DNA from: Burkholderia sp. USMB20
Lineage (GTDB): Bacteria; Pseudomonadota; Gammaproteobacteria; Burkholderiales; Burkholderiaceae
Direction: 5' to 3'
Length of the DNA: 64,000 nt
NCBI RefSeq assembly: GCF_000949135.2
Contig: NZ_JTAN02000021.1
Location: forward strand, 248,001 to 312,000
A program made the position numbers and the translations under genes. The notes under the pieces were generated by a model that had not been told where the DNA came from, searched no databases, and saw only the letters and a program-made list of their open reading frames with translations. Below, piece by piece: positions 1 through 64,000 of the stretch. Positions within the stretch are counted from its first letter, which is position 1. Every line of letters begins with the position of its first letter.

Positions 1-217
1 ACGTGCCTATCCCAACGCGCCGCGCCTTTTTACACTCAAGGCACAAGTGGATCCGAGCAATCGATTTCGGAACAAACTATGGGATAAGTACAGCCCTCGG
101 TAGCGTAGGTCCGTCTCATGCAGACAGCGGAGCGGACAGTCGTGGACATTGTCCGATTGGCTCTAACGGGTCGGCTACAGCCAAGCGCGTTGTGCTGCAG
201 CAGGCCAGGAAGGGACG
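1..217. other. Left edge, no recognisable gene
   Basis: This stretch has open frames, but none shows recognisable protein similarity, a good ribosome binding site or the GC pattern of the genes further right. It precedes the first copy of the 31-bp repeat, so it may be another cassette cut by the window edge or flanking chromosome. Confidence 0.4.
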
Positions 218-248
218 TTCGACATCAGCGGTGAGATCGTCGACAATC
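218..248 (+). repeat. 31-bp dispersed repeat, copy 1 (possible att site)
   Basis: Starts with TTCGACA, has ten variable bases, and ends with GATCGTCGACAATC. The same two blocks with identical spacing recur at 5408 and 6088. It lies 157 bp before the first island gene. TCGACA and GACAAT inside it are separated by exactly 17 bp, so it could also act as a sigma-70-like promoter. An attachment or recombination site is favoured because the third copy precedes no gene on its strand. Confidence 0.7.
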
Positions 249-405
249 CATGAACCCGTAGATGTTCACGGTTCGGTGGCAGGTCAGCGGAGGTTCGCTA
301 CCGAGGAGGAGTCGACAGCCCCTGCCTAGCCTCCCGCTTATTGCGGTCACACGCGCATCCTGGCTACCAGTATTGTGCGCAACGCCCCAAATGAGAGGTA
401 TATCG

Positions 406-873
406 ATGACCTGGCTCGGGCCCCTCGCAAGTTTCGGCGGCAGTTTGATTATCGCAATCATTACCGCTCTCCTTACTGTTCGCCTCGCGCTGAAGCGCTT
501 TTATGCTGAGAAGTGGTGGGAACGACAGGGCGCGGCCTACGAGTCGATCTTTGAGGCACTCCATCACGTTAGAAACTACGCGGATACTAATCTTTCATTC
601 TCCCTTCGAGGTCGGGAATTGCCTGAGGAAGGCGAACGGGAGCTAACCGAAAAGCTTCAAGGCGCGATGGCTGAACTCCGAAAGCAAGTGGATATAGGCA
701 GCTTTGTCCTGTCGGAAAGCGCCATTCGCGTTATGGTTAAGTTTATGTCCGATTTGGACGGATCAACCAAGACGACGTGCTGGCAGGAGCATCTTGAGCT
801 AAAGCTGGCTTCTGTCGACAGTTGCTTATCGAGCATGCGTCTTATAGCAAGACAAGACTTGAGGCTCAAATAG
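406..873 (+). CDS. Small membrane-anchored protein of unknown function
   Basis: A 155-aa protein that I do not recognise. Residues about 5-28 form one hydrophobic segment (GSLIIAIITALLTVRLAL), followed by a basic and aromatic stretch, so an N-terminal membrane anchor with a cytoplasmic helical C-terminal domain is likely. The ATG at 406 is chosen over one 15 bp upstream because GAGG sits about 8 bp before it; the upstream ATG has no Shine-Dalgarno. It is the first gene after repeat copy 1 and precedes the glycosylase gene on the same strand by 137 bp, so the two may work together. Its base composition is clearly lower in GC than the chromosomal genes to the right, consistent with acquisition by transfer. 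No function can be assigned from sequence. Confidence 0.65.
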   Translation: MTWLGPLASFGGSLIIAIITALLTVRLALKRFYAEKWWERQGAAYESIFEALHHVRNYADTNLSFSLRGRELPEEGERELTEKLQGAMAELRKQVDIGSFVLSESAIRVMVKFMSDLDGSTKTTCWQEHLELKLASVDSCLSSMRLIARQDLRLK

Positions 874-1010
874 CGTTCTCATGTCCCCGTGACGTCTTGG
901 TTTGACGCAAGCCCGCACTCGTCAATCGGCCGGGTTCGGCCAAGAGCCGACCTTCGCCAACGGCCGCCTTGCGGTTGGAAAATCACAAGGGCACTTACGA
1001 CCTCATCACT

Positions 1011-1862
1011 ATGACACCCGATCAGATTAACGCCATCTACCAGAATCTCTGCCAGAGGACGCTGAATCCTGCAGAACTTAAGCGGCAACTGGACAGCGTC
1101 GTAAACAATTCCACTGCTGTCGACGCTGTCCTCTACTTGCCGATGTATTCGATGGGAATGGGCCAGGCCGGCATAACTCGACGCATTGACGCGCTCCGAG
1201 CGCTGCCATTCACGATAGAAGATGCCGTCAGTGGTAGACAGACGGTTGCCGACATTGAGCAGCTCGCCGTTGTCGGCGGAAAAGAATTCGGGATGCGCAG
1301 GCGCGTCGAGGAACTCTTCATGCGGGCGAAAGAGATTTCCGCTTATGGAACGGACCGGCTCGCGACAGTTCTTCAACCGAAGAAGAATTGGTCACTCGAC
1401 GATATCGTAGATCCGTTCACGGTCCTCTATACCTTTACAGGTGTCGCAGACAAGGCGGCGCTTCATATCCTGATGGACCTGGGATGGGGAGTGGTAAAAC
1501 CGGATCGGCATATTTGTCGGTTCGTCAGCAGGCTAGGTGGCCAATGGAAACGATACTTTCCTTACGGCGCTACGGATGATCTCCGCCCAGCGCTCACGCT
1601 TCCGTTCGTGAGAGCATGGCAGGACGCTTGCGCACCCTTTTCTTCGAGTGCGCTGGCGCCACCGCCATCGCGCAACGGTGTGATGTTCCCAGGTGTCTCT
1701 GAGCTCAGCTCTCGCCAAGTCGATCGCTTGGTTATGTGGTACGCGCAGGACCGAGCGAAGGAGGAGCACGGGTGGCGCCCAAAGCCTGTTTGCGGCAAAC
1801 AACCGGACTGCCAAAGTTGTTCGGTTCAGGATTGTGACGCGCGCGAGCAAGACTCGGCATGA
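1011..1862 (+). CDS. Endonuclease III-like (HhH-GPD) DNA glycosylase
   Basis: A 283-aa protein resembling the helix-hairpin-helix base-excision glycosylases. Residues 144-176 contain a hairpin-like GVADKAA followed by KPDRHICRFVSRLG. The aspartate (about residue 165) matches the catalytic Asp of the family's VDTHV-R-NRLG motif. The C-terminus carries Cys261, Cys267, Cys270 and Cys275 (CX5CX2CX4C), close to the CX6CX2CX5C [4Fe-4S] loop of endonuclease III, so an iron-sulfur cluster is likely. The lysine that makes EndoIII a lyase is not obvious, so a monofunctional glycosylase is possible. It is longer than housekeeping EndoIII (about 210 aa). Its place in a low-GC mobile block beside membrane proteins suggests a role in mobile-element conflict rather than general repair, which is an inference. 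The start is uncertain: a TTG at 969 would add 14 residues. Confidence 0.7.
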   Translation: MTPDQINAIYQNLCQRTLNPAELKRQLDSVVNNSTAVDAVLYLPMYSMGMGQAGITRRIDALRALPFTIEDAVSGRQTVADIEQLAVVGGKEFGMRRRVEELFMRAKEISAYGTDRLATVLQPKKNWSLDDIVDPFTVLYTFTGVADKAALHILMDLGWGVVKPDRHICRFVSRLGGQWKRYFPYGATDDLRPALTLPFVRAWQDACAPFSSSALAPPPSRNGVMFPGVSELSSRQVDRLVMWYAQDRAKEEHGWRPKPVCGKQPDCQSCSVQDCDAREQDSA

Positions 1863-1988
1863 CACAACACTCGACGTGCGGAAGTGACATCAGGCCATAG
1901 TTTTCGGGAGGCTGCTTTTCGGCTTCGAATCCTGACCGCGGAAGTTCCGGATTGGGTCGGATAGCGCCCGCCGGTAGAGGTGCACACT

Positions 1989-2016
1989 CAATCTCCCTTT
2001 GCTTGAAAGGAGATTG
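1989..2016 (+). promoter_or_regulatory. Hairpin enclosing the ribosome binding site of the recombinase remnant
   Basis: CAATCTCC at the left and GGAGATTG at the right are perfect complements. TTT and AAA extend the stem across a single bulged C, leaving a short GCTTG loop. The right arm contains the GGAG Shine-Dalgarno 6 bp before the ATG at 2019, so the stem would hide the translation start. This suggests translational restraint of the original recombinase. Confidence 0.55.
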
Positions 2017-2018
2017 TC

Positions 2019-2276
2019 ATGGAAACCGAGAATGTCTTCGTTGGCCACCGTGTGCCATGGAACAAGGGCAAGCTCACCGGGCAGAAGCCGCCGTTAAAGC
2101 TCCGAGAAATCTGGGCGATTCGGACGAGACTTCAGATGACGTTGCCGTTGACCACGGGAAGCGCTTGGCTCTTTGGTCGCTTTCGGAGAATATGCGGCGT
2201 TGGGGACTTAAACTTGCGTCGGGCAAAGCTTCGAGCGTTGACACGAGCATCGCACGCAAAAAACCGGGGAAACTAA
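2019..2276 (+). pseudogene. N-terminal remnant of a short tyrosine recombinase
   Basis: The first 40 or so codons, including NKGKLTGQKPPLKLREIWAI and the following RLQ, match what I recall as the N-terminus of a family of short (about 200 aa) tyrosine recombinases common in Burkholderia and relatives. After RLQ the similarity stops. The remaining 40 codons look unrelated, and none of the catalytic R-K-HxxR-H-Y residues is present, so the gene is broken and the product inactive. The start has a strong GGAG Shine-Dalgarno held in a hairpin. The reading frame ends directly at the ATG of the next gene, suggesting that a deletion or recombination joined the recombinase head to new cargo. It may be the relic of the enzyme that built this island. 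Confidence 0.6.
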
Positions 2277-3581
2277 ATGGCAGACGAAGAATCCATCGAT
2301 CCAAACTTGCTGGCCCTTTGCGTTGCGCTGGATACGATGGCGACGACGATCAGAAACGTGCCTGAACAGCGGCAACTCAACGAGGTATTTGGGTGGAATG
2401 TAGTCGGAGTCAGTCGGGATGATATCGTCGCCTTGATTAACTCACTTGCGAATCGGATTCGAAAGCAGGCGGATATCGAACTCCCCGATGACGTCGTGGA
2501 GCGCATTCGGGGAATGACCCAAGGTCTCAATTTTGCGATCGGCAACACCATACCTCAAGTGTTTAGCGGCAATGCTGTCCAGGCGGTGCCTGCACTGTTG
2601 CTCTTGCTGGAAGCACTAAATTCCTTGCTTACCGATGCGCTTCAGTGGCCAACCGAACCCGGGTTGTATGCGATTCCTCCCCAACTGAAGCGCCGGATCA
2701 ACGCTGCCAGAACCCGAGTCGCCTCAGTTGAAGATAAAACTGGCGACCTCGAAACGAAAGTGGAACAGATTCTGGCCGCACATTCCGCAGCGGAGTCACT
2801 TGATATCGATCTTGCTGCGCTTCACGAAGCGCGAGAAAGAACCAAACAATTCGAAGCTGACGCGCGGTTGGCACAGCAAGAAACTAGCAAGGCCCTTGCC
2901 GAAGTCTTGGAATCGGCTCGGTCTATGCAACAACATCAGAATGACGCTGCAGCAGTTGTCGAAAAATGCGAAGATGCGTACCGAATTGCGACATCCAAGG
3001 GACTGGCTGGTGCCTTTGATGATCGAGCGAATAAGCTTAACGTTTCCATTCGATGGTGGACTGGCAGCCTGATACTCACGTTAGCAATGGCGGCGGTTAT
3101 TGGGTACGAACGAGTTCGAGCCTTAAATGGGCTTCTCTCAAGCGCTACGCCGACGTGGGGAGCGATTGCTCTGCATCTCGGGGTGTCTCTAGTAAGCGTC
3201 GGCGCACCTTTTTGGTTCGCATGGCTGGCAACAAAGCAAATTGGCCAACGATTCCGGTTGGCTGAGGACTATGCATTTAAGGCGTCGGTATCCAAAGCTT
3301 ACGAAGGGTACCGGAAGGAAGCTGTAAGAATTGATCCTGCATTTGAAAATCGCCTGTTCGCATCCACGTTGTCGCGGATAGAGGAGGCACCACTACGTCT
3401 GTTGGCAGATGAAAAGAACCATGGGAGTCCGTGGCACGAGCTGGTTCATTCCAAGGCATTCGAAAAAGCGATCGAGCTGGTACCCGAACTCCGGGCGAAA
3501 GTGATTGATATCGCCGGCAAATCGAAGGCAAAAGCGGAACCCAGCGATACTGAAGAGCCGTTACCTGCCGCGAAAGGATAA
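2277..3581 (+). CDS. Coiled-coil protein with two membrane segments
   Basis: A 434-aa protein of no recognised function. Residues 1-135 look helical and globular, and 140-235 are rich in heptad-like Glu/Ala/Lys/Gln, suggesting a long coiled coil. Two hydrophobic segments lie near 260-278 and 295-318. A conserved-looking helical tail (FRLAEDYAFKASVSKAYEGY and onward) ends with a charged Pro/Glu/Lys-rich extension. This layout suits a membrane-tethered sensor or effector with both soluble parts on the same side. I have the impression of similar proteins in accessory and defence islands, but that is memory, not evidence. The ATG follows GGGGAAA by a few bases. It shares strand and base composition with the glycosylase gene, so the two may form one cassette. 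Confidence 0.65.
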   Translation: MADEESIDPNLLALCVALDTMATTIRNVPEQRQLNEVFGWNVVGVSRDDIVALINSLANRIRKQADIELPDDVVERIRGMTQGLNFAIGNTIPQVFSGNAVQAVPALLLLLEALNSLLTDALQWPTEPGLYAIPPQLKRRINAARTRVASVEDKTGDLETKVEQILAAHSAAESLDIDLAALHEARERTKQFEADARLAQQETSKALAEVLESARSMQQHQNDAAAVVEKCEDAYRIATSKGLAGAFDDRANKLNVSIRWWTGSLILTLAMAAVIGYERVRALNGLLSSATPTWGAIALHLGVSLVSVGAPFWFAWLATKQIGQRFRLAEDYAFKASVSKAYEGYRKEAVRIDPAFENRLFASTLSRIEEAPLRLLADEKNHGSPWHELVHSKAFEKAIELVPELRAKVIDIAGKSKAKAEPSDTEEPLPAAKG

Positions 3582-3755
3582 CTGCGAATAAAACCTTTCC
3601 GTTCATTATCGAAGCGATACGCCCGCCCGCGATGAGCATAAGCGCGGACACAAGCGAAAACGGCATAGATTGAGCAGTTTGCTTATATTCGGAGCGCGGA
3701 GCCGAAGGGCGGCCCTGGGTCGACTACGGTCAGCTCGATCGGGCCGGCATCGGCC

Positions 3756-3772
3756 GAGGCTGTGTCAAAACG
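3756..3772 (+). repeat. Left terminal inverted repeat of the IS
   Basis: GAGGCTGTGTCAAAACG. Its reverse complement matches the right end with a single change (CGTTTTG versus CGTTTTT). It is flanked on the outside by GGCC. Confidence 0.8.
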
Positions 3773-3819
3773 CAGGTGATCGCCTAGACTGAATCAACCT
3801 GTTGGGGCGCGAGGCGAAG

Positions 3820-5269
3820 ATGGGGCGATTTGTCGAAGGTGCAGACCGTAATCAGGCCGTGCTGCTGCCGGAATGCCTCGATGACTTCATCGCCGAGGAC
3901 AATCCGGTCAGGATTATCGACGCATTCGTCGAAGAGCTCGAACTGGTTTCCCTGGGATTTGAAGGGGCCACGCCTGCGGCCACAGGCCGGCCGTCTTACC
4001 ACCCGACTGTGCTGCTCAAGATCTACATCTACGGCTATCTCAATCGTGTGCAGTCGAGCCGTCGCCTGGAGCGAGAGTGCCAGCGCAATATCGAACTGAT
4101 GTGGTTGACTGGCCGGCTTGCGCCGGACTTCAAGACCATTGCCGAGTTCAGGCGAAGCAATGGAGAAGGCATTCGCAACGTATGCCGACGCTTCGTGATG
4201 TTGTGCCGTGACCTGAAGCTGTTCACGCAAGCGGTCGTGGCGATCGACAGCAGCAAGTTCAAGGCGGTCAACAGCCGCGACCGGAACTTCACGCCCAACA
4301 AGATTGAGAAGCGCCTCGAGCAGATCGAGCAAAGCATTCAGCGGTACCTGGATGCATTGGAGACGGCTGATCGCACTCAACCGGTCGAGGTAGAAGCGAA
4401 GACCGAGCGACTACAGGAGAAGATCGACATGCTGCGCGAACAGATGCGAGATCTGAATCGTGCAGCAGAAATCCTGAAAGGCCTCCCCGAAAAGCAGGTC
4501 TCGCTAACCGATCCCGACTCACGCTCGATGATCTCGCAGGCCAAAGGCACGGGCGTGGTTGGCTACAACGTTCAGGTAGCCGTCGACGCCCGGCATCACC
4601 TCATCGTGACGCACGAAGTGACGAACGTCGGCAGCGATCGGGCGCAGTTGAGCCCGATGGCCAAGGCCGCGCGCGACGCCGGGCAAGAAGAAGATGAAGG
4701 CACTGGCAGACCGTGGATACTTCAGTGCACCGGAAATCAAGGCGTGCGATGACGCTGGCATTGCTGCATTGGTGCCCAAATCGCAGACATCCAGCGCCAA
4801 GGCCGACGGGCGGTTCGACCGGGCTGACTTCGTCTATATCGCCGAGGATGATCAGTATCAGTGCCCGGCCGGTCAACGGGCGATTTACCGATACAGTTCA
4901 GTTGAGGGCGGCAACCTGATGACCCTGCGTACCTACTGGAGCAGTGCGTGTCCGCGATGCCCGATCAAGAGCCAGTGTACGCCGGCTGATTACCGACGAA
5001 TCCGGCGGTGGGAGCACGAAGCGGTGCTTGAGGCGATGCAGCAAAGGCTGGATCACCAGCTCAACGCCATGACGATACGACGCCGTACGGTCGAACATGT
5101 GTTCGGCACGCTCAAGCACTGGATGGGCGCGACTCACTTCCAGACACGCGGGCTTGGCTGCGTCGCGGCAGAAATGAGCTTGCATGTGCTGGCATACAAC
5201 CTCAAGCGCGTCATCAGGATTCTGGGGTTCTCCAAGGCAATGCAAGCGATGAGGTTGGCAGGCGCATGA
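3820..5269 (+). pseudogene. IS1182-type transposase, frameshifted
   Basis: Catalyses cut-and-paste movement of the IS when intact. The N-terminal part (GRPSYHPTVLLKIYIYGYLN) and the three acidic positions are readable: Asp in VAIDSSKFKAV, Asp in ADRGYF, Glu in RRTVEHVFGTLKHWMG. The two halves lie in different frames. Around 4678 the expected Asp-Ala-Met-Gly-Lys reads Asp-Ala-Gly-Gln, as if two bases of the ATG codon were lost, and the C-terminal half continues one frame over from about 4679 to the stop. There is no slippery A-run or hairpin there to support programmed frameshifting, so a disabling mutation (or a sequencing error) is the simplest reading. An in-frame TTG at 3802 is an alternative start. 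Confidence 0.8.
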
Positions 5270-5375
5270 TCTCGCGCGTTGACGCCCCTAACTGGCGTTG
5301 CACGATCAGATCCGCCGCTCGCAAACCAGTGCCCTGCAAACGCGCTCATACCCGCACCCCGTTGGCTGGTTATGA

Positions 5376-5392
5376 CGTTTTTACACAGCCTC
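5376..5392 (-). repeat. Right terminal inverted repeat of the IS
   Basis: CGTTTTTACACAGCCTC on the plus strand, complementary to the left end at 16 of 17 positions, with GGCC immediately outside. Confidence 0.8.
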
Positions 5393-5407
5393 GGCCATTT
5401 TCGGTCA

Positions 5408-5438
5408 TTCGACATCGCAGACTGGATCGTCGACAATC
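5408..5438 (+). repeat. 31-bp dispersed repeat, copy 2
   Basis: TTCGACA and GATCGTCGACAATC with the same ten-base spacing as copies 1 and 3. It begins 16 bp after the IS right end and lies 62 bp before the next small gene. It shares two further bases (GG) after the core with copy 3. Confidence 0.7.
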
Positions 5439-5499
5439 GGGTCCGGGGCTATTCCGGTAGCCCACTTCCTCTTCATGAAGCCGGCCGAGATACGACAGA

Positions 5500-5952
5500 A
5501 TGACTATTGATCAGTTACTACTCGATGATATTTCCGATGAATTGGCCGGTGGTAGCTTGAATTACGGCGTGTTTCTCAAGGCCTATACCGTTGTGTTCGC
5601 CGAACCGCTTCAATCTACGGAGATAGTCTCAACGGCTCTTGGAGGCGGAGCGATTGCGATCGATTTTACAGAGATAAGTTCTGACTCAGTTATCGAGATG
5701 GTGAAATGCTGTCTCCTTTACGCCGGGGACGATACTGCTGGACCATCGAAAGAAACGCTCGAATCGGACGTTTTGACGGGGATGCTCGAGAAGCTTGTAT
5801 GCGACTTACGGCTCACAATATCGCACGCAATAAAGGTAGAGGGGTTCACGCTAGAAGAGGGACACCCCTTCTATCCGGTTTTCTGGGACTTTGCCTTCTT
5901 GTTCCGGGCCGCTTCGGAAGCCACCATCTTCATCGGATGTAGCTCAGATTGA
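5500..5952 (+). CDS. Unrecognised 150-aa acidic protein in a repeat-bounded cassette
   Basis: The only gene between repeat copies 2 and 3. The protein is acidic and compact, with no signal peptide or membrane segment. It has two cysteines in VKCCLLYAGDD and a distinctive C-terminus (GHPFYPVFWDFAFLFRAASE ending in GCSSD). Size, acidity and orphan setting resemble cytoplasmic immunity proteins or small antitoxins, but no toxin partner is visible nearby, so this is only a possibility. The ATG is preceded by a weak GAGA. Composition is lower in GC than core genes. It could equally be an ordinary cargo gene of unknown role. Confidence 0.65.
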   Translation: MTIDQLLLDDISDELAGGSLNYGVFLKAYTVVFAEPLQSTEIVSTALGGGAIAIDFTEISSDSVIEMVKCCLLYAGDDTAGPSKETLESDVLTGMLEKLVCDLRLTISHAIKVEGFTLEEGHPFYPVFWDFAFLFRAASEATIFIGCSSD

Positions 5953-6087
5953 TTTGAGCCATGCCGAGCGACCAGTGGCCGAAAAATTTCCCCACAGGCC
6001 CCGAACGTGTTCGATGAGGTTTCGTGGGAGAACTGACGGAGGTTGCAGCAACTGGCTACATCGGTCGGGAATCGCCACAAACGGCCG

Positions 6088-6118
6088 TTCGACACAGCTT
6101 TTTAGATCGTCGACAATC
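6088..6118 (+). repeat. 31-bp dispersed repeat, copy 3 (island right boundary)
   Basis: TTCGACA and GATCGTCGACAATC with the same spacing as the other copies. It ends 22 bp before the 3' end of the leftward gene at 6141-6374. Sequence composition changes to core-like GC just beyond it, as expected for attR of an island inserted near a gene's 3' end. Confidence 0.7.
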
Positions 6119-6140
6119 GGTGCAGATAAGGGCGTGGTCT

Positions 6141-6374
6141 TTAGCGGTTACCGTCGATCAGATCGTTCAGCAGCGCATCGAACGCGGCCTGTGCGTCTTC
6201 AAGCTCCTGCAGGGCGGCATCAAAGGTTTGCAGCGCGAACGGCGAAGGCTCGCCGCTGCCTTGCGGCGGAAATTGCTTCTGCATCGAGGCGAACGTACTC
6301 TGCACGCGCAGCGTGGCGGCCACCATGCGCTCCATCGCCTGGGTTTCTTCGGCTCGGGCCTGTTCCGGATTCAT
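6141..6374 (-). CDS. Small conserved-looking helical protein
   Basis: A 77-aa hydrophilic protein that I cannot name. It is predicted mostly helical, with Gln/Ala-rich stretches (QTFDAALQELEDAQAAFDAL) that could form a coiled coil, and has no signal peptide or membrane segment. The start is well supported by AAGGAGAGAGG just before the ATG. The same frame is open further upstream, but that sequence overlaps an IS3-type scrap on the other strand and lacks a ribosome binding site. Its 3' end lies beside repeat copy 3, so it may mark the chromosomal target of the island. Confidence 0.65.
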   Translation of the reverse strand: MNPEQARAEETQAMERMVAATLRVQSTFASMQKQFPPQGSGEPSPFALQTFDAALQELEDAQAAFDALLNDLIDGNR

Positions 6375-6446
6375 TCCTCTCTCCTTGGATGGTTTTCTTG
6401 AAGACCAGATCGTACACGCTGTGTCCGTTCTTGCCGCCCTTGGCAG

Positions 6447-6545
6447 AACGACTCCGTTGAAGGTTCCAACGGCACGCTGCGGGAGAAGCAATTTAATCGG
6501 GCATGATTCCGCAGTCGCGCCGAGGCCAAGATACTCATCGAGCGT
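6447..6545 (+). pseudogene. Scrap of an IS3-type transposase (OrfB C-terminus)
   Basis: Translating this stretch gives VEGSNGTLREKQFNRA, a stop codon, then FRSRAEAKILIERGY. This matches the family pattern ESFNGxLRDExLN...F.SLxEAKxxIExWR near the C-terminus of IS3-family integrase-like transposases, including the position of the last catalytic Glu. An in-frame TGA and the absence of any other part of the protein show it is a relic. It lies just inside the core side of the junction. Confidence 0.45.
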
Positions 6546-6701
6546 GGCTACAAAATCCCGCTGCAGGTCACAACGATTGGCCGCTTTGGATAAATCTGAA
6601 GGGCCGTTCAGGGTCGACAACCGACCTCCCCGGAAATCCACGAAGAACGTCTTTTGCATTGCGCACGTCCACGCGACGCGTGCGGGGTGGGCACCCGCTT
6701 G

Positions 6702-7069
6702 CATCCAAACCTGCCGATCGCTTCCGAGCCGGCTGCACCGCGACACGCAACGCTGATCCTGCTGTGCGCGTTCTCGGTGCTGCCGTTGAGCCTGTTCCTG
6801 CCGTCGCTGCCGGCGATCGCGCGCGACCTGCGCGCCGACTATGCGCTCGTCGCGCTGTCGCTAGGCGGCTACGCGGCGGTCGCCGTGTCGCTCGAGTTCG
6901 AGATGGGACCGCTCTCGGACCGGTCCGGGCGGCGACCGATCATGCTGACGCGCCTCGGCATCTTCACGCTCGGGTCGCTGGGCTGCGCGATGGCGACCAG
7001 TCCACGGCGATCGCGCTGGCTACCGCGGTGTGCGTACGAATCTTCGACGCCCGCGAACGGCGCGCGTGA
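6702..7069 (+). pseudogene. Broken Bcr/CflA-type MFS exporter, N-terminal part
   Basis: The first membrane segments of a drug-type MFS transporter are readable: LILLCAFSVLPLSLFLPSLP, then a second helix ending in the family motif GPLSDRSGRRPIML, then a third helix. At about 7000 the frame is lost. A different frame continues with STAIALATAVCVRIFDARER, resembling the later GYALALA.VRD.. helix, and stops at 7069. A frameshift plus loss of the helix 3-4 region and all downstream helices leaves no functional protein. A full-length member would need about 400 residues. Confidence 0.6.
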
Positions 7070-7195
7070 TCGACGCGACAGGATCGGCATGCCGATCCGG
7101 CGCGATGCGATCGCTGCCCGGATCGACAAGGAGCGATACGACCCGACCCGACAGCCGTCGGACCGACTGCGCGTCGCATGCGCCCGCGCGATGCC

Positions 7196-7894
<699 letters not shown>

Positions 7895-8023
7895 CGGATG
7901 ACCTCGTTCGATGAATAGACGGATGCCGTTGCCCGCGCAATGCGCCGCGGGCCGGCATGCATGGAACGATACCCGACGCATGCGCGCCGGGATGCGACGC
8001 AACTGCGCTTTAACCGGACAAAT

Positions 8024-8965
8024 CTACGCGTCGCCGGCCGTCGGCGCTGCGTCGGCGTCCGGCAGCGCGGCATTGGCATCCCGGTACGCCTTCGGCGACA
8101 CGCCGACCCGCGCACGGAAGCGCCGCGCGAAATACCCTTCGTCGCGGAAGCCGACCGAGCGCGCGATGTCGGCGATGCGCCGGCTCGTATGCGCGAGCAG
8201 CGACTGCGCGAGCGCGATCCGGCGCTCGGTCACGAGATCGGTGAAGGTGCTGCCGGTTTCCTTGCGCACCAGGTGCGCGAGGTAGTTCGGCGACAGGAAC
8301 GCGGCCTCGGCGGTGGCCGCGAGCGTCAGGTCCTCGCGGGTCAGGTTCGCGCGCACGTGGCGTAGCACGCGCGCGAGGGCGTCGCGCCGGCCCGCGCGCT
8401 GGGCGCCACGCTGCGCGAGCTTGTCGAGCGCGCCCGCATACTGCGTGCAGACGAGGCCGATCAGCTGCAGCAGGTAGCCGCGCAGCAACGTGGTCGAGCC
8501 GAAGGTGCGCACGCGGTCGGCATCGAGCATGCACAGCGCGAGGCGCCGCGCCTCGTCGAACGCGTCGCCGGTCAGGATGAAGTCGAGATGTTCCTGGAAG
8601 CGGAACGGCGTCAGCTCCGGAAAGCGCTGCGCGGGTACATCCTCGAGATCGAGCGGATCGACGTCGAGATCGGCGCGCAGGAACGCCTGGCTGAAGTTGA
8701 TGACGATGAAGTGCGCGCCTTCCGGATGCGGAATCAGGTGTTCGCGGTGCGGCAGCACGAACGCGAGCGCGCCGCGCGGAAACGGCCGAGTGACGCCGCC
8801 GATCCGCTGCTCGGTGTCGCCGCCGAGGTTGAACTGGATCTGGAAATACGCGTGCCGGTGCGGCTCGGTGATCGCCTGGCGCGACGCCTGGTCGCGGATG
8901 TAGAAATCGAGCCGGTCGCTGCGTTCGGGCATCCCGTACAGGCGCGGCGGGGCGGTGGAGGGCAT
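8024..8965 (-). CDS. AraC family transcriptional regulator
   Basis: A 313-aa regulator with an N-terminal cupin-like sensor (EPHRHAYFQIQFNLGGDTEQ near residue 35) and a C-terminal double helix-turn-helix of about 100 residues. The second HTH is the typical RRIADIARSVGFRDEGYFAR followed by the F-x3-G-x-SPKAYR signature. The start chosen (MPSTAPPRLYG) sits at the beginning of the sensor fold; the frame is open further upstream but runs into low-complexity sequence. It is transcribed towards the fumarylacetoacetate-hydrolase gene, its likeliest target. Ligand unknown. Confidence 0.88.
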   Translation of the reverse strand: MPSTAPPRLYGMPERSDRLDFYIRDQASRQAITEPHRHAYFQIQFNLGGDTEQRIGGVTRPFPRGALAFVLPHREHLIPHPEGAHFIVINFSQAFLRADLDVDPLDLEDVPAQRFPELTPFRFQEHLDFILTGDAFDEARRLALCMLDADRVRTFGSTTLLRGYLLQLIGLVCTQYAGALDKLAQRGAQRAGRRDALARVLRHVRANLTREDLTLAATAEAAFLSPNYLAHLVRKETGSTFTDLVTERRIALAQSLLAHTSRRIADIARSVGFRDEGYFARRFRARVGVSPKAYRDANAALPDADAAPTAGDA

Positions 8966-9168
8966 GAAGGATTCTGCTGTTCGTGACGCGGTTGAGCCGC
9001 GATGGTACAGCGAACCGGGCGCGGCCGGAATCCGCGGGCCGATCCGCGCAGGCCGGACGGGCGGGGACACGCTCCACCCGGCCCGGCGACACCGCAATCA
9101 GGCGGCCGAACAAAGTCGATGTCGTTCCGGTTCGTCGCGACAGGGAGCAGGGGCGCGGCCGGTTTCCG

Positions 9169-9768
9169 TCAGCCGGCGATCAGCGGCGCGACGCGCCGCC
9201 GCAGTTCCGGCACGACCTCGGCATCGAACCACGGATGGTGCTTGAACCACGCCTGGTTGCGCGGCGACGGATGCGGCAGCGGCAGCACGTCGGGGCCGTA
9301 GTCGCGCCACGCCTGCACGGTGTCGGTCAGCGTCGCCTTGCGCGTGTCGCGCAGGAAATGCCGCTGCGCGTACTGGCCGATCAGCAGCGTCAGCCGGATC
9401 GACGGCAATTCGGCGAGCAGCCGGTCGATCCACAGTGGCGCACATTCAGGACGCGGCGGGTTGTCGCCGCTCGCGCCGCGGCCGGGGTAGCAGAAACCCA
9501 TCGGCACGATCGCGAAGCGGGTCTCGTCGTAGAACGTGTCGGCGTCGACACCGAGCCAGTCGCGCAGCCGCTTGCCGCTGGCATCGTCCCACGGGATGCC
9601 GCTCGCATGGACGCGGGCACCGGGCGCCTGCCCGACGATCAGGATGCGGGCGTCGCGATGGGCGCGCACGACGGGGCGCGGGCCGAGCGGCAGGTCGGCT
9701 TCGCAGGCGCGGCACGCGCGGATTTCGGTGAGCAGCACGTCGAGCGGCGTGCGCGTTCGTTTCGGCAT
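9169..9768 (-). CDS. Uracil-DNA glycosylase family protein
   Basis: A 199-aa member of the uracil-DNA glycosylase superfamily, which removes uracil or other deaminated bases from DNA. Motif 1 is ILIVGQAPGARVHASGIPWDD near residues 43-63 and motif 2 is the HPSPRN loop near residue 165. Length and motifs fit the family often annotated as uracil-DNA glycosylase-like, without the four-cysteine cluster of classic family 4 enzymes (there is one CRACE near residue 20). The start MPKRTRTPLD follows a CAGAATCGA region with a weak ribosome binding site; a longer start is possible. It stands alone between the AraC regulator and the nitrate genes. Confidence 0.82.
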   Translation of the reverse strand: MPKRTRTPLDVLLTEIRACRACEADLPLGPRPVVRAHRDARILIVGQAPGARVHASGIPWDDASGKRLRDWLGVDADTFYDETRFAIVPMGFCYPGRGASGDNPPRPECAPLWIDRLLAELPSIRLTLLIGQYAQRHFLRDTRKATLTDTVQAWRDYGPDVLPLPHPSPRNQAWFKHHPWFDAEVVPELRRRVAPLIAG

Positions 9769-9912
9769 CGATTCTGGACGGGGACGGACTGGCGGCGCGG
9801 ATGCAAACGCGTCCATGCGGCGCGGCGAGCCGGAGCGGACCGGCGCATCGCGTCAGGCATTCCGCGGGGCGCGGCATGGTGCTGCGCGGCGGCCCCGGCA
9901 TCCGTGCCGGGA

Positions 9913-10965
9913 TCACCGGTCCGCCGCGCCGCCTTCGGCGACCGCAGCATCATACAACGCCGTCTGCGCGATCGCCGCGGCGATGGCCGCGTCGTCGTGC
10001 GTGCCGTCGAGCATGCCCCAGCGCCGGTACTGCAACAGGAACCACCGGCCTTCCTGCGGATCCGGCCGGTTCACGGCGCCGCCGTCGTGGAAGCGGATCG
10101 GCAGCGGCGGCTGCGCGAACGGCCCCGGGCCGTAGTCGCCGAGCAGGCGCGGCGCGATCAGCCGGGCCGGTACGCCGAGCGCATCGGGCGACGCGAGCCA
10201 GCCGGCCGCGTCGCGACGGTGCGCGGCGCTGTCGAGCCACGCGCACGCATCGACGAGCGTGCGGATCAGCGCGCGCGCGGTGGCCGGATACAGCGCGACG
10301 AAATCGCGCCGGGCCGCGAGCACCTTCTCCGGATGATCGGGCCAGATCTCGCTGGTGACGGCGACGGTCCGGCCGGCGCCGCACGCTTCGGCCACCGCGT
10401 GCCACGGCTCGCCCGCGCAGAAGCCGTCGAGTTCGCCGCTCGCGAGCGCCGCGACCATCTCGGGCGGCGGAATCACGACGCTGCGCACGTCGCGCAGCGG
10501 ATCGATGTCGTGCGACGCGAGCCAGTGGTTCAGCCACATCGCATGCGTGCCGGTCGGGAAGGTCTGCGCGAGCAGCGGCTTGCGGCCGAGCGTCGCGAGC
10601 GCCGCGCGGACGTCGCCGCTGGCGCGGTAGGCGTCGGCGAGGCCGCGGGCGAACGTGATCGCCTGGCCGTTGCGGTTCAGCACCATCAGCGCGGCCATGT
10701 CGGCCTGCGGGCCGCCGATGCCGAGCTGCAGCCCGCACACGAGTCCGTACAGCGCGTGCGCGGCGTCGAGTTCGCCGCTCAGCAGCTTGTCGCGCACGGC
10801 GGCCCAGGACGGCTGGCGGCTCAGTTCCAGCGTCAGGCCGTGGCGCGCGCCGAGATTCAGCTGCTGCGCGACGATCAGCGGGGCCGCGTCGCTCAGCGCG
10901 ACGAACCCGAGACGAAGATGCGCGCGTTCCGGCGCGGCGGGAGGCGAAGGGTTCATGGCATTCAT
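9913..10965 (-). CDS. nasS: NasS, cytoplasmic nitrate/nitrite sensor
   Basis: A 350-aa protein homologous to the NrtA/CmpA nitrate-binding proteins (LRLGFVALSDAAPLIVAQQL at the start, SVVIPPPEMVAALASGELDG and CAGEPW later). It has no signal peptide or lipobox, which separates NasS from transporter binding proteins. In characterised NasS-NasT systems, NasS holds NasT inactive until nitrate or nitrite binds. It starts within the nasT stop codon (ATGA overlap), so the two are translationally coupled in the order nasT-nasS. A second ATG three codons in is possible. The neighbours confirm a nitrate role. This call is firmer than a NrtA transporter call because no permease or ATPase genes follow. 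Confidence 0.87.
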   Translation of the reverse strand: MNAMNPSPPAAPERAHLRLGFVALSDAAPLIVAQQLNLGARHGLTLELSRQPSWAAVRDKLLSGELDAAHALYGLVCGLQLGIGGPQADMAALMVLNRNGQAITFARGLADAYRASGDVRAALATLGRKPLLAQTFPTGTHAMWLNHWLASHDIDPLRDVRSVVIPPPEMVAALASGELDGFCAGEPWHAVAEACGAGRTVAVTSEIWPDHPEKVLAARRDFVALYPATARALIRTLVDACAWLDSAAHRRDAAGWLASPDALGVPARLIAPRLLGDYGPGPFAQPPLPIRFHDGGAVNRPDPQEGRWFLLQYRRWGMLDGTHDDAAIAAAIAQTALYDAAVAEGGAADR

Positions 10966-11558
10966 GACGGTTGGGTCGCATCGAGCAGTTGCCGCGCGAC
11001 GTCGACGATGCGCAGGCCCTGGTCCATCGCGCGCTTGCGCAGCAACGCATACGCATCGTGCTCGGACAGCCTGCGCTGATCCATCAGCAGGCGCTTCGCG
11101 CGATCGATCAGCTTGCGTTCGGCGAGCTCGCGCTCGACGTCGGCGAGCCGGCGGCGCAGCGCATCGTCGTGCGAGAAACGCGCGAGCGCGACTTCGAGGA
11201 TCGGCGCGAGGCGTTCGGCCGACAGGCCCTCGACGAGATACGCGCTGACGCCGGCGCCGACCGCCGCGTGAATCAGCGCCTGGTCGGCATCGTGGCTGAA
11301 CATCAGCACGGGGCGCGGCGCGGTCGCGTGCATCACGGCCAGTTGCTCGAGCGTGTCGCGCGACGGCGAATCGGTATCGATGATCACGACGTCGGGGCGC
11401 TGCTCCTCGACGGCCGCGGGCAGGCGCGCGGGCGTCGCGACGTCGTTGAGCATCTCGTAGCCGAGGCGCGCGAGCGCGTCGCCGAGTTCGCCGATCGGCT
11501 TGTCGGTGTCGGTGACGAGCAGCACGCGCAGGCGTGCGGGCGGGGCGGACGAACTCAT
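10962..11558 (-). CDS. nasT: NasT, ANTAR-domain transcription antiterminator
   Basis: A 198-aa response-regulator-like protein. The N-terminal receiver-type domain (about 5-125) starts LRVLLVTDTDKPI and has a PDVVIIDTDSPS strand in place of the usual phospho-Asp motif. The C-terminal ANTAR domain (about 135-195) shows AKRLLMDQRRLSEHDAYALL then RAMDQG and VARQLL, the signature for binding paired hexaloop RNA hairpins. When released from NasS, NasT binds leader RNA and prevents terminator formation. Candidate RNA targets are present upstream of both narK and cobA in this window. It overlaps nasS by 4 bp and lies 171 bp downstream of cobA on the same strand. Confidence 0.92.
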   Translation of the reverse strand: MSSSAPPARLRVLLVTDTDKPIGELGDALARLGYEMLNDVATPARLPAAVEEQRPDVVIIDTDSPSRDTLEQLAVMHATAPRPVLMFSHDADQALIHAAVGAGVSAYLVEGLSAERLAPILEVALARFSHDDALRRRLADVERELAERKLIDRAKRLLMDQRRLSEHDAYALLRKRAMDQGLRIVDVARQLLDATQPS

Positions 11559-11729
11559 GACGCGAACGGGGACGGACCGGCTTTGGTGCAAGGGTTGAAC
11601 GGGGGTTGGGGGGTGCGGGCGGAAGTCGATGTACCCGGAACCTTGCGCATGCATCCCCGGCAGCCGGCGCGAACGCGGCCGCGGTGAGCGGAACGGGCGT
11701 GCGGACGGTGCCGCGTGACGTGACCCATG

Positions 11730-12491
11730 CTACGCCGCCCGCGACAGGAGCGCCTCGCCGGCGATATCGGTGCGCTGCACGGCGGCTTCGCCGATCGCCG
11801 CGCCGACCAGCATCACGGCCGGGCTGCCGAGCTCGGCCGCCGCGACGCCGCGCGCGAGACCGCCGAGCGTGCCGGTCCAGCGGCGCTCGTGCGGGGTGCC
11901 GGCCCACTGCACGGCGGCGGCCGGCGTCGACGCGGGCAAGGCGGCGAGCAGGCCCGCCGCGATGCTGGCCACGCGGCTCATGCCCATGTAGATCGCGAGC
12001 GTGGTGCCGGTCGCCGCGAGCGCCGCCCAGTCGGGTTCGCCGTGGTCCTGGCGATGTGCGGTGACGAACGTGACCCCCTGGCAGTGCTCGCGGTGCGTGA
12101 GCGAGATGCCGAGGCTCGCGGCGGCCGCGAAGCCCGACGAGATGCCGTTGACGATGTCGACGGGAATCGCGGCGGCGCGCAGCGTCGCGAGTTCCTCGCC
12201 GGCGCGGCCGAACAGCAGCGCGTCGCCACCCTTGACGCGCACGACGTGCGCGCCGCGCAGCGCGTAGCGGCGCATCAGTTTCTCGATGAACGCCTGCGGC
12301 GTGGAGCGGCAGCCGCCGCGCTTGCCGACGCGGATCACGCGCGCGTGCGGCGCGAGTTCGACGATGCCGGGCGCGACGAGATCGTCGAGCAGCAGCACGT
12401 CGGCGGCCGCCAGCGCCTTCACGGCCTTCAGGGTGAGGAGATCGGGATCGCCGGGCCCGGCGCCCAGCAGCGTGACTTTTCCAGTCGTCAT
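11730..12491 (-). CDS. cobA: Uroporphyrinogen-III C-methyltransferase (SUMT)
   Basis: A 253-aa SAM-dependent methyltransferase that makes precorrin-2, the first step from uroporphyrinogen III to siroheme, the cofactor of NirB and CysI. VTLLGAGPGDPDLLTLKAV at the start and VGKRGG followed by VRVKGGDALLFGRAGEEL are family hallmarks, and the length matches stand-alone SUMT (not the CysG fusion). It is the first gene of the leftward transcript cobA-nasT-nasS. Its promoter region carries a sigma-54 site and a paired-hexaloop leader. Co-regulation with nitrite reductase makes sense because nitrite reduction raises siroheme demand. Confidence 0.92.
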   Translation of the reverse strand: MTTGKVTLLGAGPGDPDLLTLKAVKALAAADVLLLDDLVAPGIVELAPHARVIRVGKRGGCRSTPQAFIEKLMRRYALRGAHVVRVKGGDALLFGRAGEELATLRAAAIPVDIVNGISSGFAAAASLGISLTHREHCQGVTFVTAHRQDHGEPDWAALAATGTTLAIYMGMSRVASIAAGLLAALPASTPAAAVQWAGTPHERRWTGTLGGLARGVAAAELGSPAVMLVGAAIGEAAVQRTDIAGEALLSRAA

Positions 12492-12598
12492 GTCGTGTTC
12501 CAGTGCCGCGTGCGTGCGGCGATCGATAACGCATTGTTGCTTGCGGCGGCGGCGGGCGGTCGACGCGATCGCGACATCCGGCCGTGCCGGGCACGGGG

Positions 12599-12682
12599 GG
12601 ACGTCGTTGTCCTGATCTGTTGCGCCCGCCTGCGACGGCGGGCCCGACTTGCGGGGACTGCCCACCGGCGCCGTTGCCGGTG
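12599..12682 (-). promoter_or_regulatory. Candidate ANTAR-binding leader of cobA (two hexaloop hairpins)
   Basis: Read on the minus strand, the first hairpin is CACCGGC, loop AACGGC, GCCGGTG (12682-12663). The second is GGAC, loop AACGAC, GTCC (12612-12599). Both loops have A at position 1 and G at position 4, the rule for ANTAR target RNAs. The second hairpin overlaps the left arm of a larger stem (12605-12573: 7 bp, 2x2 internal loop, 6 bp) with which it would compete. That stem is not followed by a U-run, so classical termination is not certain here. Confidence 0.68.
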
Positions 12683-12694
12683 TGGTCCGGAATC

Positions 12695-12710
12695 AGCAAT
12701 ATCCGGGCCA
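12695..12710 (-). promoter_or_regulatory. Sigma-54 promoter of the cobA-nasT-nasS transcript
   Basis: On the minus strand it reads TGGCCC, five bases, TTGCT, one mismatch from the sigma-54 consensus TGGCAC-N5-TTGCW with the GG and GC at the correct spacing. Transcription would start near 12685, immediately before the first hexaloop hairpin. Confidence 0.72.
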
Positions 12711-12913
12711 ACCTGATCGAACCGGGCGGCGAGCGCGGCTACAGACGTGGCGACAAGTGCGGCAATAAGCGCGGCGATACACACGGCGCGACCGCCACGA
12801 CGGACGCCGGCCCGCATGCGGCCGCGGGGCCGCGGCGCACGCGATGCCGCATCGGCGTGCATCGCGGCCCCATCCACGCGCACCGCGATGTCGCACGGCG
12901 ACAGTGCTGCAGC

Positions 12914-12928
12914 GCACCGTATCTGTGC
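12914..12928. promoter_or_regulatory. Possible NtrC-type activator site
   Basis: GCACCGTATCTGTGC is a near-palindrome resembling the NtrC consensus GCACC-N5-GGTGC with one change. It lies between the two divergent sigma-54 promoters, about 115 bp from the narK promoter, a usual enhancer distance. One weak site alone is not strong evidence. Confidence 0.35.
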
Positions 12929-13029
12929 CTCGCTGCATCCCGACGCATCATGCGCGGCGTCGTGCAGCGATGCGTGCAACGGCCGGCGAGCCTTGTGCGG
13001 CGGGGCTGCAACTGCGATTCGGGCGGATA

Positions 13030-13045
13030 TGGCACGGCGTTTGCA
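13030..13045 (+). promoter_or_regulatory. Sigma-54 promoter of the narK-nirBD-nasA operon
   Basis: TGGCACGGCGTTTGCA matches the sigma-54 consensus TGGCAC-N5-TTGCA exactly, with -24 GG and -12 GC correctly spaced. The predicted start, near 13056, falls one base before the first hexaloop hairpin. This means nitrogen-limitation control through RpoN and an NtrC-type activator. Confidence 0.85.
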
Positions 13046-13056
13046 TAAGCTGGCTC

Positions 13057-13133
13057 GGGCGAATCAACGACGATTCGTCCGCAGTACCGATTACCGACGC
13101 GCCCGGCAACGGGCTTCATGGGCAACGGCGTCC
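13057..13133 (+). promoter_or_regulatory. ANTAR (NasT)-responsive leader of narK: hairpins P1 and P2
   Basis: P1 (13057-13080) has a 9-bp stem and the hexaloop AACGAC. P2 (13120-13133) is GGGC, loop AACGGC, GTCC. Both loops obey the A1/G4 rule for ANTAR targets. P2 overlaps the left arm of the intrinsic terminator at 13126-13179, so P2 bound by NasT and the terminator exclude each other: the expected antitermination switch. Confidence 0.8.
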
Positions 13134-13179
13134 TACACATCGGGTCTCGACGAGACCGGGTGTGCAGGACGCCGTTTTT
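13126..13179 (+). terminator. Leader attenuator terminator before narK
   Basis: A long hairpin: CGGCGTCCT pairs with AGGACGCCG (13126-13134 with 13166-13174), then ACAC/GTGT, then GGTCTC/GAGACC around a 3-nt loop, followed directly by TTTTT at 13175-13179. It sits 15 bp before the narK ATG and downstream of P1/P2, so it would stop transcription unless NasT binds. Confidence 0.85.
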
Positions 13180-13194
13180 CGTTTGGCGGATGAC

Positions 13195-14520
13195 ATGACC
13201 GACAAAGCTACCCGTATCGATCTCTTCAGCTTCCGCACCGCGCCGATGCGCGCGTTCCACATGACGTGGATGGCGTTCTTCGTATGCTTCTTCGCGTGGT
13301 TCGCATGCGCGCCGCTGATGCCGCTGATTGCGCGCGAGTTCCACCTCACCGCGGCACAGGTCGCGAACATCAACATCGCCGCGGTGGCCGCGACGATCGC
13401 CGTGCGGCTGCTGGTCGGCCCGATGTGCGACCGCTTCGGCCCGCGCCGCGTGTATGTCGGGCTGCTCGTGCTCGGCGCGATTCCGGTGTTCGCGGTGTCG
13501 TTCTCGCACGACTATGTGACGTTCCTGATCTGCCGGCTCGGCATCGGCGCGATCGGCGCGGGCTTCGTGATCACGCAGTACCACACGTCGGTGATGTTCG
13601 CGCCGAACGTGGTCGGCACCGCGAACGCGACCACCGCCGGCTGGGGCAACGCGGGCGCGGGCGCGACGCAGGCGATGATGCCGCTGCTCGTCGCGGCCGG
13701 CCTGATGCTCGGCTTCGGCGATGACGCGTCGTGGCGCATTGCGCTCGTCGTGCCGGGCGTCGCGATGCTCGCGATGGCCTGGGCGTACTGGCGCTTCACG
13801 CAGGACTGCCCGCAAGGCGACTTCGTCGCGCTGCGCAAGCAGGGCGTGACGGTCGACAGCGGCAAGAAGGGCGGCTGGGCGAGCTTCTTCGCCGCGTGCG
13901 GCAACTATCGCGTGTGGATGCTGTTCGTCACGTACGGCGCGTGCTTCGGCGTCGAGGTGTTCATCCACAACATCGCCGCGCTGTACTACGTCGATCACTT
14001 CAATTTATCGCTGAAGGACGCCGGCTTCGCGGTCGGGATGTTCGGGCTGCTCGCGCTATTCGCCCGCGCGCTCGGCGGCTGGCTGTCGGACAAGATCGCC
14101 GCGCGCCGCAGCCTCGACGTGCGCGCGACGCTGCTGTGCGCGCTGATCGTCGGCGAAGGGCTCGGGCTGGTCTGGTTCTCGCATGCGCAAGGCATCGGCA
14201 TGGCGCTCGTCGCGATGCTGACCTTCGGCCTCTTCACGCACATGGCCTGCGGCGCGACCTATGCGCTGGTGCCGTTCATCGACCGCAAGGCGCTCGGCGG
14301 CGTCGCCGGGATCGTCGGCGCGGGCGGCAACGTCGGCGCGGTGGCCGCGGCGTTCCTGCTGAAGGGCGTCGGCGACGTGCAGCACACGCTGAGCCTGCTC
14401 GGGCTCGCCGTCACCGCGACCGCGCTGTGCGCGATGGCCGTGCGCTTCAGCGAAGAACACAAGGCACGCGAGGCCGAGCTGCGCGACCGCGCGCTCGCCG
14501 CCGCCGGCGTCGCGAACTGA
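13195..14520 (+). CDS. narK: Nitrate/nitrite transporter, NarK/NasA type (MFS)
   Basis: A 441-aa, 12-helix major facilitator that brings nitrate (and possibly nitrite) into the cytoplasm. The MFS loop motif VGPMCDRFGPRRVYVG lies around residue 75. The NarK-type glycine-rich signature GNAGAGATQAMMPLL lies around residues 147-161, and a second glycine-rich stretch IVGAGGNVGAVAAAF near residue 372. The start follows GGCGGA by a few bases and the leader terminator by 15 bp. It is the first gene of the assimilation operon, 21 bp before nirB. Confidence 0.93.
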   Translation: MTDKATRIDLFSFRTAPMRAFHMTWMAFFVCFFAWFACAPLMPLIAREFHLTAAQVANINIAAVAATIAVRLLVGPMCDRFGPRRVYVGLLVLGAIPVFAVSFSHDYVTFLICRLGIGAIGAGFVITQYHTSVMFAPNVVGTANATTAGWGNAGAGATQAMMPLLVAAGLMLGFGDDASWRIALVVPGVAMLAMAWAYWRFTQDCPQGDFVALRKQGVTVDSGKKGGWASFFAACGNYRVWMLFVTYGACFGVEVFIHNIAALYYVDHFNLSLKDAGFAVGMFGLLALFARALGGWLSDKIAARRSLDVRATLLCALIVGEGLGLVWFSHAQGIGMALVAMLTFGLFTHMACGATYALVPFIDRKALGGVAGIVGAGGNVGAVAAAFLLKGVGDVQHTLSLLGLAVTATALCAMAVRFSEEHKAREAELRDRALAAAGVAN

Positions 14521-14541
14521 TCGACCGAAGGAAACGTCATC

Positions 14542-17115
14542 ATGAAACTCATCGTCATCGGCCACGGGATGGTCGGCCACAAGCTCCTCGAATGCGTCGC
14601 CGCGCAAGCCGGCGCGGCGGGCGCGCTGCAGGTCACGGTGCTCGGCGAGGAACCGCGCCCGGCGTACGACCGCGTGCACCTGTCGGAATTCTTCGCGGGC
14701 AAGTCGGCCGACGACCTGTCGCTCGTCGAGCCCGGTTTCTTCGAACGGCATCCGCAGTTCGACCTGCGCCTGAACGCGTGCGTCGCGTCGATCGATCGCG
14801 ACGCGCACACGGTCACGCTCGCGTCCGGCGAAACGCTCGCATACGACAAGCTGGTGCTCGCGACGGGCTCGCGTCCGTTCGTGCCGCCGGTGCCGGGCCG
14901 CGATCGCGCGGGCTGCTTCGTGTACCGGACGATCGAGGATCTCGAAGCGATGCAGGCGTGCGGCACGCACGCGAAGCGCGGCGTGGTGATCGGCGGCGGG
15001 CTGCTCGGCCTCGAATGCGCGAAGGCGCTGCGCGACATGGGGCTCGACACGCACGTCGTCGAATTCGCGCCGCGGCTGATGGCGGTGCAGGTCGACGACG
15101 GCGGCGGCCGGATGCTGCGCGCGAAGATCGAGGCGCTCGGCGTGACCGTGCATACGGGCAAGAACACGCTCGAAATCGTCGACGGCGAGGAAGGCACGCA
15201 CCGGATGGCGTTCGCCGACGGTTCGCATCTCGATGCCGACATGATCGTGTTCTCGGCCGGCATCCGCGCACGCGACGAACTGGCGCGAGCGTGCGGCCTC
15301 GAAATCGGTCCGCGCGGCGGCGTCGCGATCGACGACGCGTGCCGCACGAGCGACGCCGACATCTACGCGATCGGCGAATGCGCGGCCTGGAACGGGATGG
15401 TGTACGGGCTCGTCGCACCGGGCTACGACATGGCGCGCGTGGTCGCGAAGCAGCTCTGCGGTGCCCCGGAAGAAGCGGTCGACGCCGTGTTCGCCGGTGC
15501 CGACATGAGCACCAAGCTGAAGCTGATGGGCGTCGACGTCGCGAGCATCGGCGACGCGCACGGCGCGACGGCCGGCAGCCGCACCTACCAGTACGCGGAC
15601 GAGCGCCGCCAGGTCTACAAGAAGCTGGTGGTGTCGGACTGCGGCAAGTTCCTGCACGGCGCGGTGATGGTCGGCGACGCGGCCGAATACGGCACGCTGC
15701 TGCAGATGATGCTGAACCGCATCGAGCTGCCCGAGTCGCCGGAATTCCTGATCCTGCCGTCGTCGGACGGCGCGGCGAAGCCCGCGCTCGGCGTCGACGC
15801 ATTGCCGGAAGGCGCGCAGATCTGCTCGTGCAACAACGTGTCGAAGTCGCAGATCTGCGCGGCGGTGGCCGACGGCGCGACCAGCCTGGGCGCACTGAAG
15901 TCGTGCACGGGCGCGGGCACGTCGTGCGGCGGCTGCGTGCCGCTCGTCACGCAGATCATGAAGGCCGAGATGAAGAAGCAGGGCCTCGCGGTCAACAACC
16001 ATCTGTGCGAGCACTTCCCGTATTCGCGCCAGGAGCTGTTCCACCTGATCCGCGTCGAGCGCATCACGACCTTCGACGCACTGCTCGCGAAGCACGGCCA
16101 CGGGCTCGGCTGCGACGTGTGCAAGCCGGCGGTGGCGGGCATCCTCGCGTCGTGCTTCAACGAGTTCGTGCTGAAGAAGGAGCATGCGGGGCTGCAGGAT
16201 TCGAACGACTACTACCTCGCGAACATCCAGCGCGACGGCACCTACTCGGTCGTGCCGCGCATGCCGGGCGGCGAGGTGACGCCGGAAGGGCTGATCGCGG
16301 TCGGCCAGGTCGCGAAGAAGTACGGGCTCTACACGAAGATCACCGGCGGCCAGCGCGTCGACCTGTTCGGCGCGCGCGTCGAGCAGCTGCCGTCGATCTG
16401 GGAAGAGCTGATCGCGGCCGGCTTCGAATCGGGGCATGCGTACGGCAAGGCGCTTCGTACCGTGAAGTCGTGCGTCGGCTCGACGTGGTGCCGCTACGGC
16501 GTCGACGATTCGGTCGGCCTCGCGATCGACCTCGAGAACCGCTACAAGGGCCTGCGCGCGCCGCACAAGATCAAGTTCGGCGTATCGGGCTGCACGCGCG
16601 AGTGCGCGGAAGCGCAGGGCAAGGACGTCGGGATCATCGCGACCGAGAAGGGCTGGAACCTGTACGTGTGCGGCAACGGCGGGATGAAGCCGCGCCACGC
16701 GGAACTGCTCGCGTCCGACCTCGACCGCGCCACGCTGATCCGCTACATCGACCGCTTCCTGATGTTCTACGTGCGCACTGCCGACCGGCTGCAGCGCACC
16801 AGCGTGTGGCGCGACAACCTCGAAGGCGGGCTCGACTACCTGGCCGACGTCGTCGTGCGCGACACGCTCGGGATCGCGGCCGAACTCGAAGCCGACATGC
16901 AGCACGTGGTCGACACCTACGAATGCGAATGGAAGAAGGCCGTCACCGATCCGGACACGCGCAAGCGCTTCCGCCACTTCGTGAACAGCGACGCGCCGGA
17001 CACGACCATCGCATTCGTCGAGACGCGCGGGCAGATCCGGCCTGCCACGCCGGCCGAGCGCGCGGGCGGCAAGCCCGTTGCGATTCCCGTCGTCGCCGAA
17101 CCCGCCACCGTGTGA
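14542..17115 (+). CDS. nirB: Assimilatory nitrite reductase [NAD(P)H], large subunit
   Basis: An 857-aa enzyme reducing nitrite to ammonium. It has an N-terminal FAD/NAD(P)H module (starting LIVIGHGMVGHKLLE), a bacterioferritin-associated ferredoxin-like [2Fe-2S] region (CSCNN near residue 430 and TSCGGC near 460), and a C-terminal siroheme/[4Fe-4S] half. The cluster cysteines are CVGSTWC and CTREC (CX5C then CX3C) near residues 646-690. Length fits the family (about 830-860). It follows narK by 21 bp and precedes nirD. Siroheme comes from the divergent cobA pathway. Confidence 0.95.
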   Translation: MKLIVIGHGMVGHKLLECVAAQAGAAGALQVTVLGEEPRPAYDRVHLSEFFAGKSADDLSLVEPGFFERHPQFDLRLNACVASIDRDAHTVTLASGETLAYDKLVLATGSRPFVPPVPGRDRAGCFVYRTIEDLEAMQACGTHAKRGVVIGGGLLGLECAKALRDMGLDTHVVEFAPRLMAVQVDDGGGRMLRAKIEALGVTVHTGKNTLEIVDGEEGTHRMAFADGSHLDADMIVFSAGIRARDELARACGLEIGPRGGVAIDDACRTSDADIYAIGECAAWNGMVYGLVAPGYDMARVVAKQLCGAPEEAVDAVFAGADMSTKLKLMGVDVASIGDAHGATAGSRTYQYADERRQVYKKLVVSDCGKFLHGAVMVGDAAEYGTLLQMMLNRIELPESPEFLILPSSDGAAKPALGVDALPEGAQICSCNNVSKSQICAAVADGATSLGALKSCTGAGTSCGGCVPLVTQIMKAEMKKQGLAVNNHLCEHFPYSRQELFHLIRVERITTFDALLAKHGHGLGCDVCKPAVAGILASCFNEFVLKKEHAGLQDSNDYYLANIQRDGTYSVVPRMPGGEVTPEGLIAVGQVAKKYGLYTKITGGQRVDLFGARVEQLPSIWEELIAAGFESGHAYGKALRTVKSCVGSTWCRYGVDDSVGLAIDLENRYKGLRAPHKIKFGVSGCTRECAEAQGKDVGIIATEKGWNLYVCGNGGMKPRHAELLASDLDRATLIRYIDRFLMFYVRTADRLQRTSVWRDNLEGGLDYLADVVVRDTLGIAAELEADMQHVVDTYECEWKKAVTDPDTRKRFRHFVNSDAPDTTIAFVETRGQIRPATPAERAGGKPVAIPVVAEPATV

Positions 17116-17153
17116 CTTCGACCGACACCAGCGTCTTTTCCAAGGAGCCCATC

Positions 17154-17501
17154 ATGAACGATCGTCATCCCCTGTCCTGGACCCGCGTGTGCCCGCTCGA
17201 CGACATCGTGCCGAACACCGGCGTGTGCGCGCTCGTCAACGGCGAGCAGGTCGCCGTGTTTCACGTCGCGCATGCCGAGGAAGGCGGCGTGTTCGCGATC
17301 GACAACGTCGACCCGGTGTCGCAGGCGGCGGTGATGTCGCGCGGGCTGATCGGCAGCCTCGGCGAGCGCGTGGTCGTCGCGTCGCCGCTGTACAAGCAGC
17401 ATTTCGATCTGCGGACCGGCGAATGCCTCGAAGCGCCCGAGAAATCGGTGAGCGCGTATCCGTCGCGGGTCGAGGACGGTTTCGTATGGATCGCGGCCTG
17501 A
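17154..17501 (+). CDS. nirD: Nitrite reductase [NAD(P)H], small subunit
   Basis: A 115-aa subunit with the Rieske-type fold of NirD but without cluster-binding Cys-His pairs, as is normal for this family (CPLDDIVPNTGVCALVNGEQ; SPLYKQHFDLRTGECL where a Rieske protein would have its second ligand box). It assists NirB. The start follows AAGGAG by 8 bp. It ends 16 bp before the nitrate reductase gene. Confidence 0.93.
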   Translation: MNDRHPLSWTRVCPLDDIVPNTGVCALVNGEQVAVFHVAHAEEGGVFAIDNVDPVSQAAVMSRGLIGSLGERVVVASPLYKQHFDLRTGECLEAPEKSVSAYPSRVEDGFVWIAA

Positions 17502-17517
17502 ACGCCCCGGAGCACGC

Positions 17518-20500
17518 ATGAGCGCCACTCCCGTCAAGAGCGTGTGCCCATACTGCGGCGTCGGCTGCGGGATGGTGCTGCACGTCGAGGATGACGAAGT
17601 CGTCAAGGTGTCGGGCGACTCCGACCATCCTGCCAACTTCGGACGGCTGTGCACGAAGGGTTCGTCGGCGCATGTCGCGCTGCGCCGCTCGGGGCGGCTC
17701 GACCGCGCGTTCGTGCGGCGCGCGCGCGAGGACGACCTCGTGCCGCTGCCGGCCCGCGACGCGATCGCCGAAACCGCGCGGCGGCTGCGCGCGGTGCTCG
17801 ACGCGCACGGGCCCGACGCGCTGTCGTTCTACGTGTCGGGGCAGATGTCGATCGAGGCGCAATACCTGGTGAACAAGCTCGCGAAGGGCTTCGTCGGCAC
17901 CAACAACATCGAGTCGAACTCGCGCCTGTGCATGGCGAGCGCGGGCACCGGCTACAAGCAGTCGCTCGGCGCGGACGGCCCGCCCGGGTCGTACCAGGAC
18001 TTCGATCGCGCGAACCTGTTCTTCGTGATCGGCGCGAACATGGCCGACTGCCACCCGATCCTGTTCCTGCGGATGATGGATCGCGTGAAGGCCGGCGCGA
18101 AGCTGATCGTCGTCGATCCGCGCCGCACCGGCACCGCCGACAAGGCCGACCTGTTCCTGCAGATCCGGCCGGGCACCGATCTCGCGCTGACGAACGGATT
18201 GCTGCACCTGCTGCATGCGAACGGCCGCATCGATGCCGCGTTCATCGATGCGTACACCGAAGGCTGGGACGCGATGCCCGCGTTCCTCGCCGACTACACG
18301 CCCGAACGCGTCGCCGAGATCACCGGGCTCGCCGAAGCCGACATCCGCACGGCCGCGCAATGGATCGGCGACGCGCAGGAATGGATGAGCTGCTGGACGA
18401 TGGGGCTCAACCAGAGCACGCACGGCGTGTGGAACACCAACGCGATCTGCAACCTGCATCTCGCGACGGGCGCGATCTGCCGCCCGGGCAGCGGGCCGTT
18501 CTCGCTGACCGGCCAGCCGAACGCGATGGGCGGGCGCGAGATGGGCTACATGGGGCCCGGACTGCCGGGCCAGCGCTCGGTGCTGTCCGACGACGACCGG
18601 CGCTTCGTCGAACACCTGTGGCGCGTGCCGGCCGGCACGCTGCGCAAGGACGCCGGCCGCGGCACCGTCGACCTGTTCGAACGGATGGCGGCCGGCGACA
18701 TCAAGGCGTGCTGGATCGTCTGCACGAATCCGGTCGCGACGGTGCCGAACCGGCAGAATGTGATCGCCGGGTTGCAGGCCGCGGAACTCGTGATCGCGCA
18801 GGACGCATTCCTCGACACCGAGACCAACCGCTACGCGGACATCCTGCTGCCCGGCGCGCTGTGGGCCGAGGGCGACGGCGTGATGATCAACTCCGAACGC
18901 AACATGACGCTGATGCGCGCCGCGGTTGCGCCGCCCGGCGACGCGCTGCCGGACTGGCGCATCGTCGCGGAAGTCGCGCGCGCGATGGGTTTCGGCGATG
19001 CGTTCGACTATGCGTCGGCGGCCGACGTGTTCGACGAGATCGTGCGGTTTTCGAATCCGACGACCGGCTACGACCTGCGCGGCGCGAGCCATGCGGCGCT
19101 GCGCGAGGGCCCGGTGCAATGGCCGGTCGCGCCGGGCGCCGCGCGCGAGCGGCACCCGATCCGCTACCTGAACGACGGCGTGAGCCAGCCGCCGCGCGCG
19201 GCGGCCGACGGCGGCGCTGCGCCGCGCCTCGCGTTCCCGACGCCGTCGGGCAAGGCGCGCTTTTTCGCGCGGCCGCACGTCGATCCGGCCGAGCTGCCGG
19301 ACGATACGTTCCCGATCGTGCTGAACACCGGCCGGCTGCAGCATCAATGGCACACGATGACGAAGACGGGCAAGGTCGCGATGCTGAACAAGCTCAATCC
19401 GCGCCCGTTCGTCGAACTGCATCCGGACGACGCGAGCGCGCTCGGCATCGCCACGCAGGACAGCGTCGAGATTCGCTCGGCGCGCGGCCGCGCCGTGCTG
19501 CCGGCCGTCGTGACCGAGCGCGTGCAGCGCGGCAACTGCTTCGCGCCGATGCACTGGAACGACGTGTACGGCGACGACCTGTGCATCAACGCGGTGACGA
19601 ACGATGCGATCGATCCGGAATCGCAGCAACCCGAACTGAAGTATTGCGCGGTCGCGCTCGCGCGCGTCGACACGCACGCGTTCGCGTCCGCGGCCGACGA
19701 CACGGCGCGACCCGATGCCGCCGCCGGCGACGCGCGGCCCGTGCCGGCGGCGGTGCAGATCACGGCTTCACAGGAATCCGACATGGCAGACCTCGACACT
19801 TTCGCGGCCGCGCTCGGCGTGGCCGATCTCGCGCCGCCGCCGCTCACCGACGCGGAGCGCCTGTACGTGGCCGGCCTCGTCAGCGGGCTGAAGGCGAGCG
19901 CCGGCCGGCGCGACGGCGGCGTGCCGGTGCTGCCGGCCGGTGCGCCGCTCACGCCGCCGGTGCGGCTCTGGCTCGACGGGATGCTGGCGGGGTTGTTCAG
20001 CCGAGCGGTGCCGGCCCACACCGCGGAAGGCGCTGTGCCCGCACTGCCGGCCGAGGGCGCCGCGCCCGGCGGCGTGCGGATCGTGCGCACGCGCCCGAAG
20101 GTCGTGCTGCTGTGGGCGTCGCAGACCGGCAACATCGAATCGCTGACCGAGGATTTTGCGACGCAGCTGATGAACGCCGGCTTCGAGATCCGCACCGCGT
20201 GCATGTCCGACTATCCGGTCGCGTCGCTGGCCGGCGCGCAATACGTGCTGCTGATGACGAGCACGTTCGGCGACGGCGACGCGCCCGACAACGGCAGCGA
20301 GTTCTGGGACGCGCTGCAGGCCGGCAGCGCCGCGCGCCTCGACGGCGTGCACTTCGCGGTGCTCGCGTTCGGCGATCGCAACTACGACCAGTTTTGCGGG
20401 CACGGCCGCCGGCTCGATGCAAGGCTCGCGGAACTCGGCGCGGCGCGCCTGTGCGCGCGCGTCGATTGCGACGTCGAGTTCCAGCGCGATGCCGACCAGT

Positions 20501-21705
20501 GGCTCGAACGCGTGGTCGCCCGGATCAAGGAGGCGGATGCGGCGCTGCACGCGGTGCCGACCTCCGGGATGAGCGCGTCGGGGCTGCTGCCGACCAAGGC
20601 GCATCCGGCGCCGTCGAAGCTCGTCGCGAACCTGCGGCTCAACCGGCCGGGCGCCGCGAAGGACACGCGCTACGTGTCGCTGTCGACCGAAGGCGCGAAC
20701 CTCGAATACGAAACCGGCGACGCGCTCGGCGTGTGGCCGACCAACTGCCCGGAGCTGGTCGACGAACTGCTGTCGGTCACCGCGCTGAAGGCCGACGCCC
20801 CCGTGTCGGTCGCGGGCGTCGGCGACGTGCGGCTCGGCGATGCGCTGGCGCGCCACTTCGACATCACGCGCCCGCATCCCGACACGCTCGCGTTCATCGC
20901 ATCGCGCAGCGCGAACGGTGCGCTGAAGGCGCTGCTCGGCGACGATCGCAAGGCCGACCTGAAGCAATGGTTGTGGGGGCAACAGCTCGCGGACGTGCTG
21001 CACGAGTTCCCGGTCGAGCTGTCGGGCACGGAGCTGGTCGGGATGCTGAAGCGGCTGCAGCCGCGCCTGTATTCGATCGCGTCGAGCCCGAGTGCGCACC
21101 CGGGCGAGATTCACCTGACGGTGTCGGCCGTGCGTTATCACAACGGCCGCCGCGCGCGCAAAGGCGTCGCGTCGACGTTCCTCGCCGATCGCGCGGACGA
21201 CGGCCGCGTGCCGGTGTTCGTGCAGAAGTCCGCGCATTTCCGGCCGCCGGTGAACGGCGACGTGCCGGTCGTGATGGTCGGGCCCGGCACCGGCGTCGCG
21301 CCGTTCCGCGGCTTCCTGCACGAGCGGCAGGCGCGCGGCGCGCGCGGACGCAACTGGCTGTTCTTCGGCGAGCAGCATGCGCAGACCGACTTCTACTACG
21401 GCGACGAACTGAGCGCGATGCGCGACAACGGCTTCCTGACGCGGCTCGATCTCGCGTTCTCGCGCGACCAGGCCGACAAGATCTACGTGCAGGACCGGAT
21501 GCGCGAGCAGGGCGCCGAGCTGTACAAGTGGCTGGAGGAAGGCGCGCACTTCTACGTGTGCGGCGACGCCGCGCGGATGGCCAAGGACGTCGATACCGCG
21601 CTGAAGGCGGTCGTCGCCGAGCACGGCGGGATGTCGGACGAAGCCGCGAACGACTACGTCGCGAAGCTCTCGAAGGCGCGGCGCTACATGCGGGACGTGT
21701 ACTGA
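17518..21705 (+). CDS. nasA: Assimilatory nitrate reductase fused to a CysJ-like diflavin reductase
   Basis: A 1,395-aa fusion that can reduce nitrate to nitrite with electrons taken straight from NAD(P)H. Residues 1-700 are a molybdopterin oxidoreductase with an N-terminal [4Fe-4S] site (CPYCGVGCGM, fourth Cys in GRLCTKG) and a C-terminal dinucleotide-binding domain (NTGRLQHQWHTMTKTGK). After an Ala/Pro/Asp-rich linker, residues about 860-1000 are a flavodoxin domain (LLWASQTGNIESLTEDFA). Residues 1030-1395 are FAD/NADPH reductase (RLYSIASSPSAHPGE; GPGTGVAPFRGFLHERQ; aromatic C-terminal Tyr). This replaces the separate NasC/NasB electron donor. An ATG at 19783 within the linker, preceded by AGGAAT, resembles a natural start for the flavoprotein half and may be a relic of the fusion. 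Confidence 0.93.
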   Translation: MSATPVKSVCPYCGVGCGMVLHVEDDEVVKVSGDSDHPANFGRLCTKGSSAHVALRRSGRLDRAFVRRAREDDLVPLPARDAIAETARRLRAVLDAHGPDALSFYVSGQMSIEAQYLVNKLAKGFVGTNNIESNSRLCMASAGTGYKQSLGADGPPGSYQDFDRANLFFVIGANMADCHPILFLRMMDRVKAGAKLIVVDPRRTGTADKADLFLQIRPGTDLALTNGLLHLLHANGRIDAAFIDAYTEGWDAMPAFLADYTPERVAEITGLAEADIRTAAQWIGDAQEWMSCWTMGLNQSTHGVWNTNAICNLHLATGAICRPGSGPFSLTGQPNAMGGREMGYMGPGLPGQRSVLSDDDRRFVEHLWRVPAGTLRKDAGRGTVDLFERMAAGDIKACWIVCTNPVATVPNRQNVIAGLQAAELVIAQDAFLDTETNRYADILLPGALWAEGDGVMINSERNMTLMRAAVAPPGDALPDWRIVAEVARAMGFGDAFDYASAADVFDEIVRFSNPTTGYDLRGASHAALREGPVQWPVAPGAARERHPIRYLNDGVSQPPRAAADGGAAPRLAFPTPSGKARFFARPHVDPAELPDDTFPIVLNTGRLQHQWHTMTKTGKVAMLNKLNPRPFVELHPDDASALGIATQDSVEIRSARGRAVLPAVVTERVQRGNCFAPMHWNDVYGDDLCINAVTNDAIDPESQQPELKYCAVALARVDTHAFASAADDTARPDAAAGDARPVPAAVQITASQESDMADLDTFAAALGVADLAPPPLTDAERLYVAGLVSGLKASAGRRDGGVPVLPAGAPLTPPVRLWLDGMLAGLFSRAVPAHTAEGAVPALPAEGAAPGGVRIVRTRPKVVLLWASQTGNIESLTEDFATQLMNAGFEIRTACMSDYPVASLAGAQYVLLMTSTFGDGDAPDNGSEFWDALQAGSAARLDGVHFAVLAFGDRNYDQFCGHGRRLDARLAELGAARLCARVDCDVEFQRDADQWLERVVARIKEADAALHAVPTSGMSASGLLPTKAHPAPSKLVANLRLNRPGAAKDTRYVSLSTEGANLEYETGDALGVWPTNCPELVDELLSVTALKADAPVSVAGVGDVRLGDALARHFDITRPHPDTLAFIASRSANGALKALLGDDRKADLKQWLWGQQLADVLHEFPVELSGTELVGMLKRLQPRLYSIASSPSAHPGEIHLTVSAVRYHNGRRARKGVASTFLADRADDGRVPVFVQKSAHFRPPVNGDVPVVMVGPGTGVAPFRGFLHERQARGARGRNWLFFGEQHAQTDFYYGDELSAMRDNGFLTRLDLAFSRDQADKIYVQDRMREQGAELYKWLEEGAHFYVCGDAARMAKDVDTALKAVVAEHGGMSDEAANDYVAKLSKARRYMRDVY

Positions 21706-21822
21706 GCGCGCTCGGCGCGGCTCGACGCGGCCCGCCCGGTTGCGGGCCCGGCTTCGGCGACGCATTGACCCGCGACGGTTCGTGCCGTCGGGAAGGTCAT
21801 CGACGGCGAACGTCGTACGCGA

Positions 21823-21878
21823 CAGGCCGGGCGGCGGGCAGGGCGTTCCTGCGTGACCCGCCTGCCGCCGCCGGCCTG
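21823..21878. terminator. Inverted repeat between convergent genes
   Basis: CAGGCCGG at the left and CCGGCCTG at the right flank a further imperfect GC-rich stem (GGCGGGCAGG against CCTGCCGCC). It lies between the end of the nitrate reductase gene and the stop of the convergent SDR gene, a usual place for a bidirectional stop. There is no T-run, so it may stabilise RNA ends rather than terminate. Confidence 0.4.
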
Positions 21879-21880
21879 CG

Positions 21881-22657
21881 TCACTGCTGCCGGTCCCACG
21901 CGCGCGCCTGCTCGGCGCGCACGAATGCTTCCGACGACTGTGGCAGCAGGTTGCGGAATGCGCCGCCGTCGTTTTCGATCACGTCGACCATCTTCGCGAT
22001 CATTTCCTCCGGATCGTGCTGCTCGAGCGGGAAGGTCAGCCGCTCGGGCGTCACCGTGTGGACGGCCGGATCGCGCCAGCGTCGCGGCGTTTCCATCATG
22101 CGGTCGTTGAAGCCGGTGCTGTACGGGCCCGGGTTCATGACCGCGACGCGGATGCCGTGCGGCGCCAGCTCCGCGTGCATCGCCTCGGCGACCGATTCGA
22201 CCGCGTGCTTCGACGCGCAATAGGCGCCCGTGAACGGCCCCGTGATCAACCCCGCGATCGACGACACGAACACGATCTTGCCGTGCCCGCGCGCGAGCAT
22301 GCCGCGGGCGATCTGCTGCGTGAGTTCGAGCGGCCCGAACAGGTTGATGTCGAACAGCTCGCGCACGATCTCGACCGGCAGGTCGACCAGTGCGCCGGCC
22401 TCGCCGGCGCCCGCGTTGTTCACGAGCACGTCGACTTCGAATTCGGCCGCGCGGGCGCGGTCGTAGGCCGACGTCACGTCGAGTTTCACCGCGCGCAGTG
22501 CCGTGCCGCGCTGCGCGGCGGCGTCCGTCAGCGCGTCGATTTCGGCGGTCGTGCGCACGCCGGCCGTGACCGCGTGACCGTGTTGCGCGAGCCGCAGCGC
22601 GACTTCGCGGCCGAAGCCGCTGCCCGCGCCGGTGATGAGGATGCGTTTCTGTGCCAT
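21881..22657 (-). CDS. SDR family oxidoreductase
   Basis: A 258-aa classical short-chain dehydrogenase. The nucleotide-binding ITGAGSGFGREVALRLA is at residues 8-24, NNAG at about 81-84, the catalytic Ser in VFVSSIAGL and Tyr-Lys in YCASKHAVES near residue 147. It is a typical NAD(P)(H)-dependent enzyme on an unknown alcohol or ketone. It lies 4 bp downstream of the GlcG-type gene on the same strand and is probably co-transcribed with it. The divergent LysR gene beyond is a likely regulator. Substrate not predictable. Confidence 0.9.
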   Translation of the reverse strand: MAQKRILITGAGSGFGREVALRLAQHGHAVTAGVRTTAEIDALTDAAAQRGTALRAVKLDVTSAYDRARAAEFEVDVLVNNAGAGEAGALVDLPVEIVRELFDINLFGPLELTQQIARGMLARGHGKIVFVSSIAGLITGPFTGAYCASKHAVESVAEAMHAELAPHGIRVAVMNPGPYSTGFNDRMMETPRRWRDPAVHTVTPERLTFPLEQHDPEEMIAKMVDVIENDGGAFRNLLPQSSEAFVRAEQARAWDRQQ

Positions 22658-22661
22658 GTGC

Positions 22662-23102
22662 TTACCTCGAGGTGGGAAAGGTTGCGTGAAAGCGATCGCG
22701 GCAATGCCGTGCGATCGCGTCGTCCTGCTCGACGCTGCCGCCCGATATGCCGATCGCGCCGACGCAGCGCCCGCTGCCGTCGACGAGCGGCTCGCCGCCG
22801 CCGAACGTGACGAGCCCGCCGTGACTGTGCTCGATCCCGCGCAGCGGGCCGTCGCCGGACATCGCGCCGAGCGCGGCGGTCGATGCGCGGAAGCGGATCG
22901 CCGTCAGCGCCTTGCGTTGCGCGAGGTCGATCGCGCCGAGAAAGCAATCGTCGGTGCGGATGAATGCGAGCAGGTTCGCGCCGGCGTCGACGATCGCGAT
23001 CGACACACCGGCGACCTGCAGCGACGCGGCCTGCGCGAGCGCGGCTTCGATCGTCTGCCGGACAGCTGCGAGCGTCAGGGCGGGGCTGTGATGCGGATTC
23101 AT
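22662..23102 (-). CDS. GlcG/HbpS family (DUF336) protein
   Basis: A 146-aa member of the heme-degrading/GlcG-HbpS family. It has the common VAIVDAGANLLAF-like core (VSIAIVDAGANLLAFIRTDD), the GGGEPLVD loop and the terminal GAIGISGG motif. Members bind heme or flavin, or accompany small-molecule oxidoreductases; the exact role is unknown. It is followed closely by the SDR gene and transcribed away from the LysR gene with about 95 bp between, the classic divergent LysR-target layout. Confidence 0.85.
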   Translation of the reverse strand: MNPHHSPALTLAAVRQTIEAALAQAASLQVAGVSIAIVDAGANLLAFIRTDDCFLGAIDLAQRKALTAIRFRASTAALGAMSGDGPLRGIEHSHGGLVTFGGGEPLVDGSGRCVGAIGISGGSVEQDDAIARHCRDRFHATFPTSR

Positions 23103-23196
23103 TCGATGCTCCGGTGGAAGACGACGGGGCTAGTGTAGGTAGTTCCTGTATATGGGAGAATCGGCATTCCGCTCGAAGGAGTTTCAAGTTTTTTTA

Positions 23197-24138
23197 ATGA
23201 TGAGCAGACGCGATCCGATGGCCGGGCTGCACGTGTTCATGAGCGTCGCGACGGCCGGCAACTTCACGCGTGCTGCCGCCGCGCTCGGCCTGACGCCGGC
23301 TGCCGTCAGCCTTGCGATCGGCCAGCTCGAAGGCGAGCTGAACGTGAAACTGTTCAACCGCAGCACGCGCGGCGTGAGCCTGACCGAAGCCGGCCAGCAT
23401 TACCGGCAGCAGACGGAGCCCGCGTACCGGCAGGTCATGCAGGCGCGCGATGCGCTGAAGGAGGTGCGCAGCGAGCCGGGCGGGTTGTTGCGCGTCACGG
23501 CGCTGCCGCTGGCCCGATCGCTCGTGATCGCGCCGATACTGGCCGCGTTCCGCGCGCGCTATCCGAAGGTCCGGCTCGAAATCCGCTACGAGAACGAGCT
23601 GGTCGATATCGCGAAGGAGGGCTTCGACGCGGGGATTCGTCTTGCCGACCGGCTGCAGCCCGGCATGATCGGCGTGCGGATCGCGCCCGCGCTGACCTGC
23701 GCGCTGGTCGCCTCGCCCGGCTATCTGGCGCGGCACGGCACGCCCGCGTCGATCGCCGAGCTGGAGCGCCATGCGTGCGTCCGGTTCCGGTTCTCCGAGA
23801 GCGGGCGCCTGCACAAATGGCTGCTGCGCGACGGGCGTCACGACGTCGATCTCGATCCGGAAGGCGTGCTCGTGACGAACGACGCGGATGCGGTGATCGA
23901 TGCCGCGCGCGAGGGTGTCGGCATCGCGTTCGCGTTCATGCGCGAGCGCATCGACGCGGACCTGCGCGACGGCACGCTCGTCGAGGTGCTGCCGGGCGCG
24001 TGCCGGACGCTGCCGCCGATGTGGCTCTATTACGTGAATCGCAAGCACGTGCCGGCGAAGCTGCGCGCATTCATCGACATACTGCGGGAGCGGGCCGGCG
24101 CCGACTGGCACGATGACGGCGCGACAAAGGGACCGTAA
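23197..24138 (+). CDS. LysR family transcriptional regulator
   Basis: About 313 aa, with an N-terminal winged HTH (FMSVATAGNFTRAAAALGLT then LFNRSTRGVSLTEAG) and a C-terminal periplasmic-binding-like effector domain. The subtype, with VRLEIRYENELVDI and FDAGIRL, is the large CrgA-like group. Two adjacent ATGs (23197, 23200) are plausible; a farther ATG at 23152 would add 15 residues with no HTH content. The GAAGGAG present lies rather far (about 16 bp) before the chosen ATG. It probably controls the divergent GlcG-SDR pair. Confidence 0.87.
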   Translation: MMSRRDPMAGLHVFMSVATAGNFTRAAAALGLTPAAVSLAIGQLEGELNVKLFNRSTRGVSLTEAGQHYRQQTEPAYRQVMQARDALKEVRSEPGGLLRVTALPLARSLVIAPILAAFRARYPKVRLEIRYENELVDIAKEGFDAGIRLADRLQPGMIGVRIAPALTCALVASPGYLARHGTPASIAELERHACVRFRFSESGRLHKWLLRDGRHDVDLDPEGVLVTNDADAVIDAAREGVGIAFAFMRERIDADLRDGTLVEVLPGACRTLPPMWLYYVNRKHVPAKLRAFIDILRERAGADWHDDGATKGP

Positions 24139-24512
24139 GACGGGCACGGCAATCCGTCCCCATTCCCCGAATCCCGCGCCGGTCGCGGGTTTGCTCTCGC
24201 GGGCTCGGCCGGGCCGGGAGAATTTCTCCCAAAAGCGTCGCAAGTCATTCATTCGATGAAAAATTCCCGGCGGTTCCCGGTATGATGCGCACCTTGCGCA
24301 TGAATTTGACGCGTCGTTGATGCGACCGCCGCGCCCGAACCGCTCAGTACGGGATCGAAAGATTCTGTAATATAAAATCCGTATACTCGTAATTTCTGAT
24401 TCAGGCGCCGCCTGCCTTCGTCCCAGGCCGACCGCCCACGCAGAACAACCAGATTCGTCGCCGCGAGGCCACCCTGCGCCGCGACAAGCTACGCACCACC
24501 ACTGAACACTCT
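24139..24512 (+). other. Upstream region of mprF, no gene
   Basis: No convincing coding frame. The segment 24361-24400 (TCTGTAATATAAAATCCG and following) is unusually AT-rich for this genome and is the likeliest place for the mprF promoter. I cannot place a clear -35/-10 pair. Confidence 0.4.
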
Positions 24513-27107
24513 ATGTCTTCCCGCCACCCTGGCCAGCCCGGCCGTGCCGCGGCAGCGATCGCCCGTGTCGCGACGCTGATCCGCAACGAGCGCGTGCTGT
24601 CGCCGCTGCTCGCGCTCGGCATCGGCCTGCTGCTGATCGTGGTGTTCCAGCACCTGTCCGAATCCGTCGACTACCGGTCGGTGATCCGCCAACTGCGCCA
24701 CCTGTCCGCGGGCGAGTGGGGCGCGTCGCTGGCCGCGACGGCCCTCAGCTATCTCGCGCTCGTCGCCCGCGATGCGGTCGGCCTGCGCTACGTCGCCGCG
24801 AAAGTGCCGCGCGCCGCGCTGTGGATCGGCGCGATCGCCGGCTCCGCGCTCGGCAATGCGACCGGCTTCGGCGCGCTGACGGGCGGCGCCGTGCGCGCGC
24901 GCGTGTACGGCGCGTCGGGCGTCACCCCCGCGCAGATCGGCCGGATGACCGTCTTCACCAGCGGCACGCTCGCGCTCGCACTGGTGCTGATGACGGCGGT
25001 CGGCATGGTCTGCGTGCCGCAGACGCTCGCCGCGATGCTGCATGTCGCACCCGGCGTGCTGACGTGGAGCGGCGCCGCGCTGCTCGTGGTGCTGGGCGTC
25101 ATGACGATGCTGTGCGGCAACGCCGCGCGCCCGGTCGTCACGCGCTTCAAATGGCTCGCGTTCGACGTGCCGGCGCGGCGCGACCTCGTCGCCCAGGTCG
25201 TCTATGCGGTGCTCGACGTCGTGGCCGCGGGCCTGACGCTGTGGGTGCTGTTGCCGTCCGCTCCAGTCGGCTTGCCGACTTTCATCACCGTGTACGCGGC
25301 CGCGCTGCTGCTCGGGATGATCGGCCATACGCCGGGCGGGATCGGTGTGTTCGAGGCGGCGATGGTCTTCACGCTGGGCCGCGAAGTGCCGGCGCACGCG
25401 ATGGTCGCCGCGCTGATCGCCTATCGCGCGATCTACTTCGGCGTGCCGCTCGTGCTGTCGGCCGGCCTGCTGGCCGGGTTCGAGGGCCGCGCGCTGCGCC
25501 GCCGGCTCGTGACGCGGCAGGCCGCGCGCGTGTCGCAGCTGGCGCCGCTGTTCCTGAGCCTCGTGACCTTCGCGGTCGGCGGGATGCTGGTGATCTCGAG
25601 CGCGACGCCCGCGTTCTGGCACCGGATCGCGATCCTGCGCAACATCGTGCCGCTGTGGGTGCTCGAAGGCTCGCAGGTGATCTGCAGCGTGCTGGGCGTC
25701 GCGTTGCTGTTCGTCGCGCGCGGGCTGCTGCGCCGGCTCGACGGCGCATGGTGGATGACTTTCGCGCTGACGCTCGCGAGCCTCGCGCTGTCGCTGGCCA
25801 AGGGCCTCGCGTTCGTCGAGGCCGGCGTGCTCGGCACGCTGCTGGTGCTGCTGCTCGTCAGCCGCCGCCGCTTCAACCGGCATTCGTCGCTGCTCGCCGA
25901 GCGCTTCACGGTGAGCTGGTTCGTGTCGGTGACGATGGTGCTCGTGCTCGCCGTGTGGGTGCTGTGCTTCGCGTTCCGCGACGTGCCTTACACGCGCGAT
26001 CTGTGGTCGCATTTCGCGTTCGACGAGCGCGCGCCGCGGGCGCTGCGCGCGACGCTGGCGGCCGGCGTGTTCGTCGCGATGTTCGCGCTGTGGCAACTGC
26101 TGCGGCCGGCGCCCGGGCGTTTCGTGAAGCCCGCCGAGCAGGACCTGATCGACGCGGAGCAGATCATCCGCGCGCAGGAGTGCAGCGATGCGGGCCTCGC
26201 GCTGATGGGCGACAAGTCGTTCCTGTTCTCCGAATCGCGCCGCGCGTTCCTGATGTATGCGAAGAACGGCCGCACGTGGGCCGCGCTGCACGATCCGGTC
26301 GGCCCGCGCGAGGAATGGCCGGCGCTGATCGGCAAGTTCATCGCGCTGGCGCACGCGCACAGCGGCCGCGCGGCGTTCTACCAGGTGCGCGCGAACGCGC
26401 TGCCGCTGTATCTCGACGCAGGGCTCACGCTGATGAAGCTCGGCGAGGAAGCGCACATCGCGCTCGACCGCTTCGACCTGAAGGGTTCGAACCGGTCGCA
26501 CCTGCGCTATGCGCTGCGTCGCGGCGACAAGGACGCGCTGACGGTCGAGGTGATCGCGCCGCGCGACGTGCCGGCCGCGCTGCCGTCGCTGCGCGACATC
26601 TCCGACGGCTGGCTCGACAGCCGCGACGCGCGCGAGAAGAGCTTCTCGGTGGCCGCGTTCCACGACGGCTATCTCGCGACGCAGTCGGTGATGCTCGTGC
26701 GCCAGGCCGACAAGCCGATCGCGTTCGTCACGTTCATGACGACCGACCTCAACACCGAGGCGACGGTTGGCGTGATGCGTCATCTGCCGGACGCGTCGCC
26801 GTATGCGATGGAGTATCTGTTTACGCAGCTCGCGCTGCATCTGAAGGAAGCGGGCTTCCGCAAGCTGAGCCTGGGCATCGCGCCGTTCTCGGGGATGGGG
26901 GCGGCGAAGATGCCGTCGCCGTGGCACCGGTTCGGGCTGATGGTCTGGCGCTTCGGCGGCCGCTTCTACAACTTCCGCGGCTTGCGTGCATTCAAGAGCA
27001 AGTTCGAGCCGCACTGGGAGCCGCGCTATCTCGCGGCCTCGGGCTCGGTCGGCGTGTTCGTCACGCTCGCGGATCTGTCCCTGCTGGCTGGAGGTCGGCG
27101 TTCATGA
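24513..27107 (+). CDS. mprF: Bifunctional lysyl-phosphatidylglycerol synthase/flippase
   Basis: An 864-aa inner-membrane enzyme that transfers lysine from Lys-tRNA to phosphatidylglycerol and flips the product, lowering surface negative charge and raising resistance to cationic peptides and acid. The N-terminal two thirds hold many hydrophobic helices, with the flippase signature GHTPGGIGVFEAAMVF near residue 270. The C-terminal 300 residues are the soluble synthase with GDKSFLFSESRRAFLMYA near 570-590 and GSNRSHLRYALRRGDKD near 655. Length fits MprF/LpiA (840-880). It overlaps the next gene by 4 bp. The lpiA-acvB pairing favours the lysyl product. Confidence 0.93.
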   Translation: MSSRHPGQPGRAAAAIARVATLIRNERVLSPLLALGIGLLLIVVFQHLSESVDYRSVIRQLRHLSAGEWGASLAATALSYLALVARDAVGLRYVAAKVPRAALWIGAIAGSALGNATGFGALTGGAVRARVYGASGVTPAQIGRMTVFTSGTLALALVLMTAVGMVCVPQTLAAMLHVAPGVLTWSGAALLVVLGVMTMLCGNAARPVVTRFKWLAFDVPARRDLVAQVVYAVLDVVAAGLTLWVLLPSAPVGLPTFITVYAAALLLGMIGHTPGGIGVFEAAMVFTLGREVPAHAMVAALIAYRAIYFGVPLVLSAGLLAGFEGRALRRRLVTRQAARVSQLAPLFLSLVTFAVGGMLVISSATPAFWHRIAILRNIVPLWVLEGSQVICSVLGVALLFVARGLLRRLDGAWWMTFALTLASLALSLAKGLAFVEAGVLGTLLVLLLVSRRRFNRHSSLLAERFTVSWFVSVTMVLVLAVWVLCFAFRDVPYTRDLWSHFAFDERAPRALRATLAAGVFVAMFALWQLLRPAPGRFVKPAEQDLIDAEQIIRAQECSDAGLALMGDKSFLFSESRRAFLMYAKNGRTWAALHDPVGPREEWPALIGKFIALAHAHSGRAAFYQVRANALPLYLDAGLTLMKLGEEAHIALDRFDLKGSNRSHLRYALRRGDKDALTVEVIAPRDVPAALPSLRDISDGWLDSRDAREKSFSVAAFHDGYLATQSVMLVRQADKPIAFVTFMTTDLNTEATVGVMRHLPDASPYAMEYLFTQLALHLKEAGFRKLSLGIAPFSGMGAAKMPSPWHRFGLMVWRFGGRFYNFRGLRAFKSKFEPHWEPRYLAASGSVGVFVTLADLSLLAGGRRS

Positions 27108-28381
27108 TGTTGAAGAAGGGTATCGCGCGGGCGGCAGCCGCCTGCGCGGGAATGATGCTGGCCGGCGCGGCGTTCGCGGCGCAGGCCGCGGCGCAACCGG
27201 AAACCGTGTCGGGCGGCCGCTACGGCCCCGTGACCGTGACGAAGCCGGGCGGCCCGCTGCGCGGCTTCGTCGTGCTGTTCTCGCGCGGGCGGGGCTGGGG
27301 CGCCGCCGACCAGCAGGCGGCCGACGCCCTCGCGAAAGCGGGCGCGATGACGGTCGGGGTGGATTCGGAGCGTTATGCGGCGAACCTCGCCGCGAAGCAG
27401 GAAACCTGTCACCACCTCGACGGCGACGCCGAAGCGGTCAGCCACCAGCTCGAACGCCTCGCGCAATCGGCGCGTTACTACACGCCGATCGTCGCGGGCG
27501 TGGGCCAGGGCGGCGCGATCGCGAAGCAGATCCTGTCGATGGCGCCGGAGAACACGATCGCCGGTGTCGCGTCGGTCGCGCCGGCGGCGAAGCTCGATGC
27601 GCGCTTCAAGCCGTGCCCGCCCGATCCGACGATCGTGCGCCGCGCGATGCCGGGTTTCGTCGAAACGGCCGCGGCCGGCGACACCGCGACGCTCGTGTCG
27701 CTCGTCACGTCGCACCTGCACGACACCAGCAGCACCGACGAGCTCGACGTGTCGGACCTGCCGCTCGTCGAGCTGCCGGCCAAGGGCGGCAGCGACCGCC
27801 TCGCGATCGTGATCTCGGGCGACGGCGGCTGGCGCGATCTCGACAAGACGATCGCCGAGGCGCTGCAGCGCGACGGCGTGGCGGTGGTCGGCATCGACAG
27901 CCTGCGCTACTTCTGGAGCGAGAAGCCGCCTGCACAGGTGAGCCGCGACCTGGCGCGCGTGATGCGCACCTACATGGCGCGCTGGCATGCGAACCGCGTG
28001 GCGCTGGTCGGCTACTCATTCGGCGCGGACGTGATGCCGTTCGCGTACAACCGGCTGCCGGCCGACCTGCGTGACAAGGTGGCGGTGATGTCGCTGCTCG
28101 GCTTCGCGCCGGCGGCGGATTTCCAGATCCGCGTGACGGGCTGGCTCGGGATGCCGGCGAGCGACAAGGCGATGAAGGTCGCGCCGGAAATCGCGAAGGT
28201 GCCGCCGCAGCTCGTGCAATGCTTCTACGGCGCGGAAGAGAAGGACACGATGTGTCCGGCGCTCGCGAATAGCGGTGCCGACGTGATCAAGACGGGCGGC
28301 GACCACCACTTCGGCCACGACTACATCGCGCTCGAGAAGAAGATCCTCGGCGCGTTCGGCAAGCCGGTGGCGGCGCGCTGA
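27104..28381 (+). CDS. acvB: AcvB/VirJ-type periplasmic serine hydrolase
   Basis: A 425-aa secreted protein. A signal peptide (AAAACAGMMLAGAAFAAQA) precedes two repeated alpha/beta-hydrolase-like halves. The C-terminal half has the nucleophile elbow GYSFG near residue 307 and a late GDHHFGHDY with the likely catalytic histidine. In Agrobacterium, AcvB hydrolyses lysyl-phosphatidylglycerol made by LpiA, and VirJ is a shorter homologue tied to T-DNA transfer. Start and mprF stop overlap (ATGA), so the two are translationally coupled, giving synthesis and removal of the lipid in one operon. A hairpin with TTTT follows. Confidence 0.9.
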   Translation: MMLKKGIARAAAACAGMMLAGAAFAAQAAAQPETVSGGRYGPVTVTKPGGPLRGFVVLFSRGRGWGAADQQAADALAKAGAMTVGVDSERYAANLAAKQETCHHLDGDAEAVSHQLERLAQSARYYTPIVAGVGQGGAIAKQILSMAPENTIAGVASVAPAAKLDARFKPCPPDPTIVRRAMPGFVETAAAGDTATLVSLVTSHLHDTSSTDELDVSDLPLVELPAKGGSDRLAIVISGDGGWRDLDKTIAEALQRDGVAVVGIDSLRYFWSEKPPAQVSRDLARVMRTYMARWHANRVALVGYSFGADVMPFAYNRLPADLRDKVAVMSLLGFAPAADFQIRVTGWLGMPASDKAMKVAPEIAKVPPQLVQCFYGAEEKDTMCPALANSGADVIKTGGDHHFGHDYIALEKKILGAFGKPVAAR

Positions 28382-28429
28382 ACGCCGGCGCCCGCTGCGC
28401 GGCGGGCGCGGCGCTTGCGGTTCATCGGA

Positions 28430-28455
28430 CGGGCGGCCTGCGGGCCGCCCGTTTT
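28430..28455 (+). terminator. Rho-independent terminator after acvB
   Basis: A 9-bp perfect stem, CGGGCGGCC with GGCCGCCCG around a TGCG loop, followed directly by TTTT. It ends at the stop codon of the convergent DUF934 gene. Confidence 0.8.
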
Positions 28456-28919
28456 CATTTCCCGGCTTGCGTCTCGACTTGCGGCGCCGCGTCCTGCCGC
28501 TGCGCCGCCGTTCTCGCATCGCGCTGATAGAAGCCGGGAAACCGGTCGAGCTGCCGGCGCGCGGCGGCCAGATCGGCATCGGCGCCGAGCACCGCGCTCG
28601 AAAACCCGGTGCGCTCCATCAACAGCAACTGATCGACCAGCACGTCGCCGGTCGCCCGCAGGTCGCCGGCGAAGCCGAAGCGCTTGCGCAGCAGATACGC
28701 CTGGCTGTATGCGCGCCCGTCGGTGAAGGACGGGAAGTGCAGGTCGATGCGCTCGGCCTGCGCGATGCGTGCGGCGAGCGGCCGCAGCTCCTCGTCGTTG
28801 CCGATCGTCAGGATCGTGCGGGTCGCGGTGTCCGGCGCGTTCGTATCGTCGGCGTGTTCGGCCGGCGTCAGCAGGCGGATGCGTACGTTCGTGCTGGCGT
28901 GTGCGTCGGTCGGTGTCAT
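28455..28919 (-). CDS. DUF934 protein linked to sulfite reduction
   Basis: A 154-aa soluble protein of the DUF934 family. IDLHFPSFTDGRAYSQAYLL and LRKRFGFAGDLRATGDVLVD carry its conserved core, ending with FPGFYQRD. Family members almost always follow cysI-type hemoprotein genes and are thought to help sulfite or nitrite reduction; the reaction is not known. Here it overlaps the cysI-like stop by 4 bp (ATGA), so the two are co-translated. Confidence 0.88.
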   Translation of the reverse strand: MTPTDAHASTNVRIRLLTPAEHADDTNAPDTATRTILTIGNDEELRPLAARIAQAERIDLHFPSFTDGRAYSQAYLLRKRFGFAGDLRATGDVLVDQLLLMERTGFSSAVLGADADLAAARRQLDRFPGFYQRDARTAAQRQDAAPQVETQAGK

Positions 28920-30700
28920 GCGTGCTCCGCCTGGTGACGGGCGTCGTTGGCCGCGGCCTTGAAGGGCTCGGCGCCGATGCGGCGCACCGTGTCGATGAAT
29001 CGTTCGCTGCGGCCGTCGGCGTCGAGCCGCGCGTCGAGATAGACATTGACGAGCGCGTCGACGACATCGACGATCTCGTCCGCCGAGAACGACGGGCCGA
29101 TCACCTTGCCCGGCCGCGCGGGGCCGCTCGCGCTCGAGCCGTCCGACCCGCCGAGCGTCACCTGGTACCACTCGGCGCCGTCCTTGTCGACGCCGAGGAT
29201 GCCGATGTGCCCGCTGTGATGATGGCCGCAGGAGTTGATGCAGCCGCTGATGTGCAGGTCGATGTCGCCGACGTCGTGCAGCATGTCGAGATCCTGGAAC
29301 CGCTCGGCGATCGCATCGGCGATCGGGATCGAGCGCGCGTTCGCGAGCGCGCAGAAATCGCCGCCCGGGCACGCGATCATGTCGGTCAGGAGTCCGACGT
29401 TTGCGCTGGCAAGACCGATCGCGCGCGCATGCTCCCACAGCAGGAACAGGTCGTCGACGTGCACCCACGGCAGCACCACGTTCTGCGTATGCGTGACGCG
29501 TGCCTCGCCGGCCGAGAAGCGCTCGGCGAGTTCGGCGAGTGCGTCGAGCTGTTCGGGCGACGCGTCGCCGGGCGCCTGCAGGCGGCGCTTGAACGACAGC
29601 GTGACGATGCGCAGCGCCGGGTCGCGATGCGCTGCGACATTGCGCGCGAGCCAGCGCGCGAAGGCCGGATGGCGGCTGGCGTGCGCGGCCATGCGCGCTT
29701 CGACGTCCTGCAGGTCGAGCGTGCGGGGCGCGAGGCGCGGCGGCACGAACGATGCCGCGATGCGGTCGAACTCGGCCTGCGGGATCGTGTGCGGGCCGCC
29801 GTCATGCTCGACGATCTGGCGGAATTCTTCCTCGACGTCGTCGATATAGCGCTGTCCCTCGCTCTTCACGAGGATCTTGATGCGCGCCTTGTACTTGTTG
29901 TCGCGCCGCCCGTAGCGGTTGTACACGCGGACGATCGCCTCGATGTAGTTCATCACCTGCTGCCACGGCAGGAACGCGCGCAGCAGCGTCGCGATCAGCG
30001 GCGTGCGGCCCATGCCGCCGCCGGCGCTCACGCGAAAGCCGAGTTCGCCCGCGTCGTTGCGCACGAGCTTCAGCCCGACGTCGTGCCAGTCGGTCGCCGC
30101 ACGATCCTCGGCCGCGCCGGTGATCGCGATCTTGAACTTGCGCGGCAGGAACGCGAATTCCGGATGCAGCGTCGTCCACTGGCGCATCACCTCGGCGAAC
30201 GGGCGCGGATCGGCGATCTCGTCCGGCGCGACACCCGCACGCTCGTCGCACGAAATGTTGCGGATGCAATTGCCGCTCGTCTGGATCCCGTGCAAGTCGA
30301 CGGTCGCGAGCAGGTCCATCACGTCGGCCGCCTGCGCGAGCGGAATCCAGTTGAACTGCACGTTGGTGCGGGTCGTGAAGTGCGCGTTGCGGGTCGGCAG
30401 GCGCAGCGTGCCGAGCTGCGCCTGCGCGTCGCAGGCGGCGCGGTAGGTGGCGTCGTCGGGCACGTCGTAGTCGCGTGCGATGCGGGCGAGCACGCGCAGC
30501 TGCGTGCTCGACAGTTCGCCGTACGGCACGGCCACGCGCAGCATCGGCGCATGGCGCTGCACGTACCAGCCGTTCTGCAGGCGCAACGGCCGGAACGCAT
30601 CCTCGCTCAGCGTGCCGTGCTGCCAGCGTTCGAGCTGGTCGCGGAACTGGGCGGCGCGGCTGTGCACGAGCGCCCGGTCGAAATCGGTATATCGGTACAT
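28916..30700 (-). CDS. cysI: Siroheme sulfite/nitrite reductase hemoprotein (CysI-like)
   Basis: A 594-aa member of the sulfite/nitrite reductase family that reduces sulfite to sulfide by six electrons. TSGNCIRNISCDERAG and RKFKIAITG are siroheme-pocket motifs. The [4Fe-4S]-siroheme cysteines are in ACPGGDFC and GCINSCGHHHSGHIGI (CX5C, CX3C). The duplicated half-domains and length fit CysI. No cysJ flavoprotein gene lies beside it, so electrons must come from elsewhere (ferredoxin, or a reductase at another locus). The start fits MYRYTDFDR, typical for the family. It is coupled to DUF934 downstream. Specificity for sulfite rather than nitrite is inferred from DUF934. Confidence 0.9.
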   Translation of the reverse strand: MYRYTDFDRALVHSRAAQFRDQLERWQHGTLSEDAFRPLRLQNGWYVQRHAPMLRVAVPYGELSSTQLRVLARIARDYDVPDDATYRAACDAQAQLGTLRLPTRNAHFTTRTNVQFNWIPLAQAADVMDLLATVDLHGIQTSGNCIRNISCDERAGVAPDEIADPRPFAEVMRQWTTLHPEFAFLPRKFKIAITGAAEDRAATDWHDVGLKLVRNDAGELGFRVSAGGGMGRTPLIATLLRAFLPWQQVMNYIEAIVRVYNRYGRRDNKYKARIKILVKSEGQRYIDDVEEEFRQIVEHDGGPHTIPQAEFDRIAASFVPPRLAPRTLDLQDVEARMAAHASRHPAFARWLARNVAAHRDPALRIVTLSFKRRLQAPGDASPEQLDALAELAERFSAGEARVTHTQNVVLPWVHVDDLFLLWEHARAIGLASANVGLLTDMIACPGGDFCALANARSIPIADAIAERFQDLDMLHDVGDIDLHISGCINSCGHHHSGHIGILGVDKDGAEWYQVTLGGSDGSSASGPARPGKVIGPSFSADEIVDVVDALVNVYLDARLDADGRSERFIDTVRRIGAEPFKAAANDARHQAEHA

Positions 30701-30814
30701 GACGTGATACGCGAGATGAGCGGCGGCGCCAGGGCGCGCGCCGCTCGGGAGGGGATGTTGCCACGGGTGTCGGGCAACAGGGACAGCGTAGGGAACGCGG
30801 GGCGGCGGGACAAG

Positions 30815-30875
30815 CAGCAGATCGGAACGGAATCGGCGCAGCAGATCGGAGCGGAAAGGGCGCAGCAGATCGGCG
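30815..30875 (-). repeat. 24-bp tandem repeat upstream of cysI
   Basis: Two full 24-bp units (30815-30838, 30839-30862) and a partial third share CAGCAGATCGGA and a GCGGAA-like middle. They sit 115-175 bp before the cysI start. They could be a slippage product or repeated regulator half-sites. Confidence 0.6.
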
Positions 30876-30925
30876 GGCGCGCCGGTGTGTGCCGGGGCAT
30901 GCGTTGCGCATGCCCCGCGTCGGGT

Positions 30926-31327
30926 TCAGGCTTGCGCCGGTGCGTCGACGATCAACGCCGGATCGAGCGCGCGGATGCGCTGGTCGATGAAGTAGCCGCC
31001 GCCTTCCTGATAGCGCAGATAAAGCCGGCCGCACGATACGCAGCGGCTGACGTTGCAGCGGTTGTACGGAAAGTGGCGCGGTGCGATCGGCGCGTCGTCC
31101 GACGCATAGCGCGTGCCGGCCGGATGATATTCGTCGTAGGTCGGCTCGGTCTCGCCGGGCGGCGCAAGCGTGGCCACTTGGGTGAGTTGCGTGTCCTGCA
31201 GCGACAGCGGCAGGGTCGTCCAGCCGGCGAGCGAGGTTCTCGTGCATGTGCACGGCTGCGTAACGTGTGCCGCTTCGGCCGCCAGTTTCAGCAACGCGTC
31301 GTGATCGAGGTAGGGCAGTTGGCTCAT
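30926..31327 (-). CDS. Hypothetical protein with a zinc-ribbon-like cysteine group
   Basis: A 133-aa soluble protein I do not recognise. CNVSRCVSCGRLYLRYQEGG near residue 90 has a CX4CX2C pattern followed by aromatic residues, and an earlier CTCT pair near residue 27 could complete a metal site. The rest is hydrophilic with the well-defined ending FIDQRIRALDPALIVDA. The ATG has a modest GGAG-like element before it. It lies between the MocR regulator and cysI on the same strand and could belong with either. Confidence 0.7.
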   Translation of the reverse strand: MSQLPYLDHDALLKLAAEAAHVTQPCTCTRTSLAGWTTLPLSLQDTQLTQVATLAPPGETEPTYDEYHPAGTRYASDDAPIAPRHFPYNRCNVSRCVSCGRLYLRYQEGGGYFIDQRIRALDPALIVDAPAQA

Positions 31328-31428
31328 GGGCAATCGTGAAGGAGCGGCGGGACCAGCAATGTAACCCGCGCGCGGCTTCGCTGCATGGACGTGATGCGCG
31401 CGGCGCGCAGCGTGCGCACGAGGCGCGA

Positions 31429-32862
31429 TCAGCCTGACTTGCGTACCGCCGGCCCGGCGACCAGCTCGCCGAGCACGCGGATCGCGCGCTCGATGTCGCG
31501 GCTCCACGGATGGCCGAAGTTCACGCGCACGCAGCGCTCGAAGCCGTGCGCGGCCGAGAACAGCGGCCCCGGTGCGAAGCTGATGCCGCGCGCGATCGCC
31601 TGGCGGTGCAGTTCCATCGCGTCGATCGCGTCGGGAAACGACAGCCACAGGAAATAACCGCCGTCCGGCCGCACCCACTCGACGCCGGGCGGCAGCCAGC
31701 GCCGCAGCGCGTCGTCCATGCGCGCGAGCTGCGCCTGCAGGGTGCCGCGCAGCTTGCGCAGGTGACGGTCGTAGCCGCCGTGCTCCAGATAGTTCGCGAT
31801 GCCGGCCTGCGCGGGAATGCTCGCCGACAGCGTGGTCATCAGCTTGAGCCGCTGCACCTTCTCCGCGAACCGGCCGGCGGCGGCCCAGCCGATCCGGTAG
31901 CCGGGCGCGAGCGTCTTCGAGAACGAACTGCAATGCATCACGAGGCCGTGCCGGTCGAATGCGCGCGCGGGCAACGGGTAGTCGGGGCCGAAATGCAGTT
32001 CGCCGTATACGTCGTCCTCGATCAGCGGCACCTCGCGTGCGGCCAGCAGCTCGACGAGCGCGCGCTTCTTGTCGAGCGACAGCGTGACGCCGGTCGGATT
32101 CTGGAAATTGGTCATGAACCAGCACGCGCGGATGTCGTGCCGGTCCAGCGCGTTCGCGAGCGCATCGAGATCGAGGCCCGTGCGTGGATCGACGGGAATC
32201 TCGACCGCGCGCAGGTCGAGCCGCTCGATCGCCTGCAGCGCCGCATAGAAACCGGGAGACTCGACCGCGACGACGTCGCCGGGCCGCGTGACGGCCATCA
32301 GGCACAGGTTCAGCGCTTCGAGCGCGCCGTTGGTGACGACGATCTCGTCGACGGGCTGCGCGACACCGGTTGCCAGATAGCGCCGCGCGATCTGCTGGCG
32401 CAGCGCCTCGCTGCCGGGCGGCAGGTCGACGACCGTGCTCCACGGGCTGACGAGCCGCGTCGCCTGCGCGAGCGATTTCGCGAGGCGCGGCAGCGGAAAC
32501 AGCTGCGGCGCGGGAAATGCGGAGCCGAGCGGCACGATGCCGGGCTGCGTCGCGGCGTCGAGCACCGAGAACACGAGGTCGCTGATGTCGACCTTGCGCG
32601 TGGCGCCGGCACGGCTCGCGCGGCGTTTCGCGGGCGGGTTCGCCGCCGGGCCTGCGCCCGGCGCGACGTAATAGCCGGAACGCTCGCGTGCGCGGATCAG
32701 CCCCCACTGTTCGAGCAGGTAGTACGCGCGAAACACCGTCGACTGGCTCACGCCATGCTGCGCGATGATCTGCCGCAGCGACGGCAGGCGCGTGCCGACC
32801 GCGAGGTTGCCGTTGCGGATTTCGTCGGCGATCGTCTGGGCGAGGGTTTCGTAGCGTTTCAT
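31429..32862 (-). CDS. MocR/GabR-type PLP-dependent transcriptional regulator
   Basis: A 477-aa fusion of a GntR winged HTH (LAQTIADEIRNGNLAVGTRL, then LPSLRQIIAQHGVSQSTVFR) with a fold-type-I aminotransferase domain. NFQNPTGVTLS and the PLP-lysine motif HCSSFSKTLAPGYRIGW are intact. Such proteins sense amino acids or vitamin B6 compounds rather than acting as free enzymes. An upstream ATG would add 24 low-complexity residues; the start used here begins at the HTH. It is divergent from the binding-protein/diguanylate-cyclase operon and may regulate that or itself. Confidence 0.9.
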   Translation of the reverse strand: MKRYETLAQTIADEIRNGNLAVGTRLPSLRQIIAQHGVSQSTVFRAYYLLEQWGLIRARERSGYYVAPGAGPAANPPAKRRASRAGATRKVDISDLVFSVLDAATQPGIVPLGSAFPAPQLFPLPRLAKSLAQATRLVSPWSTVVDLPPGSEALRQQIARRYLATGVAQPVDEIVVTNGALEALNLCLMAVTRPGDVVAVESPGFYAALQAIERLDLRAVEIPVDPRTGLDLDALANALDRHDIRACWFMTNFQNPTGVTLSLDKKRALVELLAAREVPLIEDDVYGELHFGPDYPLPARAFDRHGLVMHCSSFSKTLAPGYRIGWAAAGRFAEKVQRLKLMTTLSASIPAQAGIANYLEHGGYDRHLRKLRGTLQAQLARMDDALRRWLPPGVEWVRPDGGYFLWLSFPDAIDAMELHRQAIARGISFAPGPLFSAAHGFERCVRVNFGHPWSRDIERAIRVLGELVAGPAVRKSG

Positions 32863-33126
32863 CGGCGCGGGCGGGGCATGCTTGGCGCCCTCGCGCGGGG
32901 CCGATGCGGCGCCGCGCCGGCGGGCGCGCGTCATTGTCCGACGAGCGGCACGAAAAGGAAAGCGCGACGGCCGCGGCCGGTCGCGCTGTCGTGGCGATGC
33001 CGATGCGTGCGCATCCGTCGCGCGTGATCGCGGCGTTTACGCCGGCGTGGCGCGGATGCGCATGCGATGGCTCGACGCGCATGCAGGCGGAGGTGACGAC
33101 ACGACGCGACGGATGACGCGCGTCGC

Positions 33127-33180
33127 CGAATGCATCGAATGCACCGAACGCTCCGAACGCTCCGAACGCTCCGAACGCAT
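33127..33180 (+). repeat. Six tandem 9-bp repeats
   Basis: Six units of CGAAYGCNY (two CGAATGCAY, three CGAACGCTC, one CGAACGCAT) in the intergenic region between the divergent MocR and binding-protein genes. The unit length is a multiple of three, but no supported gene reads through. It may vary in number between strains and change promoter spacing. Confidence 0.75.
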
Positions 33181-33433
33181 ACGCACTACATGCCGCGTGG
33201 CGCCGTGGCTGCAAGCGGAGCCGGCACGCGTCGAGTCTTGCCTTTCGCCTGATGATTCTCCGTTCGCGTGGCCGGGTTCGAGCGCGTGCAGCGACGTGCG
33301 ATCGAACGCGTACACGGATGACGCGCTCCGAATAGGCGGGCGCAGTGCGCGTGCGGCTTGTTCCAATTGCGCGGCGATATTTTTTGTGGTCTTGTTGCAC
33401 GATCAAGCATCGACTCGAAAAAAGGACAGTCGA

Positions 33434-34555
33434 ATGCATACGGGGAATTCGGACGAGGACCGATTGATCAGGGGAATCGGCGCGCGCCGTGCGCGCCGCG
33501 CCGCGTGCCGGTGGCTTGTCGTCCTGACGCTGGGCTGGCAGGGCCTGCCTGCCTGCGCCGCTTCCCCCGAGACCGTCGGCGACAACGTACTGCGTGTCCT
33601 TGCGTGGCCCGGCTACGCGGACAACGATGTCGTCAATGCATTTGAGACGCACTTTCATGTGCACGTCGAAGTAACCTTCGTCGATTCCGACGAAGCGTTG
33701 TGGACACGGATGCACAGCGCGTCGCCGCCGCCGTACGATGTGCTCGCGGCCAATACGGCCGAGATCCAGCGCTATGCGAGCGACGGCCTGCTCACGCCGA
33801 TCGACCTGTCGCAGATCCCCAACCGCCGGCGGCAACTGCCGAATTTCCAGCAGCTCGCGACGATCGGCGGACTCGTGCGCAACGGCTCGACCTATGCGAT
33901 TCCGTTCACGTATTCGTCGATGGGACTGATCTACGATCGCAAGCAGGTGCCGGTCGCGCCGCGCTCGATGCTGGAACTCTGGAATCCGCGTTACCGCGGC
34001 AAGGTGCTCGACTTCAACAGCGCGCCGCATAATTTTTCGTTCACCGCGCTCGCGCTCGGCTATCCCGACCCGTTTCGCCTGTCGCCCGCGCAAACGCTTG
34101 CCGTCGCGCACAAGCTGGTCGAACTGCGGCGCAACCTGCTCACGTATTACACGCTTCCGGACGAGGCGACCACGCTGTTCGTCCAGCATCGCGCGGCGCT
34201 GATGTTCGGCAACTATGGCACGCAGCAGGTCGAACAGCTGCGTCGCGCCGGTGCGGATGTCGGCTACGTGATTCCGGACGAAGGCGCGCTCGCGTGGCTC
34301 GACTGCTGGGGCGTCACGCGCGGCGCGGAGCATCGCGAACTGGCGTTCGCGTGGATCAACTATATGCTCGAACCGGCGATCGGCGTGCTGCTGACCGAAC
34401 GCCAGGGGCTCGCGAATACGCTCCAACCGCCACCCGGTCTCGAGGCCGGCCACCAGCACCTCGTCTGGATCCAGCCGGTCGAGGACATCGCGCGGCGTGA
34501 GTCGCTATGGAGCCGCATCGTGTCGGGCGACCGGCCGGAGCGGTTCGAAAAATGA
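33434..34555 (+). CDS. PotD/NspS-like periplasmic substrate-binding protein
   Basis: A 373-aa exported protein of the spermidine/putrescine-binding family. After a basic start and hydrophobic signal (LVVLTLGWQGLPACA) come VLRVLAWPGYADNDVVNAFE, the PYDVLAANTAEIQRYASDGL strand, and IPFTYSSMGLIYDRKQVP, all PotD-type positions. AGGA precedes the ATG. No ABC permease or ATPase gene accompanies it. Instead its stop overlaps the start of a Cache-GGDEF protein (ATGA), the layout of NspS-MbaA in Vibrio cholerae, where a PotD-like protein reports polyamines to a c-di-GMP enzyme rather than feeding a transporter. Ligand is inferred, not shown. Confidence 0.85.
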   Translation: MHTGNSDEDRLIRGIGARRARRAACRWLVVLTLGWQGLPACAASPETVGDNVLRVLAWPGYADNDVVNAFETHFHVHVEVTFVDSDEALWTRMHSASPPPYDVLAANTAEIQRYASDGLLTPIDLSQIPNRRRQLPNFQQLATIGGLVRNGSTYAIPFTYSSMGLIYDRKQVPVAPRSMLELWNPRYRGKVLDFNSAPHNFSFTALALGYPDPFRLSPAQTLAVAHKLVELRRNLLTYYTLPDEATTLFVQHRAALMFGNYGTQQVEQLRRAGADVGYVIPDEGALAWLDCWGVTRGAEHRELAFAWINYMLEPAIGVLLTERQGLANTLQPPPGLEAGHQHLVWIQPVEDIARRESLWSRIVSGDRPERFEK

Positions 34556-36327
34556 TCAGGCTCGGGCTCACGTGGAAGCTGTCGATGCTGTTCGCGTGCA
34601 TCGGCGTGATCGCGTCCGGCACGACCGGCTACTACACCTACCGCGCGAACCGGACGATGCTCGTGCAGGAAGCGCAGCACAGCCTGCTGATGTCGACGCA
34701 CTTGCTCGGACAGCGCTTCACGACCGCGCTGTCCGACGTGGCCGACGATGTGCTCGTGCTCGCGCAATTGCCGGCGTCGGCGTCCGTCGCGAGCGGCGAA
34801 GGCGCCGATCGCGCCCCGCGCACGCGGCTCGAACAGGTGTATTACAGCTTCATGAAGAACCACCCCGAGTACCTGCAGATCCGGCTGATCGCGCGAGGGG
34901 ATTTCGGGCTCGAGCGGATCCGCGTCGATCGCGACGCGCGCGGCATCGTCGTGCTGCCGGAGAGTGCACTCCAGGAAAAAGGGCAGTTTCCTTACGTATT
35001 CGATACGCTTGCGACGGCGCCCGGTCATATCTACCTGTCGCCGATCGCGATCAATCACGAGACCGGCTCGCATGCGGCCGAAGGGCTGCCGATCCTGCGC
35101 GTGGGCACGCCGGTGGTCGACGAAGGCGGCCGGATCGTCGGCGCGCTGGTCGTCGACGTCGAGCTGACGCGCATGTTCGACCGGCTCGAACGCGATCTGC
35201 CGCCTGACTACGTGGTGTATCTCGCGAACAAATGGGGCGATTTCCTCGTGCACCCCGATCCGTCGCAGATCTTCGGCTTCGATCGCGGGCGCCGCGTGCT
35301 GATGCAGGACAGCTTCCCCGACACGCGGCTGCTGTTCGTCGGGGCGCGCACGAACGTGGCGCTCAACGGTCTCGCACAGCCCGACGCCGCACCGGGCCAG
35401 ATGTTCGCGTTCGTGCGCACGCCGTTCGGCAACAACGAGGGCAACCGCTTCGTGGTGCTCGGCATGGCGCGTCCGCTCACGGACGTGCTGGCGCCGGCCG
35501 GGATGCTCGGCGAGCGGATCATCCGGATGGTGCTCCTGATGAGCGTGGCGGCGGTGATTCTCGCGATCCTGTTTGCGCGCGCGATCACGCGGCCGTTGCA
35601 GATGCTCGCGCGCGCGGCGACCCACGTGTTCGACGATCCGTCCGCCGAACGGTTGCCGGTCGCGCGGGCCGACGAGATCGGCGTGCTGGCGCGCTGTTTC
35701 GACAGCATGCGTGTCGAGATCCGCACGCAGGTCGCGATGCTGCGCGCGAAGCAGCTGGAGCTCGCGCACCTCGCCGGCCACGACCCGCTGACCGGCTTGC
35801 CGAACCGCCTGTTGTTCATGGAGCATCTCGATGCCGCGATCCGCCATGCGGCCGCGGTGCGCGAGGGGCTGGCGGTGATGTTCGTCGATCTCGATCGCTT
35901 CAAGCAGATCAACGACCAGCACGGGCACGCGGCCGGCGATCGCACGCTCGTCGCGGTCGCGAAACGGTTGAGCCTCGCGCTGCGCAGCGGCGACATGGCC
36001 GCGCGGCTCGGCGGCGACGAATTCATCGTGCTGATTTCGGACGTGCGATCGCCCGCGGTGATCGGCGATATCGCGTCGCGTATCCAGATCGTGATGGCCG
36101 AGGAACTGGAATTCGGCGACCGGCACCTGGCCGTGGGTGCGAGCATCGGCGTGAGCGAATATCCGGCGGATGGCGCGTCGGCCGAGGAATTGCTGGTCAA
36201 GGCCGACGCGGCGATGTACGCGGCGAAGGCCTCCTCGCAGTGCGCGTGCGTGCGTTACCAGGAATTGCTGAGTGGCGGTATCGCCACGGACGACGGCGGC
36301 CGCGTGGCGGCGGAGGGCAGCCGCTGA
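34552..36327 (+). CDS. Membrane diguanylate cyclase (periplasmic sensor-HAMP-GGDEF)
   Basis: A 591-aa membrane protein. TM1 is near residues 8-26, a large periplasmic Cache-like domain spans about 30-315, and TM2 near 325-343 is followed by a HAMP segment (ITRPLQMLARAATHVFDDPS). GGDEF domain: GHDPLTGLPNRLLFMEHLDA, then ARLGGDEFIVL with intact catalytic GGDEF. RSGD five residues before GGDEF forms the RxxD inhibitory site, so product feedback is expected. It makes c-di-GMP in response to a periplasmic signal. The 4-bp overlap with the PotD-like gene argues that the binding protein is its partner. No EAL domain follows, unlike MbaA. Confidence 0.93.
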   Translation: MIRLGLTWKLSMLFACIGVIASGTTGYYTYRANRTMLVQEAQHSLLMSTHLLGQRFTTALSDVADDVLVLAQLPASASVASGEGADRAPRTRLEQVYYSFMKNHPEYLQIRLIARGDFGLERIRVDRDARGIVVLPESALQEKGQFPYVFDTLATAPGHIYLSPIAINHETGSHAAEGLPILRVGTPVVDEGGRIVGALVVDVELTRMFDRLERDLPPDYVVYLANKWGDFLVHPDPSQIFGFDRGRRVLMQDSFPDTRLLFVGARTNVALNGLAQPDAAPGQMFAFVRTPFGNNEGNRFVVLGMARPLTDVLAPAGMLGERIIRMVLLMSVAAVILAILFARAITRPLQMLARAATHVFDDPSAERLPVARADEIGVLARCFDSMRVEIRTQVAMLRAKQLELAHLAGHDPLTGLPNRLLFMEHLDAAIRHAAAVREGLAVMFVDLDRFKQINDQHGHAAGDRTLVAVAKRLSLALRSGDMAARLGGDEFIVLISDVRSPAVIGDIASRIQIVMAEELEFGDRHLAVGASIGVSEYPADGASAEELLVKADAAMYAAKASSQCACVRYQELLSGGIATDDGGRVAAEGSR

Positions 36328-36361
36328 CGGCAGGCCGGCGCCGGCGCGTGGCAAAACCGCG

Positions 36362-36387
36362 GCGAGCCCGTCACGGGACGGGCTCGC
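36362..36387. terminator. Perfect 11-bp hairpin between convergent genes
   Basis: GCGAGCCCGTC and GACGGGCTCGC around an ACGG loop, between the diguanylate cyclase and the convergent DUF4148 gene. On the minus strand a GTTTT follows after a few bases, so it may terminate the leftward transcript and limit read-through in both directions. Confidence 0.6.
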
Positions 36388-36428
36388 TGGATCCGGGCGG
36401 ACCGCGCGCGATGCGCGCGGCGGCGGAC

Positions 36429-36728
36429 TTAGTGGCCGAAGTAGACCGAGTCGCGCGCGTTGCGCACCTTGACCGCCGGTGCGCCGCCCTGGACGACCGC
36501 GGCCGGTTGCGCGCCGTAGCCGCTGTTGTCGGCATCGTGCGCGCGCGCTTGCGCGGCCTGGATGTCGGCCGGGTAGTACGGGCTCGACTGGCTCGGCTTG
36601 TAGCCGGCGTTTTCGAGCTGGACGAGTTCGTTGCGCACCTGGGCGCGGGTCACGGTGCTTTGGGCGAAGGCGCCGAACGAAGCGGACAGGGCGACAGCGG
36701 CGACGACTGCGGAAACGAGCGATTTCAT
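36429..36728 (-). CDS. DUF4148 secreted small protein
   Basis: A 99-aa exported protein with a clear signal peptide (SAVVAAVALSASFGAFAQS). The Burkholderia-typical DUF4148 core VTRAQVRNELVQLENAGYKP is followed by a YPADIQAAQAR stretch. Members are abundant, small periplasmic or surface proteins of unknown function, often stress-induced. Monocistronic by position, with a hairpin after its stop. Confidence 0.9.
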   Translation of the reverse strand: MKSLVSAVVAAVALSASFGAFAQSTVTRAQVRNELVQLENAGYKPSQSSPYYPADIQAAQARAHDADNSGYGAQPAAVVQGGAPAVKVRNARDSVYFGH

Positions 36729-37001
36729 GATGACCTCCGATGTTCTATTGGGTTCGCCGGCGACACCATGTCGTAAGCGATTGATTACATCGTAGGCGTC
36801 GGTGGATCTAGGGTAAACGTGGATTCCAGCGAAAGATCATTACCGGTGAGGCAACAATTCCAGCATAGATTCGATCTGCCCCCATTCAGCGTTGCGGGAA
36901 TTGCAAACTGACGGGGGCGGGGCGGCGAGACACCGCGCACGGGCGAACGCCCGGTGGCGGGGCACCGGCAGGTGGGGCGGCTGGCGGCGGGCGCTGCCGG
37001 A

Positions 37002-37262
37002 TCAGACGCCGTCGGCGTCGTCGATTTCCTTGCGCTCGCGGCGTTCCTCGTTGCCGCGGCGCGCCCGCAGGCGCTGGCGCGACAGGACCGCGATCACCTG
37101 CTGGGTGGGCGCGCCGGACGGCAGCTCGTTGCGGATGCGATCGGGCACCATCGGCAGGCCCGCGCGCTGCCGGCGCAGTGCCTTCGCGATTGCCCGGCGG
37201 CATTCGTCCCCGTGGCAATCCCATTCATCGCGGATTCTCTGGCAATAACGGCATTGTTCCAT
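37002..37262 (-). CDS. Small cysteine-rich hypothetical protein
   Basis: 86 aa. CRYCQRIRDEWDCHGDEC at the N-terminus gives four cysteines and one histidine, suggesting a zinc-binding knuckle, followed by a basic helical tail (RQRLRARRGNEERRERKEID). No signal peptide. Composition and length are compatible with a real nucleic-acid-binding protein, but alternative frames are also open here, so the call is tentative. Confidence 0.5.
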   Translation of the reverse strand: MEQCRYCQRIRDEWDCHGDECRRAIAKALRRQRAGLPMVPDRIRNELPSGAPTQQVIAVLSRQRLRARRGNEERRERKEIDDADGV

Positions 37263-37491
37263 CGGGACAGTCTAACGCGTCTTGGGGATCGGAGCTGAAG
37301 GCGCAACGGACGGGGCTTGGACGGGCGGGCGCGAGGCGACCGTGGTCATTTCGTGTCGGCATGCGCGCCGTCGACCCCGGCGACGGGCGCCGCCGTGTGC
37401 CGGAAGATGCCCGCCTTCCGGATCAGCCGCGGCGCGGCGACGAGCACGAACAGCAGGACGACCATCCGGCCCCGGTTCAATCCAATTCATG

Positions 37492-37528
37492 ATGCATCGC
37501 TCTATCATGTGAAAAATACATGCATCGC
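37492..37528 (+). promoter_or_regulatory. Direct repeat ATGCATCGC before a LysR gene
   Basis: ATGCATCGC occurs at 37492-37500 and 37520-37528, 28 bp apart (near three helical turns), in an AT-rich stretch immediately before the LysR start. It could be an autoregulatory binding site. The region 37263-37491 shows no supported gene. Confidence 0.4.
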
Positions 37529-37542
37529 AACAAGGAGGCGAG

Positions 37543-38439
37543 ATGACGCTTGCGCAGTTACAGGCCCTGGCTGCCGTGGTCGAACTCGGCTCGCTGACGG
37601 CCGCGGCCGACCGGCTCAGCCGCAGTCAATCCGCGATCAGCCACGCGTTGACCGAACTGGAGGACATCACCGAGGTCAAGCTGCTGTTGCGCGACCGCCA
37701 GCCGGTCGTCCTGACCGCTGCCGGCGAACGCCTGTGGCCGTACGTGCAGAACGTCGTCCGGGAAGCGCAGACGCTGCGCCAGCAGTTCGGCCTGGCGCGC
37801 GGCAAGCTCGAGGGTCGGCTGGTGGTGGCGTCGCTGCCGAGCGTCTCGCTCGCGTTCGTCGTACCCGCGCTCGAAGCGTTGAAGGCGGCGCATGAGGGCG
37901 TGACGGCCGTGCTGCTCGAAGGCACGGACGCGGAAGTCGAAGGGTGGCTCGACGACGGCACCGCCGACATCGGCGTGGTCGCCGGCACGAAGACCTTCGC
38001 GAACAACCTGCCGTTGCTCGACGAGGATTTCGTCGCGGTGGCGGCGGACGGCATGTTCGACGGCCGCGAGAGCGTGTCGGCGAAACGGTTGGCGACGATG
38101 CCGTTCATTTTTTCGAAGGCGGGGTGCGGGCCGGTCATCGCGGATTACTTCGCGCGCAACGGTGCATCGCTTCGCGCCGCGTTCAACGTGGTCGAGATGC
38201 GGACCATTCTGTCGATGGCGGAGGCGGGAATGGGCGTGTCGATCGTCCCACGCATCACGCTCACCTATACCCGGTTCGGCGGCCGGGTGCTGGCGTTGTC
38301 GCCCAGGCTGCATCGTTCCGTGCGACTGGCGTGGAACGCGAGCGGCAACGCGGTCGCCGACGCATTCGTGAAACTGGTCGACGCGCAACGCGCGAAGGCG
38401 GGAAAGGCGGTGCAGGCACGCGCGAAAAAGGGCAAGTAG
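37543..38439 (+). CDS. LysR family transcriptional regulator
   Basis: 298 aa. HTH at residues 2-60 (LAAVVELGSLTAAADRLSRS then SAISHALTELEDI), and effector-binding domain about 90-285 with VASLPSVSLAFVVPALEALK. The ATG has AAGGAGG 6 bp before it. The C-terminal basic tail (KAGKAVQARAKKGK) is unusual but common in Burkholderia regulators. It precedes a LysE-type exporter gene by about 137 bp on the same strand; it may control that exporter, although LysR targets are more often divergent. Confidence 0.9.
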   Translation: MTLAQLQALAAVVELGSLTAAADRLSRSQSAISHALTELEDITEVKLLLRDRQPVVLTAAGERLWPYVQNVVREAQTLRQQFGLARGKLEGRLVVASLPSVSLAFVVPALEALKAAHEGVTAVLLEGTDAEVEGWLDDGTADIGVVAGTKTFANNLPLLDEDFVAVAADGMFDGRESVSAKRLATMPFIFSKAGCGPVIADYFARNGASLRAAFNVVEMRTILSMAEAGMGVSIVPRITLTYTRFGGRVLALSPRLHRSVRLAWNASGNAVADAFVKLVDAQRAKAGKAVQARAKKGK

Positions 38440-38575
38440 CGGGCCGGCGGAACGACGCGATGACGGGGTGAAGCGCGTTCATGCGTGACTTGCAGTTTAT
38501 TCATGCCGACAGACACCGACATGCAATACATTGCTGGACACTCGCCCCGACTTCATCGCGCTGAAGGAGACTGCC

Positions 38576-39208
38576 GTGCCGGCCTTGCCCACCCTGATTG
38601 CTTTCGGACTCGTATCGCTCGGCATGGCCCTGACGCCCGGCCCGAACATGCTTTACCTGATCTCCCGCTCGATCTGCCAGGGCCGCCGTGCGGGGCTGGT
38701 GTCGCTCGGCGGCGTCGCGCTGGGGTTCGTGTTCTACATGTTCTGCGCGGCATTCGGCATTACCGCGCTGGTGATGACCGTGCCGTACGCGTATGACGCG
38801 CTGCGTTTGTCCGGCGCGCTGTACCTGTCGTATCTCGCGTGGCAAACGCTCAAGCCGGGCGGCCGCTCCGCGTTCCAGGTGCGGCAACTGCCGCACGACA
38901 GCGGCGTGCGGCTCTTCACGATGGGCTTCGTCACCAACCTCGCGAACCCGAAGATCGCGGTGATGTACCTGTCGCTGCTGCCGCAGTTCATTGCGCCCGG
39001 GCACGGCAGCGTGCTCGCGCAATCGCTGGCACTGGGCTGCGTGCAGATCGCGGTCAGTGTCTGCGTGAATGCGCTGATCGCGAGCATGGCCGGCTCGATC
39101 GCGGGGTTTCTTGCCGGTCGGCCCGTCTGGGCGCGGGTGCAGCGCGGGTTGATGGGGACCGTGCTGGCCGGACTGGCCGTGCGTATCGCGCTGGAATCGC
39201 GAAGCTAG
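38576..39208 (+). CDS. LysE family amino-acid/metabolite exporter
   Basis: A 210-aa, six-helix inner-membrane exporter. The LysE/RhtB signature GMALTPGPNMLYLISRSICQ is near residues 16-36 and GFVTNLANPKIAVMYLSLLP near 122-142. GTG is chosen as start because GAAGGAGA lies 5-6 bp before it and the predicted protein then has normal family length; an ATG 45 bp upstream lacks a ribosome binding site. Substrate is probably an amino acid or analogue. The LysR gene upstream is the probable regulator. Confidence 0.9.
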   Translation: MPALPTLIAFGLVSLGMALTPGPNMLYLISRSICQGRRAGLVSLGGVALGFVFYMFCAAFGITALVMTVPYAYDALRLSGALYLSYLAWQTLKPGGRSAFQVRQLPHDSGVRLFTMGFVTNLANPKIAVMYLSLLPQFIAPGHGSVLAQSLALGCVQIAVSVCVNALIASMAGSIAGFLAGRPVWARVQRGLMGTVLAGLAVRIALESRS

Positions 39209-39372
39209 GGGCACGGTGGCGGCAACGCGGCTTGCTGTGGAAACCGGCGTGCCGATGGGCAGCATGCAAGGTGCGGCGGTCGAATAGACGCAGCCGCTCC
39301 GCATGGCGCAGCCGTCACGTATTCGCCGTATCCATCAGCGCGTCGCGCGCGCCGTCCCGCACGCGGCAACCC

Positions 39373-39410
39373 CGGCCGCCCGCCGCGCGATCATGCGTTG
39401 CGGGCGGCCG
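39373..39410. terminator. Inverted repeat between convergent genes
   Basis: CGGCCGCCCGC and GCGGGCGGCCG, 11 bp perfect, with a 16-nt loop, just before the stop of the phosphatase gene. No T-run. It may slow transcription or protect 3' ends of both convergent messages. Confidence 0.45.
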
Positions 39411-39415
39411 TCGCA

Positions 39416-41101
39416 TCAGCGTTCGCGGCGCTTCTTGCTCAGCTCGATCGTCTCGAACAGCTCGTACTGTGCGCTCGGGTGCTGATCCGCGCCCGGCGCA
39501 TGGTAGTAGCGCATCGTGATCGTCGTGTGGCCGCCCGGCTTGCCCGGATCGTGGTCGAACACGGCGATCCCGTAGCCCGTGCCCGTATCGCGGCGCGCGG
39601 ACCAGATCGCATCCTCCAGCGCATCGGCCGGCTTGCGCACGAACGTGTTCGGCGCGGCGCCCGGCACCGGCCGGTTCGGCTTCGTGAAGACCTTGGCCTG
39701 CGCGAAGCCGGTCGCCGGGTTCTCGCCGTACACGTCGAGCGGCGCACTGGTGCCGCCGCCGCCGAGGATCAGGTGGATCGTGCCGTGGCTCGTGTCGAAG
39801 GTCGTGCGCTCGGGATCGGTCGACCCGACCGGACGCGGCTGCAGCGTCTCGACGACTTCGCCGGTCGATGCATCGACGCCCGCGCGGTGATTGCAGCCGC
39901 GCACCGGGTAGCTGCGCTCGTAATCGTGATCGTGACCGCACAGCACGAGGTCGACGCCGTAACGGTCGAACAGCGGCAGCCATGCCTCGCGAATGCCCTT
40001 GTCCGAGCCGTTGCCCGTCTTCGACGAGCTCAGCGCGTCCTGGTGCATCTGCACGACGATCCAGTCGATGTCGTCATCGTGCGACGCTTGACGTAGCGTG
40101 TGCTCGAGCCAGCGCGTCTGCACGCCGTCGCTGTAGCCGCGCACGTAGAACGACGTGCCCGGCTCGATCGGCGCGCGGCCGGTGCTCGCGGCCGGCACCA
40201 GCGGAGCCGGGCCGCCGACGAACGCGGCAGCGTCCTGGTACACGACGTCGTCGGCGTCGAGCGAGATGAACAGCACCGAGCTTACGCGGAAGCTGTACCA
40301 GCGGCCCGGAAAGCGCGTGCCGTTCTCCGGCAGCGTGTAGCGCGCGAGGTACGAGTCGAGCCCCTGCGGGCCGTTGTTGAATTCGATCTCGTGATTGCCC
40401 GGGCACGGCATCCACGGGCGGTTCGCGGCCGACGTCTGGTTGTTGTTGCCGAAGTCGCGCCACACCTCCGGCTGATGCGCGGGGTTCAGGTTCGCGTAGC
40501 AGAGGTCGCCGTTCAGCAGGTGGAACAGCGGCTGGAACTGCTCGACGGCCTGCACCGCGAAGCGGCTTTGCGGCGACGACAGCACCCATGCGCCGTTCGG
40601 CGTCGCGAGGTCGCCGTAGCTCGTGAAGCGGAATGGTGCGCGCCCGCGCGGCGCGGTCGTGAAGGTCGCGGCAAACGGCTGCGCGGCGTTGCTGTCGTTG
40701 TCGGCCGTCAGTTCGTAGCGGTAGCGCGTGTTCGGCTTCAGGCCGTGCACGCGTGCGTGGTACGTGAACACCGTTTCACCGTTCAGGCCGTCGGTGTAAA
40801 GGCGCTGCACGCCGTGCACGGTGCGTGCCGGTTCGCCGTCGGCGACGATCCGCGCCCGCGGATTGACGGCCGGCGCGAGCGATGCCCACGAGATCGCGAC
40901 TTCCGACGCCGGGTCGCTGCCCCATGTCAGGTGCACCTGTTCGGGGGTGCCGTCCGGGTTCGACCCGGCGGCACGGGCGGCCGCGAGCCCGCCCGCGGCG
41001 GTGGCGAGGCCGGAGACGCCGGCCAGTTTCAGGAAGCCGCGACGCGATACGGAAGCGGCCGGCTCGTTCGACTCGGCGGGGAAGTTGTCCTGGTTCGACA
41101 T
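39416..41101 (-). CDS. Tat-exported purple-acid-phosphatase-like metallophosphoesterase
   Basis: A 561-aa secreted enzyme. The twin-arginine signal SRRGFLKLAGVSGLATAAGG begins at about residue 19. An N-terminal fibronectin-like domain (VHLTWGSDPASEVAISW) is followed by the metallophosphatase domain: FTSYGDLATP, LNGDLCYANLN, CPGNHEIEF, VQMHQ and CGHDHDYERSYP supply the di-metal ligands. This order is that of purple acid phosphatases, which release phosphate from organic esters in the periplasm or outside. Tat export suits folding with metals in the cytoplasm. Neighbours give no phosphate-specific context. Confidence 0.88.
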   Translation of the reverse strand: MSNQDNFPAESNEPAASVSRRGFLKLAGVSGLATAAGGLAAARAAGSNPDGTPEQVHLTWGSDPASEVAISWASLAPAVNPRARIVADGEPARTVHGVQRLYTDGLNGETVFTYHARVHGLKPNTRYRYELTADNDSNAAQPFAATFTTAPRGRAPFRFTSYGDLATPNGAWVLSSPQSRFAVQAVEQFQPLFHLLNGDLCYANLNPAHQPEVWRDFGNNNQTSAANRPWMPCPGNHEIEFNNGPQGLDSYLARYTLPENGTRFPGRWYSFRVSSVLFISLDADDVVYQDAAAFVGGPAPLVPAASTGRAPIEPGTSFYVRGYSDGVQTRWLEHTLRQASHDDDIDWIVVQMHQDALSSSKTGNGSDKGIREAWLPLFDRYGVDLVLCGHDHDYERSYPVRGCNHRAGVDASTGEVVETLQPRPVGSTDPERTTFDTSHGTIHLILGGGGTSAPLDVYGENPATGFAQAKVFTKPNRPVPGAAPNTFVRKPADALEDAIWSARRDTGTGYGIAVFDHDPGKPGGHTTITMRYYHAPGADQHPSAQYELFETIELSKKRRER

Positions 41102-41406
41102 GATCGTATTTTCGTTGAGTGACACGCGAAATGCGGAACCGCCCGGCCGTGCGCGAGCGCGTCCGGGGCGTGGGCCGGAAACGAGCGGGATCCCGGTGAC
41201 ATGCATTGTCGAAGCGCAGTTTTGCCGGGTTGTGACAGACGGTCGTCCACGCCCGGGCCCGATGCGTCGCCGGGTGAGCGCGGCGTCGCCGGCGCGGCGG
41301 AAATTTATTTGCGCGCGTCGCGACGGATTTTTCCGCATGCGTCGTTTAACGAACGAACGGCCACTTCCGGCCATCACGTTCGCTACACGACGCTTCGGAG
41401 TCTTGC
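41102..41406. other. Divergent promoter region, no gene
   Basis: About 305 bp between the leftward phosphatase and the rightward YXWGXW gene. The part near 41300-41390 is relatively AT-rich (AAATTTATTTGCGCG and TTTTTCCGCATGCG). No supported coding frame or clear operator seen. Confidence 0.4.
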
Positions 41407-41706
41407 ATGAAACTTTCCATTTCATTACGGGTTGCCGCGGGATGCGTGGCCGCGCTGGCGACCTCCGCCACATTCGCGCAGGCCGTCATCGTCGCGCCGG
41501 TCGCGCCGCCGCCGCCGCGCGTCGAAGTGATGCCGGCGCCACGCGCGGGCTACGTGTGGGATCAGGGCCACTGGCACTGGCGGCAGGGCCGCTACGTGTG
41601 GATCCCCGGGCATTGGCAAGCGGTGCGCGTCGGCTATCGCTGGGTGCCCGGGCACTGGGCCGCGCGCGGCCCGAACTGGCGCTGGGTGCCGGGTCACTGG
41701 GCGTGA
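41407..41706 (+). CDS. YXWGXW-repeat secreted protein
   Basis: A 99-aa exported protein with signal peptide (VAAGCVAALATSATFAQA) and a Pro-rich stretch. It ends in five short repeats of the type YVWDQGHW, YVWIPGHW, YRWVPGHW and NWRWVPGHW. YXWGXW-type repeats occur in small envelope proteins of Burkholderia and relatives; function unknown, possibly surface or peptidoglycan contact. Followed within 70 bp by a tiny lipoprotein gene and then a sigma-factor operon. Confidence 0.88.
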   Translation: MKLSISLRVAAGCVAALATSATFAQAVIVAPVAPPPPRVEVMPAPRAGYVWDQGHWHWRQGRYVWIPGHWQAVRVGYRWVPGHWAARGPNWRWVPGHWA

Positions 41707-41775
41707 CGCGCAGGGTGCCGCGCGGCGCGCAGCGCCGGTGCGGCGGGACTTCCACACAACTTCATCCGTCGAGCC

Positions 41776-41889
41776 ATGCCTTTTCGAACCATCGTGATCC
41801 TGACAGCCGCGGCCGTCGTGCTGGCCGGCTGCGTCGTGGTGCCGGCGCGTCCGGTGTATTACCGGCCGGCGCCGGTCGTCGTATATTGA
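41776..41889 (+). CDS. 37-aa lipoprotein
   Basis: A very short exported peptide. MPFRTIVILTAAAVVLAGC supplies a complete signal and lipobox (LAGC, Cys19), then a Val/Pro/Tyr-rich tail ending VVVY. After processing only about 19 residues remain, anchored by lipid. The tail resembles the start of the longer YXWGXW lipoproteins (compare the protein at 48439), so it may be a truncated relative. Located between the YXWGXW gene and the ECF sigma operon. Confidence 0.6.
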   Translation: MPFRTIVILTAAAVVLAGCVVVPARPVYYRPAPVVVY

Positions 41890-42050
41890 TCGCGCCGGCC
41901 GGCTCGCGATCGACAGGATCGATATGCCGTTCGAACCGGATGTCGACGAAACCGGCCGGGCGGATGCCGGACACGGCGCGCGACGCGCCGTGGACGCGCC
42001 GGCATGGCGCCGTGCGGCGCCGGCCCGACGCATGCAAGGAGAGCACGACG

Positions 42051-42131
42051 ATGAGCTTCAGCCGGACGGCGGGCACGCTCGCCGGCAGCATGCGGCGGGC
42101 GCGCCGCGCATGGCGGAGCAGCCCGCGTTGA
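42051..42131 (+). CDS. Possible 26-aa leader peptide overlapping the sigma gene
   Basis: MSFSRTAGTLAGSMRRARRA and six more residues, preceded by a better Shine-Dalgarno (AAGGAGAGC) than the sigma gene itself. Its stop lies 20 bp inside the sigma coding region in another frame. It may couple translation to the sigma factor, or reflect that the sigma start is elsewhere. Low confidence that the peptide itself has a function. Confidence 0.35.
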   Translation: MSFSRTAGTLAGSMRRARRAWRSSPR

Positions 42132-42688
42132 GCGACGCCGATCCGGACGCGGAACTCGTCGCGCGGGTCGGCGCGCGCGACACGTCGGCCGTGCGCGTGC
42201 TCGTCGCACGCAAGCTGCCGCGCCTGCTTGCGCTCGCGACGCGCATGCTCGGCGACCGGACCGAAGCCGAAGACGTTGCGCAGGAAACCTTCCTGCGGAT
42301 CTGGCATCACGCGCCGCGCTGGCGGGATGGCGAAGCGCGCTTCGACACGTGGCTGCATCGCGTGGTGCTGAACCTGTGCTACGACCGGATGCGCGGGCGG
42401 CGCGAGGAGCCGGTCGACACGCTGCCCGACGTGCCCGACCCGCAACCCGAGCCGGCCGCGCACGCGGAGTTGCGCGCGCGCGATGCGCGCGTGCGCGAGG
42501 CGCTCGCCGCATTGCCGCCCCGGCAGCGGGAAGCGCTCGTGCTCCAGTACTATCAGGACATGTCGAACGTTGAAGCGGCCAACCTGATGGGCATCACCGT
42601 CGATGCGCTGGAAAGCCTGCTCGCGCGCGCGAGGCGCAACCTGCGCGCGCAACTGGCCGGCGACCCACCTAGCGAGGACAAGCGATGA
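42110..42688 (+). CDS. ECF-type RNA polymerase sigma factor
   Basis: About 192 aa. Sigma region 2 includes KLPRLLALATRMLGDRTEAE followed by DVAQETFLRIWHHAPRW. Region 4 has ALAALPPRQREALVLQYYQD and ANLMGITVDALESLLARARR. No region 1 or 3, as in ECF sigmas. The start is uncertain: ATG at 42110 gives family length; an ATG at 42032 in frame adds 26 residues. It overlaps the next gene by 4 bp (ATGA), forming a sigma / putative anti-sigma / periplasmic sensor operon. Confidence 0.88.
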   Translation: MAEQPALSDADPDAELVARVGARDTSAVRVLVARKLPRLLALATRMLGDRTEAEDVAQETFLRIWHHAPRWRDGEARFDTWLHRVVLNLCYDRMRGRREEPVDTLPDVPDPQPEPAAHAELRARDARVREALAALPPRQREALVLQYYQDMSNVEAANLMGITVDALESLLARARRNLRAQLAGDPPSEDKR

Positions 42689-43104
42689 CACCCGAACGAT
42701 TCCGTACCATCGTCGCCGCGTACGGCTCGGATGCGCGGCGCTGGCCGCGCGACGAACGCGCGGCGGCCGAAGCGTGGGCGCAAGCGCATCCGCGCGACGC
42801 GCTCGCGGCGCTCGACGATGCCGCCGCGCTCGATGCCTGGCTCATGCAGGATACGGTCGAGCCGCCCGCGCCGGCGCTCGTCGAACGCATCGTCGCGTCG
42901 GCGCCCGCGCCGCAACGTGCGCGGCGCCGGGGCACGGTGTGGTGGTCGGGCGCGGCGTTCGCGGGTGTCGGGCTCGCCGGCGCGCTGGCGGGCGCGGTGG
43001 CCGTGTCGATGCTGATGCTCGGCAGTGCGCCGTTCGCGCAACACGAACCGGGCTACCTGACGACGACGTTCGGCGGCCCGGGCATCGACGGAGGCGACGA
43101 ATGA
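42685..43104 (+). CDS. Putative membrane anti-sigma factor
   Basis: A 139-aa protein. The cytoplasmic N-terminal half (MTPERFRTIVAAYGSDARRW, with ALDDAAALDAWL) would bind the sigma factor. One transmembrane segment (AAFAGVGLAGALAGAVAVSM) lies near residues 94-113, with a short outside tail. Gene order and 4-bp overlaps on both sides support the anti-sigma role; sequence alone shows no classic zinc anti-sigma HXXXCXXC motif. Confidence 0.75.
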   Translation: MTPERFRTIVAAYGSDARRWPRDERAAAEAWAQAHPRDALAALDDAAALDAWLMQDTVEPPAPALVERIVASAPAPQRARRRGTVWWSGAAFAGVGLAGALAGAVAVSMLMLGSAPFAQHEPGYLTTTFGGPGIDGGDE

Positions 43105-43604
43105 GCGAACGCGGCTGGAAATTCATGCTCGTCGGGTCGGTCGTGTTGAACGTGTTCATGCTCGGCGCGATCGGCGGCGGCGCGTATCAATGGTTTTCGA
43201 CGCATCGTGGCCTGGATGGGGGCGGGATGCCCGGACAGCGCACGGCATTGCGGTTCGCCGCGGACGAATTGTCCGACGCGCGTCGGCAAGCGTTTGCGGC
43301 GGCGCTGAAGGCGGCGCGCAAGGAAGGTCGGGATTTCGCGCGGGAAGGGCGTGACGGGCGGATCACGGTGCTGGATCTGCTGGCGGCGCCGCAGCTCGAT
43401 CGCGCGGCGATCGACGCGGCGCTCGATCGGACGCGGGCGGCCGATAGTGCGTTGCGGGGGCAGGTCGAGCGCAGCGTCGTCGATTTCGCGGCGACGCTGA
43501 CGCCCGACGAGCGCGTGAAGTTCGTCGACGGCTTGCGACGCAGCGGGAACTGGCGGCTGCCGGCGAGGTTTCAGAGGAAGCGCGACGCGGCGGGGAGCCA
43601 GTAA
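43101..43604 (+). CDS. Periplasmic sensor protein (CnrR/Spy-like)
   Basis: A 167-aa protein with an N-terminal membrane anchor (FMLVGSVVLNVFMLGAIGGG) and a helical, Arg/Ala/Asp-rich periplasmic domain containing DELSDARRQAFAAALKAARK and LTPDERVKFVDGL. This is the pattern of the CnrR/RsaX/Spy group of heavy-metal or envelope-stress sensors. It overlaps the anti-sigma gene by 4 bp and would feed a periplasmic signal to it. The ligand, metal or misfolded protein, is not evident. Confidence 0.78.
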   Translation: MSERGWKFMLVGSVVLNVFMLGAIGGGAYQWFSTHRGLDGGGMPGQRTALRFAADELSDARRQAFAAALKAARKEGRDFAREGRDGRITVLDLLAAPQLDRAAIDAALDRTRAADSALRGQVERSVVDFAATLTPDERVKFVDGLRRSGNWRLPARFQRKRDAAGSQ

Positions 43605-43679
43605 CTGGCGTGGCGTGACGACGCGTCACGCTCGCGAATCGGTTGGCGGCAATCTCGAGTGCCGCGACGGAGGCGAATC

Positions 43680-44525
43680 ATGGATCGAAGCGAAGACTTG
43701 ATCGTGCGCACCATGTCGGCCGACGACGTGGCCATGTCGGTCGAATGGGCGGCAGCCGAAGGGTGGAACCCCGGCCTGCATGATCCGCCGTGTTTCAGGG
43801 AAGCGGACCCGGCCGGTTTTTTCGTCGGCGTGTGGCGTGGCGAGCCGGTCGCGTGCCTTGCTGCCGTCGCGTATGACGAACGCTTCGGCTTCATCGGTCT
43901 GTACATCGTGAAACCCGGGTTTCGCGGCAAAGGCTTCGGCATGCGAATCTGGCAGCACGGCATGCGTTACCTGGGAGACCGCAATGTCGGTCTCGACGGT
44001 GTCGTGGCTCAACAGGCGAACTACCGGAAGTCCGGGTTCCGGCTCGCGTATCGCAACATCCGCTATCAGGGCCGTGTGGACGGCATCGGATGCGCGCACG
44101 CGGCCGCGGCGGCCGAGGTCCCGTTCGAGCAGTTGCTGGCGTACGATCGCCGGTGTTTTCCTGCGCCGCGCGCGCGTTTCGTCTCCGCGTGGCTCGCGCA
44201 GCCGGATGCCGTTGCGCTCGCAACGGTCGACGCGGGTCGCATCACCGGATACGGCGTGGTGCGCCGCTGCAACGCCGGCTGCAAGATCGGCCCGCTGTTC
44301 GCCGATGACGCCGGCGTCGCCACGGGGCTGTTTCGCGCGCTGGCGGCGCGCATGCCCGGCGAGGTTATCGTGCTCGACGTGCCGGAAACGAATCCCGCGG
44401 CCGTCGCGCTGGCGGAACGGCACGGCATGTCGAGCGTCTTCGAAACCGCGCGGATGTATACGAAGGAAGCGCCCGCGATCGCGATCGACCGCGTGTTCGG
44501 CGTGACGTCGTTCGAGCTGGGGTGA
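43680..44525 (+). CDS. GNAT family N-acetyltransferase (double domain)
   Basis: A 281-aa protein. The N-terminal GNAT domain shows VARL-type strands and the acetyl-CoA loop VKPGFRGKGFGMRIWQHGMR near residues 80-100. The C-terminal part contains a second, degenerate GNAT-like fold (YGVVRRCNAGCKIGPLFADD; NPAAVALAERHGMSSVF). This two-domain layout is typical of YitH/HolE-like acetyltransferases with unknown small-molecule targets. GGAGG lies a few bases before the ATG. Monocistronic. Confidence 0.88.
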   Translation: MDRSEDLIVRTMSADDVAMSVEWAAAEGWNPGLHDPPCFREADPAGFFVGVWRGEPVACLAAVAYDERFGFIGLYIVKPGFRGKGFGMRIWQHGMRYLGDRNVGLDGVVAQQANYRKSGFRLAYRNIRYQGRVDGIGCAHAAAAAEVPFEQLLAYDRRCFPAPRARFVSAWLAQPDAVALATVDAGRITGYGVVRRCNAGCKIGPLFADDAGVATGLFRALAARMPGEVIVLDVPETNPAAVALAERHGMSSVFETARMYTKEAPAIAIDRVFGVTSFELG

Positions 44526-44600
44526 TCGCCGCGCGCATGGCGGGCCCGGAAAGGACGCCGGATTTGCCCATGCGTTCGCCGATGTGAATCCATCTCCCGG

Positions 44601-45113
44601 CTACTTCTCGAACCAGTATTCGAGCTCGGTATGGTTCTGGTTGAACGCCTTGGCATCGGAGACTGTTTCCGCGCGCACGATGCCGTGGATGCCACGGAAT
44701 CTGCCTGTACCGCCGGTGATGTCCAGTTCCGTGAGGTTCTTCAGCCGGTTGCTGTCGGGCAGCTTGTGGTTGAGGAAATAGCCGCGCGCGAAAATCCTGT
44801 CGCCGTTCTCCATTCTGTATTCCACATAGCTGCGACCGAGCCCGTTCAGGTCGGTCAGATCGCTTGTCGCGCGGATGACGGCTTCCTTCAGAACGATGCC
44901 TTCGATGGTCTGGTCCTTGCCACCGTAGCTGCGCACCAGTTCGTATAGCCGCAACTGGTGCCCGGGGACATCGCCAACCTCGAGGACGTGTTGCTGCGTG
45001 TACTTGTTTCCGCCCGCCGGCGCGTCGAATGCGGCGACATGCTTCTCTTGAGCAACAGCGATCGTCGAAGCGGACAGCACGCAGCACAGCACTGCAGACA
45101 TTCCGGGTTGCAT
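44601..45113 (-). CDS. Secreted allene-oxide-cyclase/dirigent-barrel-like protein
   Basis: A 170-aa exported protein with signal peptide (SAVLCCVLSASTIAVAQE). The body has beta-strand periodicity and the motif ITGGTGRFRGIHGIVRAE near residue 130, reminiscent of allene oxide cyclase/dirigent-like barrels. GGGAGAAG precedes the ATG. The frame is open upstream into the GST relic, but the signal peptide and ribosome binding site fix the start. Function unknown; known barrels of this type bind small hydrophobic molecules. Confidence 0.75.
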   Translation of the reverse strand: MQPGMSAVLCCVLSASTIAVAQEKHVAAFDAPAGGNKYTQQHVLEVGDVPGHQLRLYELVRSYGGKDQTIEGIVLKEAVIRATSDLTDLNGLGRSYVEYRMENGDRIFARGYFLNHKLPDSNRLKNLTELDITGGTGRFRGIHGIVRAETVSDAKAFNQNHTELEYWFEK

Positions 45114-45119
45114 GGTCTT

Positions 45120-45499
45120 CTCCCAGCGGGAAATCGTTGCACTCTGGCGAGACCGCGCAGCGAAATGCAGCGCAACGGGATCCGGCCACGCCTCATCGCG
45201 CATCGCGGCGGCCGCGTCATCGAGCGAAGGGTAAGCCGCACGATACTCCGCGGGAAAAAGCATCGGCGCGGCAAGCGCTGCAAAAGCCAGATCCGCCGCC
45301 GTGAAGCGCAAGCCGTCATGAACCAGCAACGGCACGCTGCTGCCGCCGTTGTGTTTCGTCGCCAGTCAATGCAGCAGCGGGACATGCAGCGTTTCCCGGT
45401 ACGGCAGCGCAAACCGGTCAAGCGCCCACCGCGCCTTTTCGCTGTAGGGCTGTGCGGCATCGGGATCAGCGCGGCAAGACGAACGCTGTCGCGGGTCAT
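45120..45499 (-). pseudogene. Glutathione S-transferase pseudogene
   Basis: Pieces of one GST gene are readable in order. MTRDSVRLAALIP is in one frame. After a frameshift comes SEKARWALDRFALPYRETLH in another. An in-frame TGA follows LLH where Trp would be expected, then LATKHNGGSSVPLLVHDG, and directly afterwards LRFTAADLAFAALAAPMLFP from the C-terminal domain. The middle of the C-terminal domain (roughly 100 residues) is missing. Frameshift, stop and deletion together mean no function. The region 45500-45791 upstream contains no supported gene. Confidence 0.7.
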
Positions 45500-45791
45500 C
45501 GAAAGAGCGCTCACGCGTCATTGCATTGCGCGCGCAACGGACCCCGCGCGCCTTTGGAATTGTGGCAACGGTGCGACCTGCGTTCAATGCTCCTTTTGCC
45601 TACCGGCCGGCGGCTCGAACGATCTGACGATTAGGCAGCGCAAGCGAATGCTCTCCGCCAGCTGAAAGCTTCGTGCAAGACGCGGCACGCTTCGGCATCC
45701 GCGAGCCGAACCGAAAATACTTCGTCGATTCCGCGACGGATTTCCCGCCACCCTCCGTTAAACACGGGTACGCATCGCGAGAGCCCCCGTC

Positions 45792-47186
45792 ATGGACCAC
45801 CCGAACGACATCTCACCGGCCGCCATCGCGCTGAACCGCTTCGGTCTCGGCGCGCGGGCCGACGAAGCGCCGCCTGCCGATCCGAAGGGCGCGCTGGTCG
45901 CCCAGCTCGACCGCTACGACCCGAGGCCGGCCGCATGGGCCGGCGAGCCGGACGCGATCACGCTCGCCACGCGCTTCGCGACGACCCGCAACACGATGAC
46001 GGGCGACGACGCGGCGGCCAGGCGCGCGAGTGCGCAGTCGATCCGTCGCGACGGCCATGACGCCTATCGCAGCGCCGTCACTGCGCGGTTGAACAGCGCG
46101 CTCGCCACGTCCACGCCGTTCGTCGAGCGGCTCGTGCATTTCTGGTCGAACCATTTCGCGGTGTCGGTCGACAAGGGGCCGGTTGCCGCGTATGCGGGTG
46201 CATTCGAGCGCGATGCGATCCGCCCGCACGTGCTCGGCCGCTTCGAGGACATGCTCGTCGCCGTCGAGCAGCATCCCGCGATGCAGCTGTTCCTCGACCA
46301 GGCGCGCTCGGTCGGCCCCGACAGCCCGGCCGCGCTGCGCGCCGAAGCCCGCCAGCCGGCAGCACGGCGCGGCCTCAACGAGAACCTCGCGCGCGAAATC
46401 ATGGAACTGCACACGCTCGGGGTACGCACCGGTTACACGCAAACGGACGTGACGGAATTCGCGCGTGCGCTGACCGGCTGGAGCATTGCCGGCGGACGCG
46501 GGCCGCAGCCCGGCGATGTGGCGCCCGGCGCGTTCGTGTTCCGCCCGAAGCTGCACGAACCGGGCGCGCGCACGGTGATGGGCCGCACCTACGATCAGCC
46601 GGGCGACGCGCAAGCGCGTGCGATCCTGGGCGATCTGGCGCGTTCGCCGGCGACGGGCCGGCATGTCGCGTTCCAGCTCGCCCGTCATTTCGTCGCCGAC
46701 GATCCGCCGCCCGCGCTCACCGACCGGCTCGCCCGTGCGTTCGATACGAGCGGCGGCGATTTGCCGACCGTCTATCGCGCGCTGGTCGATGCGCCGGACG
46801 CATGGTCGCCGGTCAATCGCAAGTTCAAGACGCCGTGGGAGTGGGCCGTGTCGTCGCTGCGCGGGCTCGGCTGGCGCGATACCGGTGACCTGAAGGCCGC
46901 GCCGCTGCTCGCGCAGCTCGGCCAGCCGGTATGGCGGCCCGGGTCGCCGGCCGGGTACGACGATGTCGCCGCGAGCTGGGCCGCGCCCGACGCGCTGGTG
47001 CGCCGTGTCGAGATCGCGCAGCGGTTTGCCGCACGCACGGGCGACCGGCTCGACCCGCGCACGCTCGGCAAGACGCTGCTGGCCGGCTCGCTGAGCGCAC
47101 CGACGGCGACGGCACTGTCGCGTGCCGAGAGCGCGACCACGTCGCTTGCACTGCTGCTCGTGTCGCCCGATTTTCAACGGAGATGA
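45792..47186 (+). CDS. DUF1800 family protein
   Basis: 464 aa with no signal peptide. ALNRFGLGARADEAPPADPK is the usual DUF1800 opening, followed by FVERLVHFWSNHFAVSVDKG and GLNENLAREIMELHTLGV. It is paired with a DUF1501 protein, the almost universal partner. The pair is widespread but its job (an exported sulfatase-like or surface-associated complex) is not established. The start is immediately before the conserved domain. The following gene begins at or just after its stop. Confidence 0.9.
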   Translation: MDHPNDISPAAIALNRFGLGARADEAPPADPKGALVAQLDRYDPRPAAWAGEPDAITLATRFATTRNTMTGDDAAARRASAQSIRRDGHDAYRSAVTARLNSALATSTPFVERLVHFWSNHFAVSVDKGPVAAYAGAFERDAIRPHVLGRFEDMLVAVEQHPAMQLFLDQARSVGPDSPAALRAEARQPAARRGLNENLAREIMELHTLGVRTGYTQTDVTEFARALTGWSIAGGRGPQPGDVAPGAFVFRPKLHEPGARTVMGRTYDQPGDAQARAILGDLARSPATGRHVAFQLARHFVADDPPPALTDRLARAFDTSGGDLPTVYRALVDAPDAWSPVNRKFKTPWEWAVSSLRGLGWRDTGDLKAAPLLAQLGQPVWRPGSPAGYDDVAASWAAPDALVRRVEIAQRFAARTGDRLDPRTLGKTLLAGSLSAPTATALSRAESATTSLALLLVSPDFQRR

Positions 47187-47188
47187 AC

Positions 47189-48352
47189 ATGGCCCGATCC
47201 CTTACCCGTCGACATTTCCTGAGCATCGCCGCCGCCGGTGCGGGCGCGATCCTCGTCGCGCCGCGCATCGTGTTCGCGAACGTCGAAACCGACCGGCGCT
47301 TCGTGTTCGTGATCCAGCGCGGCGCGGCCGACGGGCTGAACATCGTCGTCCCGTATGCGGAACCCGCGTATGCGTCGTTGCGCGGCCCGCTGGCGATCGA
47401 TGCGTCGACGGCGACCCGCATCGACGGCACGTTCGCGCTGCATCCGTCGCTCGTGCGGACCGCGCAGATGGTTCGCGACAAAGAGGCGCTGTTCGTCCAC
47501 GCGATCGCGTCGCCGTATCGCGACCGCTCGCATTTCGACGGCCAGAACGTGCTCGAGACGGGCGGGCGCGCGCCGTACCAGGTGAAGGACGGCTGGCTGA
47601 ACCGGCTCGCCGCGATGTTGCCGGCGACGCGGGACAACGCGATCGCGTTCGCGCCGACGGTGCCGCTCGCGTTGCGCGGCAGCGTGCAGGCCGCGTCGTA
47701 TGCGGCGTCCGGGTTGCCGGCCGCACCGGACGACCTGCTCGCGCGCGTGTCGGCGCTGTACGAGGCCGACGTGCAGCTCGGGCCGCTGTGGCAATCGGCG
47801 ATGGCCGCGCGCGGTCTCGCCGGCGACGCGCATGCGCGCCAGGATGCGGCGGGCGTCGGCAAGCTCGCGGCGACGTTTCTCGCGCGCGACGACGGCCCGC
47901 GGATCGCGATGATCGAGACGGCCGGCTGGGACACGCACAGCGCGCAGAACGCGCGGCTCGCGAATCAGTTGAAGGCGCTCGACACGATGCTCGCCGCGTT
48001 GCGCGACGGTCTCGGGCCCGTGTGGCAGCGGACCACGGTGCTCGTCGCGACCGAGTTCGGCCGCACGGCCGCCGCGAACGGCACGGGCGGCACCGATCAC
48101 GGGCAGGCGTCGGTCGCGATGCTGGCGGGCGGGGCGGTCGCGGGCGGACGCGTGATCGCCGACTGGCCGGGCCTGCGGCCGGGCGACCTGTACGAAGGGC
48201 GCGACCTGAAGCCGACCGCGTCGCTCGACGCGCTGATCGCGGGCGCGGCCGCCGAAAGCCTGCGGCTCGATCCCGCTCATACCGCGTCGATGCTGTTCGC
48301 GGAAAGCGGCGCGACGCGGCCGATGACGGGCCTCGTTCGCGGAGCCGCGTGA
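47189..48352 (+). CDS. DUF1501 family protein (Tat-type signal)
   Basis: A 387-aa protein with a twin-arginine-like leader (LTRRHFLSIAAAGAGAILVA). The alkaline-phosphatase/sulfatase-like fold has FVFVIQRGAADGLNIVVPY near residue 36, SPYRDRSHFDGQNVLETGG near 110, and TTVLVATEFGRTAAANGTGG followed by DHGQ near 290-310. No enzymatic activity is proven for the family. Two ATGs are possible (47183, overlapping the DUF1800 stop, or 47189); the second has GGAG at 6 bp. Operon with DUF1800. Confidence 0.9.
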   Translation: MARSLTRRHFLSIAAAGAGAILVAPRIVFANVETDRRFVFVIQRGAADGLNIVVPYAEPAYASLRGPLAIDASTATRIDGTFALHPSLVRTAQMVRDKEALFVHAIASPYRDRSHFDGQNVLETGGRAPYQVKDGWLNRLAAMLPATRDNAIAFAPTVPLALRGSVQAASYAASGLPAAPDDLLARVSALYEADVQLGPLWQSAMAARGLAGDAHARQDAAGVGKLAATFLARDDGPRIAMIETAGWDTHSAQNARLANQLKALDTMLAALRDGLGPVWQRTTVLVATEFGRTAAANGTGGTDHGQASVAMLAGGAVAGGRVIADWPGLRPGDLYEGRDLKPTASLDALIAGAAAESLRLDPAHTASMLFAESGATRPMTGLVRGAA

Positions 48353-48438
48353 CGCGCGGAGCGATGCGCAGCTCGATGCACGGCGTACGCGGGTTCGCCT
48401 CCGCCGACCGATCGATTACACAACAGGGAGAATCGACG

Positions 48439-48657
48439 ATGAAGATCCGATCCGTATCGCTTGCCGTATGGGTGACGACGAGCGCGGCGCTGCTGTCCGC
48501 GTGCGTGGTCGAACCCGCGCGGCCGCCGCAGCCTGCGCCGGTCGCCGAAGTGATGCCGCCGCCGCCCGCGCCCGGTTATCGCTGGGCGAAAGGTCATTAC
48601 CGCTGGGCCGGCAACCACTGGGCGTGGGTGCCCGGGCACTGGGCCGCCGTGTATTGA
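48439..48657 (+). CDS. Small YXWGXW-type lipoprotein
   Basis: 72 aa with lipobox LLSAC (Cys22) after a signal segment, a Pro-rich linker (PPQPAPVAEVMPPPPAPGY), and repeats YRWAKGHYRWAGNHW and WVPGHW. The same repeat type as the protein at 41407, but here lipid-anchored. GGGAG precedes the ATG by 8 bp. Probably an outer-membrane surface lipoprotein; role unknown. Convergent with the recombinase gene 21 bp away. Confidence 0.85.
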   Translation: MKIRSVSLAVWVTTSAALLSACVVEPARPPQPAPVAEVMPPPPAPGYRWAKGHYRWAGNHWAWVPGHWAAVY

Positions 48658-48678
48658 AGCAGGGGGCCGGCGCGCCGT

Positions 48679-49872
48679 TCACCAGCCGATCCGGTGCTTC
48701 TCCTCGGTTTCGCTGTGTCGCCAGTCGTCGTCTGCGTGCAGATACTGGCTCGTCGTCGTCAGCGATACGTGACCGAGGTTGTCGCGCACGAGCCGCAGGT
48801 CGACGCGGCCGTCCGCCATGTGCGAACCCGCGCTGTGGCGCAGCCAGTGGGCCGATGCCTGTTCGAGCACGCGCGCCTGTTGTTCGCCTGCATCCCCTTG
48901 CGCACGCAACCGGTCGGCCGAGAACCGGAACACCTGCTTCACGATCCGGTGCAGCGCCGCGCGCGTGAGCGGCTTGCGCGTGCGACCGGCGGGCAGCACG
49001 AGCGGCGTGGCTTCGCCGTCGGCCGGCAGCGCGGGCAGGCCATGCGCGCGCCGGTAGCGCGCGAGCTCGGCCATCATCTCGGCGGTGGCCGGCACGAGGC
49101 GCTGGCGGCCGCCTTTGCCGGTCACGTCGAGCCACCAGCGATCGCGCCCGTTCGAATCGCGCCGTGCAAAGAATTGCCCCATCGTCGTGTCGGCCGCCTC
49201 GGTGATGCGCAGTCCGCCGAGATACAGCAGCGTGAACACCCAGCGCGCGCGATCCGCATGGAAGGCGGCACGCGCATCGTCGCGCGGCATCGCGGCGATC
49301 GCATCCTTGACCGCCTGCCACAGCGGCGGCCCGAGATGGCGCGTGACGCGCGGCGCGGGCCGCCGTTGCCGCTGCCGCGACAGCGCGAGCGGATTGCCTG
49401 CCAGATAGCCGGCCTGCACGAGCCACGAGAACATCACGTTCAGGATCACCATCGCCTGCCGCTGGCTGGCCGCCGACAGCGGCCCGTAGAACGGCCGCCA
49501 ACGCGGGTCGCCGCGCGGATGCTTGCGGCCGCCGTTCGCGCACCACACGTCGGCGGGCGCGGGCGCGAGCAGGAACTGCCGGTACACGACCAGATCCTCG
49601 TGCGTGAGCGACGACAGCGGCTTGCCGCACGCGATCACGGCCCACAGCAGCAGGCGCTCGGCCTCCTTGCGGTAGTTCTGGAACGTAGTGGGCGTATCGA
49701 CGAAGCGTGCGAGCCATGCGCGCACGGCGTCGAGATCATGGTTCGCGGCGATCTGCGGATGCGCGCTCGTCGAGCGATTGGTGCCCGCGCGTCCGTCGAG
49801 CGCGGCCGGCACGGTCAGCGCGTCGATCGGCTGCGGCCGCAGCGCGGTGTCGGACGGAACGGGTGAGGTCAT
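48679..49872 (-). CDS. Tyrosine recombinase/phage-type integrase
   Basis: A 397-aa site-specific recombinase with all catalytic positions: Arg in LYLGGLRITEAAD, Lys in DVTGKGGRQRLVPA, His-x-x-Arg in HWLRHSAGSHMA, His in LGHVSLTTTSQYLHAD with the nucleophile Tyr. The N-terminal SAM-like core-binding domain (AWLARFVDTPTTFQNYRKEA) is present. No tRNA, att repeat, excisionase or cargo lies beside it, so it may act at a distance or be a stable chromosomal copy. Start MTSPVPSD chosen; an upstream ATG would add 14 residues. Base composition is core-like. Confidence 0.88.
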   Translation of the reverse strand: MTSPVPSDTALRPQPIDALTVPAALDGRAGTNRSTSAHPQIAANHDLDAVRAWLARFVDTPTTFQNYRKEAERLLLWAVIACGKPLSSLTHEDLVVYRQFLLAPAPADVWCANGGRKHPRGDPRWRPFYGPLSAASQRQAMVILNVMFSWLVQAGYLAGNPLALSRQRQRRPAPRVTRHLGPPLWQAVKDAIAAMPRDDARAAFHADRARWVFTLLYLGGLRITEAADTTMGQFFARRDSNGRDRWWLDVTGKGGRQRLVPATAEMMAELARYRRAHGLPALPADGEATPLVLPAGRTRKPLTRAALHRIVKQVFRFSADRLRAQGDAGEQQARVLEQASAHWLRHSAGSHMADGRVDLRLVRDNLGHVSLTTTSQYLHADDDWRHSETEEKHRIGW

Positions 49873-50099
49873 GCGAACAGGGGGCGCGGCTCGCCCGTGG
49901 CCGGGCGGGCGCACGCGCCGCGACGAAGCGTACGAGGAAACGCCGATGGTAATACACGATCACGACTTGGCGAAGCGCAACGGGTTGACGGCTGGCGCTC
50001 ATACCGTCTGCATCGGCCGTTTCGGTGCAGACCGCTTCCTGCTTTCCGGCGTCGGGAGCAACCCGTCCACGAATCCGGCTTCCCGGCCTGTCGAACGCC

Positions 50100-51275
50100 T
50101 CACCCTAGCGACAACACGCTGTTCAGCAACGTCCGCACGAGCGTCGCCTGTCGCGTGACACCCGTCTTGGAAAAGATCGCCCGCAGGTGCGAGCGCGCGG
50201 TGTTCTTGCTGATGTCGAGTTCGTCGGCCGCTTCCTCGAGCGTCGATCCGTTGACGAGCGCGAGCGCCAGCGCGGTCTCGGCCGGCGTGAGATCGAACAG
50301 CTTGCGCACGATGTCGTGAGACGCCTGCGACTTGCGCTCCGCATCGCGGATGAAGATCGCGCACGCGGGCCGGCGCGGATTGTCCTCCGACCATTCGCTG
50401 AGCGGGACCGTACGGATCAGCACGCCGAGCGGCGGCTTGCCGGACGGGCGCGGCACGGCAATCGCCTGCGCGACCGACGGCGCGCCGCCCGCGCGCTCCG
50501 CGAGCACCTGGCGAATGAGCTTTTGCAGCTTGCGGTCCTCCAGCGGATACGATGCCTCGAGCGCACCGGCGCGCACGCGCAGCCCGTCGCATTCGGCGAA
50601 GATCTCGTCCGCGACGGAATTGGTCTTCATGATCGTGCCGCGCTCGTCGAGGATCGCGGTCGCGACGAGCATGCGGTCGATCGCGCTCGCATACAGCGTG
50701 CGCTCCGATTCGACCATCCCGAACTTCGCATGCAGCCGCACCGCGCGCTTCAGGTGCGGCAGCAGCGCATTGCAGACGGCCTTGTCGGTCGCCGAGAACG
50801 CGCGGCCGTGATGCGAGCGGCACACGCGGAAGCGGCATTCGATCCCGTCGGGCGTGCGCAGGTCGGCGCCCATCAGGTAGCCGACGTCGAACGGCTCGAG
50901 GAACTCGCGATACATCGCGCTGCTGCGCCACACGCCGACGCCGAGCAGCTCGTCGACGGTGACGACGCGATCGCTCGGCAGGTTCACGAACGGATCGAGC
51001 GCGTAATAGTAGTTGTTGTACGATGCGACGCCGGTCAGCGGCGCGCTCGCCGCGGACGCATTGATCATCAGCCCCGCGTGGCCGCTGGCGGGCCAGCGCA
51101 GGATCATCGTCACGTAGTTCGCGTCGAGGTGCACGCGGATCTGTTCGAGCGCGCCGCCCCACGGCACGTCTTCCAGCGGGCCTTCGTAGATTGTCGCGAG
51201 CAGCGCGTCGTACTGCTCGAGCGTCAGTTTCGATTGGGCAAGGCACGGGGGAAGGGCCGGGGGCGCCGTGGTCAT
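50100..51275 (-). CDS. LuxR-type HTH transcriptional regulator
   Basis: 391 aa. The C-terminal 65 residues are a LuxR HTH (LTPAETALALALVNGSTLEE, then DISKNTARSHLRAIFSKTGV). The N-terminal 300 residues form a large sensor region, possibly PAS-like (AILDERGTIMKTNSVADEIF near 215). No receiver or autoinducer-binding domain is evident. ACAGGAGACAAC precedes the ATG. Standing alone between a recombinase and a lipoprotein, its regulon cannot be deduced. Confidence 0.87.
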   Translation of the reverse strand: MTTAPPALPPCLAQSKLTLEQYDALLATIYEGPLEDVPWGGALEQIRVHLDANYVTMILRWPASGHAGLMINASAASAPLTGVASYNNYYYALDPFVNLPSDRVVTVDELLGVGVWRSSAMYREFLEPFDVGYLMGADLRTPDGIECRFRVCRSHHGRAFSATDKAVCNALLPHLKRAVRLHAKFGMVESERTLYASAIDRMLVATAILDERGTIMKTNSVADEIFAECDGLRVRAGALEASYPLEDRKLQKLIRQVLAERAGGAPSVAQAIAVPRPSGKPPLGVLIRTVPLSEWSEDNPRRPACAIFIRDAERKSQASHDIVRKLFDLTPAETALALALVNGSTLEEAADELDISKNTARSHLRAIFSKTGVTRQATLVRTLLNSVLSLG

Positions 51276-51479
51276 CGGGTTGTCTCCTGTTGCCGCCGCC
51301 GGGTCGCGGTGCGCCGGGCGTGCGGGTGCTGCATGCGCGAATGCGGACCGCCGGCGGCGGCGCGCGGTTGCCTGCACCGGAATACGGTAACGTGCCCGTG
51401 CAGACGTGACATCCCACGAATGAGGGTGGCGGCGCGCACGCTGTAAGCTATTTGTGAACTTTGCCGGCGCAGCATTCGT

Positions 51480-53276
51480 CTAAACGGCCCGCCAACGCTT
51501 CCCGAGGACCATCAGATGAATCGCAACACCAGAACGCTGCTCGGCGCGGCCTTGATTGCCGGCAGCACGCTGCTCGCCGGATGCCAGACCGGCGCGGCCG
51601 CGCCGGATGCACGCGCGGACCGCCCGGCCGACGGCCGGCCCGTGACCCGGACCGTTTATGTCGCGCCGCAGGCGGCGCGCTGCACGGGCGTCGCGCCGAT
51701 GGACTGCCTGCAGGTGCGCAGCGGCCCGGCCGAGCCTTGGAGCCTGTGGTACGCGGGCATCGAGGGCTTTGCGTACCAGCCCGGCTATCAATATGTGCTG
51801 GAAGTCGACGAATATCGCGTCGCGCAGCCGCCGGCCGACGGTTCGTCGATCCGCTGGGTGCTCAAGCGGGTCGTCGAGCGCCGCCCGGTGAACTGACGGC
51901 CGCGGCGCGACCGGCCGCGGCGGCGCGGCGGTATCGATCCGCCGGAACACGACGGACGACAGCAGCGTGACCGCGCCCATGCAGACGAACGACAGCATGA
52001 AGCCGTTCGCCATCGAGCCCCAATGCGCGGCGAACAGGTTCACGAGCCCGCCGCCGATCGATACGCCGAGCCCCATCGCCAGCATCTGCATCATCGTGAA
52101 CAGGCTGTTGCCGCTGCCGGCGTCGGCGTGCGACAGGCCCTTGAGCGTCACGGCGTTCATCGCGGCGAACTGCATCGAGTTCGCGGCGCCGAACACGACC
52201 AGCAACGCCATCTCCAGCACCGGCGCGGGCCGGGCCGACACCAGCGCGAACCCGGCGATCGCGCCACCGACGATCCCCGTGTTCACGACCAGGAACGTCG
52301 CATAACCGAAGCGTTTCGCGAGCGGTGCGATCCAGCGCTTCGCGATCACGCCGGCGATCGCGGCCGGCAGCAGCATCATCCCCGACTGCAGCGGCGTATA
52401 GCCGAGCTGCACCTGCATCAGCAGCGGCAGCATGAACGGCACCGAGCTCGTGCCGATCCGGCACAGCAGGTTGCCGAGCAGCCCCGCGCCGAAGTTCGGC
52501 TCGCGGAACAGCCCGAGCCGGAACAGCGGCTGCGCGCGGCGCCGCGCATGGGGCAGGTACGCGAGCGCGCTCGCCACGCCGAGCACGGCCAGCCCGATCG
52601 CCCAGCCGGTGCGGTGCGCGCGCATCGGCGGATCGATCGCGAGCGACAGCGCGATCATCGCGACCGACAGCAGCGCGCAGCCGATAAAGTCGAACGGCGG
52701 CGGCTGCATCGCCTGGTCGTGCGGCAGGAAGCGCTGCACCGCGATGAAGCCGACCACGCCGACCGGCACGTTGACGATGAACACCCAGTGCCAGGAAATC
52801 GCCTGCGTGAGCCAGCCGCCGAGCGTGGGGCCGACGATCGGGCCGAGCTGCGCGGCGATCGACACGAACGCGATCGCCGCGACGTACCGTTCGCCGGGCA
52901 CGCGGCGCAGCACGGCGAGCCGCCCGATCGGCAGCAGCATCGAGCCGCCGACGCCTTGCACGGCGCGCGCGACGACGAGCTGGCCGAGCGTGTGCGACGC
53001 CGCGCAGCCGATCGATGCGAGCGAGAACACCAGGATGGCGAGCGAGAACACGCGGCGCGTGCCGAAGCGGTCGGCGAGCCAGCCGGACGCCGGCGTGAGC
53101 ATCGCCATCGTCAGCGTATAGACGACCACGACCGGCTGCATCGCGAGCGGCGACGCATGCAGGCTTTGTGCGATCGACGGCAGCGCGGTGTTGACGATCG
53201 TGGTGTCGAGCGACTGCATGAAGAACGCGGCGGCGACGATCCACAGAAGCGCGGAGTGTGAGGGTTCGCGGGACAT
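51480..53276 (-). CDS. DHA2-type MFS multidrug exporter with antisense C-terminal tail
   Basis: A drug:H+ antiporter of the 14-helix type. LDTTIVNTALPSIAQSLH at the first helix and LADRFGTRRVFSLAILVFSL are MdtD/EmrB-like signatures; the membrane part ends with MLSFVCMGAVTLLSSVVFRR about residue 448. The frame then stays open for about 150 Arg/Ala/Pro-rich residues, running antisense through the whole DUF4377 lipoprotein gene. The tail has no membrane or domain features and is probably not conserved. Either translation really continues, or a frameshift hides a normal stop near 51900. ATG chosen just before the first helix. Substrates unknown. Confidence 0.8.
   Translation of the reverse strand: MSREPSHSALLWIVAAAFFMQSLDTTIVNTALPSIAQSLHASPLAMQPVVVVYTLTMAMLTPASGWLADRFGTRRVFSLAILVFSLASIGCAASHTLGQLVVARAVQGVGGSMLLPIGRLAVLRRVPGERYVAAIAFVSIAAQLGPIVGPTLGGWLTQAISWHWVFIVNVPVGVVGFIAVQRFLPHDQAMQPPPFDFIGCALLSVAMIALSLAIDPPMRAHRTGWAIGLAVLGVASALAYLPHARRRAQPLFRLGLFREPNFGAGLLGNLLCRIGTSSVPFMLPLLMQVQLGYTPLQSGMMLLPAAIAGVIAKRWIAPLAKRFGYATFLVVNTGIVGGAIAGFALVSARPAPVLEMALLVVFGAANSMQFAAMNAVTLKGLSHADAGSGNSLFTMMQMLAMGLGVSIGGGLVNLFAAHWGSMANGFMLSFVCMGAVTLLSSVVFRRIDTAAPPRPVAPRPSVHRAALDDPLEHPADRRTVGRRLRDAIFVDFQHILIAGLVRKALDARVPQAPRLGRAAAHLQAVHRRDARAARRLRRDINGPGHGPAVGRAVRACIRRGRAGLASGEQRAAGNQGRAEQRSGVAIHLMVLGKRWRAV
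51516..51896 (+). CDS. DUF4377 lipoprotein
   Basis: A 126-aa exported lipoprotein with lipobox LLAGC (Cys22). The body (RCTGVAPMDCLQVRSGPAEP, then WYAGIEGFAYQPGYQYVLEV) is a DUF4377/META-neighbour domain with two conserved cysteines. Such domains are found beside heat-shock META proteins; function unknown. A plausible GAGGA-like sequence precedes the ATG. Convergent and overlapping with the exporter's predicted tail. Confidence 0.85.
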   Translation: MNRNTRTLLGAALIAGSTLLAGCQTGAAAPDARADRPADGRPVTRTVYVAPQAARCTGVAPMDCLQVRSGPAEPWSLWYAGIEGFAYQPGYQYVLEVDEYRVAQPPADGSSIRWVLKRVVERRPVN

Positions 53277-53652
53277 GACGAAACGGGAAGTGCGGCGACC
53301 GGCGCGGCGGCGACGCGACGGGGCGCGGCCGGCAGCGGCAGGCGCGCGCGGCGCACGGCCGTCTACGAGCACTCGATGGTACCGATTCCGGCGGTCGTCG
53401 GAAGATGCCTCGATGCGCTGAACGGCGACCGGCCGCCCGCGCTGCCCGACGTCGATGCATCGCCCGCCGCGAAGCGGCTCAGCCAGCCGGCCGGCACGCT
53501 GCTCGAGCTACCGGAAACCAGCGACCTGCGCGCGTCCGGCGCGGTCGATCAAAGCGGGTAGCGCACGTCGTTACCGGACGGCGACGCTTCGCGCGGCATC
53601 CGGCCGGGTTCACGCCGGCCGGTCCGCGCGCCACACACCGCGCGTCGCCGTG
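53277..53652. other. Intergenic region, no supported gene
   Basis: A 61-residue frame on the plus strand (53376-53561) starts with ATG but has no ribosome binding site or recognised similarity. The remaining frames are GC-driven. Promoters for the leftward MFS exporter probably lie here. Confidence 0.45.
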
Positions 53653-54003
53653 TCATGCCGCGCGTTTCTGCGAAAGCACCAGCAGCGCGCCGTTCCTGTC
53701 CTCCAGCACCGCGCGGTATTCGTGCGGCCCGGCCTGCACCGGCACGCGCACCGCCGCGCCGGCTTTCACGACCCGCGCCATCGCCGCGTAAAGGTCGTCA
53801 TCCTCATCGACCCGCAGCGTGAGCGCCGCGCGCTCGACGATCTGCTCGTCGCCGGCGACCAGCGCGATCGTCAGCGGGCCGCCGTCGAGCGCGCAATAGC
53901 GGTCGCCGTCGCGGAACTTCACGTTCAGGCCCAGTCCGTCGACGAACAGCGGCAGCGCCGTGTCGATGTCGTCGACCGGATACAGCAGCATCGATACCTT
54001 CAT
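53653..54003 (-). CDS. VOC/glyoxalase family protein
   Basis: A 116-aa single-domain protein of the vicinal-oxygen-chelate fold (SMLLYPVDDIDTALPLFVDG; HEYRAVLEDRNGALLVLSQK). Metal-binding and substrate residues cannot be assigned surely; such proteins act as glyoxalases, dioxygenases or resistance factors as dimers. GGGAGAGAGG precedes the ATG. Divergent from the luciferase-like gene that begins the catabolic operon, so it may share regulation with it. Confidence 0.85.
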   Translation of the reverse strand: MKVSMLLYPVDDIDTALPLFVDGLGLNVKFRDGDRYCALDGGPLTIALVAGDEQIVERAALTLRVDEDDDLYAAMARVVKAGAAVRVPVQAGPHEYRAVLEDRNGALLVLSQKRAA

Positions 54004-54263
54004 TCCCTCTCTCCCTTGTCGTGATGTGACCGGCGCGCACCGCACCGTCGTTCGATGCTAGCGCGCGGTGCCGGCCGCGACGCAGTCCGATCGGACGACG
54101 GTGAAACCCCTCTGTCCCCGCATGCGTGCCGTTACTCCAAACAGACGATGCCCGGGCGGGCCCGCGCGCCGACACTCCCATCCGTGGACCGTCGCTATTC
54201 GTCCGTATCGTGCGGGCGGCCTGCGCGACCCCGACTCGTCCAACATACATGGAGACGCACGCA

Positions 54264-55403
54264 ATGAAGTTTTCCCTCATCTACGAAGCCCAGACCACCG
54301 ACGCATCGCGCGAGGGCGACCACCGGGTGTTCAAGGAGACGGTCGAACAGGCGCTGCTGGCCGAGCAGGTCGGTTTCGACACGATCTGGTGCGTGGAGCA
54401 CACGTCGCTGACCAACTATGCGCACATGAGCGCGCCGGAAACCTTCCTTGCGTACCTGGCCGGCCGCACGACGCGCATCGGCCTCGGTCACGGCGTCGTG
54501 TGCCTGCCGCCGGCGATGAACCATCCGATCAAGGTCGCCGAGCGCGTCGCGCTGCTCGACATCCTGTCGGGCGGCCGCGTGCATTTCGGCGTCGGCAAGG
54601 GCGGCAGCCAGCAGGAAGCGGGCGCGTTCGGCTACGACCTCAACGAACTGCAGCCGATGATCGACGAGTCGATGTACCTGGTGCCGAAGATGTTCGTGCA
54701 GGACGAGATCGAGCACGACGGCAAGTACATCAAGATTCCGAAGCGTCCGATCCACCCGAAGCCGTTCCAGGATCCGCATCCGCCGATGTACCTCGCCTGC
54801 ACGAACACCGACGCGCTGCTGCGCGCCGGCCAGCGCGGGATGGGCGCGCTGGTGCTCGGCTTCGGCGGGCCCGATGAGGTCGCGAAGAAGAACGCGATCT
54901 ATCGCGAAGCGTGGGCGAACCGCAAGCCGGAAGACCAGGTCGGCTTCCGCCCGACCCAGCACCTCGCGGCGCTGTGCCCGACGGTCGTGATGGCCGACGG
55001 CCAGAAGGCCCGCAAGATCGGCATCCGTGGCCAGCGCTACTTCATGGAATCGCTCGCGTACTGGTACACGGGCGGCGAGCGTCCGGACCCGGCGAAGTGG
55101 GGCGACGACCTCGTGCAGGCCGATACCGGCGAGATGGTGATCCGCTCGCGCTTCGCGTCGGAGGAAGTCGTCGTGAACTTCGCCGATCCGGCGCTCGCGA
55201 TGATGAACCCGAACCATGCGTACGGCACGGTGGACGACTGCATCGGCTACGTGGGCCGCCTGCAGGAAGCGGGCGTCGACGAAGTGCTGTTCCTGTGCCA
55301 GATGGGCACGGTGCCGCACGACGCGCAGATGGAGACGATCCGCAACATCGGCGAGCACGTGATCCCGTTCTTCAACAAGGAACAGGAGCGCGCCTGCGCA
55401 TAA
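54264..55403 (+). CDS. LLM-class (luciferase-like) flavin-dependent oxidoreductase
   Basis: A 379-aa TIM-barrel monooxygenase of the bacterial luciferase family. KFSLIYEAQTTD at the start, then TIWCVEHTSLTNYAHMSAPE, LGHGVVCLPPAMNHPIKVAE and LLDILSGGRVHFGVGKGGSQ are family positions. It uses reduced FMN and oxygen and depends on a separate flavin reductase, supplied by the gene at 58543. First gene of the catabolic cluster. ATG chosen with GGAG 9-12 bp upstream; ATG at 54249 is an alternative. Baeyer-Villiger or hydroxylation chemistry is plausible. Confidence 0.88.
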   Translation: MKFSLIYEAQTTDASREGDHRVFKETVEQALLAEQVGFDTIWCVEHTSLTNYAHMSAPETFLAYLAGRTTRIGLGHGVVCLPPAMNHPIKVAERVALLDILSGGRVHFGVGKGGSQQEAGAFGYDLNELQPMIDESMYLVPKMFVQDEIEHDGKYIKIPKRPIHPKPFQDPHPPMYLACTNTDALLRAGQRGMGALVLGFGGPDEVAKKNAIYREAWANRKPEDQVGFRPTQHLAALCPTVVMADGQKARKIGIRGQRYFMESLAYWYTGGERPDPAKWGDDLVQADTGEMVIRSRFASEEVVVNFADPALAMMNPNHAYGTVDDCIGYVGRLQEAGVDEVLFLCQMGTVPHDAQMETIRNIGEHVIPFFNKEQERACA

Positions 55404-55581
55404 GGCGAGGCGTGTCGCGTCACGCCGCGCCCGTCGTCCCTTCGGACGATGCGGCGCGGCCGCGCGAAGCCGACCATCGTCGGCAGGAACCCTCGCTCGC
55501 GGCGCCGCCCGCGACGAATCACTTAAAGAGAGACCGGGGTGGGCGCCGCCGCGCGCGCGCTCCGTATCACAGGAGACATTC

Positions 55582-56775
55582 GTGCATCGCGACAACGATT
55601 CGAACGCACTGGCCGCCACGCTGATCGCCCGGGCCGAGGCGCTCGCGCCGACGCTGGCCGGCCGCGCCGCGCAGGCGGAAGCGCAGGGCCGCATCCCCGC
55701 CGAGACGATCGCCGACATGCAGGCCGCCGGCTTCTTCAAGGTGCTGCAACCGAAACGCTACGGCGGCTACGAGCTCGATCCGCAAACCTTCTTCGACATC
55801 CAGATGGCGCTCGCGCGCGGCTGCATGTCGACGGCATGGGTGTACGGCGTCGTCGGCGTGCACAACTGGCAGCTCGCGCTGTTCGACGAGCGCGCGCAGC
55901 AGGACGTATGGGGCAAGGATCCCGCGACGCTGATCGCGTCGACCTACATGCCGGTCGGCCGCGTGACGCCGGTCGAAGGCGGCTTCCGGCTGTCCGGCCA
56001 CTGGAAGTTCTCGAGCGGCAGCGAGCTGTGCGAATGGGTGTTCCTCGGCGCGCTGGTGCCGCCGGCCGAGGCCGGCCAGCCGCCGGAATACCGCACCTTC
56101 CTGCTGCCGAAATCCGACTACCGGATCCAGCAGGACTGGGACGTGCTCGGCCTGCGCGCGACCGGCAGCCACGACATCGTCGTCGACGACGTGTTCGTGC
56201 CCGCGTACCGCACGCACAAGGCGATCGACGGGATGATGGGCACGAGCCCGGGCCTGGCCGTCAACGACGCGCCGCTGTTCAGGCTGCCGTTCGCGCAGAT
56301 CTTCGTGCGCGCGGTGTGCACGTCGTGCATCGGCGCGCTGCAGGGCGCGCTCGACGATTTCACCGGCTATGCGGCCACACGCGTGTCGGCCAACAGCGGC
56401 ACGAAGACGACCGACGATCCGGGCGCGCAGAACGCGTGCGCGAACGCGGCCGTCGCGATCGACGAGATGAAGGTGCTGCTCAAGCGCAATTTCGCGGAAC
56501 TGATGGCGTCGGTGACGGGCGGCCCGGTCGTGTCGATCGAGCGCCGCGTGCATTTTCGCTACCAGTCCGCGCAGGTCGCCGAGCGTTGCGCGCAGGCCGC
56601 GAACGCACTGCTGCGCTATGCGGGCGGCAACGGCATCTATCACCGCAATCCGCTGGTGCGCCGCTTCCTCGACCTGCACGCGGCCCGCGCGCACTACGCG
56701 AACAACGTGGACCGCTTCGGCCAGAACCTCGGCGCCGTGATGCTCGGCCGCGAGAACACGGACTATTTCATCTGA
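55582..56775 (+). CDS. HsaA-like flavin-dependent monooxygenase, oxygenase subunit
   Basis: A 397-aa protein with the acyl-CoA-dehydrogenase fold used by two-component phenol and steroid hydroxylases (HsaA, HpaH). GRIPAETIADMQAAGFFKVL at the start, GYELDPQTFFDIQMALARGC, FRLSGHWKFSSGSELCEW and the C-terminal FAD/FMN site (NALLRYAGGNGIYHRNPLVR) are family-like. It lacks the acyl-CoA dehydrogenase catalytic Glu context, favouring a monooxygenase. It starts with GTG, supported by AGGAGA 6 bp upstream. Partner reductase at 58543. Substrate probably an aromatic or cyclic ring. Confidence 0.87.
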   Translation: MHRDNDSNALAATLIARAEALAPTLAGRAAQAEAQGRIPAETIADMQAAGFFKVLQPKRYGGYELDPQTFFDIQMALARGCMSTAWVYGVVGVHNWQLALFDERAQQDVWGKDPATLIASTYMPVGRVTPVEGGFRLSGHWKFSSGSELCEWVFLGALVPPAEAGQPPEYRTFLLPKSDYRIQQDWDVLGLRATGSHDIVVDDVFVPAYRTHKAIDGMMGTSPGLAVNDAPLFRLPFAQIFVRAVCTSCIGALQGALDDFTGYAATRVSANSGTKTTDDPGAQNACANAAVAIDEMKVLLKRNFAELMASVTGGPVVSIERRVHFRYQSAQVAERCAQAANALLRYAGGNGIYHRNPLVRRFLDLHAARAHYANNVDRFGQNLGAVMLGRENTDYFI

Positions 56776-56785
56776 CGAGGCGGCG

Positions 56786-58546
56786 ATGAACGACACGCAA
56801 GCGCAGCAATACGTGTTCGACGTCGTGGTCGTCGGCTCGGGCGCGGGCGCGCTGCTCGCGGCGTGCCGCGCGGCCGACCGCGGGCTGTCCGTCGTCGTGA
56901 TCGAGAAGACGGCGCTGTACGGCGGCACGTCGGCGGTCTCGGGCGGCGGCATCTGGGTGCCGTGCAATCACCATATCGCGGAACTCGGCGCGACCGACAC
57001 GCGCGAGGCTGCGAGCCGCTATCTCGACGCGTGCACGGCCGGCGCATCGTCGCGCGAGCGGCTCGACGCGTATCTCGACCAGGCGCCCGAGATGCTGCGC
57101 TACCTCGAAACGAAGACGCCGGTGCGCTACCAGGCGCTGCCGAAGTACGCGGACTATTTCCAGAAGCTGCCGGGCGCGATGCCGGGCTATCGCGCGCTCG
57201 ATCCGCTGCCGTTCGACGGCGGGCTGCTCGGCGACGAACTCGACCGGCTGCGTCCGCCGTCGCCCGGCACGCTGATCGGCGGCCGCGTGGCCGTGACGTC
57301 GAAGGAGGCGCACACGCTGTTTTCGCGCGGGCCGGGCTTCATGAGGCTCGCGATCGCGCAGTTCGGCCGCTACTGGCTCGATTTCGGCGTGCGCCGCCGC
57401 ACGCGGCGCGACCGGCGCCTGACGCTCGGCAACGCGTTGATCGGCGGGCTGCGCCGCGCGCTGCTCGAGCGCAACGTGCCCGTGTGGCTCGACACGCCGA
57501 TGCGCGACCTGCTCGACGTCGACGGCCGCGTGACGGGCGTGCGTGCGCAGCGCTTCGGGCAGCCGGTGACGATCGCCGCGCGGCGCGGCGTGATCCTCGG
57601 CGCGGGCGGCTTCGAGCGCAACCAGCCGATGCGCGAACGCTACCTGCCGCAACCGACGCAGATGCAATGGAGCGCGACGCCGCCGGCCAACACCGGCGAC
57701 GCGATAGCCGAAGGCCACCGGCTCGGCGGCGCGCTCGCGCTGATGGAACACGTATGGGGCGCGCCTACGGTCGGCGTCGCGGGCGAGGAGAAGCAACGCG
57801 CGCTGTTCGTCGAGCGCAACCTGCCCGGCTGCGTGATCGTCAACGGTCTCGGCAAGCGCTTCGTCAACGAAGCCGCGCCGTATTCGGAATTCGTGCCGGC
57901 GATGTATCGCGACCATGCGCGTACCGGCGCGTGCGTGCCGGCGTGGATGGTGTTCGACGCGCGCTTTCGCCGCAAGTATCCGTGCGGGCCGATCATGCCG
58001 GCGTCGATGATGCCCGATTCCCGCATTCCGGACGCGTTTCGCGGCGTGCTCGTGAAAGCCGACACGATCGATGCGCTCGCCGTGCGGATCGGCGTCGATG
58101 CGGCCGGGCTGCACGACACGCTGCGCGACATGGCGCGTTACGCGGCAACCGGTATCGACGAAGCGTTCGGCAAGGGCGACAACCTGTTCGACACGTACTA
58201 CGGCGATCCGAAGAACCGGCCGAATCCGTGCCTCGGGCCGGTCGACGAGGCGCCGTTCTACGCGGTGCGGATCGACGCAGGCGACATCGGCACGAAGGGC
58301 GGGCTCGTCACCGACGCGCACGCGCGCGTGCTGCGCGCCGACGGCGCGCCGATCGACGGCCTCTATGCAATCGGCAACACCAGTGCATCGGTGATGGGCG
58401 CGAGTTACCCCGGCGCGGGCTCGACGCTCGGTCCGGCGATGACCTTCGGGTTCATCGCCGCCGACCACCTGGCCGCGCAAGCGGCCGACGCCGGCGGCCG
58501 GTCAGCCCGGCCGTCCACGACAGAACTTGACGGAGTCCAATCATGA
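56786..58546 (+). CDS. KstD-like FAD-dependent dehydrogenase
   Basis: A 586-aa flavoprotein related to 3-ketosteroid delta-1-dehydrogenases and fumarate reductases. FAD motif VVVGSGAGALLAACRAADRG at residue 15, YGGTSAVSGGGIWVP at 49, and the C-terminal FAD/substrate loop GNTSASVMGASYPGAG near residue 532 are typical of KstD. It introduces a double bond next to a ring ketone. Gene overlaps the flavin reductase start by 4 bp (ATGA), and 10 bp separate it from the monooxygenase gene, so all are one operon. Confidence 0.87.
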   Translation: MNDTQAQQYVFDVVVVGSGAGALLAACRAADRGLSVVVIEKTALYGGTSAVSGGGIWVPCNHHIAELGATDTREAASRYLDACTAGASSRERLDAYLDQAPEMLRYLETKTPVRYQALPKYADYFQKLPGAMPGYRALDPLPFDGGLLGDELDRLRPPSPGTLIGGRVAVTSKEAHTLFSRGPGFMRLAIAQFGRYWLDFGVRRRTRRDRRLTLGNALIGGLRRALLERNVPVWLDTPMRDLLDVDGRVTGVRAQRFGQPVTIAARRGVILGAGGFERNQPMRERYLPQPTQMQWSATPPANTGDAIAEGHRLGGALALMEHVWGAPTVGVAGEEKQRALFVERNLPGCVIVNGLGKRFVNEAAPYSEFVPAMYRDHARTGACVPAWMVFDARFRRKYPCGPIMPASMMPDSRIPDAFRGVLVKADTIDALAVRIGVDAAGLHDTLRDMARYAATGIDEAFGKGDNLFDTYYGDPKNRPNPCLGPVDEAPFYAVRIDAGDIGTKGGLVTDAHARVLRADGAPIDGLYAIGNTSASVMGASYPGAGSTLGPAMTFGFIAADHLAAQAADAGGRSARPSTTELDGVQS

Positions 58547-59061
58547 GCGATCTCACCACCCATCCGCTGCGCACCGACATGCTGCTCGCGATGCGCCGCC
58601 TCGCGCGCTCCGTCACGGTCATCAGCAGCGCGCACGACGGCCGGCGCTACTCGATGTCCGCGACGGCGGTCGATTCGCTGTCGACCGATCCGCCGTCGCT
58701 GCTGATCTGCATCAACCGCAATGCGTCGCTGTATCCGCCGCTCGATGCGGGGGCACCGTTCTGCGTGAACGTGCTGTCGGCACGGCATGAAGGCATCGCG
58801 ATCGATTGCAGCGGCCGCCTGAAGGGCGAGGCGCGCTTCACGACCGGCGAGTGGCACACGTCGCCGCTGGGTGTGCCGTATCTGCACGATTCGCAGGCGA
58901 GCCTCGTGTGCGAGCAGGACGGCCGCTTCGAATACGGCACGCATACGGTGTTCATCGGGCGCATTCGCGAGGTGCTGATGAGCGGTGACGTCGATCCGCT
59001 CGTCTATCTCGACGGTGCGTACACGACGCCCGGCGCGCCCGCGGCCCGCGCGGCCGCGTGA
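58543..59061 (+). CDS. Flavin reductase (HsaB-like)
   Basis: A 172-aa NAD(P)H:flavin reductase of the RibF/HpaC fold that supplies reduced FMN or FAD to the two flavin monooxygenases of the cluster. RRLARSVTVISSAHDGRRYS and SMSATAVDSLSTDPPSLLIC are the family's nucleotide and flavin motifs; YGTHTVFIGRI lies near the C-terminus. Translation is coupled to the KstD-like gene through the ATGA overlap. Confidence 0.9.
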   Translation: MSDLTTHPLRTDMLLAMRRLARSVTVISSAHDGRRYSMSATAVDSLSTDPPSLLICINRNASLYPPLDAGAPFCVNVLSARHEGIAIDCSGRLKGEARFTTGEWHTSPLGVPYLHDSQASLVCEQDGRFEYGTHTVFIGRIREVLMSGDVDPLVYLDGAYTTPGAPAARAAA

Positions 59062-59100
59062 CGGCGGTGCGCGTTTTTCCGCATCGGAACGAGACGATCC

Positions 59101-59322
59101 ATGACACGCAGATTGAACCGCAATATCGAGAATGGTGCGGACACAACGATCGTGCACGAGTTCGTGCAGCTGATCGGCGCGGCGGCAACGCAGGTGCTGA
59201 ACGCGTTCGCCGGTGTTGCGCCAGCGCTGGCGCTGGCGTCGAACGACGCGCGGTGCCGCGCGGGAGAAGCCGGCTGGCATACGGCTTCGGCGGGTGCGGC
59301 CGGCGCGGCTCGCACTGCATGA
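59101..59322 (+). CDS. Possible small protein in the catabolic operon
   Basis: A 73-aa frame with ATG and a weak GAGA before it, in a 270-bp gap of an otherwise tight operon. N-terminus LNRNIENGADTTIVHEFVQL looks protein-like; the C-terminus is Ala-rich. No similarity recognised, and overlapping frames are also open, so it may simply be spacer. Confidence 0.35.
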   Translation: MTRRLNRNIENGADTTIVHEFVQLIGAAATQVLNAFAGVAPALALASNDARCRAGEAGWHTASAGAAGAARTA

Positions 59323-59332
59323 GGAGCCGGCG

Positions 59333-60400
59333 ATGAGCGATCCCCGTTTTCACCGGCTGACCGTGGCCGACGTCATCGCCGAAAGCGACGACGCGTGCTC
59401 GTTCGTGTTCGACGTGCCCGCCGCGCTGCGCGATGCGTTCGCGTATCGGCCCGGCCAGTTCCTGACGCTGAACGTGCCATGCACGGACGCGACCGTCGCG
59501 CGCTGCTACTCGCTGTCGAGCGCGCCGGGCATCGACGCGGCGCCGAAGATCACCGTCAAGCGCGTGCGCGACGGACGTGCGTCGAACTGGCTGTGCGACC
59601 GCATTCGCGCGGGCGATGCGCTCGACGTGCTGCCGCCGGCCGGCGTCTTCACGCCGCGCACGCTCGACGGCGACCTGCTGCTGTTCGCGGGCGGCAGCGG
59701 CATCACGCCGGTGCTGTCGATCCTGAAATCGGCGCTCGTGCACGGACGCGGGATGCTGACGCTGATCTATGCGAACCGCGACGAGCGCGCGGTGATTTTC
59801 CGCGACGAACTGCGGCAGCTTGCGCACCGTCATCCGGGCCGCCTGCGCGTGATCCACTGGCTCGACAGCGTGCAGGGCGTGCCGCTGCAGCGGCATCTCG
59901 AGGAACTCGCGCGGCCGTTCAGCCAGCAGGAGACGTTCATCTGCGGGCCGGCGCTGTTCATGGAGAACGCGCTCGCCGCGATGCTCGGCCTCGGGCTGCC
60001 GCGTGCGCGCGTGCATGTCGAGCGCTTCGCGTCGCTGCCGGATGCGCCGGCGCAGGCCGATCCGGCGGCATCGACCGCAACGGCGGCGGCGTCCGGCGAT
60101 GACGATCGCGACGGCGACGGTGAAGGCGCGGCGATCGAGACGGTGCTCGACGGCGAGGCGTTCGCGTTCGACAGCGCGCCCGGAGAAACGCTGCTCGACG
60201 CGATGCTGCGCGCCGGCCTGCCTGCGCCGAATTCCTGCCGGATGGGGCAGTGCGGCGCGTGCATGTGCCGCGTCGAACGCGGCGCGGTGACGCTCGACAG
60301 CAACCACGTGCTCGACGACGACGAGATCGCGGCGGGCTGGACGCTCGCCTGCTGCGCGCGGCCCGCGAGCGACGCGCTGCGCGTGGTGTTCCCCGATTGA
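59333..60400 (+). CDS. Ferredoxin reductase with C-terminal [2Fe-2S] domain (KshB-like)
   Basis: A 355-aa oxygenase reductase. FAD domain at 40-100 (YRPGQFLTLNVP, RCYSLSSAP), NAD(P)H domain at 115-230 (LLFAGGSGITPVLSILKSAL; FICGPALFMENAL), a linker rich in Asp/Gly, and a plant-type [2Fe-2S] domain with CRMGQCGACMC and a later Cys (CX4CX2C...C). This order matches KshB/PaaE-type reductases that power Rieske or flavin oxygenases. No Rieske oxygenase is encoded here, so its partner must be elsewhere or one of the operon's monooxygenases. GAGGAG precedes the ATG. Confidence 0.9.
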   Translation: MSDPRFHRLTVADVIAESDDACSFVFDVPAALRDAFAYRPGQFLTLNVPCTDATVARCYSLSSAPGIDAAPKITVKRVRDGRASNWLCDRIRAGDALDVLPPAGVFTPRTLDGDLLLFAGGSGITPVLSILKSALVHGRGMLTLIYANRDERAVIFRDELRQLAHRHPGRLRVIHWLDSVQGVPLQRHLEELARPFSQQETFICGPALFMENALAAMLGLGLPRARVHVERFASLPDAPAQADPAASTATAAASGDDDRDGDGEGAAIETVLDGEAFAFDSAPGETLLDAMLRAGLPAPNSCRMGQCGACMCRVERGAVTLDSNHVLDDDEIAAGWTLACCARPASDALRVVFPD

Positions 60401-60446
60401 GCCGCGACGTGTCGATGGCACCGACGGCAACCCTGTTTCGACGCAT

Positions 60447-62033
60447 ATGACGATGGACAAAGAAATCCTCACCACGCCCGCGCTGATCGCGCGGGCTGCC
60501 GCGCGCCACGGCGCGCATCCGGCGATCGAGTCGGAGCACGGCCGGCTGACCTATGCGGAACTCGACGCGGCGCGTCTCGAAGCGGCGCGCGCGCTGCTCG
60601 CGAGCGGCATCGACGCTGGCGACCGGGTCGCCGTATGGGCACCGAACCTGCCGCAATGGATCGTCGCGGCGCTGGCGATCCACACCGTCGGCGCGATCCT
60701 CGTGCCGGTCAACACGCGGATGAAGGGCATGGAAGTGGGCGGTATCCTGCACGACGGCGGTGCGCGGTTGCTGTTCTGCTGCGGCACCTTCCTCGGCGAA
60801 TCCTATCCGGCGCTGCTCGCACCGCACCGGCCCGCGACGCTCGAACGCGCCGTCGTGTTCGACGGCGAGCCGCCGTCCGGCGCGCACGATGAAACCTGGA
60901 ATGCATTCCTCGCGCGCGGCGCGGCGGTGCCGCTCGCCGCCGTGCGCGAGCGGGAGGCGCAGGTGACGCCGGATACCGTGATGGACCTGATGTTCACGTC
61001 CGGCACGACGGGCCGCCCGAAGGGCGTGATGACCGCGCACGGGCAGAACCTGCGCGCCGCGCAGGCGTGGGCGACGATCGCCGGCGTGCGCCGGGACGAC
61101 CGCTACCTGATCGTCAATCCGTTCTTCCATACGTTCGGCTACAAGGCCGGCTGGCTCGCCGCGCTGTCGAGCGGCGCGACCGTGCTGCCGCATCTCGTGT
61201 TCCAGCCGGCCGACGTCTTGCGCCGCATCGCCGACGAACGCGTGTCGGTGCTGCCCGGCCCGCCGACGCTGTACTACGCGCTGCTCGATGCGCCCGATCG
61301 CGCGACGCGCGACCTGTCGTCGCTGCGGATCGCGGTGACGGGCGCGGCCGCGATCGCGCCGAGCCTGATCGAGCGGATGCGCGCCGAGCTCGGCTTCGAG
61401 ACCGTGCTGACCGGCTACGGACTGACCGAATCGTGCGGGTTCGCGACGCTATGCCGCCACGGCGACGACGCGGAGACAGTCGCCTGTACGTCGGGCCGCC
61501 CGATGCCGGGTGTCGAGTTGCGCATCGCGGGGCCGGACGGCGCGGCGCTCGGGCCGGACGAGACCGGCGAGATCTGGGTGCGCGGCTACAACGTGATGCG
61601 CGGCTACTTCAACCAGCCGGATGCGACGCGCGAAGCCGTCGACGCCGACGGCTGGCTGCATACCGGCGACCTCGGCTGTGTCGACGCGAACGGCAACCTG
61701 AAGATCACCGACCGGATCAAGGACATGTTCATCGTCGGCGGCTTCAACTGCTATCCGGCCGAGATCGAGCGGCTGCTGGCCGCGCATCCGGCAATCGCGC
61801 AGGTCGCGCTGGTCGGCGTGCCCGATACGCGGCTCGGCGAGGTCGGGCATGCGTATGTCGTATTGCGTCCCGGCGCGCACACCGACGCCGACGCACTGAA
61901 CGACTGGGCGCGCAGCAACATGGCGAACTACAAGGTGCCGCGGCATTTCACGTTCGTCGAGCAACTGCCGACGAGCGCGGCCGGCAAGGTGCTGAAGTAC
62001 CGGCTGCGCGCGGGCACCGAAGCGGCGGCCTGA
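60447..62033 (+). CDS. AMP-binding acyl-CoA ligase (FadD3-like)
   Basis: A 528-aa ANL-family ligase. P-loop FTSGTTGRPKGVMTAHG near residue 180, GYGLTESCG near 320, GWLHTGDLG near 404 and the catalytic C-terminal lysine in SAAGKVLKYRLR. It activates a carboxylic acid to its CoA thioester. Similarity in context to FadD3, which activates the ring-cleavage acid of steroids, is suggested by the surrounding HsaA/KstD/KshB-like genes; specificity itself is not readable. ATG with alternative two codons down. Confidence 0.9.
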   Translation: MTMDKEILTTPALIARAAARHGAHPAIESEHGRLTYAELDAARLEAARALLASGIDAGDRVAVWAPNLPQWIVAALAIHTVGAILVPVNTRMKGMEVGGILHDGGARLLFCCGTFLGESYPALLAPHRPATLERAVVFDGEPPSGAHDETWNAFLARGAAVPLAAVREREAQVTPDTVMDLMFTSGTTGRPKGVMTAHGQNLRAAQAWATIAGVRRDDRYLIVNPFFHTFGYKAGWLAALSSGATVLPHLVFQPADVLRRIADERVSVLPGPPTLYYALLDAPDRATRDLSSLRIAVTGAAAIAPSLIERMRAELGFETVLTGYGLTESCGFATLCRHGDDAETVACTSGRPMPGVELRIAGPDGAALGPDETGEIWVRGYNVMRGYFNQPDATREAVDADGWLHTGDLGCVDANGNLKITDRIKDMFIVGGFNCYPAEIERLLAAHPAIAQVALVGVPDTRLGEVGHAYVVLRPGAHTDADALNDWARSNMANYKVPRHFTFVEQLPTSAAGKVLKYRLRAGTEAAA

Positions 62034-62070
62034 ACGCCGGCGCACGGTACGAAATCAACGGGACGAACGC

Positions 62071-62844
62071 ATGAACGACAACGGATTTCCGCAGGGCGCG
62101 GTACTCGTGTTCGGCGGCAGCGGCGGAATCGGGCAGGGCGTCGCGCTCGAATTCGCGCGCGCCGGCGTGCCGGTCGCGCTCGGTTACCGCAGCAAGGCCG
62201 AGGTGGCCGAACGCGTCGCGCGCGAGGTGCGCGCCGCAGGCGTCGCGGCCACCACGCATTGCGCGGACGTGACCGCTCCCGCGCAGATCGATGCGGCGCT
62301 CGCGGCCGCGATCGGCGCGCACGGCCGCGTGCACACGATCGTGTGGGCGGCCGGCCCGTTCGTGAACCAGCGTCGCATCGGCGACATGACGCACGACGAC
62401 TGGCGTCGCGCGATCGAGGTCGAGACGGTCGGCTTCTTCAATGCGGCGAAGGCTGCATTGCCGCATTTCCGTGCGTCGGGCGGCGGGTCGTTCGTCACGC
62501 TCGGCTCGGCCGGGCATCTGCGCTGGCCGGATCGCGACGGTTTGTCGGTCGCGCCGAAGGCGGCGAACGAGGCGCTGGTGAAGGGGCTCGCGCGCGAGGA
62601 AGGCCGTCACGAGATTCGCGCCAACTCGATCCTGGTCGGCGTGATCGAGGCCGGGATGTTTCCGGTGCTGCTCGAACAGGGGCAGCTCGACCAGGCGTGG
62701 ATCGACGACACGCAGAAGATGCTCGCGCTCAAGCGCTGGGGGAAGGCGCACGATATCGGGCGTGCGGCAGTGTTCCTCGCGTCGGATCGCGCGAACTACA
62801 TCACGGGGCAGCAGTTGAACGTCTCGGGCGGGTACGGGTTGTAG
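62071..62844 (+). CDS. SDR family protein with altered active site
   Basis: A 257-aa short-chain dehydrogenase fold. Cofactor motif VFGGSGGIGQGVALEFA at residues 12-28 and strand TIVWAAGPF in place of NNAG. The catalytic YxxxK is replaced by SVAPKAANEAL: Lys is kept but the Tyr position (Lys minus 4) is Ser. This suggests either loss of redox activity or different chemistry, for example an isomerase or hydratase-like role. Last gene of the operon, 38 bp after the ligase. The C-terminal ITGQQLNVSGGYGL is the usual SDR ending. Confidence 0.87.
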   Translation: MNDNGFPQGAVLVFGGSGGIGQGVALEFARAGVPVALGYRSKAEVAERVAREVRAAGVAATTHCADVTAPAQIDAALAAAIGAHGRVHTIVWAAGPFVNQRRIGDMTHDDWRRAIEVETVGFFNAAKAALPHFRASGGGSFVTLGSAGHLRWPDRDGLSVAPKAANEALVKGLAREEGRHEIRANSILVGVIEAGMFPVLLEQGQLDQAWIDDTQKMLALKRWGKAHDIGRAAVFLASDRANYITGQQLNVSGGYGL

Positions 62845-63653
62845 CGGATGCGCGGAGCCCGCTCGGGAGAGCGGGGCCGGCAGACGAACGTTCGGTTGCT
62901 TTCGGCGCCGAATCCGCCGTATCGATCCCCGATCTTCGCGCCGCAGGCGCCCGGGAGCGACTGCCCGCATGCATGCGTCGAAGCGCATGAACGGCCGTCT
63001 CGGCGGCAACTGGTTGCGCGCGCACCGTCCTCGGTATTCACCCTGATCCGCGCTGCGCGCTTCTCGCATCCTGACCACGCGCGACTCGCGCGAGGTCACG
63101 TCGATGAAACATTTCCTGCCATGCGTGACGTCACACGTGCTTGCACGCCGTTGCGATGTCACGCGTGCCGACAGCCGCGCGTGCTTGCCCGGCGCGCGTC
63201 GCGGCACCCGATGCATCGCTCCGCTGCATCAGGCACGTGCTGACGTGCCGAAAACAGATGCGTTCCTGAAACATTTCCGTCGATTCTCCCCAGCATCACC
63301 GCGGACGTTTGGCCGCGACGCTTGTCCCGTGCCGGTTCGCGCCGCATGGCACATGCCTTGCGGTTAGGTCGGGGCCGCTCGACACAATCGCGACCGATGG
63401 CAACGACAAATCGCGGGAGCGGCACGTAACGACATCGAAATATCGGGGATCGGATCGAGCCGCGGGATAGCGGCCCGTCGTGCCGGACACGCTGCGTCGT
63501 ATCGGCGGCACGCACGGGCATCGTACGCTCGATCCGTCAAACAGCAAGCTTGCTTGCAAGATGTCGTGCCGGGGGACCCGCCGCGCGTGGCGACATGCGC
63601 TGCACGTGGCGGGTCGGCGCGCCCGGCACATGTCGGGGGGGACGCCCGTGAAA
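62845..63653. other. Long intergenic region, no supported gene
   Basis: About 800 bp without a frame I can defend. Base composition is somewhat lower in GC than the flanking genes. A repeated GAAACATTTCC occurs near 63105 and 63269; its meaning is unclear. Promoter elements for the terminal gene probably lie in its last 300 bp. Confidence 0.45.
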
Positions 63654-64000
63654 ATGACAATGAACCAATGGGCAGCGCTGGCGATGGTAGTCACGGCCGG
63701 CGCGCACGCGCAGGAAATCTACCTGCAGGGCGGCACGCAGGGCGTCGGCATCGGCGCGGCCGTCAGCTTCAATTCGGTACTGGGCGCGCACGCGGATTTC
63801 AACGCGATCAATCTGACGCATGACTTCACGGTGGCCGGCAACCGCTACCAGGACGACATCAAGTTGCGGCAAGGCGGCCTGTATGCGGACATCTTTCCGT
63901 GGCGCGGCAGCGGCTTTCGCGCGACGATCGGATTGCGCTTCAACGACGACGATATCCGCGGCGTGTCGGTGCCCACCGACGGGACCTACGTGTTCGCCGG
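63654..64000 (+). CDS. Secreted, probably outer-membrane, protein (partial)
   Basis: Only the first 115 or so codons are in the window. A short signal peptide (WAALAMVVTAGAHAQ) is followed by alternating hydrophobic and polar residues and Gly/aromatic patterns typical of beta-barrel strands (IYLQGGTQGVGIGAAVSFNS; GGLYADIFPWRGSGFRATIG). Start ambiguous: GTG 63648, ATG 63654 or ATG 63660, with a G-rich stretch upstream. Likely an outer-membrane protein of unknown role. Confidence 0.7.
   Translation, partial: MTMNQWAALAMVVTAGAHAQEIYLQGGTQGVGIGAAVSFNSVLGAHADFNAINLTHDFTVAGNRYQDDIKLRQGGLYADIFPWRGSGFRATIGLRFNDDDIRGVSVPTDGTYVFA

Follow-up and report, generated by a model that had tools for sequence, protein, structure and literature searches.

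The intergenic region between cobA and narK in the analysed stretch of Burkholderia sp. USMB20 DNA (64,000 nucleotides, hereafter the window) consists of two divergent sigma-54 promoters, each with its own hexaloop leader. We consider it likely that the region works as one unit, in which a shared NtrC enhancer serves both promoters, twin leaders bind the antiterminator NasT, the narK-side leader is an attenuator and the cobA-side leader of the window has a decayed U-tract. Nitrogen status (via NtrC and sigma-54) and nitrate (via NasT) would thereby be joined in a single divergent control region, offering a mechanism for part of the published B. cenocepacia NtrC regulon.

Architecture of the cobA-narK region

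In the gene order of the window, nirB and nasA lie downstream of narK, and nasT and nasS lie behind cobA (Table 1), which is named by its homology to BCAM1687 (PMC5491218). An ANTAR protein here adjoins an NMT1-like sensor, as in a NasS-NasT system, and PF03861 bears out the earlier note, which had recognised nasT as the ANTAR gene next door.

Table 1. Genes and leader elements of the cobA-narK region (window coordinates)
Feature	Position	Strand	Description
nasS	9913..10956	-	NMT1-like protein, PF13379; sensor holding NasT (role by homology)
nasT	10962..11558	-	receiver-like domain (PF00072) and ANTAR RNA-binding domain (PF03861)
cobA	11730..12491	-	uroporphyrinogen-III methyltransferase, siroheme for NirB; PF00590
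U-tract place, cobA leader	12565..12572	-	GCGATCGC, one T: lost
terminator-like stem overlapping P2, cobA leader	12606-12572	-	8 + 6 bp
P2, cobA leader	12612-12599	-	GGAC-AACGAC-GTCC, loop 12608-12603
spacer hairpin between P1 and P2, cobA leader	12624..12643	-	GCCCGCC-GTCGCA-GGCGGGC
P1, cobA leader	12682-12663	-	7-bp stem, hexaloop AACGGC (12675-12670)
sigma-54 promoter facing cobA	12710-12695	-	TGGCCCGGATATTGCT, TGGCCCG-N4-TTGCT, one mismatch
probable shared NtrC enhancer	12893-12907, 12914-12928		two GCAC-N7-GTGC sites, 21 bp apart
sigma-54 promoter facing narK	13030..13045	+	TGGCACGGCGTTTGCA, TGGCACG-N4-TTGCA, zero mismatches
P1, narK leader	13056..13081	+	10-bp stem, hexaloop AACGAC (13066-13071)
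spacer hairpin between P1 and P2, narK leader	13101..13114	+	GCCCG-GCAA-CGGGC
P2, narK leader	13120..13133	+	4-bp stem, hexaloop AACGGC (13124-13129)
intrinsic terminator overlapping P2, narK leader	13124..13179	+	TTTTT at 13175-13179
narK	13195..14517	+	nitrate/nitrite MFS transporter; PF07690

The sigma-54 consensus is TGGCACG-N4-TTGCW, and the perfect site facing narK and the one-mismatch site facing cobA described in the earlier note are there, in sequence and in position. On both sides a first A1/G4 hexaloop hairpin (P1) starts 21-22 nt past the -12 element, and a second one (P2) lies farther 3′, overlapping a large stem; the linkers between P1 and P2 are 38 nt (narK side) and 50 nt (cobA side). 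Both leaders have the two stems of at least 3 bp and the hexaloops with A1 and G4 of an ANTAR target, and NasT is predicted to bind both. In the narK leader P2 is also overlapped by a terminator, as in an ANTAR dual-hexaloop target, and the textbook hairpin with TTTTT that had been proposed there was found; judged by its sequence, this leader has all the parts of an attenuator and is of a known kind, with antitermination by NasT. The symmetry claimed for the two sides is not borne out as stated: the cobA leader of the window keeps promoter, hexaloops and the overlapping stem and lacks the U-tract. Folding, which the earlier note had suggested as a check, favoured the narK leader (z -6.2; 0 of 200 shuffles equally stable); the cobA leader gave z -2.6, with 2 of 200 shuffles equally stable, and the minimum free energy fold of the whole leader contained neither P1 nor P2.

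Two GCAC-N7-GTGC sites, NtrC-like by the NtrC consensus, lie between the promoters. Such sites occupy this place in 44/44 intergenic regions (96 sites vs 0.6 in mononucleotide shuffles), and together with the -24 GG and -12 GC elements and the match to the consensus they give the region the features of NtrC-dependent sigma-54 promoters. According to a published RNA-seq study, cobA, nasT, nasS and narK are under NtrC in B. cenocepacia: in an ntrC mutant at 0.3 mM NH4Cl the log2 changes were -11.4 for cobA, -8.1 for nasT, -4.2 for nasS, -6.6 for narK and -6.5 for nirB (PMC5491218). These data come from low ammonium, with no mention of nitrate and with both narK and cobA expressed, and therefore do not tell the two leaders apart (PMC5491218). 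The sigma-54 control of both sides put forward earlier is thus backed by conserved promoters, conserved NtrC-like sites and published ntrC transcriptomes.

When ammonium is short, the shared NtrC enhancer would fire both divergent promoters, and each transcript would open with a NasT-binding leader made of P1 at the extreme 5′ end, a spacer hairpin and P2, whose 3′ half would double as the 5′ arm of the larger stem. Without nitrate, NasS would hold NasT, the larger stem and U-run of the narK side would form and transcription would stop. With nitrate or nitrite, NasT would be freed, hold P1 and P2 and block the larger stem, letting RNA polymerase enter narK-nirBD-nasA. The cobA leader would be the same device ahead of cobA-nasT-nasS: with an intact U-tract in it, NasT would have to antiterminate its own gene, giving positive feedback, and with a decayed one the hexaloop hairpins would still be selected and still bind NasT. 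The transcript starts and the nitrate response of both leaders are predictions within this scheme. Its new part is the cobA-side leader, which precedes nasT-nasS and, by gene order, appears to extend the control to these genes as well as to cobA, as the earlier note had proposed.

Conservation of promoters and hairpins

Using a sigma-54 promoter (at most 3 mismatches) together with two AANG hexaloops as a strict pattern, both strands of the window and 80 loci, together 1.62 Mb, were scanned. Of the 97 matches the window contributed 2 and the loci 95; reversed, non-complemented versions of the same sequences gave 0 matches. With the six window proteins as gene labels, 91 of the 95 loci matches lie at most 300 nt upstream of a sequence matching CobA, NarK, NirB or NasT, and the other four 1.4-1.6 kb upstream of NirB. 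Both leaders were found in 40/44 divergent Burkholderia/Caballeronia regions, the exceptions being L027, L028, L029 and L030; the hairpin loops, whose lack of conservation in related Burkholderia had been named as grounds for giving up the idea, are conserved. A permissive sigma-54 pattern was present on the narK side in all 44 divergent intergenic regions, and a tighter pattern occurred in 61/65 Burkholderia genomes (reversed control 0). Searches of titles and abstract openings did not find a Burkholderia NasT leader in the literature.

Covariation supports P1 on both sides: both partners of the pair changed in 6 of 9 tested pairs of the narK leader (43 sequences) and in 6 of 7 pairs of the cobA leader (41 sequences), counts reached by 0/500 shuffles. 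The narK P2 gave no covariation evidence, with 3/4 stem pairs constant in the 43 sequences, and the cobA P2 stem was invariant in the 41. As these stems barely vary, the case for P2 is one of sequence conservation alone. In the larger stems both-sided changes affected 8/23 pairs (narK terminator) and 4/14 pairs (cobA side); by the measure of further pair types neither exceeded its shuffles, 275/500 and 326/500 of which reach the respective value. With A1/G4 loops and covarying P1 stems, the reading of both sides as ANTAR-type dual hexaloops is upheld.

The P2 motif alone is unspecific, with 30 matches in 10 genomes vs 11 in the reversed control, and was rejected as a marker of many targets, the exact motif occurring 2-4 times per genome. 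Eighteen of the 30 loci were read; 9 had a sigma-54 site upstream and 9 did not, the latter being taken as chance. Outside these 18, locus L122 proved to hold a third leader.

The idea that nasT generally lies behind such a leader was rejected for most relatives. Thirty NasT loci had no CobA match; most are from Paraburkholderia, the rest from Trinickia, metagenome-assembled genomes and others. A sigma-54 motif (at most 3 mismatches) was found within 600 nt upstream in 25 of the 30, and in 19 of these 25 its distance to the estimated start of nasT is 24-27 nt. A hexaloop pair followed the motif only in L052.

Fate of the cobA-side U-tract

The cobA leaders were sampled from 40/45 Paraburkholderia, 40/44 Caballeronia and 50/64 Burkholderia genomes with a CobA match, some genus labels being those of the named locus used as centre. 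Because the P2 search demanded AA and GTCC, 11/130 leaders, including the degenerate L156 and L211, were called P2-less. The U-tract was measured as the number of T in the 8 nt past the 3′ arm of the stem and called lost at 3 or fewer. By this measure it is lost in 53/86 leaders with nasT behind cobA (linked) vs 0/34 unlinked ones (120 leaders); a first measure, the top T count of any 8-mer with at least 5 as intact, gave 29/85 intact linked leaders vs 33/34 unlinked. In a kinship-free test on a quick tree with SH-aLRT support only, gene order and U-tract loss were not significantly associated: 2 to 4 pairs were independent, and the sign test gave p 1. The lost state occurs in three well-separated clades, and the tree needs 9 changes at T≤3 and 11 at T≤4, both directions counted.

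Among linked leaders an intact U-tract (at least 5 T of 8) was found in 20/38 of Caballeronia and 6/47 of Burkholderia, and 29/31 sampled Bcc-type leaders, the window included, have 3 T or fewer. The promoter and hexaloops are kept in cobA leaders without a U-tract; in unlinked Paraburkholderia, sigma-54 and P1 stand at the usual spacing in only 8/33 P2-bearing cobA leaders. Across the 29 usable Bcc-type leaders (2/31 rows were unusable), mean pairwise identity is 99.0 for P1, 94.1 for P2, 99.1 for the sigma-54 site and 94.5 for the 3′ arm of the stem. At the U-tract place it is 53.2, vs 53.5 for the last 40 nt before cobA and below the 84.7 of the third codon positions of cobA. The U-less Caballeronia clade has conserved this place (identity 86.9), which limits 'neutral drift' to the Bcc type.

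In the window, nasT and nasS lie behind a leader whose stem has no U-tract and would terminate weakly. With at most 3 T there, NasT-dependent positive autoregulation by antitermination, as claimed in the earlier note, is doubtful in the window, and it is plausible in the Caballeronia and Burkholderia lineages that have an intact U-tract. Since the U-tract has decayed in the window and 28 further Bcc-type leaders, cobA-nasTS is probably driven mainly by NtrC and sigma-54 there.

The feedback could nevertheless be closed everywhere if the U-less stem still stopped transcription, through Rho or as a U-independent hairpin; in the window, too, NasT would then have to antiterminate the operon that encodes it. 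The strong conservation of the promoter, both hexaloops and the 3′ arm in U-less leaders agrees with this, as do the four pairs of the cobA-side stem that changed on both sides; yet the Bcc-type U-tract place drifts like neutral spacer, whereas on the narK side 44/44 leaders have 5 T or more among the 8 nt past the 3′ arm of the terminator, and we think closed feedback unlikely. We give still less credence to a role of the hexaloops in U-less leaders other than antitermination, be it that the abundant leader titrates free NasT, which would make the feedback negative, or that it protects the cobA-nasTS RNA: A1/G4 are kept in both loops of 29/29 usable Bcc-type and 12/12 U-less Caballeronia leaders, letters that the motif search required, but residual termination would account for the same conservation.

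It is very improbable that the hairpins stabilise the 5′ end in a general way or act at the DNA level, with NasT not their ligand. P1 does have the position of a stabilising hairpin, close to the predicted 5′ end, and the Rfam and P2-only searches are unspecific by themselves; against this stand the paired A1/G4 hexaloops, the overlap of P2 with a terminator, the close tie to nitrate genes and the NasT- or NasS-like genes near most RF03032 matches in Burkholderiales (see below). Keeping to the reading of twin NasT leaders with a decayed cobA-side U-tract, a bolder step, possible and offered tentatively, is that a self-locking loop arose once nasT sat downstream of a terminator under NasT control, and that at least three lineages opened this loop by losing nothing but the U-tract. 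The NasT-binding hairpins would have been retained for another function, for example NasT titration or the tuning of a Rho-type stop, and such an ANTAR leader would have ceased to act through intrinsic antitermination. The natural series of intact, U-less, deleted and nasT-unlinked leaders opens the cost of a self-controlled antiterminator to test.

Relation to known leaders

The closest counterpart is NalA, the leader of the Pseudomonas nirBD operon, described as sigma-54-driven and antiterminated by NasT released from NasS (PMC12830290). There too a sigma-54 promoter starts the leader, and cobA reportedly also belongs to the P. aeruginosa operon, nirBD-PA1779-cobA (Romeo 2012). There, however, a single operon ends with cobA, whereas in the present arrangement a separate divergent leader serves cobA and nasTS follows it; in the window that leader has lost its U-tract. 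Paracoccus denitrificans nasTS-nasABGHC likewise has NasS and NasT, which dissociate, NasT binding to the nasA leader and an NtrC site at nasT, but in the portions available no terminator leader was found before nasT (PMC5424462, PMC3795266).

The EutV/NasR targets share the two A1/G4 hexaloop hairpins and a P2 that overlaps the terminator, and differ in their sensors, in the short linker of eut and in a promoter outside the unit (PMC3369931). In E. faecalis the eut linkers are 5-12 nt, and induction fell when the linker was extended to 14 nt (PMC3369931); the linkers of both leaders here exceed this range. The 5-12 nt apply to eut, while the general motif is defined with a 'variable linker'; the same study admits ANTAR targets without terminators and had predicted such RNA targets for Burkholderia (PMC3369931).

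At its gathering cut-offs Rfam found nothing in the window, and a permissive search exposed RF03032 and P11. The narK RNA (RF03032), reportedly defined by Weinberg in 2017, scored 22.4 and 21.6 bits on the two leaders, under its cut-off of 43.2. Its consensus includes the sigma-54 promoter as GGCaC...UUGCU, a hairpin whose loop reads AACGGC, and CGAC-AAAGAC-GUCG, a further hairpin that the model does not pair; unlike its short linker, those of the window leaders are long and carry a spacer hairpin. In 150 Burkholderiales genomes RF03032 gave 15 matches at E≤0.001, of which, within the fetched stretch, 13 have NasT- or NasS-like genes, one a NasA-like gene only and one none; a script re-found sigma-54 and P2 in 10/15.

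P11 (RF00625), catalogued in Rfam as a Pseudomonas small RNA, unlike the leaders here, matched the narK side only (18.3 bits, under its 70-bit cut-off). The four weak matches in the B. cenocepacia genome (E 0.3-0.9) were left unused, since the same search was positive in 9/14 control genomes. P11 matches occurred in 10/274 genomes, with NirB-, NasT- or NasS-like genes at all 10 loci; by script, sigma-54, P2 and a T-run were present in 8/10, while a hexaloop of P1 stood at its usual distance in only 5/10. P11 may be NalA itself. The P. stutzeri RNA NfiR is called a P11 homologue and precedes an assimilatory nitrite reductase gene, its 5′ end being mapped 29 bp, not 12, past the sigma-54 site (PMC6606865). 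These findings suggest that the RF03032 narK RNA and Pseudomonas P11, with NfiR, belong with NalA to one type of NasT leader driven by sigma-54, in which case the short RNAs there may be attenuated leader transcripts.

Anatomy and conservation of the two leaders

Among the frames scanned, the minus strand of the window encodes nasS, nasT and cobA, and the plus strand encodes narK, nirB and nasA; together they form a nitrate assimilation cluster. Its NasT is 97-99% identical to those of the best eight loci, all Burkholderia, and both NasT identity and the cobA tree group the window with Burkholderia cepacia complex (Bcc)-type genomes. In the 703-bp cobA/narK intergenic region, the divergent sigma-54 promoters claimed by the earlier note were found, perfect towards narK and with one mismatch towards cobA. 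In both leaders, the loop of a first hexaloop hairpin (P1) begins 21-22 nt past the -12 element, while a second (P2), with a 4-bp stem, lies farther downstream and overlaps the large stem.

The window was scanned together with 80 fetched NasT loci for a sigma-54 motif (at most three mismatches) followed by two AANG hexaloops on stems of at least 4 bp; this gave 97 hits, and none on the reversed sequence of the same set. Leaders on both sides were found by this strict scan in 40 of 44 divergent cobA/narK regions (the window and 43 loci). The exceptions are L027, whose narK leader has no 4-bp P1, L028, where the cobA leader is lost, and L029 and L030, where it is rearranged. P1 stems also covary: 6/7 pairs on the cobA side and 6/9 on the narK side changed in both partners, counts reached in 0/500 shuffles on either side. 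The paired hexaloops proposed for both sides are borne out. P1 and P2 pairs together have 98.0% (cobA side) and 94.1% (narK side) paired cells; P2 stems are almost invariant, making covariation uninformative either way. In the terminator stems, 4/14 pairs (cobA side; reached in 10/500 shuffles) and 8/23 pairs (narK side; 4/500) changed in both partners, further pair types being no more numerous than in shuffles. All these shuffles leave kinship among the sequences in place.

Fold energy was better than in all 200 shuffles for the narK leader and in 198/200 for the cobA leader. When the cobA leader of the window is folded at full length, its minimum-energy structure contains neither P1 nor P2. 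The P1-P2 linker measures 38-61 nt in 43 narK-side leaders and 20-73 nt in 41 cobA-side leaders, compared with 5-12 nt reported for Enterococcus faecalis leaders in a study that had already predicted ANTAR targets in Burkholderia (PMC3369931). The linkers often hold a spacer hairpin; since in some relatives (L095, L097 and L099) the sigma-54 motif is followed by three hexaloops of the A1/G4 type, one may guess that this hairpin took the place of a middle hexaloop.

Promoters, known relatives and a proposed mechanism

GCAC-N7-GTGC occurs between the two promoters in 44/44 regions, with 96 sites versus 0.6 in mononucleotide shuffles. Going by the NtrC consensus, we read the sites as a probable NtrC enhancer shared by both promoters. 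Independent support comes from published data on a B. cenocepacia H111 ntrC mutant shifted to 0.3 mM NH4Cl, with log2 changes of -11.4 for uroporphyrinogen-III methyltransferase BCAM1687, -8.1 for nasT, -4.2 for the nitrate-binding protein BCAM1689, -6.6 for the nitrate/nitrite transporter and -6.5 for nirB (PMC5491218). In beta- and gamma-proteobacteria, ANTAR genes, nasT among them, are also predicted to have sigma-54 promoters by a 2025 survey (PMC12316311). At NasT loci without CobA (e.g. L061 and L062), a sigma-54 motif lies 24-27 nt before the estimated nasT start in 19/30; no hexaloops follow it in these 19. One exception among loci without CobA, L052, has a leader with the hexaloop pair.

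The narK side belongs to a type already on record: NalA, the leader of the Pseudomonas nirBD operon, is described as starting at a sigma-54 promoter and being antiterminated by NasT (PMC12830290). Rfam's narK RNA (RF03032) matches the window leaders at 22.4 and 21.6 bits, below its 43.2 cut-off. Its consensus starts with a sigma-54 promoter and has one annotated hairpin (loop AACGGC) and a second, CGAC-AAAGAC-GUCG, left unpaired in the model. It matches 15/150 Burkholderiales genomes at E<=0.001 (loci L085-L099). A NasT- or NasS-like gene lies within the fetched stretch at 13 of these 15 loci (L089 has a NasA-like gene only, L093 none of the six labels), and sigma-54 and P2 were re-found by script in 10. 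P11 (RF00625) matches 10/274 genomes (L261-L270), with NirB-, NasT- or NasS-like genes at all 10 loci and sigma-54, P2 and a T-run at eight. Because nitrate genes, sigma-54 and P2 recur at these loci, both families, narK RNA as well as the 'sRNA' P11 of Pseudomonas, look like NasT leaders driven by sigma-54, whose models also take in the promoter DNA. NfiR, a published regulatory ncRNA of P. stutzeri, is described as a P11 homologue and adjoins an assimilatory nitrite reductase gene (PMC6606865).

Anatomy, conservation, covariation and gene order are direct observations of this analysis. Mechanistically, the narK leader would be a NasT antitermination leader under NtrC/sigma-54, NtrC dependence being taken from the work of others, and the cobA leader a relative placed before the regulator's own genes. 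In Paracoccus, nitrate drives NasS-NasT dissociation and NasT binds the nasA leader (PMC3795266); we infer that NasT likewise binds the present leaders, that they start at the sigma-54 promoters and that they respond to nitrate.

The U-tract of the cobA leader

Many Caballeronia and some Burkholderia have a classical terminator as their cobA-side stem. The window has GCGATCGC at the U-tract place (8 nt after the 3′ arm of the large stem). Positive autoregulation by NasT, as proposed earlier, would be expected where the cobA U-tract stands; the window's cobA leader is U-less, and such operons would be driven mainly by NtrC. The narK side has at least 5 T in 44/44 NasT-sampled regions, and an intact narK U-tract accompanies a lost cobA U-tract in 31 of the 44, the reverse in none.

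Sampling cobA without reference to nasT gave 130 loci, 119 with P2, and thus 120 leaders (P2 and 3′ arm) with the window. The U-tract is lost (T 3 or fewer of 8) in 53/86 leaders where nasT follows cobA and in 0/34 where nasT was not found behind it, the latter being 33 Paraburkholderia and one Caballeronia. NirB lies on the other side of cobA in 30 of 40 Paraburkholderia loci; in P. xenovorans, the one genome checked for nasTS elsewhere, nasT is on chromosome 2 and cobA with nirB on another contig. On the cobA tree the trait needs nine changes, and leaders in the lost state fall into three clades that lie well apart: the Bcc type, a Burkholderia clade of four rows (L226, L228 and L231, plus L230, which has 4 T) and one clade of Caballeronia. 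A kinship-free test of gene order against U-tract loss was not significant (two starred or four possible independent pairs, p 1).

Of 31 Bcc-type leaders, 29 could be divided into their parts; among these, pairwise identity averages 99.1 for sigma-54, 99.0 for P1, 94.1 for P2 and 94.5 for the 3′ arm, against 77.5 for the 20 nt after P1, 53.2 at the U-tract place, 53.5 in the last 40 nt and 84.7 at cobA third codon positions. High identity in the hairpins and low identity at the U-tract place argue that the hairpins of U-less leaders are under selection although the U-run is not. As the motifs locating the parts already demand loop letters, the loop counts cannot serve as independent evidence, a bias that touches the values for stems and arm less. 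In the U-less Caballeronia clade (12 leaders) the parts are likewise conserved, but so is the tail (86.9).

A third leader and minor observations

A tighter leader pattern matched 61/65 Burkholderia genomes; such counts are lower bounds, because in many genomes one of the two leaders falls outside the gap lengths it allows. Among the matches listed, judged by eye, only the two leaders and five copies of a third, in four genomes, were present. The L274 copy, the one domain-scanned, lies upstream of an ORF with PilJ (PF13675) and MCP-signalling (PF00015) domains. PilJ is a nitrate sensor, and the gene is possibly a NasT-controlled nitrate chemoreceptor.

Coordinates of features in the window and of the third leader
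Feature	Position	Strand	Remark
GCAC-N7-GTGC site	12893-12907		21 bp from the next
GCAC-N7-GTGC site	12914-12928
Third leader	L274:497-706		sigma-54, double hexaloop, long T-run; also L271, L272, L273, G267:C8
GC-rich hairpin GCCGC...GCGGC	12505-12520	-	close before cobA
Transposase-fragment-like ORF	4694-5269	+	recognised by eye
Uracil-DNA glycosylase superfamily gene (PF03167)	9169-9816	-	after nasS, same strand

A stem of at least 5 bp, varied in sequence, lies in the last 60 nt of 49/51 Burkholderia leaders, a raw count from which the chance rate is not subtracted. In L028/L234, L221 and L154 the cobA leader is deleted, and a sigma-54 motif now lies close before cobA (67 nt in L028).
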